NCBI GenBank assembly: GCA_020850475.1
Contig: JADZEO010000118.1
Span: forward strand, 1-37,521
DNA length: 37,521 nt
DNA from: Bdellovibrionales bacterium
Lineage (GTDB): Bacteria > Bdellovibrionota > Bdellovibrionia > Bdellovibrionales > UBA1609
Reading direction: 5' to 3'
A program made the position numbers and the translations under genes. The notes beneath the pieces are model-generated. The model was given only the letters and a program-made list of their open reading frames with translations. It had not been told where the DNA came from and did not search any database. Shown here one piece after another: positions 1 to 37,521 of this stretch (position 1 is its first letter; each line of letters starts with the position of its first letter).

Positions 1-307
1 AAGCCCCCGGCCCCGCGTGGGATTGGCCGAGAGAGTTACAACGATGAGATCAGTTTATTGTGAATCGCCAAAATGTAAACGACAACCTTTGCCCGGCGAA
101 GAGGGGCCCTGTGTTGCGTTAAGTTTCAGAGCTGTTCCACTCTTCTGTCGTCTCTCTGGACTTGGGGCCGCTTGAATCCTGCAGGCAACCGGCGATGGCC
201 GCTGGTCGGCTGACTGTCAAGATTCTAGACAGAAAAGGGGAGGGTGGACCGGTGAGCCTCATCAATCTAAGGAGAGGCAATGGCCTGGGGCTTGCTCTGG
301 CAAGCAC
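1..307. other. Left-edge region without a clear gene
   Basis: No convincing complete gene. In the first plus frame, codons 1-20 (ending ...YNDEISLL) run to a TGA at 61-63; this could be the tail of a gene cut by the window edge, but 20 residues cannot be identified. Positions 269-282 hold a strong ribosome-binding site (AAGGAGAGGCA) in front of an ATG at 280. That ATG is out of frame with the trehalase and opens a 47-codon frame ending at 423. No promoter was recognised with confidence. Confidence 0.4.
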
Positions 308-2083
308 ATGATGCAGTCACAGATTTTTGTCATTATCTTCGTAGCCATAGTGGGCCTGAGTGGAGCCAAGGCTTCGAGCTGCCGAGGGGAAGTAAAGCGA
401 TTTATGACTCCTCAGTGGGTTAGCCCTGGGGTTAAGGCAAAAGTACCCGATGTCCTCCGCGATCCCTTCGTAATTGAAGCTCTGACTCGTGAGGATTTTC
501 GTTTATTTTTGCTCGATTCAGTGAGCCGCGAAGGAGCGAAGGCGCCGATCCAGGATTTCAAACAAATTGCCGATGCCTTGCCGCGCCGGCGTCTCGATCA
601 GGCCGTGGCAGAGGTCGGGCGCGAGGCCCAGACACTGAGCAACCAAGAACTGGTTGACTACATTCTCAAGAACTATCGGCTGGCCGATGCAGGAGTTCTC
701 GCCCGTGCCGACATTAACCAGATTGAACCGGTACCACAATCACCCTTGTTGAACTACCGCTTGGGGAATTGGGTCGCAAAAGCAGTTGTGGAAATTCACC
801 GTCTCTGGGGGGAACTACTGTTTAAGTCTGATCGTGATGACGGGTCGACCTTACTTAAGGTGCCCAAACCCTATGTGGTAGCGGGCGGAAGATTTCGCGA
901 ATTTTACTACTGGGATTCATTCTGGATCATGAAAGGGCTCTTACTGAGTGGGTACTCTAAAATCGCCGTGGGAATGCTTGAAAATTTTGTTTATTTGTAT
1001 GAACGCTACCGCATTATCCCTAATGGCAATCGCTTTTACTACCTGTCGCGCACTCAGGTGCCCTTGTTTATCGAAATGGTCACACTCCTGAAGGATGCCG
1101 GAGTGCTCGATTTCAGTCGTGCGATACGGGGGTCGCGAGTTTCGAATTCTCTGGAAGCTCGAATAATCAAGGTCGCAGATAGCTATTTCGAAACAGTGTG
1201 GTTAGGCACTCCTCGATACAAGGCGGAGCAGGGACTCTTCGGTTTTTTTGACAATGCCCGCGGAGGTGAGACCGATCCCAACGTCATTGTTGTCCGTCCT
1301 GAAGCACATATCCGGGAAAGTCGGCTGGAAGAGACACTTGATAAGAGGATTATGGCGGAGTCGGGCCTCGATTTTTCGTACACGCGCTATGGAACCCAAC
1401 CAGGTAATTGGCTACCGGTTGAGCTTAATTTTATTCTTTATGATTATTGCGGACAGCTGGCGGGGCTTTTACGCGAAGTGGGCCAAACCACAAGAGCTCA
1501 GGTGTATTCGGAGCGCCAAGCTCAGTTAAAGATCAGTATTCAAAAACAGCTCTTTGACCCCCAGACGGGATTTTATCTTGATCGTAATTTTGTAACCGGC
1601 GAGTTGAGTGGGGTTGTCTCAGCCGCGTCACTTTTCCCCTTTTACTATCGATTCTATGACCAAAGCTTAGGTCGTAAAAAACTGTTGGAGCTGTTGGCAA
1701 TTTTGAAACCTCAGGGGCACAAAGGAATTCATACCACCAACAAAGAGGGGCCCGGCCAGTGGGACGGCGAGTGGAGTTGGGCGCCATTTAATGAAATCGC
1801 CTTTCAGAGTCTCGTTCGCTACGGTCTGCACAAAGAGGCCGGCGACTTGGCCCTGGACTACTTGGAGATGACTCTTCGGAACTTCCAGAAGACCGGCAAC
1901 TTCTATGAAAAGCAGCGGGCCTCAGACGGGGGGCTTCAGGTCCCTCGGAATTCTGAGATTTACGGAAATGAAACCGGTTTTGGGTGGACGAACGGTTCAA
2001 GTTTGATTTTTATTGAGTACCTGGCCAAGGCCGGGCGACTAAAGGAGTTAGAACAACGTCTCGATCACTTCCGTGGTTACTGA
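308..2083 (+). CDS. treA: Exported trehalase (GH37)
   Basis: Hydrolyses alpha,alpha-trehalose to two glucose molecules, probably in the periplasm. The N-terminus is a typical Sec signal (hydrophobic stretch about residues 4-20, cleavage near AKA-SS). Family GH37 landmarks are present: GGRFREFYYWDSFW near residue 197, the block ESGLDFSYTRYG with the likely catalytic acid Asp355, QWDGEWSWAPFNE near 480, FYEK with the likely catalytic base Glu534, and GFGWTNG near the C-terminus. The 591-residue length suits periplasmic trehalases. ATG 308 has no good ribosome-binding site; ATG 311 follows it directly. The 3' end overlaps the convergent kelch-like gene by 7 bp. The family assignment is secure; the in vivo substrate is inferred. 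Confidence 0.93.
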   Translation: MMQSQIFVIIFVAIVGLSGAKASSCRGEVKRFMTPQWVSPGVKAKVPDVLRDPFVIEALTREDFRLFLLDSVSREGAKAPIQDFKQIADALPRRRLDQAVAEVGREAQTLSNQELVDYILKNYRLADAGVLARADINQIEPVPQSPLLNYRLGNWVAKAVVEIHRLWGELLFKSDRDDGSTLLKVPKPYVVAGGRFREFYYWDSFWIMKGLLLSGYSKIAVGMLENFVYLYERYRIIPNGNRFYYLSRTQVPLFIEMVTLLKDAGVLDFSRAIRGSRVSNSLEARIIKVADSYFETVWLGTPRYKAEQGLFGFFDNARGGETDPNVIVVRPEAHIRESRLEETLDKRIMAESGLDFSYTRYGTQPGNWLPVELNFILYDYCGQLAGLLREVGQTTRAQVYSERQAQLKISIQKQLFDPQTGFYLDRNFVTGELSGVVSAASLFPFYYRFYDQSLGRKKLLELLAILKPQGHKGIHTTNKEGPGQWDGEWSWAPFNEIAFQSLVRYGLHKEAGDLALDYLEMTLRNFQKTGNFYEKQRASDGGLQVPRNSEIYGNETGFGWTNGSSLIFIEYLAKAGRLKELEQRLDHFRGY

Positions 2084-3228
2084 GGCTTGTACAAGTAAAC
2101 CTTTGGAGAACCTCCCGACCAACTCGCGACGAAAATGACCCCAACTTCTACAATCGGAGTAAAGACCGCGATGAGGTTGCCGTAGGTGTCGGCAAGTGGG
2201 TGAGTGGTGGTCGAAGACGTCCACGGTCCTGCACCCTCGTGGTCGGGGTTGTACTCGTAGACTTTGGAGGTGCCGCCGAGAGCTGACCCATTGTCAAAAA
2301 CCAACAGGTTGCCGGTGGTCGGATCAATGGATTGGCGTCCCCAACTTCCACCGACGCCGAGTGAGGTCGGCGCATCACTTCGAGCGGTGATGGTTCCCTG
2401 GGCATCTAGGGTGTACAGTTTTCTCTCGTTCTCAACTCCTCCACCGAAATAGATGAGCTTTCGTTTGGCACTGTATTGCGCAAAGGTACTAATAGTTCCA
2501 ATGGGACCTCCGACCGGAATCGAGGTCCATGAGGTGGCGCCGACCTTTAGAGTAAAAACCTTCCCGGGAAAGCCGTTTCCGCCCTCGATGTACACTAGAG
2601 AATTCAATTCCGGAAAGAAGTCTAATGAGGACGCCTGGGAGTAAACCCCAGAGGGCGCGGGGAGCGAGGTCCATTGATTGTTTGAATGTTTCCAAACTTT
2701 GTGGTCCGTGATGTGGCTCGATTCATAGTAGTAGTAGTCACCATTGAGCGGGTTGATCGCGGCATGGTCGTAGGCGTGGGGAGCACTGTTCACTGGAGCC
2801 GAGGGCATCCGTCTCCAAGTGTTGTCGATTTCAGAATACTCAACGTACCCGGCGTCTGGTGATCCCGTCGAGCCACATTCGTAGGCGGGGTCTTGGGCTC
2901 CGCGGGCACACCCGAGGATGTAGATTTTTTTGGTTAGGGGATTGCGAACTGCTTTGTCGGAAAATTCAATAAACGGTGAGCTGCCATTACCGGAAAAGTT
3001 AGGCAAAAGCATTCCGCTAAAATTAGTCGTCTCAAGCTGAAGCCATTGACCTGGGCTCATTGCGGCCGCCGCCTGTGCCAATGGGGTCAGCGAGGAAGGG
3101 CTTCTCACCGCAATTGTCGTCGGCTGAGAATTAATGGTACCGGCGAGGACTGACGACCCAGTCACCAGGGCCAACGCCAGCAAACTCTTAAACGGGAGTA
3201 AATGATAGCAAATCCTATGCGAGATCAC
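2077..3228 (-). CDS. Exported kelch-like beta-propeller protein
   Basis: 383 residues starting at GTG 3228, with GGAG seven bases upstream. A signal peptide is clear (hydrophobic LLALALVTGSSVLAG, about residues 16-30). The rest is rich in Gly, Ser, Trp and Tyr, with repeated short beta-blade phrases such as YVEYSEIDNTWRRMP, VWKHSNNQWTSLP, VFTLKVGATSWTSIP and KVYEYN. This is the pattern of kelch-type propellers: a display strand, then W, then a Ser/Pro turn. A final blade ends in KVYLYKP. No catalytic residues were recognised, so a binding or surface role is only inferred. It resembles the protein at 5067-6230 in length, ending and an N-terminal TTIAV phrase. It runs convergently into the trehalase gene. 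Confidence 0.72.
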   Translation of the reverse strand: MISHRICYHLLPFKSLLALALVTGSSVLAGTINSQPTTIAVRSPSSLTPLAQAAAAMSPGQWLQLETTNFSGMLLPNFSGNGSSPFIEFSDKAVRNPLTKKIYILGCARGAQDPAYECGSTGSPDAGYVEYSEIDNTWRRMPSAPVNSAPHAYDHAAINPLNGDYYYYESSHITDHKVWKHSNNQWTSLPAPSGVYSQASSLDFFPELNSLVYIEGGNGFPGKVFTLKVGATSWTSIPVGGPIGTISTFAQYSAKRKLIYFGGGVENERKLYTLDAQGTITARSDAPTSLGVGGSWGRQSIDPTTGNLLVFDNGSALGGTSKVYEYNPDHEGAGPWTSSTTTHPLADTYGNLIAVFTPIVEVGVIFVASWSGGSPKVYLYKPQ

Positions 3229-3375
3229 ATAATTCTCCGCTCGAGGTCTTACCTATTCATTTTAAATCAGAAGCCTAGGTTTTCCCTAATAATCGTGATG
3301 GCGTCCTTTTAAATGATTGCGTGTGTCTCACTATGACTCGAGGAATTTGCCAATCAATCGCATGATCGTGGAGGA

Positions 3376-3396
3376 CCACTCGTTGAAATCGAGTGG
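3376..3396 (-). terminator. Hairpin downstream of the 3427-3972 gene
   Basis: A perfect 7-bp stem (CCACTCG/CGAGTGG) with a 7-base loop lies about 30 bases past the stop of the minus-strand gene at 3427. There is no T-tract after it, so it may be a weak or factor-dependent end, or an mRNA-protecting hairpin. It also lies upstream of the kelch-like gene starting at 3228. Confidence 0.4.
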
Positions 3397-3426
3397 CCTC
3401 GGGAATGAGTCGAATCTGGAGGGAGT

Positions 3427-3972
3427 TTAGATTTTGAGTTTTTCGAAATTAAAGTCAGTCAAGTTGGTGCAAGTCATTTCGACCATCTTGAGCTGAGAGG
3501 TGACGGAACCCTTCTTTTCGCTATAGGTGATAATGGCGGCAGTGCCAACAAACGGGGTGGTGTCTTGAATCATCGTCTCTTTGGCCTTAAGAATGCCCGT
3601 AATGTCGACGTAGTTGATGTTGCCATCAGTGGCGAAATAGTAGCGTCCGCGGACCGTGGCCACGCCTTGGCTGGTTTTAAGCTCGCGGTACCAGTTCATG
3701 TGGCCATCAGAGGAAATCGGCTGGAAGTTAATCAAATCAAGCTGCGGGAACAGCTTGGCCAATTCATTGTCGACTGAAAGCGGAAGTAACTTACCCTCAT
3801 GGCCACCTGCGCGCATCAGCCCAGCGGCTTTGTCGACTCGAAAGACAAATTGGACGGGATCGGTGTTCTCAGTTTGTTGCCAACGACATTGGACATCGAG
3901 AATGGCAGCCTTTTCGGCCAAGGCCAAAGGGGTTGCTAACAAAGCGATCAACATCAGGGCCTTTTGAATCAT
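3427..3972 (-). CDS. Exported protein of unknown function
   Basis: 181 residues with a clear signal peptide (MIQKALMLIALLATPLALA, cleavage near residue 19). The mature part has two cysteines (in VQCRW and EMTCTN) that could form one disulfide. It is predicted to be mostly beta by its alternating pattern, including a YYFATDGNINYVDITG strand-turn segment. No family was recognised. Start ATG 3972 has GGGAG six bases upstream, but the GGG lies in the stem of a perfect 8-bp hairpin (3981-4000). It is transcribed away from the proline-rich lipoprotein gene behind a large hairpin at 4080-4118, so it probably has its own promoter. Confidence 0.7.
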   Translation of the reverse strand: MIQKALMLIALLATPLALAEKAAILDVQCRWQQTENTDPVQFVFRVDKAAGLMRAGGHEGKLLPLSVDNELAKLFPQLDLINFQPISSDGHMNWYRELKTSQGVATVRGRYYFATDGNINYVDITGILKAKETMIQDTTPFVGTAAIITYSEKKGSVTSQLKMVEMTCTNLTDFNFEKLKI

Positions 3973-3980
3973 ATGCGACT

Positions 3981-4000
3981 CCCGTTAATTATTTAACGGG
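3981..4000 (-). promoter_or_regulatory. 5' leader hairpin overlapping the ribosome-binding site
   Basis: In the mRNA of the gene starting at 3972, CCCGTTAA and TTAACGGG form a perfect 8-bp stem closed by the tetraloop ATAA. The last three G of the 3' arm are the first part of the GGGAG ribosome-binding site. Folding would partly hide that site, so a translational control element is possible. Confidence 0.4.
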
Positions 4001-4079
4001 GGCAATCGCAATTAAGGTGCCACTTCAGGTGCCTTACGGAAGGTTGAGGACTTAGAATTATACACCAACCGAAGCAAAG

Positions 4080-4118
4080 AGGGTCACAAGCTGACGGAAA
4101 TCGTCATCTCGTGACCCT
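4080..4118 (-). terminator. Two-tier hairpin terminator of the proline-rich lipoprotein gene
   Basis: The outer stem AGGGTCAC/GTGACCCT (8 bp) encloses a 4x4 internal loop and an inner stem TGACG/CGTCA with a 5-base loop. It begins 9 bases past the TAA of the gene ending at 4127. On the minus strand the stem is followed by CTTTGCTTCGG, only a weak T-run. Confidence 0.6.
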
Positions 4119-4126
4119 GAGTTGGC

Positions 4127-4885
4127 TTAAGGAATAATGCACTCAAACCGCGGGTAACTCCGTTCGCACGGGTTGGGCTCAGGCGGGTCCTCTGGCGGAG
4201 GTGGAGGAGGCGGCGGCGGAGGCGAAGTGCCCGGAGGCGGTGGTTCGTCTGGGGGGGGTGCAGGAGGAGCTGTCGGTGGTGGAGGTTCTGGAGTCGGTTC
4301 TGGAGGCGGCACGACCACTGGCGGTGGTGCCGGAGTCACAGCTTCAACACAGGCTCCAACGGTTGACTCAGCACGGGCTTTGATCGCGAGAAGTTTTTTG
4401 TAAAATTCCGGCCATCCCCCATTGGGCATCACCACGGTGACATCGGAGGGGCTGGCGGCACCTAGGCTCTGCTGCCACGAGGACCCAGTGAGTTGCACGA
4501 GTCCAATCCCCATGCCGTCCGGGGTGCAGAATTTGGTTTCATTTAGAATGATGTGTTCTTGCAGGCCTGCGACTTCTGCCGAAGAGAGTTGAAAGTTTTC
4601 GCAAGCCAGCTTCCCAATCTTGAAATTGGCAATACCCGTCTCAAGATTGAGCGGGTTAACCAAAAACCCATCGCTCGTTCCACCATATTGAAAGGTGACC
4701 GGCGGGAAGGCGAGTGTTTGGCAAGGCCTCGTACTCACGCTTTGTGCGGGTGGCGTAATGCTAGAGCTGCTGTAGCCGAAGTTTGGCGGAGGACCTTCAC
4801 CCGCGCAGTTAGTGTAGCCAACAAGGATTAACCCCGTTAAGCTGACAAAGGCCACGATATTACGTGGTCGAAGAAACCGATTCAT
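4127..4885 (-). CDS. Lipoprotein with long proline-rich C-terminal region
   Basis: The chosen start is ATG 4885, preceded by GGGGGT at good spacing. It gives a clean lipoprotein signal (MNRFLRPRNIVAFVSLTGLI, then VGYTNC) with Cys lipidation near residue 27. A longer in-frame version from 5023 would bury this signal and is rejected. The middle part (about residues 50-175) is a small domain with several cysteines. The last ~75 residues are a proline run of PPEP/PPPP type including ten consecutive prolines, then a short tail with two cysteines (CERSYPRFEC). A proline rod of this kind probably spans the periplasm or projects from the envelope (inference). The 252-residue protein matches no family known to me. 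Confidence 0.75.
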   Translation of the reverse strand: MNRFLRPRNIVAFVSLTGLILVGYTNCAGEGPPPNFGYSSSSITPPAQSVSTRPCQTLAFPPVTFQYGGTSDGFLVNPLNLETGIANFKIGKLACENFQLSSAEVAGLQEHIILNETKFCTPDGMGIGLVQLTGSSWQQSLGAASPSDVTVVMPNGGWPEFYKKLLAIKARAESTVGACVEAVTPAPPPVVVPPPEPTPEPPPPTAPPAPPPDEPPPPGTSPPPPPPPPPPEDPPEPNPCERSYPRFECIIP

Positions 4886-5066
4886 TTGATACCCCCAGTA
4901 AGAACCCTGATCGTCTGTTTCAAACTGAGACGATCTGCCCTTTCCCTTTAATAGCTTTAGATTACAAACTGCATTCCAGTGAAACAAGGCCGGGGGACCT
5001 CGGCAGGACTGTAAAGAGGCCAAGGTTTAGTCAAGGCTCCAAACAATTGTCGATTCATCTCAAGTA

Positions 5067-6230
5067 TCAGGAAGCGGGATAGACTAAGTAAACTTTTTCG
5101 CCGCCTCCGGGAATCCAGGCCAGGCGCTGAATTGCGGGAATATAAAACAAACTATTGTAGTGCTCGGGATCGGTTCCGCCATCCGCCGTACGTTTAGGTA
5201 AACTCGGAGAGACGGTGATTTTGTCGACGATCCATTGTCCATTCCAAGGATCTTGCGGTGGAGAAAGACGAGTGATTGAACTTCCCGCTTCGTCATCAAC
5301 GTAATAAAATTTCTTAGTCAGTGGGAAATAGCAAAAACTATTCTGGTTGTAAGGCAAACTGGCATTGAGACCCACCTGCTTAAAACCGAGAGTGGGTTGT
5401 TCGGGATTAAAAGCGTATAGACTTCCGTCGCGCGCCTGGCGCATCAGGAGTCCCTCATGCATCCAGATACGGCCCGACTCCATGGGGCCTGGAAGATAAG
5501 GATAATTTTCCGTCAGCTTGAACTTCCAATCGGTGGCATCAAGGTAAATGTTGTTGGTGTAAGCATTCTGGTCATTGCCCAGGAGCCAATAGCATTTTCG
5601 TTGATAGTCGATTACCGCTGAGCTGTCATAGGAGGTGCGAGGGGCTAAGTTTTGTCCCCATCGACTCCAGGTGCTCGTAGCTAAATCAAAGCGATGGCAA
5701 GCAGGTGAACGTCGCGACTCACGGCAAATCGCGGTGCGAGTCACATAAATGACAGAGCCCTTAGGACCACCACCCCACGCCGTCGGTAGAACACAAAGAT
5801 TTTGGTAGGAGTGTGCGGGGGAGGGAACGCCACCACTGTCTTTGAGTTCGTAGTAAAGATCATCGCTCGTTTGGTTGACGTAATAATCCCAGTTGTCATA
5901 CTTGCCCCCTTGGGGCGCCTGACGCTTCCATTTGGCATCGGTAAAGTCAAAAATAGCGGCGCCAATGTTGGCCGGCGAAGTGTGGCCACCGGTGCCGGCG
6001 AGCACCCAAGCTCCGCCCGGCGAGTAGTCAGTGACAACTGCACCGCCAATCCAAGAGTTAAACAGCGAGTAGCTCCACATCATCGAACTCATTTCCGTCG
6101 GAGTGATGTCATAAGCAGTGTTGAGTCCAATGGCCGCGACTTGTCCAGGTCCCGGCAAACTGTAGGGCGGCGTGAATGTTGACTTGGGTACGACAGCAAT
6201 CGTCGTTGCTGCGGATTTCAAAATACCCAT
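5067..6230 (-). CDS. Kelch-like beta-propeller protein lacking an obvious signal peptide
   Basis: 387 residues from ATG 6230, which has GGAGG five bases upstream and an extended -10 promoter 41 bases before it. A longer frame from ATG 6311 has no ribosome-binding site and would place the promoter inside the gene. The body is beta-rich with blade-like phrases: AAIFDFTDAKWKR, HRFDLATSTWSRWG, LYAFNPEQPTLGF, and a last block ending in EKVYLVYP. It resembles the exported protein at 2077-3228 in size and ending and in a TTIAV phrase near the N-terminus. Unlike it, no Sec signal precedes that phrase. Either it stays inside the cell, uses another exit route, or has lost its signal. Function unknown. 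Confidence 0.68.
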   Translation of the reverse strand: MGILKSAATTIAVVPKSTFTPPYSLPGPGQVAAIGLNTAYDITPTEMSSMMWSYSLFNSWIGGAVVTDYSPGGAWVLAGTGGHTSPANIGAAIFDFTDAKWKRQAPQGGKYDNWDYYVNQTSDDLYYELKDSGGVPSPAHSYQNLCVLPTAWGGGPKGSVIYVTRTAICRESRRSPACHRFDLATSTWSRWGQNLAPRTSYDSSAVIDYQRKCYWLLGNDQNAYTNNIYLDATDWKFKLTENYPYLPGPMESGRIWMHEGLLMRQARDGSLYAFNPEQPTLGFKQVGLNASLPYNQNSFCYFPLTKKFYYVDDEAGSSITRLSPPQDPWNGQWIVDKITVSPSLPKRTADGGTDPEHYNSLFYIPAIQRLAWIPGGGEKVYLVYPAS

Positions 6231-6270
6231 CGAACCTCCATGTCTGTCGGTAGGGCTTCCCCACCAAGAA

Positions 6271-6279
6271 ATTATATCA
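6271..6279 (-). promoter_or_regulatory. Extended -10 promoter (TGATATAAT)
   Basis: On the minus strand TGATATAAT is an exact match to the extended -10 consensus TGnTATAAT. No good -35 is seen, as is usual for this class. The predicted start of transcription is near 6264, giving a leader of about 34 bases to the GGAGG and ATG at 6230. Confidence 0.6.
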
Positions 6280-6505
6280 CAGGTCCCCCCAATGAGAGTC
6301 TTTGCACTCATGAACAGCGTCGATCAAAGTGCGTGGGAATTTCGCTTGACCAATTAGTCGATTTTTTTTGTATCAAATTGAGATGGAAATAAAATTAAGA
6401 AGGACGCGGCGAGGCCCACGATGAGACAGCGGGAGGGCGGGACTTGACGACCAACTCTACATCTGGTGATCTAAAGAGTGAGGGTCTACTAAATAGGGGG
6501 AACAC

Positions 6506-6892
6506 ATGAAGTGGAGAATCCTGGGCATAGGAATTGCCATCGCCTTCGGTATAGGTTTTTTTCAAAACTGTTCATCGGATTTTACATCCAAGCAAACTGA
6601 GCAAGGGGGACTAGGGAGTCCCAACCCCAACAATCCTGGGGGCCTCAATTGGAATTTGCCGACAGTTATCTCGATGGTTGAAGACAGTGGCAATACCTTT
6701 GATCTTAAGACGACCTTACCTCGCGACGGAAATGGGAACCTTTTGGTCAAGGCCGGAGGGACCTTTGATGTGGATCCTTCAGGGGTCGCGCTCCCAGGCG
6801 GAATGACGCTCTCGGCAGCTGGTATTCTTGATGTCGGAACGGCAAGTGTGGGCGATACCGTAGGCGTGGTATTTAGCTACACGGAGCCCTAA
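6506..6892 (+). CDS. Small lipoprotein with Ig-like domain
   Basis: 128 residues. The signal MKWRILGIGIAIAFGIGFFQNC ends in the FQNC form of lipobox often seen in Bdellovibrio, with lipidated Cys near residue 22. A glycine/asparagine-rich linker follows, then a domain whose end (LPGGMTLSAAGILDVGTA) resembles the putative-Ig type LPPGLTLSxxGxIxGTP repeat. ATG 6506 has GGGGG upstream. The stop is 3 bases before the TTG start of the beta-helix protein, so the two are almost certainly co-transcribed and may work together at the cell surface. A role in adhesion or matrix binding is inference. Confidence 0.72.
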   Translation: MKWRILGIGIAIAFGIGFFQNCSSDFTSKQTEQGGLGSPNPNNPGGLNWNLPTVISMVEDSGNTFDLKTTLPRDGNGNLLVKAGGTFDVDPSGVALPGGMTLSAAGILDVGTASVGDTVGVVFSYTEP

Positions 6893-6895
6893 GAA

Positions 6896-8260
6896 TTGCG
6901 GCTCAACCGAGCAACCCTTCTTGTCATATTTTTCCTAGTCACCGCTGGGACGGTTGAGGCCGGTATTTTTAAATCTTCTTCGGTTACGGTCCAAGTAAAG
7001 GCCAAAACGGTTTCCTGTGAGCCGCGAATCGAATGGCCAGCCCCTTCAATAAATCAAAAGAAGTACATTTCGCCCGGCGATGACTACTGTGCGACTCTGA
7101 GCTCAGCGCAACCTGGCGATGAAATTATCTTTGCGCAAGGAACCTACACCTCGCCCTGTCGCTTTAGCCCGAATGGCGAGCCGGCTCGCCCCATCTACAT
7201 TCGTTCCGCATTTTCTGAACTCAGTAAGCGGGCCAAATTTTCTTGTAGCGGCTGTTCGGGAGTGAGCAATTTTTTTGAAGTCGGTGGGTCCTATTTGGTG
7301 ATCAAGGATTTGTACTTTGTTAACAACGATGCCGATATCATGGTGCGTTTTCTAGCGGCTCACCATGTGATATTGGAAAATACTCAGATGGAAAATATCG
7401 ATGGCCAAGCCATTACCGCCAATTCGGGCAATACCGATAGCTTGATCATTCGCGAAAACAAAATTTTTAATATTAACTACACCGCGACCTACTTTGGCTG
7501 CCACGACGGAAGTTGCAAGAGTACGAACTTGCTGATCGAAGGCAATTACTTGGACGCTTCGGCCATTAATAATTCTTCCATCACCGGCTATGCGATGGAG
7601 ATTAAGCTCAACAGTTACGGGACGATTCGTGACAATTCTTTTTTTAACGGACAAGGCCCGGCCTTGATGGTGTACGGAAACAATGACGCCAACGCACCAG
7701 CAAACATCATCGAGGGAAATTACCTCGAGCGATCCCGTAACGATGCGGCTCTTAACATAGGCGGTGGCCCCGCCCTCGTGCGCAACAACGTCATTGTCAA
7801 TCAGTCGGGAACCGCTTTGTTTGCACAAAACTATGGGGGGCGGGGGCTACAACGAAAGATTTCAATCGTGAGCAATACCATCGTGAGTTCGAGTGGCACT
7901 GCCATTATGGTTCAAGGGTGGTCGGCCGGAGCCGGAAATGTCGTGAGCGGAAACGCCATCTATTCCGCGACTCCTTATTCTCCGAGCCCGATCGGTGCCA
8001 CGCTGGCTGACAACGTCGTCTGTGGAGCTAGTAGCGGCTGTTTTATGGGTTCGGCGGCCACGTCGCCTTACAATCTGAGCCCTCAAGCTGGGGGCCCGTT
8101 GGCCTCCGTGATCCCAGCCACCGGCTATCCCCAATATGATTTCTTTGGCAACTCCCGGGCCGCCAATCAACCGGGAGCTCTCATTACCGATTCAGGAACC
8201 AGCGGATTGTCTTTGACCTATCTCCAGGCCCGACCTCCGCGACTCAAACGCTGCTTTTAA
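6896..8260 (+). CDS. Exported right-handed parallel beta-helix protein
   Basis: 454 residues starting at TTG 6896, with GGAG at 6882-6885. The signal peptide is LLVIFFLVTAGTVEA. The body carries the coil pattern of pectate-lyase-like folds: ladders of short hydrophobic strands with N and G at turns, for example LVIKDLYFVNNDADIMV, HVILENTQMENIDG, SLIIRENKIFNI, NLLIEGNYLD, GTIRDNSFFNG and ALVRNNVIVNQSG. Known members include polysaccharide lyases and surface-binding proteins. No lyase active-site set was identified, so enzymatic activity is open. A polysaccharide ligand is plausible. Its 3' end overlaps the convergent tlpA-like gene by 4 bp. Confidence 0.8.
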   Translation: MRLNRATLLVIFFLVTAGTVEAGIFKSSSVTVQVKAKTVSCEPRIEWPAPSINQKKYISPGDDYCATLSSAQPGDEIIFAQGTYTSPCRFSPNGEPARPIYIRSAFSELSKRAKFSCSGCSGVSNFFEVGGSYLVIKDLYFVNNDADIMVRFLAAHHVILENTQMENIDGQAITANSGNTDSLIIRENKIFNINYTATYFGCHDGSCKSTNLLIEGNYLDASAINNSSITGYAMEIKLNSYGTIRDNSFFNGQGPALMVYGNNDANAPANIIEGNYLERSRNDAALNIGGGPALVRNNVIVNQSGTALFAQNYGGRGLQRKISIVSNTIVSSSGTAIMVQGWSAGAGNVVSGNAIYSATPYSPSPIGATLADNVVCGASSGCFMGSAATSPYNLSPQAGGPLASVIPATGYPQYDFFGNSRAANQPGALITDSGTSGLSLTYLQARPPRLKRCF

Positions 8261-8796
8261 AATTTCTTTTCGAGAGCTTGAACTTTTTTTTCGTCGAGAA
8301 TTCCCTCGATGCGGGCGAGGACTTTGCCCTCTTGGTTGATCAGGACACTGACTGGCAGGGCCGCAATGCCGTAGCGGCGCGCGACCTCGCCTTTTTCATC
8401 AAACACCACCGGGAAGTGTTTGGCCGCAAGCTTGGGTGAACTCAATAGCTCGCTCCATTGGTCCGAAGTCGCGACCCCCACCATCGCCAGGGAATCTTTG
8501 GAGCCATAGTTTTCCCAGAGGTAGGTGAGTTGAGGTTCTTCTTGAGCGCAAGCTCCGCACCAGCTGGCCCAAAAGTTGAGTAAGGTTAATCGCGGTTGGG
8601 GGACAGCGACCATTGGACGATTGGCTTCGTTGGCAGCGACCAGAGGCAGTTCAAAGGGCGGAGCCGGGGTCCCAATCATGGCCGCCGTGAGAGGGGATTC
8701 AGGCTCGTAATCTTGGATCCACCAAAAGGCTCCTCCCAACGCCACGAGGAGCGCCGTGTTCACTATCAAGATGCTGGTCCAACTAGCCTTCGTCAT
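8257..8796 (-). CDS. TlpA/ResA-like membrane-anchored thioredoxin
   Basis: 179 residues from ATG 8796. An N-terminal membrane anchor (about residues 6-28) is followed by a periplasmic thioredoxin fold with the active-site motif WASWCGAC. The typical later elements VVFDEKGEVARRYGI and ALPVSVLINQEGKV include the cis-proline at ALP. Proteins of this type keep cytochrome c haem-binding or CuA cysteines reduced. As last gene of an oxidase operon, assembly of the CuA site or the dihaem cytochrome is the likely job. It overlaps the upstream 73-residue gene by 14 bp and has no ribosome-binding site of its own, so it is probably translationally coupled. A longer frame from GTG 8841 would put 15 extra residues before the anchor and is disfavoured. 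Confidence 0.88.
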   Translation of the reverse strand: MTKASWTSILIVNTALLVALGGAFWWIQDYEPESPLTAAMIGTPAPPFELPLVAANEANRPMVAVPQPRLTLLNFWASWCGACAQEEPQLTYLWENYGSKDSLAMVGVATSDQWSELLSSPKLAAKHFPVVFDEKGEVARRYGIAALPVSVLINQEGKVLARIEGILDEKKVQALEKKF

Positions 8797-9004
8797 GAGA
8801 ACGCGACTTGAGCCGTCGCCGAATATAATAGACGGCTCCACCTACAAACAGCAGTGGCATCATCGTCATGAGGGCGGTGGTCAATAAAAAGGGCCCTTGG
8901 CTCCCGTCTTGGCCAAAGCCGCAAACGGTGCAGGCATGAGCGGCCGAGCTGAACCCGGCGCTTGCAAGGATCAAAAATAAACAAGCGTATAAAGAATCGG
9001 CCAT
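8783..9004 (-). CDS. 73-residue membrane protein of the oxidase operon
   Basis: Starts at ATG 9004, inside the 3' end of the second subunit III gene (34-bp overlap), and ends inside the tlpA-like gene. It has a signal-like hydrophobic start (SLYACLFLILASAGFSSAAH), then a short loop ACTVCGFGQDGSQG with a CxxC pair. A second membrane segment follows (about residues 39-61) with a basic tail IRRRLKSRSH. The loop and CxxC would face the periplasm. Small proteins with a Cys-rich loop and one C-terminal helix recur in oxidase clusters of related bacteria (from memory). A copper or thiol role in oxidase assembly is a reasonable guess, not shown. Nested overlaps on both sides support a real coupled gene. 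Confidence 0.75.
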   Translation of the reverse strand: MADSLYACLFLILASAGFSSAAHACTVCGFGQDGSQGPFLLTTALMTMMPLLFVGGAVYYIRRRLKSRSHDEG

Positions 9005-9549
9005 ATCAATACCACCAAAGACCAATACATTTGCATTGCGCGTAGATTGGGTAGGCGCAAAGTGTTGCGACGCAATTTCCAGTACATCATTCCCAGTCCC
9101 ACCAGGCCTGCCAATACATGCAAGGCATGGGAGCCAATAATCAAAAAGAAGAGCGCGCCAAAGATATGCTCCGTTGCCGACAAACCAAACTTGCCGAGTT
9201 GAAGCCATTCGTACCCTTGCACACCAACAAACACACCACCGAACAAAAAACTGCGAAGAAGCCAAGACTGAGCGGAGGACGTACGATGGCGGGCGAACTC
9301 TCGGCCCGCCCACAACAAAAATGCGCCACTGGCGATCAACACCAAGGTGTTGAGTCCGGTCGTCAAGACCGGCAACTGAATACCTGCGGGTAAAGCCCAA
9401 GTGACGCGCTCTCGACGAATGACCAAGAAAGCGCTAATGAGGGCGGTAAAAAACATCACTTCCGTCGCAATAAAAATCAACATTCCTAGAACCGCATTAG
9501 GCAGCGCCGGACGACGAGAAGTTGGCATTACGACGGATGCAGTCGACAA
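8971..9549 (-). CDS. Cytochrome c oxidase subunit III-like protein (second copy)
   Basis: 192 residues with five membrane segments, matching the shortened subunit III family that lacks the first two helices of the mitochondrial form. Landmarks are MLIFIATEVMFFTALISAFL near the start, LFGGVFVGVQGYEW, FFLIIGSHALHVLAG and a C-terminal MYWSLVVLIWPILYT. It is a divergent partner of the subunit III gene at 9905. Clusters with two subunit III genes after subunits II and I recall the coxMNOP type of alternative oxidase. The start is TTG 9549, chosen because AAAGGAG lies at the right distance; ATG 9528 is the alternative. Confidence 0.88.
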   Translation of the reverse strand: MSTASVVMPTSRRPALPNAVLGMLIFIATEVMFFTALISAFLVIRRERVTWALPAGIQLPVLTTGLNTLVLIASGAFLLWAGREFARHRTSSAQSWLLRSFLFGGVFVGVQGYEWLQLGKFGLSATEHIFGALFFLIIGSHALHVLAGLVGLGMMYWKLRRNTLRLPNLRAMQMYWSLVVLIWPILYTLVYF

Positions 9550-9560
9550 AGTGCTCTCCT

Positions 9561-9896
9561 TTAGTGAGTACTACCGCTGTCGGATGGAATGGGAATGCGT
9601 TCCCAATTTTGTCCGCCGGGAGTCATGACGTCTGGCGAAGTTCCAGCAAACAATAAGACCATGAAAATCACCATGGCCAGGAGAAGGTAAGTGACATACT
9701 TCTTCTCCACGTTCAAATGCATGAAGTGGGCCGCGACGAGGTAGGCTTTAACAATCGCAATGCCAAATGCCGTAATCAGCGTGACCAGTTTAATTCCGAG
9801 CATCGGTCCGCAGACACTGATGAGGAATAAGACCGTCAGTATGGCCCAGATTTTTACATAGTGAGATGTGTGGGAGGATTGTGCATGTGCGTTCAT
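9561..9896 (-). CDS. Cytochrome c oxidase subunit IV (prokaryotic type)
   Basis: 111 residues with three membrane helices, typical of bacterial subunit IV. The segment IVKAYLVAAHFMHLNVEKKY carries the family's K-A-x-x-V-x-x-x-F-M-H-L signature. ATG 9896 is preferred because GAGG sits six bases upstream. ATG 9908 overlaps the stop of the preceding subunit III gene as ATGA but has no ribosome-binding site, and would add four residues. Non-catalytic subunit likely to stabilise the complex in the inner membrane. Confidence 0.88.
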   Translation of the reverse strand: MNAHAQSSHTSHYVKIWAILTVLFLISVCGPMLGIKLVTLITAFGIAIVKAYLVAAHFMHLNVEKKYVTYLLLAMVIFMVLLFAGTSPDVMTPGGQNWERIPIPSDSGSTH

Positions 9897-9904
9897 CGGT
9901 GACC

Positions 9905-10483
9905 TCATTTAGCAATGTAAAGCATGGGGAAAAGGAAAATCCAGACGATATCGACAAAGTGCCAGTAGATTCCAATGAGTTCCACTCGGTTCATGTGCTG
10001 CTTCTTGAGAACGTCAAAGGAGATGATCGCCATGATGACCATTCCCGCGATGACGTGCAGAGCGTGGAGACCACAGGCGGTGTAATAGAATGACCAAAAA
10101 ACACTTTTGGTCATCACCAGCCCGTGGGAAATCTCACCGGACCACTCAATGGCTTTGTTGATCAGGAAGATCGCTCCACCACCAATCGTCAGCCAGATCA
10201 ACCGAAAAGCCTTTTTCTCTTCACCGGCTTCGGCCGCCTGATGGGCGAGCACCACAAACAAACTCGAGGTGAGCAGCACAAAAGTATTGATCGCCCCAAA
10301 CCAAGTGTTGGTGTGCGCGGCTTCGGCATCCCAGCCAGAATGAAACAGCCGGAGCATAATGTAGCTAACCAAGAGACCGCCAAAAATGACAATCTCAGAC
10401 CCGATCACCCACCAAACAGCAAGTTTGCCTGTGGGAATCCCTGTTGCGCTTCGATTGGTTGCAATTGGTTGTGGAAAAGACAC
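9905..10483 (-). CDS. coxC: Cytochrome c oxidase subunit III
   Basis: 192 residues from GTG 10483, with AAGAGGT six bases upstream and the subunit I stop 11 bases away. A frame from ATG 10519 would overlap subunit I by 25 bp and lacks a ribosome-binding site. Five membrane helices are seen: WWVIGSEIVIFGGLLVSYIM, NTFVLLTSSLFVVLAHQA, a middle helix with FLINKAIEWS, FYYTACGLHALHVIAGM, and a C-terminal VDIVWIFLFPMLYI. The H-A-L-H-V-x-x-G and WHFVDIVW signatures fit subunit III of haem-copper oxidases. It supports the catalytic core and proton uptake. Confidence 0.93.
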   Translation of the reverse strand: MSFPQPIATNRSATGIPTGKLAVWWVIGSEIVIFGGLLVSYIMLRLFHSGWDAEAAHTNTWFGAINTFVLLTSSLFVVLAHQAAEAGEEKKAFRLIWLTIGGGAIFLINKAIEWSGEISHGLVMTKSVFWSFYYTACGLHALHVIAGMVIMAIISFDVLKKQHMNRVELIGIYWHFVDIVWIFLFPMLYIAK

Positions 10484-10494
10484 GTTGTACCTCT

Positions 10495-12168
10495 TTATGC
10501 TTTCTCGTTTTGTGGCCAAAAGTCACTCGCTCGCCCCGGTACGCTGTATTCATAGGGGCCCCGATAGACAGACGGGAGTTCTTTCCAGTTGCCATGGGGG
10601 GGAGGAGACTCGGTGGTCCATTCTAGGGTATTGGCATTCCAAGGATTCTTGCCAGCCTTTGCCCCCTTCTTCCAGCTCACTACAAAGTTGTAGAGAAAGG
10701 GGATTTGGAACAGCAGCATGAAAATCAAGGCGATGGTCGCAATGATTCGCAGGTCATTCATGTAGGGCTTAGCCAGATCCGGAAAGTTATCGTAGTTGTA
10801 AATACGGCGATGATCACCTGCCGCACCGGTATAAAACAGCGGCAAGAAGATGAGATGAAAGGTAATGATTGTGCCCCAAAAATGGATTTTACCCAGCGTC
10901 TCATTCATCATCCGACCAAACATTTTGGGATACCAATAATAGATGCCCGCGAAGACCGCCAAGATGGCGATGGGCACAAAGGTAAAATGGAAATGGGCGA
11001 GAACAAAATAGGTATCGTGAAAGTAAATGTCTGAAGCGCTGGCTCCCAAGAAAATTCCGGTGACCCCGCCGAGCAAAAAGGTGACGAGGAAAGACAGAGC
11101 AAACAACATGGCACTGGAAAACTCAATCGAGCCCTTGTAGAGGGTTGCGATATAAACAAACACCATCTCGGCAATCGGAATCGAAATGAGGACGGTCGTA
11201 ATGGTGAAAACATTGGCCATGCGGGGATCAATTCCTGCCACAAACTGGTGGTGGGCCCACACAAACATACTCAAAGTACCCGTGGCGATGGCGGTGTACA
11301 AAATCGTCTTATAGCCAAATAGTTTTTTGCGGGCAAAGACCGGCAGAATCTCAGCGACAATGCCCATCGCTGGCAACAGAACCACATACACCTCGGGATG
11401 ACCGAAAAACCAAAACAAGTGCTGCCACAAGATGGGGTCACCGCCCTTAGCTGGGTTATAAAAACCAACGGCGAACAATTGGTCAAACAAGAGCATCACG
11501 GCGCCAGCGACCAGCGGGCCGACCGAGGCCATAAATACGATGCTTGCAATAACAATCATCCACACCAGAATCGGAATGTCGTACATTTTCATTCCCGGAG
11601 CGCGGGCGTTCATCATGGTGGTAATAAAATTGATACCGCCTAACAAAAAGGCCACAAACTCAAGAGCGACCGCAATTAACCACAGCACTGACCCGAGGGG
11701 AGTTAGGCTGTAGTCGGGGTTAGACGACAGTGGGGGGTAGGCGGTCCAGGCGCCAGCAAAGGCTCCGCCGGGAACGAAAAACGAAGCCAACAACACCACC
11801 GCACTCAAGAAAAAAATCTGAAAGGACAAGCGATTGATCCGTGGGAAAACCATGTCGTCGCAACCAATCATCAGGGGAATTAGAAAATTCCCTAAAGCTG
11901 CGATCAACACCGGCATCGCCACCCAAAAGATCATGATGGTACCGTGATTGGTAATGAGAGCGTTGTACTCTCCCGCGGTCACCAGACCCCACAAGGGCAC
12001 ATCTTTACCCGGAAAGGCCATCTGCATACGGAAGGCGTAGGAGAAAAACCCTCCCAGTAATGCCATGAACATTCCAGTAAAGAGATACTGAAGGCCAATG
12101 ACCTTATGGTCCGTCGAAAAAATGTACTTTTGCCAAATGCTTTGATGTGCGTGTTCTGCGTGACTCAT
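10495..12168 (-). CDS. coxA: Cytochrome c oxidase subunit I, K-channel residues replaced
   Basis: The 557-residue catalytic subunit (12 helices) reduces oxygen at haem a3-CuB. Ligands are visible: His75 (ITNHGTIM) and His394 for haem a, His392 for haem a3, and His257, His306 and His307 for CuB, with Tyr261 (HPEVY) as the cross-linked tyrosine. D-channel residues are kept: Asp105 (CDDMVFPR), Asn94, Asn112 and Glu259. An ungapped match to the well-known Rhodobacter numbering puts Met335, Ile332 and Ala272 at the K-channel positions Lys362, Thr359 and Ser299. Usual VPTGIK reads IPIAEM here. ATG 12168 forms an ATGA overlap with subunit II, with GAGG upstream. The identity is certain; the unusual proton path is inferred. 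Confidence 0.96.
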   Translation of the reverse strand: MSHAEHAHQSIWQKYIFSTDHKVIGLQYLFTGMFMALLGGFFSYAFRMQMAFPGKDVPLWGLVTAGEYNALITNHGTIMIFWVAMPVLIAALGNFLIPLMIGCDDMVFPRINRLSFQIFFLSAVVLLASFFVPGGAFAGAWTAYPPLSSNPDYSLTPLGSVLWLIAVALEFVAFLLGGINFITTMMNARAPGMKMYDIPILVWMIVIASIVFMASVGPLVAGAVMLLFDQLFAVGFYNPAKGGDPILWQHLFWFFGHPEVYVVLLPAMGIVAEILPVFARKKLFGYKTILYTAIATGTLSMFVWAHHQFVAGIDPRMANVFTITTVLISIPIAEMVFVYIATLYKGSIEFSSAMLFALSFLVTFLLGGVTGIFLGASASDIYFHDTYFVLAHFHFTFVPIAILAVFAGIYYWYPKMFGRMMNETLGKIHFWGTIITFHLIFLPLFYTGAAGDHRRIYNYDNFPDLAKPYMNDLRIIATIALIFMLLFQIPFLYNFVVSWKKGAKAGKNPWNANTLEWTTESPPPHGNWKELPSVYRGPYEYSVPGRASDFWPQNEKA

Positions 12169-12899
12169 ATTGCCTCGGTCCCTTTGCTAGGATTTTGCTC
12201 AGTGGTCGATTCTTGCTGATTTTGTTTGGTGACTTGGTCGGGTCGAAGACTCTTGACCCAGGCCTGATGGTCTTCGGGAGATTCGATGTGAATTCGGGCC
12301 GCCATCGCGCCGTGGGCGATCCCGCACATTTCGGCGCATTGGATGTCGAACTGGCCTGTCTTGGTGGGCTTAAACCAGCCGGTGATGATACGGCCGGGAA
12401 CCGCGTCTTGTTTGAGGCGGAACACGGGGACCGAAAAACTATGGAGAACGTCATCGGACTCAAGTTTAAAGTGATAGGTCTTGTTCACTTCGACGTGAAG
12501 CTCGTCGACGGTTCCGATATCATCGGCGGTGCCGAGCTGATTGTCCGGCCCCGGGTGATAAAACTTCCAGGCCCACTGCTGAGCGACGATGCGAATGGTG
12601 CTGTCGGGCGGAGGCAGGGTTTGCTTGACCCCAAACCAAATCTTGAGGGCAAAGGCAATGATCACGATGTCACAGACAATCACGGCATAGTGGGGCCAGT
12701 GAATCCACTTGGTTTCTTCAGGCTTTTCGCCGGACACATAGGCCGCTTTGGGATTTTTGCTCCGGCGGTAGGCAAACATGAAATACCACAAGATGCCTTG
12801 GGCAACAAAAAACCAAAAGCCGCCAAGCAAGGCGATCAGTAAGATCATGAAATCAATATCAGCGGCAAAACTGGAAGCTCGTTCGATGATGAATTGCAT
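12165..12899 (-). CDS. coxB: Cytochrome c oxidase subunit II
   Basis: 244 residues. Two N-terminal membrane helices (about residues 15-40 and 68-90) are followed by the periplasmic cupredoxin domain. It begins with the conserved VAQQWAWKFYHPGPD segment. CuA ligands are visible: His in VLHSFSVPVFRLKQD and the CAEMCGIAHGAM box (two Cys, His, Met). No cytochrome c domain is fused at the C-terminus, so electrons must come from a separate carrier, probably the dihaem cytochrome encoded two genes upstream. ATG 12899 has GGAAGG nine bases upstream. The 3' end overlaps subunit I by four bases. Confidence 0.95.
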   Translation of the reverse strand: MQFIIERASSFAADIDFMILLIALLGGFWFFVAQGILWYFMFAYRRSKNPKAAYVSGEKPEETKWIHWPHYAVIVCDIVIIAFALKIWFGVKQTLPPPDSTIRIVAQQWAWKFYHPGPDNQLGTADDIGTVDELHVEVNKTYHFKLESDDVLHSFSVPVFRLKQDAVPGRIITGWFKPTKTGQFDIQCAEMCGIAHGAMAARIHIESPEDHQAWVKSLRPDQVTKQNQQESTTEQNPSKGTEAI

Positions 12900-12925
12900 G
12901 GGCTAAAACCTTCCTTTGACTCCCG

Positions 12926-13030
12926 TTAAAACACAAACAAATAGACGGCACCGGCGTACACGATGGTGCTAACCAAAATAATGTAAAACAGCTTTTTTGC
13001 TAAAATATCTCCTGGCCCCTTTTGCTCCAC
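12926..13030 (-). CDS. 34-residue single-helix membrane peptide in the oxidase operon
   Basis: A GTG-started frame between the cytochrome c gene (ends 13045) and subunit II (starts 12899). It encodes a short polar start (MEQKGPGDILAKK), one membrane helix (LFYIILVSTIVYAGAVYLFV) and ends there. The positive end (KK) before the helix predicts the N-terminus inside. GGGGTGG lies just upstream of the GTG at 13030. It fits the gap between its neighbours with 14 bases before and 26 after, in the same orientation. Tiny one-helix subunits are known in haem-copper oxidases, but this one matches none I can name. Confidence 0.6.
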   Translation of the reverse strand: MEQKGPGDILAKKLFYIILVSTIVYAGAVYLFVF

Positions 13031-13044
13031 GCTCCACCCCGTTG

Positions 13045-13677
13045 TTACTGTAATGAATAGATATGTGCCAAAACATCCAAGGCCGCTTGATCATCAGCGA
13101 GGGTTGCGGCCATCGGCGCCATGGTTGCGCCCGTCGCATCTTTTGTCGCATCGGCCCCTCGTTTGCCATGCTTAAAATTATTGATTTGCGCGAGCAGATA
13201 CCAGTCGCTCTGACCGGCCAGCGGTGGGGCGTTCATGGCCTGCTGACCTTTCCCGTCGGCTCCGTGGCAGGCAGCACAAGTGGCATAGGTGGTGCCGCCA
13301 TTGGCAGCATTGCCCGTCGTGAAAGTCATGGGTGGCTTGACCGGCTTAAGTTCGGCAACATACTTTGCAATTGAACTCACATCGCCCTCGTAGCGAAGCA
13401 TGCGAGCGATCGGGCGCATTTTGAGGCCAGCGTAGTCACTGGGATGTGACCCGCGGCTTCCGTCACGAAATTTATTGAGTTGGTTCTCCAAATACCATTG
13501 CGGCAGACCCGCTATCGCCGGAGCGAGCAAGTTTTGGCGGCCCTCACCTTGGGCGCCATGGCAGGCGGCACACAATTTAAAAAGCGATTGCCCCCGGTCG
13601 GGAGCTGCCAAAGCAGAGACGTCCCAAAGGAGGCCACCGACGAGGGCGGTGCTAAGCACATACTTGATGAGATTCAC
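13045..13677 (-). CDS. Dihaem cytochrome c (c4-like), exported
   Basis: 210 residues from GTG 13677 with AGGAGA five bases upstream. A signal peptide (about residues 1-24, cleavage after SALAA) is followed by two similar class I cytochrome domains. Each has a CAACHG haem site (Cys36-His40 and Cys134-His138). Likely axial methionines are in GLKMRPIARML and ATMAPMAATL. The two-domain form with WYLENQLNKFRDGSRG and WYLLAQINNFKHGKRG is typical of cytochrome c4, an electron donor to terminal oxidases. As first gene of the operon it probably feeds the CuA site of subunit II. Confidence 0.92.
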   Translation of the reverse strand: MNLIKYVLSTALVGGLLWDVSALAAPDRGQSLFKLCAACHGAQGEGRQNLLAPAIAGLPQWYLENQLNKFRDGSRGSHPSDYAGLKMRPIARMLRYEGDVSSIAKYVAELKPVKPPMTFTTGNAANGGTTYATCAACHGADGKGQQAMNAPPLAGQSDWYLLAQINNFKHGKRGADATKDATGATMAPMAATLADDQAALDVLAHIYSLQ

Positions 13678-13774
13678 GCAATTCTCCTGGATCGATTTTT
13701 TGTTGTGACTTTAAGTCGGGTTAATAATCGAGCTTTCATTTAATTGGTACTTTTTTTGTCCAGTTTGTTCGGTT

Positions 13775-13803
13775 ATTGTAAAGAGCGACCCCTAAGGGGT
13801 CAA
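13775..13803 (-). promoter_or_regulatory. Promoter of the cytochrome oxidase operon
   Basis: Minus strand: -35 TTGACC (13803-13798), 17-base spacer, -10 TACAAT (13780-13775). Both boxes are 5/6 matches to the sigma70 consensus with ideal spacing. The expected start of transcription is near 13768, about 90 bases before GTG 13677. Confidence 0.65.
13787..13801. promoter_or_regulatory. 15-bp palindrome, candidate operator
   Basis: GACCCCT-A-AGGGGTC is a perfect palindrome with 7-bp arms. It covers part of the -35 box and most of the spacer of the oxidase promoter, and lies 26 bases upstream of the start of the divergent Rrf2-type regulator. A protein bound here would block the oxidase promoter and probably also affect the regulator's own expression. 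Confidence 0.5.
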
Positions 13804-13826
13804 GAGTTGATAAAGGGATAGTATTG

Positions 13827-14282
13827 ATGACGATATCGGCTTTAGACGAGTATTCAATTCGATTTTGTCTGCGCCTTGCGGCCTGCGGCAAATCTCATTT
13901 GGCAGCCGCTGAGATTGCCGAAGCCGAAGGAGTTTCGATTGATTACGCTCGCAAGGTCCTCAATCTCATGACTCGGACGAGGATTCTAGAACCCGTGCGG
14001 GGACAGAAGGGGGGATACCGCTTAAGTTCACCCCCCCAGAGTATCAATTTGGCCGATATTTTGCGGGCGGTTCACCCGGAAAAAGGTGAGCTTTGCAATT
14101 ACTGTGAGAAATTCAAGGGCCATGAAACTGATTGTGTCCTGCATGCGGAATGTTCCCTGCGCCCGGTGTGGCAAGCGGTTTCCGACACTGTCACTTCGTT
14201 GTTAGAGACGGTCACCCTGGCTGACCTTATGAAAAATGAAAGAGCTCTTGGGCGAGTGTTGATTCAGCAGCGCAAAGCTTGA
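13827..14282 (+). CDS. Rrf2-family transcriptional regulator with four cysteines
   Basis: 151 residues from ATG 13827 (AAGGGAT upstream; a TTG one codon earlier is less likely). The N-terminal winged helix-turn-helix (about residues 5-70) has the Rrf2 features AAAEIAEAEGVSIDYARKVL and the wing GQKGGYRLSS. A dimerisation helix and a cysteine cluster follow at Cys90, Cys93, Cys103 and Cys109. Rrf2 regulators such as IscR, NsrR and RsrR bind Fe-S clusters with cysteines in this region, so redox, NO or iron sensing is likely. The spacing here differs from IscR. It lies divergent from the oxidase operon over a palindrome, suggesting control of that operon. Its end overlaps the convergent radical-SAM gene by 19 bp. 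Confidence 0.9.
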   Translation: MTISALDEYSIRFCLRLAACGKSHLAAAEIAEAEGVSIDYARKVLNLMTRTRILEPVRGQKGGYRLSSPPQSINLADILRAVHPEKGELCNYCEKFKGHETDCVLHAECSLRPVWQAVSDTVTSLLETVTLADLMKNERALGRVLIQQRKA

Positions 14283-15577
14283 GCGAGTCGAGGCGCAGCC
14301 CGCTGCCAATCCGTGCCGCGCACTTGATCGAGGGCGGCCACATACTGGAGGAAGTCGCTGAGCTCAGGTCGTTCGTTGGCCTGAATTCGGGAGACGACGG
14401 TGAGATGCTGTTTGAGGCTACTCAGAAGAGCCAGTCGCTCACTGGACTTGGGATCAGAGGGAGCCGCCGCTATCTGCTCGTCGATTTCCCCATGAATTTC
14501 TTTAAGCAGGGCATCGGGCAAAGTCGCCACCGATAAGCACTCAGGAGATCGCACCGAATTCCAGAGGATTTGATGGCGATGATCACCGGAAAGTGAGAGT
14601 TTCATTTGCGAAACCCAATCGAAGATCTGGCGGTAATCAAAAATATTCAAAATTTGCGCAGTAATAATCCAGCGTACGGAGTAACTCGGCCACCGCCACT
14701 GAGCCAACAAGGTCATTTGGTCGACAAAATCCTGCCACTTGGCGGGATAACGGATGTACTCAAAAGAATCGGCGACACCATCGATTGATATATTAAGCTC
14801 GACCGCCGCAAAATTTTCCCAGAGTTTTAGCCACTCAGGATCAATTTGAGTTCCGTTGGTGTCATACGACAAGCGAATTTGGCCGGCATAACCTTGTTTG
14901 ACGCAGGTGAGGAGAATTTCTTTGTGCATGGGAATAAGGAGCGGCTCTCCCCCTGAAAAATGGAGGCGACGAAGTCCCGAACCATGGGTCTTAATGAACT
15001 CCAGCAGTTCGCAGGATTCATACCACTCATGGCTGCCCTCGGGAACTTCGGGGTGTTGCAAAAAGCGGCTGGCCGACTGAGGGAGAGGGCTTTGCCGTTG
15101 CAAAAGTTCAAAATCCCGCACCCATTTTGACGAGGTGTCGGGTCGGCACATCACACATTTGAGATTACAGACGTTTCCTAAGCGCAGATCCAACGAAACG
15201 GGATGGTGGGGCAGCGCGCCCTCGGGAGAGGTCGAAGCAATCAATTCCTTGAGATCACCCAGCCAATCAGGCTGACGGTTCATCAGCGAGTTTCTTTTAC
15301 TGGTGTGGCCGCGAGCCTCAATTTGTGAGCAAAATCGGCAGAGCTCCGGCAGCTTCCCGCTGAGCATTTGCTTTCGCGCCGCTCGTAGAGGCGGACTATT
15401 CCAAACCTCGGTGACGGTTTGAGGTCCACCCAGCACGAGGCGACTACCGTCAGTTTGGCGAAGGGCCGTGGTGTTGCAGCACAGGCGCACAAACCCCCTG
15501 ACGCTGGTCGCGAGTTGAGTCCAAGGCAATGGACAAAAGGCCGCGGGCAGTTCTGAAGGGGAATATTTCTTTTTCAC
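14264..15577 (-). CDS. Radical SAM protein with N-terminal SPASM/twitch-like domain
   Basis: 437 residues from GTG 15577 (GGGAAG upstream). The radical SAM site CNLKCVMC (Cys137, Cys141, Cys144) lies in the middle of the protein. Before it, residues 12-90 have the look of a SPASM or twitch domain: FCPLPW, RLCCNT, WNSPPLRAARKQML, then LCRFC. These cysteines (15, 33, 34, 80, 83) could hold an auxiliary Fe-S cluster. After the site come the usual LHFSGGEPLL and YDTNGTQ segments. Members of this domain order are found in peptide- or sugar-modifying contexts, but the substrate here is unknown. It is divergent from a methyltransferase and near glycan genes. Confidence 0.85.
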   Translation of the reverse strand: MKKKYSPSELPAAFCPLPWTQLATSVRGFVRLCCNTTALRQTDGSRLVLGGPQTVTEVWNSPPLRAARKQMLSGKLPELCRFCSQIEARGHTSKRNSLMNRQPDWLGDLKELIASTSPEGALPHHPVSLDLRLGNVCNLKCVMCRPDTSSKWVRDFELLQRQSPLPQSASRFLQHPEVPEGSHEWYESCELLEFIKTHGSGLRRLHFSGGEPLLIPMHKEILLTCVKQGYAGQIRLSYDTNGTQIDPEWLKLWENFAAVELNISIDGVADSFEYIRYPAKWQDFVDQMTLLAQWRWPSYSVRWIITAQILNIFDYRQIFDWVSQMKLSLSGDHRHQILWNSVRSPECLSVATLPDALLKEIHGEIDEQIAAAPSDPKSSERLALLSSLKQHLTVVSRIQANERPELSDFLQYVAALDQVRGTDWQRAAPRLAQALRC

Positions 15578-15700
15578 GCTCCAATCTTCCCAAAACCCCT
15601 GGTGCGCTGCAATTGGAAACTTGACTGGCTATTTGAGTCAGGGGCTTTTTGAATTTCGCGCTACCGCGAGGATAGACAAGGGTGGGGGAGTTCGGGTGAA

Positions 15701-16450
15701 ATGAGGAGCATGAATTCCCAAGTCTACGAAGTGGAAGCTCAAATTGAGGCAACTCATTGGTGGTTTAGGGCCCGGCGTGAATTGGTCGCGCGATTCCTGA
15801 GTGGCCTGGCCCTGACTGATCGGGCGATCATTTTAGATGTGGGCTCGAGTACCGGAACCAACTTGCGTCTCTTAAAGGAAATGGGCTTTCGCAAATTTCA
15901 AGGAGTGGACACCAGCCCTGAGGCCATTGAATGGTGCCGACAAAAAGGTTTAGGTCTGGTGTCGCGCGCCGACGCTCAAGATTTGCCGTTTCCAGAACAA
16001 AGTTTTGATGTGGTGTTGGCCACCGACGTCCTTGAACATTTAGATGACGACCAAAAAGGTATGAATGAGTTTTTTCGGGTCTTGCGCCCGGGAGGCTGGG
16101 CGCTGGTAACCGTCCCTACCTTTGCCGCGCTCTGGGGGCGGCAGGACGAGGTGTCCCACCACCGTCGTCGTTACCGACTGAGCGCTTTGATTCGTTTGGC
16201 GCGAGCCAGTGGTTTCGAAATTCAAGAAAAGTTTTATTTTAATTATTTGTTGTTTGTGCCCATTTGGGTGGCTCGCCAATTTCTCAAACGCCTTCCCTCA
16301 ACGATTGAGAGCGAAAATCAGCTCAATACCCCATGGCTCAACCAAGTGCTCTACCAGGTTTTTAGTTGGGACACGCGGGTTGCGCCCCTGCTCAAGAGCC
16401 CGGTTGGGGTTTCGGCCTTTTTACTTTTGCGGCGACCAAAAACGAATTGA
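15701..16450 (+). CDS. Class I SAM-dependent methyltransferase
   Basis: 249 residues. The Rossmann motif I is ILDVGSSTGTNLRLLKEMG (residues ~47-65), motif II ends in GVDTSPEAIEW, and motif IV is DVVLATDVLEHLDDD. The N-terminal HWWFRARRELVARFL is typical of a subgroup often found in polysaccharide and glycan clusters. The C-terminal third is hydrophobic (FNYLLFVPIWVARQFL), suggesting membrane contact. Start ATG 15701 is used; ATG 15710 is possible but too close to its GAGGAG. The neighbours (GT2, AsnB, a second methyltransferase) suggest methylation of a lipid-linked sugar or polymer. Confidence 0.85.
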   Translation: MRSMNSQVYEVEAQIEATHWWFRARRELVARFLSGLALTDRAIILDVGSSTGTNLRLLKEMGFRKFQGVDTSPEAIEWCRQKGLGLVSRADAQDLPFPEQSFDVVLATDVLEHLDDDQKGMNEFFRVLRPGGWALVTVPTFAALWGRQDEVSHHRRRYRLSALIRLARASGFEIQEKFYFNYLLFVPIWVARQFLKRLPSTIESENQLNTPWLNQVLYQVFSWDTRVAPLLKSPVGVSAFLLLRRPKTN

Positions 16451-16453
16451 CCA

Positions 16454-16507
16454 AAGTCCAGTTATCCAGAACTGCCACTCGTCCCGAGGGACGGGTCGCG
16501 TGGACTT
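16454..16507 (+). other. Nested inverted repeats between methyltransferase and GT2 genes
   Basis: An outer pair AAGTCCA (16454-16460) / TGGACTT (16501-16507) encloses a tight hairpin CGTCC-CGAG-GGACG (16480-16493). The 3' outer arm contains the -35 box of the promoter for the downstream gene. It may end transcription from the methyltransferase gene or be a DNA site; there is no T-tract. Confidence 0.4.
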
Positions 16508-16529
16508 CCTCAGTGAAAGTGCGTAGAAT
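16501..16529 (+). promoter_or_regulatory. Promoter giving a leaderless GT2 mRNA
   Basis: -35 TGGACT (16501-16506), 17-base spacer, -10 TAGAAT (16524-16529). The usual start of transcription, seven bases past the -10, would be the A of the ATG at 16536. No ribosome-binding site precedes that ATG, which fits a leaderless transcript. Confidence 0.45.
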
Positions 16530-16535
16530 TTTGTT

Positions 16536-17519
16536 ATGCGTCGCGGGCTTTCGATCATTCTGCCTATCTGTAATGAAAAGGAAAATTTAGTTCCGCTCTT
16601 TGAGGAACTCGCGGCGGTCTTCGCGCCATTGGCATTTGATCTCGAAGTCATCGCCGTCAACGATGGCAGCCGAGATGGGTCGATGGAAGAGCTTGATCGC
16701 CTCGTGACCCAGCTGCCTTATTTGAAGGTCATTCACTTTCGGAAAAATGAAGGGCAGACGGCGGCCTTCGATGCCGGCTTTCAGCACTGCACCCATGACG
16801 TGGTGGTAACGATGGATGCTGACGGTCAGAATGATCCGGCCGATATTCCGCGGATGGTGGCTCAGCTCGACGCGGGCTTCGACTTTGTTGCGGGTTGGCG
16901 CCGTCAGCGACAAGACTCAGTATCGCGCACGATCCCTTCACGCCTGGCCAACCGTCTGATTCGCTGGGTGACGGGCACTTACCTTCACGATCTCGGTTGT
17001 TCGCTTAAAGTTTATCGTCGTGAATTTGTGCAGGAGCTCAGGCTGTTTGGTGAGATGCACCGATTTATTGGGGTGCTTATGGTTCAAGCCGGAGCGCGGA
17101 CGACCGAGATTGAGGTCAACCACCGGCCTCGGCAAAGAGGACAGAGCAAGTACGGAATTTTTCGTACCTTTAAGGTTTTAGTGGATTTGGTGACGGTTTG
17201 GTTTATGCGCGGCTTTGGACAAAAACCGAGCTATGTCTTTTCTGGGATCGGTGGGCTGTTGATGTTGTCCAGTGGGGTAATCGCCGGAGTCGTTCTTTGG
17301 CAGAAGTATCATTTTGGTTATTGGGTCCATCGCAATCCACTTTTTATCATGGGGATCTTTGTCGCGTTGGCGGGAATTCAATTTGTGGGTCTGGGCCTAC
17401 TTGCTGAAATTGCCATTCGAACCTATCACGATGCGGCCGATGTCCCCACTTATCGAATTGCCCGCAAGACGGGCTTTAGCTCCGACAACCCAGAAAAAAT
17501 TCATCGGCTGGCGCGCTAG
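16536..17519 (+). CDS. Membrane-anchored GT2 glycosyltransferase (polyprenyl-phosphate sugar type)
   Basis: 327 residues. The GT2 domain opens with LSIILPICNEKENLVPLFEE and has EVIAVNDGSRDGS, then the metal-binding MDADGQNDPADIP (DxD region near residues 91-93). This is the form seen in dolichol/undecaprenyl-phosphate mannosyl- or glucosyltransferases (DPM1, ArnC, GtrB). A loop with HRPRQRGQSKYG precedes two C-terminal membrane helices (about 228-252 and 262-290). The enzyme probably loads a sugar onto undecaprenyl phosphate at the inner membrane; the GT-C-like protein at 20186-22060 could use it. The stop is 2 bases before the AsnB start. Confidence 0.9.
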   Translation: MRRGLSIILPICNEKENLVPLFEELAAVFAPLAFDLEVIAVNDGSRDGSMEELDRLVTQLPYLKVIHFRKNEGQTAAFDAGFQHCTHDVVVTMDADGQNDPADIPRMVAQLDAGFDFVAGWRRQRQDSVSRTIPSRLANRLIRWVTGTYLHDLGCSLKVYRREFVQELRLFGEMHRFIGVLMVQAGARTTEIEVNHRPRQRGQSKYGIFRTFKVLVDLVTVWFMRGFGQKPSYVFSGIGGLLMLSSGVIAGVVLWQKYHFGYWVHRNPLFIMGIFVALAGIQFVGLGLLAEIAIRTYHDAADVPTYRIARKTGFSSDNPEKIHRLAR

Positions 17520-17521
17520 TT

Positions 17522-19390
17522 ATGTGTGGCATCGGCGGGGTTATTCAAACGGCCGATCTCGCGGACGCGCGGTCCTTTTTAGAAAAAATTAACCAGCGGC
17601 AACGCCTTCGAGGTCCTGATGCGGACGGAATATGGACTCGATCGGAAGATCATTGGGCGGTGGGTTTAGCGCACACGCGCTTGTCGGTCATTGATCGAGC
17701 CGGTGGACAGCAGCCATTTTCCAGCACCGATGGCCGCCACTGGTTGGTGTTTAATGGTGAGATTTTTAATTTTCGAGAGCTGCGCGACGAGTTGGGCGGA
17801 CACGGCGTGCGTTGCCGAACCAATAGCGACACTGAGGTCCTCCTCGAATGGCTAATACGTTTTGGGCCTGACGGCTTGGCGAGACTCAGCGGGATGTTTG
17901 CTTTTGCCTGGTGGGACAGCTTGGAGCGTCGTTTGCTCCTGGCTCGCGACCGTTGCGGAATCAAACCGCTTTTTTGGGCTCCATTGCCCGGGGAGGGGCT
18001 GGCGTTTGCCTCGCAACTCGATAGTTTGGCGGGGCATCCGCGCCTCCGGCGCCAGCTTTCGCGGACATCTCTAGCTCGCTACTTTTTTGCGGGATACATC
18101 TCGGCACCGCACACAATTTACGAGGATTGCTTTAAACTTTTACCGGGACACTATGCCCAATGGCAGGCGGGCAAGTGGAGTGGGGCGCAGCCCTACGCGC
18201 AACTTCCGAGCGAGGATTTTAGCGGTGGTGCGGAAGCAATGACGGAAGAATTGGAAGCCCGCTTGCGCCGAGCGATTCGGCGGTCCCTGGTGGCCGATGT
18301 TCCGCTCGGGGTTTTTCTTAGTGGGGGCATTGATTCTTCGTTAGTGGCCGCCTTGGCCCAAAGAGAAGTTGGCGATCGACTTAAGACGTTTGCCATTGGC
18401 TTTGAGGAACCTAGCTTTGATGAATCCTCTTGGACCCAAGTGGTCGCCCGCCACCTCGGCACTCAGCACCAATTAGAGGTTCTGTCCGAAAGCGAAATGC
18501 TGGCGCAATTGCCGGCAGCCCTAGGGAGTCTCGATGAACCGATAGCCGATCCCTCTTTGATTCCAACTTATCTGCTGTCCCAGATGACTCGCCGTCAAGT
18601 GACTGTGGCTTTGAGTGGTGACGGAGGAGACGAGTTGTGGGGAGGATATCCCACGTATTTGGCCCATCAAGCCAGTGGTCTCATCAAAATGCTACCCAAT
18701 CGTTGGCTGGAGTCGTTGGGCGATTGGAGCCGCAACCGGCGAGCCGACGAAAGCTACCAGAGCTGGCGCTGGCAGGTTGAGCGATTTCTTGGATATGGCG
18801 AAAAAGAAGATGTTGAAAGGCACTTAACCTGGATGGCCTTTACTCATCCTCAAGATCTCGAGAAGCTGGTGGGACAACTGCCGTTTGAGAACTTGGTCAG
18901 TCGCGAACGTCTGCAAAATGCTTTAAGCCGAAGTGGACTCAATCGGTATTTGCTGTTGGATTATTTAACTTACTTACCGGGATCGGTCCTCTGCAAAGTG
19001 GACCGAGCGAGTATGGCTCATAGTTTAGAAGTAAGACCGCCGCTGTTGGACTCCGAAGTCATTGAGTTGGCTTGGCGCTGTCCCGCAAATCTCAAGGTCC
19101 GCGGGCGAACCAATAAGATCCCCCTGCGAGAGCTTGGGCGAAAATATCTGCCCGAGGAAATTGTGAATCGCAAGAAGAAGGGCTTTGCCATCCCGTTGGC
19201 CAAGTGGCTCCAAGGTCCTCTGCGAGTTCGGCTTGAGGAGGCACTGCAAGTATTGGCTGATTGGCCCGAGGCAGGACTCAGCTCTTCATCACTGCAAAGC
19301 TTGTGGCAGGAACAGCAACAAGGGCTGCGTGATCACAGTCGCCCGTTGTGGGCGCTGTTGGTGCTTGCAGACTGGCGGATGCGGCAATGA
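17522..19390 (+). CDS. AsnB-type glutamine amidotransferase (asparagine synthase family)
   Basis: 622 residues. The N-terminal class II glutaminase begins MCGIGG with the nucleophile Cys2 and has LRGPDADG, VFNGEIFNF and NSDTEVLLEW. The synthetase domain carries the ATP pyrophosphatase loop SGGIDSS (near residue 267), DEPIADPSLIPTY and ALSGDGGDELWGGY. It can make asparagine from aspartate, but family members inside glycan clusters amidate sugar acids, such as WbpS in O-antigen synthesis. The flanking glycosyltransferase and methyltransferases favour that second reading. It is coupled upstream (2-base gap) and downstream (ATGA overlap). Confidence 0.9.
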   Translation: MCGIGGVIQTADLADARSFLEKINQRQRLRGPDADGIWTRSEDHWAVGLAHTRLSVIDRAGGQQPFSSTDGRHWLVFNGEIFNFRELRDELGGHGVRCRTNSDTEVLLEWLIRFGPDGLARLSGMFAFAWWDSLERRLLLARDRCGIKPLFWAPLPGEGLAFASQLDSLAGHPRLRRQLSRTSLARYFFAGYISAPHTIYEDCFKLLPGHYAQWQAGKWSGAQPYAQLPSEDFSGGAEAMTEELEARLRRAIRRSLVADVPLGVFLSGGIDSSLVAALAQREVGDRLKTFAIGFEEPSFDESSWTQVVARHLGTQHQLEVLSESEMLAQLPAALGSLDEPIADPSLIPTYLLSQMTRRQVTVALSGDGGDELWGGYPTYLAHQASGLIKMLPNRWLESLGDWSRNRRADESYQSWRWQVERFLGYGEKEDVERHLTWMAFTHPQDLEKLVGQLPFENLVSRERLQNALSRSGLNRYLLLDYLTYLPGSVLCKVDRASMAHSLEVRPPLLDSEVIELAWRCPANLKVRGRTNKIPLRELGRKYLPEEIVNRKKKGFAIPLAKWLQGPLRVRLEEALQVLADWPEAGLSSSSLQSLWQEQQQGLRDHSRPLWALLVLADWRMRQ

Positions 19391-20223
19391 AAAATCCAAC
19401 GACCGAAACTCCTAGGGTACGAGAGAAGAGCATTCAAGATTTTGGCGAACAGTGGGTTCGCTACCAAGACAACGCGGGATTTTATGGTTCCAGCGAACTC
19501 TTTAAAGATATGCTCGCGGGCTTGATGGACCCAGCCGAAATCAAAGGCCAGGAAGTTCTGGATGTGGGGAGTGGCACCGGGAGAATCGTGTTGATGCTGC
19601 TGGCTGCGGGCGCTGGGCACGTCCATGCGGTGGAACCGTCGCAAGCGATCGAAATACTGCGCAACAATGTTCGCCATGTTGGCGATCGCGTAACTTGTCA
19701 TCCCGTGGCGGGGGACGAAATTCCCTCAATGACGGTGGACGCGGCATTCTCGATCGGCGTTTTACACCACATTCCTCAACCGGAAGCGGTGGTCGCGCGG
19801 GTCTTTCAAGTGTTGCGCCCTGGGGGGAAATTTTTATTTTGGGTCTATGGCAAAGAAGGCAACGGTCTGTATTTGAGTTTGATTTTGCCTCTGCGTCGGC
19901 TCACGGCCCGTTTGCCGGACTCGGTACTGCGCGCCATTTGTCACGCTCTCAACTTGGTTTTGGGCCTTTACATTCTCGCCTGCCGTTTTTTGCCGTTACC
20001 TTTGCGCGGCTACCTCAACCAGGTGTTGCGGCACTTCTCCTGGCACAAGCGATTTTTAGTTATTTTTGATCAACTCAATCCAATTTACGCTCGTTACTAC
20101 ACGGGTGACGAGGCCGAGCAACTCATGCGTTCAGGGGGGTTTACCCAGATCCGCCAACAACATCGCCATGGCTACAGTTGGACGGTTATTGGCGTAAAGC
20201 CGGAGAATAAATCAACTCCTTGA
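19387..20223 (+). CDS. Class I SAM-dependent methyltransferase
   Basis: 278 residues from ATG 19387, which overlaps the AsnB stop as ATGA; a longer frame from 19348 is rejected for that reason. Motif I is VLDVGSGTGRIVLMLLAAG, the acidic loop is HAVEPSQAIE, and motif IV is AAFSIGVLHHIPQPEAVV. The C-terminal part has basic and hydrophobic stretches (VLGLYILACRFLPLPLRG) that may touch the membrane. It is probably the last enzyme of the plus-strand glycan operon. The 3' end overlaps the convergent GT-C-like gene by 38 bp, the longest such overlap in the window. Confidence 0.85.
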   Translation: MKNPTTETPRVREKSIQDFGEQWVRYQDNAGFYGSSELFKDMLAGLMDPAEIKGQEVLDVGSGTGRIVLMLLAAGAGHVHAVEPSQAIEILRNNVRHVGDRVTCHPVAGDEIPSMTVDAAFSIGVLHHIPQPEAVVARVFQVLRPGGKFLFWVYGKEGNGLYLSLILPLRRLTARLPDSVLRAICHALNLVLGLYILACRFLPLPLRGYLNQVLRHFSWHKRFLVIFDQLNPIYARYYTGDEAEQLMRSGGFTQIRQQHRHGYSWTVIGVKPENKSTP

Positions 20224-22060
20224 TTTTTTTCTCGGTCTCAAGCACGTCGTCTTTTCGTTCTAAAATTCGATAGTAGTTGAGGATCTCCATGCGCAATGCC
20301 AAATGATTAGGCCAGGCTTCGAGCAGTTCTTCGAGTCGGGCAAAGATGGCCGGCGCTTCGTTTTTGTCGCCCGCCGCTCGAACCCATGCCGACTTGGCCG
20401 CCCAACAGTGAGGAAGATCCGGGTGCTGGACGAGACAGCGCTCGATTTCGCTGACAAAAATTTGATCATCGGCTTTGTTTCGAGTTTGCGAAAACAAATA
20501 ATGATCCGGCGGCAAATGGGGCTTGAGAAACCGATACTCGTTTTGGGCAATCAATTCTTGGTGTTCGGTTATCTTTCGCACCAAGACCATCGAGATTTGG
20601 TCGAAGTCGACCAAGGCCCACTGATCGGGAGGATAAAACTCACTCACCCGATCGACAAATTCATTATCCTTTTTGAGTGAAATCCGATGACTGGGCATCC
20701 AAAAAACATTGACGCCGAATTTGCTTGCGAGCTCTTGGGTCTTGTCGGGGCGTCGATAAGAATCATGCATGAGTTGGTAATTTTCAGCGTAAAGCAAGTC
20801 TCGGGTGTCAGCGAAAACGGGATACTCGGGCAAGTAAGTTGCCATGTAATTACCATATTCCGGGATGTGATAAATCGGACCGACCGGTTTGTGCGATCTA
20901 ATAAAAGCAGCGGCACCAGTGGGAAACACTCTCGGGTTGAGTTGAAAACCCCACTGAAACAAAGAATACCCAAAACCAGACGAAGTGATCATTGCTCCGA
21001 GCAGAGCTAAGCCAAGGGTAATGGACACTGGGCTGGGCTCCAGTCGCCCAAACCGCGAGCGCAGGAGGTTAAAGCCGCTCACTGCCAAAGGGAAGGCGAA
21101 GAGAATTTGGTATGGCAGAGTACGGTCGAGTCGCAATCCGCTGATGGTGAGGAGAATCAACACGAGGGTCCAAGTCGCTCTTTCGAGTTGAGTAGCGGCT
21201 CTGACCCGATTCCACCAGCCGACGATCGTCAAGGCCATCAACAAGAGCCAAGCCCAGCCCGTCCATCCCATGATCTGGGGATTAAAATGGAGAGAGCCAA
21301 TACTCATAAAATCGGGATTGGCGATGAGACTCCCCTGGGAATAATGGGCGGCATTGAGAATAAAAGGAATGATCTGCCAGTGGCTGGGCGTCAGCAGGAG
21401 GAGAATTGGAGCGAGGCTTAAGCTGGCAACACGAACCGGGCGGGTCAAGGGACGTGAGACGAGATAAGCGTACGCGATGAGTATCACGTAGGGAGTGGTG
21501 CCGGCGTGAAGATTGGCGCCAGCAAAAATGAGCAGAAGAGTGGACCAAGCTTTGGTTTCATTCTTCCAGTTGGTGGCCTCCCAAATCGCGATGATCCCAG
21601 CGGTGGTAATCATCAATAAGAAGTCCGGCCGCAATTGAATGCGAAAGGCCAGTGCACAAAACAACAATGGAAGCAAAATCAAGAGAGCAGAGATTAAAGA
21701 GTTTTCAGTTTGCCGAGGAGCCCGCAGAACAACCAACCCCATGAGAGTCACTAAAGCGGTCGTCATTAAGCCGCGAAAGAAGATCAAGCCCGTTTCGCCG
21801 GTGAGATGAAAGATGAAGTACAATCCGAGATTGGCCAGCCACTGAATATCAATCCAGGGTTGGTTAGATGCCGTGTAGGACCAGAGTTCTCGTTGGGCGG
21901 GCCAACCGTTTTGGGCGGTAAACTGGCCAGCGCGAATCTGCCAAAAAAGATCCTGCTCCCAAATTTGCCAAAGAGCACAACTGCCGGCGACGAGAGCCAA
22001 GGCCGCAAGCACAAGGGTGGCAAGGGATGCGGGCTTGGGGACCGAAGTGGACTGGCTCAT
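20186..22060 (-). CDS. Large GT-C-like integral membrane protein
   Basis: 624 residues with about ten to twelve membrane helices in the first 400 and a soluble C-terminal part. The first extracellular loop has WEQDLFWQIRAGQF, which resembles the acidic loop (D-x-x-W-x-x-x-x-G) of GT-C glycosyltransferases that use lipid-linked sugars. The last ~230 residues include YHIPEYGNYMATYLPEYPVF and a helical, TPR-like end (residues ~560-620). Acceptor and sugar are unknown. It starts 3 bases after the porin stop with no ribosome-binding site of its own, so it is coupled to the porin. It meets the glycan operon tail to tail, so a shared process is plausible but unproven. Confidence 0.75.
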   Translation of the reverse strand: MSQSTSVPKPASLATLVLAALALVAGSCALWQIWEQDLFWQIRAGQFTAQNGWPAQRELWSYTASNQPWIDIQWLANLGLYFIFHLTGETGLIFFRGLMTTALVTLMGLVVLRAPRQTENSLISALLILLPLLFCALAFRIQLRPDFLLMITTAGIIAIWEATNWKNETKAWSTLLLIFAGANLHAGTTPYVILIAYAYLVSRPLTRPVRVASLSLAPILLLLTPSHWQIIPFILNAAHYSQGSLIANPDFMSIGSLHFNPQIMGWTGWAWLLLMALTIVGWWNRVRAATQLERATWTLVLILLTISGLRLDRTLPYQILFAFPLAVSGFNLLRSRFGRLEPSPVSITLGLALLGAMITSSGFGYSLFQWGFQLNPRVFPTGAAAFIRSHKPVGPIYHIPEYGNYMATYLPEYPVFADTRDLLYAENYQLMHDSYRRPDKTQELASKFGVNVFWMPSHRISLKKDNEFVDRVSEFYPPDQWALVDFDQISMVLVRKITEHQELIAQNEYRFLKPHLPPDHYLFSQTRNKADDQIFVSEIERCLVQHPDLPHCWAAKSAWVRAAGDKNEAPAIFARLEELLEAWPNHLALRMEILNYYRILERKDDVLETEKKIKELIYSPALRQ

Positions 22061-22063
22061 TGA

Positions 22064-23212
22064 TTAAAAGGCTGCACTAAGAGCAAATCCCAGCACATTT
22101 ACCTTGCGGCCGGGATCGACACTAAACATCCCGTTGCGATCGGTGACCTCAGCAATCCCCCATTCAAGTTTGGCGACGAGGGAGTCAGAAAGGTAGGTGT
22201 TGAGTCCTAAGGTATCCGTGTGCTGCAAACCCGTAGCGAGGGTACCTTCACTTTCAACTGTCGCCGCATGAGTAAAATGAACGAGCATGCGCTTTTTCCA
22301 CTCAAACTTGTAACCCAGAGTGGTGTAAAAGGCTTCGTTCACTTCCGCAAGATTTGAGTTCTCATTTTTCTGTTGTGCATATTCCCCCATGAACAAGAAT
22401 TTTTGATCATCCCACTTGAGGCCGAGGCCCGTAAAAGTGCTGATGTCTGAAGTGACTGGGCTAGTGAGGTGAGTTCGCACAGTCGAGTCGGTGGGGCCGG
22501 TGCAACCGGGGACTAAGCTACAAGGAGTTTCGATGTCCATCTCAAAGGTTCCAGACAGGTGGGCCTGTAAGTAAGTGACGCGAAGACTGGCCGGACCATT
22601 GGACAGAGTGAGGTTCGCACCCATGGCGTCTTCGATGTTAAGATTAAGTAAACCACCGAGTTCAACTTCATTGAGTTCAATTCGGGCGGACCCGCCAATA
22701 AGTTCGGCCTGCAAGTCAGTCGACTCACCGAGTGCCCAATTTAAGGTGGCGCCCACGCCAACAAAACTAGAAATCGGGTTAAGACTATAGACTTCGATGG
22801 GTGGACGAATCCAAGGATACAAGAGCCCGACGTCTTTGTGGTCTGAGACCATCCATGCCGGAACTTTTTGCTTTCCCAACCGCAGGGTGAGATTAGAAGT
22901 CGGTTGCCAACTGGCTAAGGCCCAATCGAGCTGAGGCTCAAAATTATTGGGTTCACCCTTAGCAAGAAGCTGCATGGTCGCAGTCCACTGGTCGTTGAGA
23001 CCAACCTGTCCGTTGATTCCCGCAAGACTATCATAGAATAAGCTGGCTCTGCGATTGAGTCCGGCCATCGTGGGTTCGGCGTCGGTTCCGGCAGCACCCA
23101 TCGTCCAAAATCCACTCCACGAGACTTTATCTCCCACTTGCCCGAGGGCAGGTGCGGTCACTGAGAACCACGCAAAAGCAAGCAAGACAATTCTAAGAGA
23201 CAGGCAATTCAT
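22064..23212 (-). CDS. Outer-membrane porin
   Basis: 382 residues from ATG 23212, with AGGA eight bases upstream; ATG 23221 overlaps that site and is disfavoured. A signal peptide (LRIVLLAFAWFSVTAPALG) is followed by alternating amphipathic strands throughout, for example LTLRLGKQKVPAWM, MGANLTLSNGPASLRVTY and FLFMGEYAQQKNENSN, ending in Phe as outer-membrane barrels do. The general shape fits 16- to 18-strand porins of the OprP/OprO or DcaP kind. It is divergent from a PstS-like protein gene, hinting at anion or phosphate uptake, but selectivity cannot be read from the sequence. The GT-C-like gene follows in the same transcript. Confidence 0.82.
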   Translation of the reverse strand: MNCLSLRIVLLAFAWFSVTAPALGQVGDKVSWSGFWTMGAAGTDAEPTMAGLNRRASLFYDSLAGINGQVGLNDQWTATMQLLAKGEPNNFEPQLDWALASWQPTSNLTLRLGKQKVPAWMVSDHKDVGLLYPWIRPPIEVYSLNPISSFVGVGATLNWALGESTDLQAELIGGSARIELNEVELGGLLNLNIEDAMGANLTLSNGPASLRVTYLQAHLSGTFEMDIETPCSLVPGCTGPTDSTVRTHLTSPVTSDISTFTGLGLKWDDQKFLFMGEYAQQKNENSNLAEVNEAFYTTLGYKFEWKKRMLVHFTHAATVESEGTLATGLQHTDTLGLNTYLSDSLVAKLEWGIAEVTDRNGMFSVDPGRKVNVLGFALSAAF

Positions 23213-23275
23213 GTCGGCCATCCTAAAGTTGGAGAAGCGATTCTTATGAATCTTCCAGATTGTTAATAACTATAG

Positions 23276-23306
23276 AAATTTTGGCAAGAGTTCTTCGCCA
23301 AAATTT
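23276..23306. promoter_or_regulatory. 31-bp dyad between divergent porin and PstS-like genes
   Basis: AAATTTTGGC and GCCAAAATTT are perfect 10-bp arms around an 11-base centre (AAGAGTTCTTC), which itself is nearly symmetrical. It lies 64 bases upstream of the porin start and 68 bases upstream of the PstS-like start. That position suits an operator acting on both genes; a terminator makes little sense between divergent genes. No PhoB-box repeats were seen. Confidence 0.55.
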
Positions 23307-23373
23307 ACTTGATTTGCGGAATCGACTAAGGTGAAGTATGACCTAACGCAAAGTTTTTCATTAGGGATTCGGC

Positions 23374-23820
23374 GTGTTTTTAGGATGCAAACAATTAATA
23401 GCATTGTTATTTATCTTCGCCTTGCGAGTCGACGCGATTTTGGCGGCCGATGATTACGTCGTCGTGATCAATGCCAAGAATTCGGTTCAGCAAGTAACCG
23501 CTCATCAAGTGAAAGACTTTTATTACGGTCGTACCGCCTTTTGGGAGTCGGGCTCCAAGGTTCGGCCCGCGCTGTTGGATCAAAAGAGTCCCGCCACTTT
23601 GGCCTTTTTTGGTTCACTTCTCAATACCGAGCCAGGTAGTTTTTCAGCCTTTTGGCGGCGCCGGTTGTTTAGTGGCCGCGGTGTTCCGCCACGTCAGTTC
23701 AGCAGTGAACGGGAACTGCTCGAGTTTGTGAGCCAAACAGAAGGGGCGATCGCGGTAATTGAGAAAGCTCCGACTGGAGATTTGGCCTCACTGCTGAAAG
23801 TCATTCCGGTCACCCAATGA
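23374..23820 (+). CDS. Short PstS-like (phosphate-binding-protein-like) exported protein
   Basis: 148 residues from GTG 23374 with AGGGA eight bases upstream. A signal peptide (about residues 7-24, ending ILA-AD) is followed by a single alpha/beta lobe. VVVINAKNSVQQVTAHQVKD, FYYGRTAFWESGSKVRPAL, FSAFWRRRLFSGRGVPP and EGAIAVIEKAP are typical of the short PBP-like proteins related to PstS. In full PstS these segments contribute to phosphate binding, but this protein is less than half as long. Such short proteins are often encoded next to porins. ATGA overlap with the next gene shows translational coupling. Confidence 0.78.
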   Translation: MFLGCKQLIALLFIFALRVDAILAADDYVVVINAKNSVQQVTAHQVKDFYYGRTAFWESGSKVRPALLDQKSPATLAFFGSLLNTEPGSFSAFWRRRLFSGRGVPPRQFSSERELLEFVSQTEGAIAVIEKAPTGDLASLLKVIPVTQ

Positions 23821-24569
23821 TTCTTTGGCTGGCGGTGACCTTGGCCGCACTTTCCTGCCTCTCATTTGCCAATGAAAAACCCAAGCAAGAGGATGCCACC
23901 AAGCTCGCGTCGATTTGTCGAGATCAGGGTGGTACCTGGGTGATTACCAAACACGGGCAGAGGGGATGTAAATGTCCCAATGGTCATTATTTAAAGAATG
24001 TCTTTTTTGAGGTTTGCCACAGGTCAAAGGTGCCAGCGCACCCAGGAGAAACTGAGTCCACAACGGTGGACCCATCCCAAACGACTTGGGGGCAGAAGGG
24101 ACAATCCTGGGCGTTGAGTAGTCAGAGTCGCACTCTGCCTGAGGCCCCACAATTGCTGGCCGCCTTTCTACAAGCGGTGAACTCGCGAGATTTCGATTCG
24201 GCCTTAAGTCTAGTGAATGACTACGAGGTTCATCCTTCCCGTGAACTCGATGGGGTAAACGAACTCTTGCGGCGCTTCAAAAGTGTTTCATCGCGGGAGC
24301 ACGATTTACGTCTGGTTAAGACCTTTGGGGCGGTGGCCGAACCACAGGCACAGTGGTCGGGGTGTCACTATCTCGAAGAGTTCGCGGCCACTTTGGTCGA
24401 TGGTCAAGATAAGCAGCGGGCCATCGGACGGATCACTCTTTATTGTGCCCATCTCACCGCGAAGGACCAGGGCAAACATCCCATTGCGCAGGCTCGACGA
24501 GTGTGTCTTGAGTTCAAGCCCGTCGCCCCCAAGTTTTCCTGCAAAGTGGGCCGAGTCGAGATGTTCTAG
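23817..24569 (+). CDS. Exported protein with cysteine module and NTF2-like segment
   Basis: 250 residues starting in an ATGA overlap with the PstS-like gene. Signal peptide: ILWLAVTLAALSCLSFA. Residues 33-70 form a small cysteine module (ICRDQGGTWVITKHGQRGCK, then CPNG and FEVCHRS) with a C-x-C-P-x-G core, likely disulfide-bonded. A linker rich in Thr, Gln and Ser leads to a domain from about residue 115 whose start (LLAAFLQAVNSRDFDSALSL) resembles NTF2-like folds. Three further cysteines are present near the end. I do not recognise the family as a whole. It is probably part of the envelope function of the porin/PstS-like locus. Confidence 0.72.
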   Translation: MILWLAVTLAALSCLSFANEKPKQEDATKLASICRDQGGTWVITKHGQRGCKCPNGHYLKNVFFEVCHRSKVPAHPGETESTTVDPSQTTWGQKGQSWALSSQSRTLPEAPQLLAAFLQAVNSRDFDSALSLVNDYEVHPSRELDGVNELLRRFKSVSSREHDLRLVKTFGAVAEPQAQWSGCHYLEEFAATLVDGQDKQRAIGRITLYCAHLTAKDQGKHPIAQARRVCLEFKPVAPKFSCKVGRVEMF

Positions 24570-24696
24570 GCCTCACTCCATCGGACATGGACCAACCACG
24601 AGGTCCGGATAGTGAGCGGGCGCTCGCCTGTGATCAAGTTCTAACTTTGGAGTTCCGAATAGTTAACAGAGGAATTCTAAGTTTGATGGGGAGCTC

Positions 24697-25962
24697 ATGA
24701 GTAAATCTGATAGCAACGCCTCGGTCATGAAAATTGCTCAGCTCGATCAGGCCTCGACCACCGTTCCGCGGATGGTGGAGTACCTGTTTGACCTGGCAGT
24801 TCGGGCCGGAGCGAGCGACATCCACATGGGCATCAACAATGTTCCGGGTGATAAGCAGCGCTATCTTTTGCGCCTGCGGATTGCAGGACGACTGCGCGTG
24901 GTGAAAAGCCAATTCATGAATTCTCATTACGATGAAGTGGTTCAGCGAGTGAAGATTCTTGCAGGCATGAACACCACCAACATTGGGGTCCCGCAAGATG
25001 GACAAATCACTTTAGAGCGCAAGGGTGGCGAAGACGTGACCTTGCGGGTGGCAATCATTCCCAATCAAGGCGCCGAAGAAGTCTGTATTCGGATTCAGCG
25101 CAACGAACGATTGATCACAATGGATCAATTGTTGATGACCGAAAAGATGTTCAACAATGTTCAAGATTTGATTCGTCGTGAAAACGGCATGATCATTCTA
25201 AACGGTCCGGCCGGCTCCGGAAAGACCACGACGATTCTTTCGTTTCTTCATGAATTGGCCGGTCCCGATAAAAAAATCCTCACAGCCGAAGATCCGATTG
25301 AGCGACGCCTGCCATTTGTCAATCATGTGCAAGTGACCGAGAAGGCCGGATACGCCGAATTGAGCCGCACTTACATGCGACATGACGCTGATATTATTTT
25401 TATCGGTGAGATTCGCGATTCTGAGTCAGCGATTACGGCTGTCCAGTTAGCCCAAACCGGGCACTTGGTGCTGACGACTTTGCATACTCGAGACTCCATT
25501 GGAGTTATTGCCCGGATGAAGGCTTTTGATATTCACCCCAACTTTATCGCCGATACCTTGGTGGGTTCACTGGCTCAGCGCTTGGTCCTTGGCCTCTGTC
25601 ATAACTGCAAAGAAGAGTATAGCCCCGACGAGAGGATTGTTCGCAATGTCAGTAAGATCCTGCCGCCTCCCGACGGGATCAAGTTTTATAAAGAGGGCCC
25701 TGGCTGTGACCAGTGCACCCAGGTGGTCAATGGTGAAGTGATCATGAAGGGTTCCTCAGGACTGGTTCCCATTTTTGAGTTGCTGATCGTCGATGCGGAA
25801 ATCCAAGAAGCTATTAATCGTGAGATTTCGCGTATCGAAATTCGGGAAATCGCTCGTAAGCGAGGTATGACCACTCTTGCTGAAGAGGCGCTGCTGCGGG
25901 TGTACCAAGGCTACATTGATGTGAGCTCCGTCTACGGATCGCTCTTTTCGATGCGCGATTAA
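24697..25962 (+). CDS. GspE/PilB-like secretion or pilus assembly ATPase
   Basis: 421 residues. An N2-type domain with GASDIHMGINNVPGDKQRYL is followed by the RecA-like ATPase core: Walker A GPAGSGKTTT (from residue ~170), Asp box TAEDPIERRLP, Walker B IIFIGEIRDSESA and His box LVLTTLHTRDS. A zinc site of CHNC and CDQC follows, as in GspE and PilB assembly ATPases but not PilT. The usual N1 domain that docks to the membrane partner is missing, so the protein is shorter than classical GspE (~500). GGGGAG precedes the ATG. No pilin, secretin or platform gene lies nearby, so its machine is encoded elsewhere or it has another role. Confidence 0.88.
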   Translation: MSKSDSNASVMKIAQLDQASTTVPRMVEYLFDLAVRAGASDIHMGINNVPGDKQRYLLRLRIAGRLRVVKSQFMNSHYDEVVQRVKILAGMNTTNIGVPQDGQITLERKGGEDVTLRVAIIPNQGAEEVCIRIQRNERLITMDQLLMTEKMFNNVQDLIRRENGMIILNGPAGSGKTTTILSFLHELAGPDKKILTAEDPIERRLPFVNHVQVTEKAGYAELSRTYMRHDADIIFIGEIRDSESAITAVQLAQTGHLVLTTLHTRDSIGVIARMKAFDIHPNFIADTLVGSLAQRLVLGLCHNCKEEYSPDERIVRNVSKILPPPDGIKFYKEGPGCDQCTQVVNGEVIMKGSSGLVPIFELLIVDAEIQEAINREISRIEIREIARKRGMTTLAEEALLRVYQGYIDVSSVYGSLFSMRD

Positions 25963-26015
25963 ATCCCCAACAGCTGATTCGCCTTCGACCCTCGGAAAGC
26001 GACGTCCAAATAAAT

Positions 26016-26432
26016 TTATGCTGATTTTTGCTGGGCAAGTTTGCGCGCGACCAGATCAATTTTTTTACTGATGATGTCGGCATCAAAGGGCTTAACGACA
26101 TAATCAGTGGCCCCGGCCACCAGCGCTTCGATGACGTTGGCGCGATCGGCTTCCGCGGTGACCATGATCAAAGGCAGACGCACAAAACGGTTATCCTTGC
26201 GGAGGCGCTTGACCAGCTCGATGCCTGTCATGGTCGGCATATTCCAGTCGCAAAAGACCAAGTCAAAGGGAGTGCCGGCGGCATAGGCATCAGTGATTTT
26301 CTTAAGGGCCACATCTCCGTCGTCGGCCTCATCGAGATGTTTAAAGCCGAGATTGGTAAGGCCAATTTTGAGCGTCACACGAGTGAGCTCAAAATCGTCA
26401 ATCAACAAGATTCGACTGTTCTTTGAAAACAT
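26016..26432 (-). CDS. Single-domain response regulator (CheY-like)
   Basis: 138 residues from ATG 26432, with GAGG seven bases upstream; a longer frame from 26477 lacks such a site. A complete receiver domain is visible: acidic pair Asp12-Asp13 (LLIDDFE), phospho-acceptor Asp62 (VFCDWNMP), Thr92 (MVTAEADR) and Lys114 (VVKPFDAD). There is no output domain. It sits tail to tail with the GspE/PilB-like gene and near the PilT-like gene. Regulation of pilus-type motility, as PilG/PilH-like proteins do, is a plausible but unproven role. No histidine kinase is in the window. Confidence 0.9.
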   Translation of the reverse strand: MFSKNSRILLIDDFELTRVTLKIGLTNLGFKHLDEADDGDVALKKITDAYAAGTPFDLVFCDWNMPTMTGIELVKRLRKDNRFVRLPLIMVTAEADRANVIEALVAGATDYVVKPFDADIISKKIDLVARKLAQQKSA

Positions 26433-26574
26433 GCCCAGCCTCTTCTCATCCCCGCACCTGCCAGTCGGAGCCGTCACTTTTTATCGGAATCGCCGAGACT
26501 AAGGTTGATGAATTTAGGCAAACCTTAAATGAACCATCGTGTTAAATCTGGAATTGTATCATTTTGAAATACCA

Positions 26575-26603
26575 CCGCCGACTAGTTCCCCACTAGCCGG
26601 CGG
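26575..26603 (-). terminator. Strong hairpin after the 26639-26881 gene
   Basis: Two 12-base arms (CCGCCGACTAGT and ACTAGCCGGCGG) pair with one mismatch around a 5-base loop. It lies 36 bases past the stop of the small exported-protein gene on the minus strand, followed by TGGTATTTC. It separates that gene from the response regulator. Confidence 0.55.
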
Positions 26604-26638
26604 CCTGACAAACCCCGGTACCGCATAATGCCTTAGAG

Positions 26639-26881
26639 TCAAAAGTTTGAAGTGACGGTTCTCTTCTTAGGAATGAGAGTCACTTGGAAGGCGTTTTGCT
26701 GCGATTTGCGATTAATGTGGCGGGCATCTTTAACCCGTCCCCGGTTTTTGTGAAGAGTGTCTACCACTCTTACGGTTACTACTTCTTGGCGAGCAATTTC
26801 ACGCTCGAAATCCAAGCCAAATGTAGGAACGCTGGTGAGTAAAATTCCTGCAATCATCAGGCAACGTAACGTACCACTCAT
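26639..26881 (-). CDS. Small exported protein, unknown
   Basis: 80 residues with a perfect AGGAGGA ribosome-binding site six bases before ATG 26881. The signal peptide is LRCLMIAGILLTSVPTFGL, cleaved near residue 23. The mature part is short and strongly basic (KKRTV, NRKSQQ, HKNRGRVKD) with no cysteine. Nothing points to a family. The ribosome-binding site and signal peptide make translation very likely. A basic secreted peptide between pilus-type ATPase genes could bind nucleic acid or cell-wall polymers, but that is speculation. Confidence 0.7.
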   Translation of the reverse strand: MSGTLRCLMIAGILLTSVPTFGLDFEREIARQEVVTVRVVDTLHKNRGRVKDARHINRKSQQNAFQVTLIPKKRTVTSNF

Positions 26882-27354
26882 TGGTCTCCTCCTTCAAAAA
26901 CGGACTGCATTAGGGAGCCGATATCTTCCTGATTATTCAGAGAGGTATTTTGTAAAGTGACCATGAAGCCGTAAACGTCCAGAGGTCAATTTGTTGCATA
27001 CAAAGTGTATTCAGTTAAATTTTTTTGTTTCTGGAAAAACGCGGGATGGTTGATGCCCCCTCGATTTGGGGTTCATCGATTGAGTCGTGGGAACCACGTC
27101 TCAATATTGATCATTCATTCGAGCCGTCCGCCAACGTTTCTGCCAGGCACATACAATCTATCGGTGCGCCGCATAAAAAGTTGAGGCGTTTTTTTACAGT
27201 GTCCTTAAATTCGACGCCAAAAGTTGGCCAAATTGCTTGAATTGGCCCCGGCGTGGAATAGGAACTGCTCCCTACATATTAGATGGGGAATTCATGTCTA
27301 AGGATGAGACATCGGGTGTTCGGAGGTAGTGAGCGGCTACCAAGGAGAGAATAG
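26882..27354. other. 473-bp intergenic region upstream of the PilT-like gene
   Basis: Divergent promoter region. A weak plus-strand promoter could be TTGCAT (26995)-16-TAAATT (27017), followed by a T-run. A small hairpin CGTGG-GAA-CCACG is present near 27088. A plus frame of 71 codons (27025-27240, TTG start) has no ribosome-binding site and unlikely composition. Near the end is a short 11-codon frame (27294-27329), described separately. Confidence 0.4.
27294..27329 (+). other. 11-codon leader frame before the PilT-like gene
   Basis: The ATG opens MSKDETSGVRR and stops at TAG 27327-27329. Its upstream GATGGGGAATTC plus ATG closely matches the GATGGGGAGCTC plus ATG before the GspE/PilB-like gene, whose product also begins MSK. 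It may be a leader peptide or the relic of a copied gene start. Confidence 0.3.
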
Positions 27355-28647
27355 GTGGGAGCACCAAATCTGCGCGTCGCGCGAATCGAACCGTTTCAGA
27401 TGGAGACGCTCTTCGAAGGAGCTGTCACTTGTGGGGCCTCTGATTTGTATATTAAGCCCAACAGCTTTCCCGTGGTGCGCATTCAGGGCCGCCTCGAGGT
27501 CCTCACCGATCAATATGGCTTGATCACCTCGGAAATCATCGAGGGAATTCTGGTGAGTGAATTAGATGAGATGTCGCTTCATGCGCTGAAGCAGCAGCGC
27601 ACCTTTGACTTTAGTATCGAACGACCAGGAGTCGGCCGGTTTCGGGTGAACGCCTCCTTGAGCCGCGGAGAATGGGTTCTTGCCATTCGGGTGATTGGAG
27701 TCAGTCCCCTTTCGCTCGGTGAGCTCAATTTGCCACTCGATCTTGAGAAGTTTACTCACTATCAGCGGGGCTTGGTCCTGATCTCGGGAAAAGCCGGGTC
27801 AGGTAAGTCCACCACCATCGCGGCACTTCTGAATCAAATGTTGTTGAATCAAGACCGCCATGTGGTAACGCTTGAGGATCCCATTGAATACAAGTACTGG
27901 CCCAATAAAGGCATGGTGACCCAAAAAGAATTGGGTCGAGACGTCGTCAGTTTTGCAGATGGACTCAAGAGTGCCTTACGTCAGGCGCCTGACGCTATCT
28001 TTATCGGTGAAATGCGAGATCGCGAAACCATTGAGGCTGCCCTCGTGGCAGCGGAAACTGGCCACTTGGTGTTTTCAACTTTGCATGCTGGCGATGCCCC
28101 CGGAGTGATTCACCGAATTTTGGCAGCCTTTCCCAATCAGCAGCATGAGCAGGTGCGCCGGCAACTTGCTTCCAATTTGATGGCAGTGATTTCCCAACGG
28201 TTAGTGCCGGCCGCTAAGGCCAGCGGAGTGATTCCGGCCGTTGAAATCATGGTGGTCAACGATCGAATTCAGGAGTTGATCCGCAATGCCGAACGCACGC
28301 ATGAAATTGTTCACGCCATCGAAGAGGGCTTCGTTAACTACGGAATGCAGACCTTCGATCAAAGTTTGTTCTCGTTACTGACGAGCTCGTTGATTGATTA
28401 CAATACCGCGCTCAATTATGCCAGCCGCCCGGCGGACTTTGAACTTCGTTGCAGTGGTGTGAAGGCGGATGACGGGAACAAGTGGATTCAATTTGATCTT
28501 GAAGCCGACGCCAGCCCGGATCGCTTTAAGGTGCAAGTGAAACCTGGTGATTTTCGCCCGCCCGAGTTTAAGCGTGGCAAAGCGCCAGCCAAGGCCTCGC
28601 CGAAGAGCCGCAGTATGCGAAAAAAGCGCGGACTCTTTTCCTGGTAG
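27355..28647 (+). CDS. PilT-like ATPase with basic C-terminal tail
   Basis: 430 residues from GTG 27355 with AGGAGA eight bases upstream; an in-frame TAG directly precedes it. GASDLYIKPNSFPVVRIQG is the typical PilT N-terminal domain. The ATPase core has Walker A SGKAGSGKSTT (near residue 145), TLEDPIEYKYWPNKG, the Walker B region AIFIGEMRDRET and STLHAGDAPGVIHRI. QRLVPAAKASGVIPAVEIM fits PilT/PilU. No zinc cysteines are present, unlike the ATPase at 24697. After the normal end of PilT (near residue 370) comes a tail of ~60 residues rich in Lys, Arg and Pro. PilT drives retraction of type IV pili; PilU-like or gliding-related function is equally possible. Confidence 0.88.
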   Translation: MGAPNLRVARIEPFQMETLFEGAVTCGASDLYIKPNSFPVVRIQGRLEVLTDQYGLITSEIIEGILVSELDEMSLHALKQQRTFDFSIERPGVGRFRVNASLSRGEWVLAIRVIGVSPLSLGELNLPLDLEKFTHYQRGLVLISGKAGSGKSTTIAALLNQMLLNQDRHVVTLEDPIEYKYWPNKGMVTQKELGRDVVSFADGLKSALRQAPDAIFIGEMRDRETIEAALVAAETGHLVFSTLHAGDAPGVIHRILAAFPNQQHEQVRRQLASNLMAVISQRLVPAAKASGVIPAVEIMVVNDRIQELIRNAERTHEIVHAIEEGFVNYGMQTFDQSLFSLLTSSLIDYNTALNYASRPADFELRCSGVKADDGNKWIQFDLEADASPDRFKVQVKPGDFRPPEFKRGKAPAKASPKSRSMRKKRGLFSW

Positions 28648-28649
28648 CG

Positions 28650-28666
28650 AGTGCCCATGAGGCACT
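28650..28666. terminator. Small hairpin between convergent PilT-like and mreB genes
   Basis: AGTGCC-CATGA-GGCACT is a perfect 6-bp stem with a 5-base loop, three bases past the PilT-like stop and 21 bases past the mreB stop. No T-run on either strand, so only a weak candidate for ending either transcript. Confidence 0.3.
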
Positions 28667-28686
28667 AACGTGGACACTCATTTGAA

Positions 28687-29724
28687 TTAATCGACTGCAA
28701 TTTGTTCCAATAAGAATTTGTCTCTCAAGGATACGTATCCACCCCGCGCGATTGTGGTCAGCGGATCGTCGTCAATTCTGGTTGGGATCCCTAAGTCGTG
28801 AAGGAGGCGTTGCTTGATTCCTCGGAGGAGGGCACCTCCTCCCACAACCACTGCGCCGTCTTCAACCAGATTAGATAAGAGTTCTGGCGAAATATTTTGG
28901 AGAGAACGTCTTGATGCCTCAACAATCTCCATAAGTAGGGGAGCAATAGCATCATAGACATCTTGGGAGCTAATCATTCGTTCTCTGGGTAGACCAGTCG
29001 TAATATCAACGCCAACAATTGGGTGTGAATCGACAGATTTTAGCGGGACAGCGCATCCGATATTGATTTTTAGCACTTCAGCAGATTGGGTACCGATTGC
29101 CAATTGAAAGGTTTTGCGAATATGTTCAACAATAGCCTGGTCGAAAGCGTGACCACCAATTCGGACTGATTCGCAATGAACGATATCGTAGAGTGAGATT
29201 ACAGCAATCTCAGTCGTGCCGCCCCCAATGTCGATGATCATGCAACCACGAGGAGACTCTACGGGTAAGCCGGCGCCAATCGCTGCTGCCATCGGCTCTT
29301 CGATCAAGGTGACTTGAGAGGCTCCCGCAGAAAGGCCACATTCCCGAACAGCCTTTCGCTCGATATCGCTCACGCCGTGGGGAAGTGACATAACGAGCTT
29401 GGGTCGTAAAGCTATGAATGGCTTCTTTGCTTTACTCAAAAAATATTTGAGCATTGCATGTGTGGTGTCCAAATCGGCCACGACTCCATCCTTTAGGGGA
29501 TGAGAGGCGACGATGTTCTCGGGAGTGCGTTCCAATTGCCGTTGAGCTTGAACGCCGACGGCGACAATTTGGTGCGGTCCACTCGAGGTGCGGAGGTAGC
29601 TGATGACCGACGGTTCATTCGCGACCAATCCAGTTTGGCGGTCTACAACCAAAGTGTTAGCGGTTCCTAGGTCAATGTAGATTTCATTTGCTGAAAAGTT
29701 ACTCAAAAGGCGTCGCAGATCCAC
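28687..29724 (-). CDS. mreB: MreB-like actin homologue
   Basis: 345 residues from GTG 29724 with GGGGG upstream. Actin-fold nucleotide motifs are present: phosphate loop 1 IYIDLGTANTLV (residues 16-27), phosphate loop 2 CMIIDIGGGTTEIAV, VRIGGHAFDQAI, and the adenosine motif VVVGGGALLRGI near residue 295. The length and EEPMAAAIGAGLPV block match MreB/Mbl. It polymerises under the inner membrane and directs wall synthesis and rod shape. No mreC or mreD follows, so this is probably an additional copy rather than the main mreBCD locus. Bdellovibrio is known to have two MreB proteins. Its start touches the stop of the Usp gene (TAA directly followed by GTG). Confidence 0.93.
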   Translation of the reverse strand: MDLRRLLSNFSANEIYIDLGTANTLVVDRQTGLVANEPSVISYLRTSSGPHQIVAVGVQAQRQLERTPENIVASHPLKDGVVADLDTTHAMLKYFLSKAKKPFIALRPKLVMSLPHGVSDIERKAVRECGLSAGASQVTLIEEPMAAAIGAGLPVESPRGCMIIDIGGGTTEIAVISLYDIVHCESVRIGGHAFDQAIVEHIRKTFQLAIGTQSAEVLKINIGCAVPLKSVDSHPIVGVDITTGLPRERMISSQDVYDAIAPLLMEIVEASRRSLQNISPELLSNLVEDGAVVVGGGALLRGIKQRLLHDLGIPTRIDDDPLTTIARGGYVSLRDKFLLEQIAVD

Positions 29725-30627
29725 TTAATACACCCCCTTCGAGTCTGGAGTTACCACCCAAACGGGGAGAGGTGACTGCCGAACCACTTGGCGCGTCGTA
29801 CTTCCGGCAATTATTACTTCCATGGGTGTCGACACTGACGCCAACGCGATCAGTGAGGCCTTCTTTTTGAGCGCAAAACGAATGATGGCGGTGGCCGCAT
29901 TGGTGGGTGCTGCCTCAATGACCGGGGTAATTTTAACTCCTGATTTGGCGGCCCAATGGATCCAGGTGGCGGTCAGATTTTTTTCTTCGAGGTAACGCTT
30001 CGTCAGACTGGGATCGAAGGTCTTTTGGTTAACCGCATAATACAACAACACTTGGGCTTTAATCGCCGATGCCCGCTGCACGCAGATTTTGAAGGCCCGA
30101 AATGACTCCTCGCTAAAGTCGGTTGGGAACACGATGGATTTAACGGCGCGCGGGACTGGCGTGTTCGAGTTAAAGAACAGGAGAGGGCGGCGACTGGTCA
30201 GCAGCAAAGTTTCGGCGAAACTACCGAGCAAAAAGCGGCTGAGGCGGGAGTGTTTGGCGGTGGCGGCGATGATCAGGGGCGCAGACTTTGCCAACGGAGT
30301 GCTCAACAGCGCGCGTACCATGGCTCGCACATTATAAGGAGCAGGAATTTGAGTGAGAATTCGACCCTCGCGAACATTCTTGGCGGCTAGTTTTGTCACG
30401 ACGGTTTTGAAAACCTCAGTGCACCATGCAAAGTGAGGGCTTTGGCCGCCCGCCACATCTCGGAAGACGAAGAGGGGCTGAAGCTGAATTTCCTCGTCCC
30501 GAAAAAGCGATGAGGTAAATCGAATCTGAGCTTTGGCGAAGGCCACATCAAGTTCAAACAGGTCCATGGTCCAGAGGAAATCACGACTGGTTCGGCGAGT
30601 ATTACGAGCTCTCGATGCGGCGACCAC
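29725..30627 (-). CDS. Universal stress protein with two Usp domains
   Basis: 300 residues from GTG 30627, with GGAGG five bases upstream; the longer frame from GTG 30639 would contain that site. The C-terminal domain (about residues 160-300) is a recognisable UspA: AVKSIVFPTDFSEESFRAFK, ALKKKASLIALAS and GSTTRQVVRQSPLPVWVV. The ATP-binding GSxxRxxxxxxxxPV pattern is GSTTRQVVRQSPLPV. The N-terminal half is a more diverged copy (DFLWTMDLFELDVAFAKAQI; LLGSFAETLLLTSRRPLLFF). Co-transcription with mreB is certain from the abutting genes, which may link stress state to cell shape. Confidence 0.85.
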   Translation of the reverse strand: MVAASRARNTRRTSRDFLWTMDLFELDVAFAKAQIRFTSSLFRDEEIQLQPLFVFRDVAGGQSPHFAWCTEVFKTVVTKLAAKNVREGRILTQIPAPYNVRAMVRALLSTPLAKSAPLIIAATAKHSRLSRFLLGSFAETLLLTSRRPLLFFNSNTPVPRAVKSIVFPTDFSEESFRAFKICVQRASAIKAQVLLYYAVNQKTFDPSLTKRYLEEKNLTATWIHWAAKSGVKITPVIEAAPTNAATAIIRFALKKKASLIALASVSTPMEVIIAGSTTRQVVRQSPLPVWVVTPDSKGVY

Positions 30628-30641
30628 GGCAACCTCCACAA

Positions 30642-30653
30642 GACAATATTGTC
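30642..30653. promoter_or_regulatory. 12-bp palindrome upstream of the Usp-MreB operon
   Basis: GACAATATTGTC is a perfect palindrome 15 bases upstream of the Usp start. Another half-site (ATTGT on the minus strand) sits four bases further upstream, so ATTGT/ACAAT/ATTGT occur as three alternating half-sites within 20 bp. This is compatible with an operator or a small RNA hairpin next to the ribosome-binding site. Confidence 0.4.
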
Positions 30654-30823
30654 ATTACAATGAGGGAGTTGGAGTGAAAGGGGAAGCGAGAGAATGGTGC
30701 GTTAGGTAGCTCTTGGGGCGCGACGTTGGTCCAGAGTTTCAAAATGGAACCAGTTGAGATTTTGTGGCCCAATTTTTCTAGGTTAAAGTCTGGAAATCTT
30801 AACACCCAAGGATGGGAGGACCT

Positions 30824-32068
30824 GTGATTCAGTCAACAAGAGTCTTATTGCTTCTGGTTACATTTTTAGTCGTTCATCCGGCACTCGCGAGTCGCTGGAT
30901 TGTCAAAAACGCCAATTCCGAAAAGGTTGCGGGCTTGCAAGTCTACGGTCTCGAGACCGTCAAGACGATCGAGTTCAACGGTGCTCACTACACCATTATT
31001 CAGGCGCCAGAGTCGGTGCTGAGTAGCAACGGCACTCAGAGTGCTGCGGCTCTTCAGGGTGCGACTTCCGCCGAAAGCGTTTCGCCGGATTGGCCTTTGG
31101 AGTTGGTAACCCCCGTGGGACAACCCACCACCGGCTCGGCTTGGCACGTCACGCGGATGGATTATGCGAATCTTCCCAAGGATCGTGATGGCACGGGTGT
31201 GATTGTGGCGATCTTGGATACCGGAGTTGATTACTCACACAATGCTCTTAAGACCCAGATGTGGAACAACCCCAAGGAGATTGCGGGTAACAAAGTTGAC
31301 GACGACAAGAATGGCTATGTCGACGACGTCTACGGATGGGACTTTGCGGATCGCGATGCAGATCCTCGCGATGACAACTCCCACGGCACTCACTGTGCCG
31401 GCCTCGTGGGCGCACTTCCTGACAATGTTTCGGGTGGCCAGGGTGCCGCGCCGGGAGTTAAAATCATGGCGGCGCGGATTATCGCCGGCAACTCTTCGAG
31501 CTTTTTGTCGGACGCTGCGGATGCCGTAAAATATGCGGTGGATAACGGCGCTCAAGTCCTCTCAAACTCATGGCGCATTTACAAAAGCTGGGATCAATTT
31601 GATCCGAGTGATAAAAATCTTGAGCTCTTAAGTGATGCCATTGGTTATGCCGAGGGCAAGGGCGTTTTGTTTGTGGCTGCGGCCGGTAATGAGTCGATGG
31701 ATGTGGATCATATCACTGATGGCATCTTTCCTGTTCACTTCAAGGGTCACCAGAATATGGTGATCGTGGCCTCGTCTGATCGAAATGATCGGCCCTCGAG
31801 CTTTACGAATTATGGATTAGATACCGTTCAGATTGCAGCTCCTGGATCTGACATCATGTCCACAATTCCCGGTGGCCGTTGGGGGTCAATGAGCGGAACC
31901 TCAATGGCGACGCCAATTGTGAGTGGCCTGCTGGCCCGGGCGTTGAGCGGAGGCTTAGCGTGGGATCAAGTGGTTGAGCGGATGAATCAAACCGCTAGCC
32001 TCAATAAGGATTTTCAGGGCAAAGTGCGCTCGGGGATTATTCATCCTGCCTCACTCTTGTCTTACTAA
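30824..32068 (+). CDS. Secreted subtilisin-like serine protease (S8)
   Basis: 414 residues from GTG 30824, preceded by GGGAGG at good spacing; ATG 30812 overlaps that site and is rejected. Signal peptide: STRVLLLLVTFLVVHPALA. Residues ~25-105 are probably an inhibitory propeptide. The catalytic triad is clear: Asp132 (VAILDTGVDYSH), His187 (DNSHGTHCAG) and Ser360 (GTSMATPIVSG), with oxyanion Asn in AAAGNES. A calcium-type acidic insertion (VDDDKNGYVDD) follows the Asp block. No C-terminal domain follows the protease. Function: degradation of extracellular or prey proteins (inference from the likely lifestyle). A hairpin follows at 32082. Confidence 0.94.
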   Translation: MIQSTRVLLLLVTFLVVHPALASRWIVKNANSEKVAGLQVYGLETVKTIEFNGAHYTIIQAPESVLSSNGTQSAAALQGATSAESVSPDWPLELVTPVGQPTTGSAWHVTRMDYANLPKDRDGTGVIVAILDTGVDYSHNALKTQMWNNPKEIAGNKVDDDKNGYVDDVYGWDFADRDADPRDDNSHGTHCAGLVGALPDNVSGGQGAAPGVKIMAARIIAGNSSSFLSDAADAVKYAVDNGAQVLSNSWRIYKSWDQFDPSDKNLELLSDAIGYAEGKGVLFVAAAGNESMDVDHITDGIFPVHFKGHQNMVIVASSDRNDRPSSFTNYGLDTVQIAAPGSDIMSTIPGGRWGSMSGTSMATPIVSGLLARALSGGLAWDQVVERMNQTASLNKDFQGKVRSGIIHPASLLSY

Positions 32069-32081
32069 GATTTCAATGTAT

Positions 32082-32110
32082 CGGCCCGACAGAGACTCTT
32101 GGTCGGGCCG
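32082..32110 (+). terminator. Bidirectional hairpin between convergent genes
   Basis: Perfect 9-bp GC-rich stem CGGCCCGAC/GTCGGGCCG with an 11-base loop, 14 bases past the subtilase stop and 18 bases past the pentapeptide-repeat gene stop. The following GTATTTC has only a short T-run. It can serve both strands. Confidence 0.6.
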
Positions 32111-32127
32111 GTATTTCGGCATCTAGT

Positions 32128-32892
32128 CTAATTCTGTCCAAAGTTGAACTGTCGAGCGCCCATAAAAACTTCCATAAACTCTTCCGTGCTGTTGATGGTC
32201 ATGCCAGAAAAGTCGACGTTTGATACCTTGAGGTCTCGAACATTCACCTGGCTGATTTGGCTTCCCATAAAGCGACAATTGCGGAAGCGGCAATTAGTCA
32301 TCTCGACGTTAGACCACTGGGCGTCTGCAATGTTAACTCCCATCAATTTGGAGTTAGTGAGTTTGACTTGATCAAATTCCGAACTCAAAAGAGCCATGCC
32401 GTTGAGACGGCACCCCTCGATATGGGAGTTACCTCGAATAATTACCTTTTCAAGGTTTGATCCGTCGATGCGGGTCGTAGCAAAAAAACTGCCGTCGGTG
32501 AGGTCGAGATGGATCATTCTTGAACCGTTGATTTGGACCTCCGAGAGAGAGGACTGACCTTGCAACACCAATCCCTCAAGGGTACTGCCATAGATGCGAT
32601 TGGTTTGCACCCGAGAATGGTTTAAGTCCATCCCTAAGATCTGCGCGGCATGGAGGCGGTTCCCCGCGAAAACACTGTGCCGAAAATTAAGACCAGTTAA
32701 ACACGAAACCCGCACGTCGTTGTCAGTGAAGGAATAATCACTTCCCGTGGGTGGTGCAAACTTCGACATCGTGATGCGATTCTCATTTTCATCGCGAAAG
32801 GAAAATCGCAATCGTTGCAGCTCAACCTCATAGCGGATGGCCGCGCCCATCTGTTTTTTTACATCCTGGATCCAATTGACTACTGGGTTCAT
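32128..32892 (-). CDS. Pentapeptide-repeat-like protein
   Basis: 254 residues from ATG 32892 with AAGGG and GGCGG upstream. After a polar, helical start (~45 residues, no signal peptide) the rest is a ladder of five-residue units with a hydrophobic centre: NCRFRNCRFMGSQISQVNV, LKVSNVDFSGMTI, LTNSKLMGVNIADAQWSNV and similar. This is the pattern of the right-handed quadrilateral helix of pentapeptide-repeat proteins, though less regular than the A(D/N)LxX type. Known members act as DNA mimics against gyrase inhibitors or as scaffolds; nothing here tells which. It is likely cytoplasmic. It ends convergent with the subtilase. Confidence 0.75.
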   Translation of the reverse strand: MNPVVNWIQDVKKQMGAAIRYEVELQRLRFSFRDENENRITMSKFAPPTGSDYSFTDNDVRVSCLTGLNFRHSVFAGNRLHAAQILGMDLNHSRVQTNRIYGSTLEGLVLQGQSSLSEVQINGSRMIHLDLTDGSFFATTRIDGSNLEKVIIRGNSHIEGCRLNGMALLSSEFDQVKLTNSKLMGVNIADAQWSNVEMTNCRFRNCRFMGSQISQVNVRDLKVSNVDFSGMTINSTEEFMEVFMGARQFNFGQN

Positions 32893-33022
32893 TGCCGCCC
32901 TTAACCTTCGTTAAATCTTGTTTTACTAGGAATATGACTCGAAGCAAGAAATTTCCAAGGATGGTGACTGCTTAGACAGCAAATGAAGCGCCGCTCTTGA
33001 CTGGCGGGGCTGGAGCGCAAGA

Positions 33023-36000
33023 CTATGGGGAGCCCGCAAACTCGATCGTGCAGTAACTGAACTCGCCACCCGTACCGTCGATTTCAAAGGTACCGCCGTT
33101 GTTGTGCCAAATTTCAAACCAAGCGGTCTCGGCGGCGTCCATGTAGATCGTGGTGTTGCCACTCAAAATCGGAAAGCTTTGTTGGGGGTCATTCCAACGT
33201 GCGCCGATCACGGTACTTTTGCTGCCACTATCGTAGAAAAGGCGCAATTCCGCTTGAGTGCCGGAGGGAATCGCGTAATAGGCGTCAACTCGAGCGCCAA
33301 TACGATAAAAGCCCGATTTAGGCGCGGTAAAATGCCATCCAGCGCCCGTCGTGACCAGCGCCCCAGTGTCGAATTCACTGGTATTGAATTGAACACGGGT
33401 ACTGGTGTTAAAGGGAATCGTTTGATTGACTGTAACTTGATAACGAACTCCAATAAACCGATTTTCATTGTCGACATAATTCTTAGTCGCGGCTTGTTGA
33501 GGCACGATCGGGTCGGCCAAATTGGTGATGCGATTGGTAGTGGAATTGGTCATATCCAACTCGCCAAGCACTTTCAGCTTTGCGACCTCGGTGGTTCCAT
33601 CGCTGTCATAAATCCGCATGCGGATTCCGCCGTTGGTGCGCACGTAGTAATTGTTGGAGTCATTGACGTAAATTTGGTTACCCGAACCGCTACTGGCGCT
33701 GCGGAAATTGATACCCGCGGTGGTTGAAGTGCCATGGATTTGAATTAAATCGGTGTTGGAGCCTTGGATCCGCAGCGGTGCTAAGGGGTCAATAGGACCG
33801 CCGATGCCGATTTTGGTGTTGGCAAGAACATCACCCGTAAATCGCGCACTGCCACTGACGTCTAATTTGTAGGTAGGAGTTGGTGTACCGATACCAACGT
33901 TTCCGCTCGACTCAATTCGCATACGCTCAGTTCCACTCAAAGTAAACCCAATGGTCCCAAGCGATGGTGCAAAGATTCCTGTGGAAGGACTACTGGCAAA
34001 GCCGATGCTTGGGCTGGCGGCTCCGCCACTTGTAATCATCAGGTTTCCAGATAGAGTGCCTCCCGCGAGAGGTAACTTGGACGGGTCGCTGCTTGAGTCG
34101 CTCATACAAGTCAGCGAGTAAAGTGGACCCGGTCCTTGAATTGTGAGGTACTGCCCGGCCAAGCATACCATTGAAGTGTCGAAGGCCACCAAATCACCGT
34201 CGAGAAAGCTATTATCAAAATCAACCGGGGCGGTGGCGGCAGCCGTCAGGCCCAAATCGCCTCGAGCGGAGGCAGGTGAGCGCATCACCAAATTGCTGCC
34301 GTCAGAACCCAGCAAATATCCGATCGAAGATAATGGAACGATCGCAGAAATGTCATTCAACTGAGGATCACCGGGCTGGCGCGAATTAAAGGAATCATAG
34401 TCGGATTTGCCAATCAAACCAGCTGTCGTTCCGGCATTACTGGCCAATGGGATATTGAGGGTGTGGATCGCGCCCGCTGAGCTAAACTGCGGACCGGGAG
34501 TTGCGGCGGTGGAGGTTGAAAAAGTTTGCGCCGCACCAGTAAGACCATTGAGGCTGGTAATTCCGCTACCTCCCGAACTCAGCGAAACCCAGCTCGCTCC
34601 GTTATAGTAGTCGATGGTGTTAGTTGACGTATTGTAGATTTGCAAACCATTCGCGGGGGTTGAGATAGAACTTCGTTGTGCGTTATTTAAGCGCGGAATC
34701 AACAATCCACTGCTGGAGCTGGCAATTTCCAGGGCGGCGGAGCCATTCGGAGCGGTGGTGCCGATTCCGACACGACCGGTTCCTGTGACCGTCAGGCGAG
34801 TCACATTGTTGGTCGCGAGGTGAATAGGGATGCTGCCAAACGTGTGCATATAAGCTTCATTTGGATAATCCGGGACGGAACTACCGCCAATACCCACAGT
34901 AAAAAGGTTACCCAGGTCGTTTTCATAATCGTCGCCCGCCCAACCCCAGGGCGAGGTGTTGTTGATCGTTGAGGTTGAAGCGGCGGCTGAGGATTGCACA
35001 TGAAGTTGAGTGGTCGGAGTGGCGATTCCGATCCCGACTTTGCCGGTATTATAATAGATATCCGGCCCGGTGGGGTTCCAGTAGGATGAGCCGCTACTGA
35101 CGAGATCCACATAGGATCCATTGTTTTGCGAGACGCGAAATTTATTTGATCCCGAGTCGAAGTAAATTCGCCCCTGTCCAAACGGAGCGTTGGCTTGAAT
35201 GGGCATCCCGCGCATCGTGAGGGAGCCATCGACGTCCAGGCGAGAACTCGGATTGGTGTTGCCCAAGCCAATCTGCCCGGAGCTGTCCACGCGAATCACC
35301 TCATTGCCACCAGTAACAAGTCCTAATTGATTGAGGTTGGGTGAATACAAACCGGTGTCCCCATCGCCGGCGAAACTTAGCCCGGGAACGGCTACCGTTC
35401 CAATCGGAAGTTGGAGAGATCCCGTCATAGTGCCACCTGCGAGGGGCAGTTTCGTGACATCATTGGTGGAGTCAGAAACACAACTGTAAGAGAAAGTAGG
35501 GCCTGGGCCGAGAATCGTTAAATACTGTCCAGGCGCACACACCATCGTGGCGCTATCGAAGGCAACCAATTGTCCATTTCCAAAGGTGTTGTCGCTGTCT
35601 TGGCTGAGGAGAGCGGCCGATCCTAAACCAAGATCGGTGCGGGCAGAGGCCGGTGAGCGCATCACTAAACTGGCGCCGCTAGACCCAAGCAAGTAACCTG
35701 AAGTGGCCGACGGATCAATCGCGGCAATATCAGCCAGCTGTGGGTCCGCACCTTGCTTAGCCGCAAAGGCGTCATAGTCGGCCTTCGACAACAATCCAGC
35801 CGTCGTTGCCGGCGTTGAAGCCATCGGCAAGTTAAGCGTGTGGGTGTCGGAGGCCGAGGACCAAGTCGGCGCGGTGCCACTCGTGCCGATAGCGAGCGAC
35901 TGAGCCGCACCGCTTTGGGTATTGAGAGAAGTGATCCCACCGGTGGTATCGTCGACCAGTTTTACCGCCGACCCATTCCAATACTTCAGGCGGTTGGCTG

Positions 36001-37246
36001 TGGAGTTATACCAAAATACCCCAGCATAGGTGGCGCCGCCCGGGCTGAGGGTCCCGGCGACCAGAGTTGATTCCTGACCATCGGTGAAATTTCCAAGGTG
36101 CAAATATTTTTGTCCTTGCATGGTGAGGTAGCCCGAGTTGAGGACGTCGACTCCTGACAGATTGAGATCCCCTGAAGCGTCAAGACGAAGAACTTTGTTG
36201 GCGGTGGTACCGTGATCGACCATAAGTTGATTGGAACCGTTTACCATCAACCCGTCGGCAATTGAGAGACCGACCACCGGTGCGGTGGTGGATCCGGTCA
36301 CGGTAATAGGAGCGGTGCCCGTAACACCGGTGACCACGCTTCCCGCAGCAATGGGCGTGTAGCGCACCCAGCCTCCGGCTCCCGCATTGGCCGATGAATC
36401 CCACTTTAGAGCTTCGCCATTGGCAAGTGAGGCCAGATTGGCGACATCGACGGCTTTTCCGCCGACATATGAATCTGAATAAGACTTGTTAACGGCATTG
36501 TCGGCCGCGACCGGGTTTGCCAATCCCGAAATTCGTTGAGAGTTCATGTTAATGGCACCCGTGGGGAGCCAATTGGTACCATCAGCTTTTACATATATTG
36601 AGGAAGTTCCATCGCCTAGGGCCGACAGGGCGCCGACTCGCGAGGTGAGGGCGTCAACATTCGCCTGAGTGACGGTGCCCATGACTTGCACAATTTGGCT
36701 CGGTCCCAAACCTTGGAGTGTTTGAGCCACGAAGGCCGAGGGCACAGAGGATAATACATAGTCTGGGCTCAACTGCTGTTCACCGTTGACTCCGTCATCT
36801 ACAAAAACCCGCAGCAAGCGGTAGGCACTTGAAGTCGGCGTGTAGCCACTGGCGCAAACGCCAATGGAAGGAATCGCCGCCGCCGTGATGTTACTAAAAA
36901 TCGTTGCCATCGAGTTGGCGGGATCACTCCCGCTGCGTTTGGCGTCACCGAGGGCCGAGCCCACACGCAAAGAGAATCGCCCTTCTTCAGACGGGCTTGG
37001 ATCAGACAAATCAATGCCAGTTTGAGTCTCTTCGTAGAGCAGACAACTGCCTGTGGGATCTAAAATCTGTAAGCGAAAATCGGCGCCGGTAGAATTGCTC
37101 GGATTGCCGCTCGAATCAAACAGTCGGCCGTCGAAAGTAAAGTTGAGGTTGACGTCATTTTGGGCGAAGGAGTGGGCGGCCGCAAAGCCAACGGCGAAGG
37201 TGCAAATGAGTTTTTTCAGGCGACGGACCGCTATACTTTGAATCAT
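33023..37246 (-). CDS. Giant exported tail-fibre-like protein with C1q-like C-terminal domain
   Basis: 1407 residues. Signal peptide near residues 10-28 (LKKLICTFAVGFAAAHSFA). An N-terminal domain of ~170 residues (LNFTFDGRLFDSSGNPSN; LRVFVDDGVNGEQQL; YVLSSVPSAFVAQTL) is typical of large Bdellovibrio surface proteins. The middle is phage-tail-fibre-like: D-N-A-V-N-K-S-Y near 255, four GIGTxxP-type units (for example GNVGIGTPTPTYKLDVSG), and AATKNYVD near 1240. A 177-residue segment occurs twice (437-613 and 895-1071). The last ~140 residues (RVQFNTSEFDTG; FTAPKSGFYRIGARVDAYY) look like a C1q/TNF jelly-roll head. A trimeric surface fibre used in attachment is a good guess. AAGGAA precedes ATG 37246. 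Confidence 0.85.
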   Translation of the reverse strand: MIQSIAVRRLKKLICTFAVGFAAAHSFAQNDVNLNFTFDGRLFDSSGNPSNSTGADFRLQILDPTGSCLLYEETQTGIDLSDPSPSEEGRFSLRVGSALGDAKRSGSDPANSMATIFSNITAAAIPSIGVCASGYTPTSSAYRLLRVFVDDGVNGEQQLSPDYVLSSVPSAFVAQTLQGLGPSQIVQVMGTVTQANVDALTSRVGALSALGDGTSSIYVKADGTNWLPTGAINMNSQRISGLANPVAADNAVNKSYSDSYVGGKAVDVANLASLANGEALKWDSSANAGAGGWVRYTPIAAGSVVTGVTGTAPITVTGSTTAPVVGLSIADGLMVNGSNQLMVDHGTTANKVLRLDASGDLNLSGVDVLNSGYLTMQGQKYLHLGNFTDGQESTLVAGTLSPGGATYAGVFWYNSTANRLKYWNGSAVKLVDDTTGGITSLNTQSGAAQSLAIGTSGTAPTWSSASDTHTLNLPMASTPATTAGLLSKADYDAFAAKQGADPQLADIAAIDPSATSGYLLGSSGASLVMRSPASARTDLGLGSAALLSQDSDNTFGNGQLVAFDSATMVCAPGQYLTILGPGPTFSYSCVSDSTNDVTKLPLAGGTMTGSLQLPIGTVAVPGLSFAGDGDTGLYSPNLNQLGLVTGGNEVIRVDSSGQIGLGNTNPSSRLDVDGSLTMRGMPIQANAPFGQGRIYFDSGSNKFRVSQNNGSYVDLVSSGSSYWNPTGPDIYYNTGKVGIGIATPTTQLHVQSSAAASTSTINNTSPWGWAGDDYENDLGNLFTVGIGGSSVPDYPNEAYMHTFGSIPIHLATNNVTRLTVTGTGRVGIGTTAPNGSAALEIASSSSGLLIPRLNNAQRSSISTPANGLQIYNTSTNTIDYYNGASWVSLSSGGSGITSLNGLTGAAQTFSTSTAATPGPQFSSAGAIHTLNIPLASNAGTTAGLIGKSDYDSFNSRQPGDPQLNDISAIVPLSSIGYLLGSDGSNLVMRSPASARGDLGLTAAATAPVDFDNSFLDGDLVAFDTSMVCLAGQYLTIQGPGPLYSLTCMSDSSSDPSKLPLAGGTLSGNLMITSGGAASPSIGFASSPSTGIFAPSLGTIGFTLSGTERMRIESSGNVGIGTPTPTYKLDVSGSARFTGDVLANTKIGIGGPIDPLAPLRIQGSNTDLIQIHGTSTTAGINFRSASSGSGNQIYVNDSNNYYVRTNGGIRMRIYDSDGTTEVAKLKVLGELDMTNSTTNRITNLADPIVPQQAATKNYVDNENRFIGVRYQVTVNQTIPFNTSTRVQFNTSEFDTGALVTTGAGWHFTAPKSGFYRIGARVDAYYAIPSGTQAELRLFYDSGSKSTVIGARWNDPQQSFPILSGNTTIYMDAAETAWFEIWHNNGGTFEIDGTGGEFSYCTIEFAGSP
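34034..34564 (-). repeat. Second copy of a 531-bp internal repeat in the fibre gene
   Basis: Encodes residues 895-1071, from GITSLNGLTGAAQ to PLAGGTLSGNLMI. Same length as the copy at 35408-35938, with two compensating one-residue shifts. Shared blocks include DPQL, GYLLGS, LVMRSPASAR, DLGL, LVAFD and GQYLTI-GPGP. Confidence 0.8.
35408..35938 (-). repeat. First copy of a 531-bp internal repeat in the fibre gene
   Basis: Encodes residues 437-613, from GITSLNTQSGAAQ to PLAGGTMTGSLQL. Between the copies lie about 280 residues of GIGT-type fibre repeats, so a unit of repeat plus shaft may have been duplicated together. Confidence 0.8.
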
Positions 37247-37305
37247 GAGATTCCTTCGTGAGCCAACGTACCGAATTCGCTTGGTGCTTTCATAATTCCC
37301 GCATC

Positions 37306-37521
37306 TTATTTATCGGACTTTGGTCGGGAAAGTTGATCGTGTTCAATCATTTCTCGGAGTTGGGCGGCTCTAACTGAGAACTGTGCCGATGTGAGATCGT
37401 TATGCACTAAGGCTACCCAGGGTTTGCGGCTCAGCCTGAGACATCGCACAGATAGCTCGGTGGAAGAGCGAATCGGGGTCGTGTCTGCGGTTAAACCGAT
37501 AGGTGTATTCAGCCAAATAAA
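37306..37521 (-). CDS. 3' end of an unidentified gene cut by the window edge
   Basis: A minus-strand frame is open from the right edge (37521) to a TAA at 37308-37306, giving 71 residues with no internal stop. It ends QLREMIEHDQLSRPKSDK. The tail looks like a normal soluble protein (balanced charge, a helical VRAAQLREMIEHD segment), but no family is recognised. The gap to the fibre gene start at 37246 is 59 bases, so the fibre gene may lie in the same transcript. The other frames in this stretch are not similarly open. Confidence 0.4.
   Translation of the reverse strand, partial: FIWLNTPIGLTADTTPIRSSTELSVRCLRLSRKPWVALVHNDLTSAQFSVRAAQLREMIEHDQLSRPKSDK

Follow-up and report, generated by a model that had tools for sequence, protein, structure and literature searches.

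The gene of an Rrf2 family regulator and a caa3-type cytochrome oxidase operon stand divergently in the window, i.e., the whole stretch of 37,521 nt that was analyzed, and together they make a credible local switch of a familiar kind, which we regard as plausible but unproven. That this regulator controls the oxidase locally appears, taking all readings together, fairly probable, and about two thirds of this expectation falls to a perfect palindrome over the oxidase promoter. Our best explanation, which we hold tentatively, is that a SUF-type Rrf2 protein with changed DNA specificity was captured by the oxidase operon and represses the oxidase and itself via this palindrome. The palindrome is a plausible candidate site and not demonstrably the operator of this protein.

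Gene layout and the divergent promoter region

The oxidase operon lies on the minus strand and starts with a dihaem cytochrome c gene (13045–13677; two PF00034 stretches). It is followed by the genes for cytochrome c oxidase subunit II (CoxB, 12165–12899; 135.5 bits with a cut-off of 147.7, and PF00116), subunit I (CoxA, 10495–12168; PF00115, 437.8 bits), subunit III (CoxC, 9905–10519; PF00510), the caa3-type subunit IV (9561–9908; TIGR02229, over its cut-off), a second subunit III-like protein (8971–9549; PF00510), and, at the cluster end, a thioredoxin-like protein of the DsbE/ResA type (8257–8841; profile matches). Two COX3 (subunit III-like) genes, those at 8971–9549 and 9905–10519, are found in this one oxidase cluster. 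The Rrf2 gene (13827–14282) is located on the plus strand and encodes 151 amino acids; its ATG matches the position where the aligned relatives begin, 20 of the 22 having Met there. At its 3′ end, it overlaps convergently with a radical SAM gene with a Twitch domain (14264–15577, minus strand; NF033640, over its cut-off).

The divergent intergenic region (13678–13826) comprises 149 bp with a G+C content of 37.6% and is bordered on one side by the GTG that starts the dihaem cytochrome c gene and on the other by the Rrf2 start codon, ATG. A scan of 13400–14100 (701 bp) returned a single promoter match, formed on the minus strand by a predicted −35 element TTGACC (13798–13803) and a predicted −10 element TACAAT (13775–13780) with a 17-bp spacer. 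This promoter of the oxidase operon agrees with the consensus at 10 of 12 positions, and shuffles yielded 0.4 matches on average (sd 0.6). For rrf2, the scan found no promoter of comparable quality, the single relaxed match reaching 8 of 12. An inverted-repeat search located the perfect 7+1+7 palindrome GACCCCTAAGGGGTC at 13787–13801, where it overlaps the −35 element by four of six bases and the 17-bp spacer by 11. The initial annotation, which had named a near-consensus oxidase promoter with a perfect palindrome over its −35 element and spacer, was confirmed in both points. The start codon of rrf2 lies 25 bp beyond the palindrome, and the cytochrome c gene is 109 bases away from the palindrome arm. 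As part of our best explanation, and with the same reserve, the gap would be a control region shared by the oxidase operon and rrf2.

A probable SUF-type regulator away from the suf genes

Profile matches, alignment, and tree suggest that the regulator belongs to a SUF-regulator-like clade of the Rrf2 family. It belongs to the Rrf2 superfamily (PF02082, 97.6 bits, cut-off 30; TIGR00738, 91 bits, cut-off 73.3) and scored under the equivalog cut-offs of IscR (60.2/207.55 bits), NsrR (54.8/182 bits), and RirA (61.8/193 bits). The best equivalog was the SUF regulator TIGR02944 with 81.4 bits, under the cut-off of 110.65. With the protein itself excluded, its best matches were Rrf2 genes beside suf genes. 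We aligned it with 22 relatives (34–40% identity), comprising 21 of the 30 phylum matches above 70 bits (L009, L010, L078–L096) and L038 from a contig scan. The fetched DNA, of which some pieces were short, contained sufC or sufB for 20 of the 22 relatives and neither for L083 and L087; the suf matches were 53–77% identical to the suf queries, the query's own locus being excluded. In the tree, the window protein branches among the suf-type rows of the 22 relatives, and the fork of all 23 is supported by 93/97 (not starred), while its place inside this fork, on a long branch, has a support of 80/46 only. The suf genes are not adjacent to the window gene, which is flanked by the oxidase operon and the radical SAM gene. 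The suf-linked Rrf2 gene of the same genome is a separate one (L044; sufB match of 72% identity there), found elsewhere in the tree. Searches for a close orthologue of the window protein were negative: of 147 relatives, 88 gave any match at E 0.001, and of 368 phylum genomes, 53 did so at E 1e-10 (both counts include the own genome), none of them being close, and the contig scan yielded five relatives only, with an identity of at most 36%.

Translation of the gene revealed Cys90, Cys93, Cys103, and Cys109, as had been annotated, and further cysteines at positions 14 and 20. The spacing that the initial annotation took to be unlike IscR proved ordinary for the clade. Cys93 (codons of Cys90 to Cys93, 14094–14105) aligns with the first canonical cluster ligand, and Cys103 and Cys109, spaced as C-x5-C (14133–14153), with the second and third. 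This triad is invariant across all 22 relatives, as are Glu8, Arg58, and two glycines (GG) in the wing. Since the C-x9-C-x5-C pattern is common to the clade (21 of 22 relatives; the second interval is x6 in L010), the spacing is no novelty and was rejected as such; only Cys90 is extra, with a cysteine at this position in none of the 22 relatives. The triad and Glu8, as the candidate for a fourth ligand, fit a putative Fe-S binding Rrf2 protein. For NsrR of S. coelicolor, the cluster is described as being held by three cysteines and Asp8 (PMC5411485).

Upstream of the suf-linked Rrf2 genes, we identified the 24-bp dyad AATCAATAC-N6-GTATTGATT at 19 of the 22 loci, with 23–32 bits on the refined matrix; these scores are in-sample, i.e., obtained on the loci used to build the matrix, and the rows include several near-identical species from a single genus. 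It was missed at L010, L038, and L088. Where a position was given, the dyad lies 31–74 bp upstream of the Rrf2 start (L009, L078–L086, L089–L096), and the one at L087, 242 bp upstream, may be spurious. The dyad is likely the operator of the SUF-type Rrf2 clade. In the gap of the window, the best score was −4.0 bits (at 13743), compared to 23–32 bits at the 19 loci, and −3.8 bits, inside rrf2, was the maximum in 13678–13900. The 24-mers centered on the palindrome reached −39 to −11 bits, and the GC-rich palindrome is unlike the clade operator. In the own genome, ten near-matches to the clade operator (at most two mismatches) were found vs. three for the reversed control, but all ten score 1.8–14.2 bits, and seven lie inside open frames of more than 640 bases. 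We therefore rejected the idea that the clade operator is retained elsewhere in the genome, the excess over the control being partly unexplained. Its absence from the gap and the low scores of the genomic near-matches, far below those of the clade sites, fit a changed specificity.

The recognition helix carries the residues Asp39-Tyr-Ala-Arg42-Lys43 (13941–13955, plus strand), in which Arg42 replaces the Ser of 21 of the 22 relatives. The base-reading residues of E. coli IscR are given as Ser40, Glu43, and Gln44 (PMC9973013); by our own reading, with IscR standing outside the alignment, Asp39, Arg42, and Lys43 would be their equivalents. The missing clade operator and the exchange of Ser for Arg42 thus make a changed specificity reasonable, and an Arg facing the G-rich palindrome arm would fit it. 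A further-reaching scenario, which we place on the unlikely side, is that of a rewired SUF-type sensor of Fe-S status that left the suf operon, exchanged Ser for Arg42, acquired a CxxC through a fourth cysteine, and replaced the AT-rich operator by a GC-rich one, thereby tying Fe-S supply or oxygen directly to the terminal oxidase.

The palindrome and the competing readings

How often such a palindrome arises by chance was assessed with 5000 dinucleotide shuffles of the gap, counting perfect palindromes with an arm of at least 7. They occurred in 1.1% of the shuffled gaps with a spacer of 1, in 2.0% with spacers of 0–1, and in 6.7% with spacers of 0–8. The whole window contains 24 perfect palindromes (arm at least 7, spacer 0–8), while 30 shuffles averaged 18.5 (sd 3.6), and hence they show no marked excess. 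From the shuffle frequencies and the window count it follows that the palindrome is by itself weak evidence. It is only mildly improbable, and its position on the promoter adds to this otherwise weak evidence.

These frequencies favor the reading that the palindrome is a functionless chance inverted repeat, at most a hairpin in the rrf2 leader, and so does the RNA, which forms a hairpin of six pairs only and is barely more stable than shuffled sequence (z −1.20, matched by 26 of 200). A strong RNA hairpin was rejected on these values, and a terminator by a terminator check of the gap region. Furthermore, no conservation was seen at the orthologous oxidase loci described below. On the other hand, the arm is GC-rich in a gap of low G+C content (when the arm must also have five G/C bases, a criterion set post hoc, the frequency drops to 0.14% of the gap shuffles), and the promoter that the palindrome overlaps is the only good one in the region. 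We consider a chance repeat unlikely.

Four orthologous oxidase operons (L046, L047, L048, L049) were identified in the 368 genomes of the phylum, with leading cytochromes c of 51–53% identity. The exact palindrome is absent from all four genomes, so that the search upstream of orthologous cox operons that had been proposed as a check did not yield the palindrome. These loci show no adjacent Rrf2 gene either: none was found at the three judgeable ones (L046, L047, L048), the neighbors of L049 not being judgeable because only 107 bp are available upstream, and the Rrf2-row profile gave chance-level scores only on L046–L049, compared to 154 bits for the window locus as the positive control. No genome that keeps the regulator beside the oxidase was found among the 147 relatives, the 368 phylum genomes, and the contig scan. 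Other dyads, unrelated to the palindrome, are present upstream at L048 and L049. At L047 (G017), a single arm, AAGGGGTC, without a second one, precedes the gene by 110 bases, a distance that counts an intervening run of 13 N, compared to 109 bases in the window. Some 8-mer of the palindrome occurred in 4.4% of mononucleotide shuffles of the L047 gap, and we regard this arm as a weak lead against non-conservation.

The proposed search elsewhere in the genome was equally negative. The exact 15-mer occurs once in the own genome, its 11-bp core has three copies vs. three for the control pattern, and up to two mismatches gave seven places vs. ten for the reversed control. Across the phylum, the exact 15-mer and its reversed control were each present in two of 368 genomes, and the other exact copy (L097) has no oxidase or Rrf2 gene within the 1,658 bp around it. 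A regulon marked by the palindrome was rejected on these counts, which are no higher than those of the controls. A near copy at L005 (1501–1515; G000:C84:11238–11252) matches at 13 of 15 positions with an intact core and lies just upstream of a gene for a TonB-dependent receptor, identified by its Pfam Plug domain; the remaining core copy is located where a cation-efflux gene ends.

Ranked next, and likewise unlikely in our view, is a reading in which the Rrf2 protein does regulate the oxidase, only not from the palindrome but from AATTGGTAC-N7-GTCCAGTTT (13742–13766), just downstream of the transcript start inferred from the −10 element. This rival candidate operator, a weak SUF-type match with one extra spacer base, is the best gap match to the halves of the clade operator (12.4 bits, reached by 26 of 1000 shuffles with spacers of 4–10) and has a central T tract. 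In its N7 spacer and its right half-site (GTCCA), it conforms to the core described for RisR, Tt/gGAC-N7-GTCCt/a (PMC9973013), although the left half agrees with that description at three of five positions only. However, the site scores far below the clade sites (23–32 bits, N6) and needs the extra base, and it was picked after a scan with a freedom of spacer that we had allowed ourselves. Finally, it is improbable that the palindrome serves another, unlinked regulator with the Rrf2 gene as a mere neighbor: the palindrome is unlike both the clade operator and the RisR site as described (PMC9973013), and one of the two other genomic core copies lies just upstream of the TonB-dependent receptor gene, but no regulon emerged (three core copies vs. 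three for the control), and the gap is flanked by the oxidase operon and rrf2, then the radical SAM gene, with no regulator besides Rrf2.

The proposed switch and related systems

Returning to the Rrf2 protein acting through the palindrome, we infer the following switch. A cluster-binding repressor of the SUF-regulator clade, detached from the suf genes, would repress the caa3-type oxidase operon on the other side of the gap and probably also rrf2. With an intact Fe-S cluster, it would bind the gap; loss or alteration of the cluster by oxygen, NO, or iron shortage would make it release the DNA. The likeliest single site would be the palindrome over the −35 element and spacer; a dimer sitting there would shut out RNA polymerase. 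The compact Fe-S or redox switch suggested by the initial annotation therefore stands in part: the Rrf2 protein is genuine, carries the triad and Glu8, and is encoded divergently, with a palindrome placed to block the −35 element, but the likely operator of its relatives is wholly different and the palindrome is absent from the four orthologous oxidase loci. If true, the switch would show a regulator that changed both operator and target on its move from Fe-S assembly to respiration genes, a small and testable case in which the likely clade operator offers a reference for measuring the change of specificity.

Compared to the regulators of SUF operons (TIGR02944 and the suf-linked genes of the phylum), the window protein is alike in C-x9-C-x5-C, Glu8, and the wing with Arg58 and GG, but differs in scoring below the TIGR02944 cut-off, in its location away from suf, in lacking the clade operator, and in Arg42 and the extra Cys90. 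RisR of Myxococcus xanthus is described as a three-cysteine Rrf2 repressor whose binding site is an imperfect palindrome overlapping promoter elements (PMC9973013). By this description, its sites have a GAC-N7-GTC core and its targets are isc and suf, whereas here the palindrome reads GAC-N9-GTC and the target would be the oxidase genes; the GAC-N7-GTC core is absent from the 149-bp gap. The palindrome, with 15 bp, is also shorter than the NsrR site, given as 23 bp. RsrR of Streptomyces venezuelae is reported to repress its divergent neighbor from a short shared gap with operators, but its sites are of an 11-3-11 type and the neighbor gene is a different one (PMC5015018). An Rrf2 gene beside cytochrome oxidase genes is already known with ctaR (PMC2754497, PMC5506826). 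CtaR (AFE_3141) of Acidithiobacillus ferrooxidans is an Rrf2 protein for which an iron-responsive role in governing the biogenesis of aa3 oxidase has been predicted (PMC2754497). As far as its description allows a comparison, its gene resembles that of the window in standing among cytochrome oxidase (biogenesis) genes, but it lies inside a cluster for heme A/O biogenesis, whereas the window gene is divergent from the structural genes (PMC2754497).
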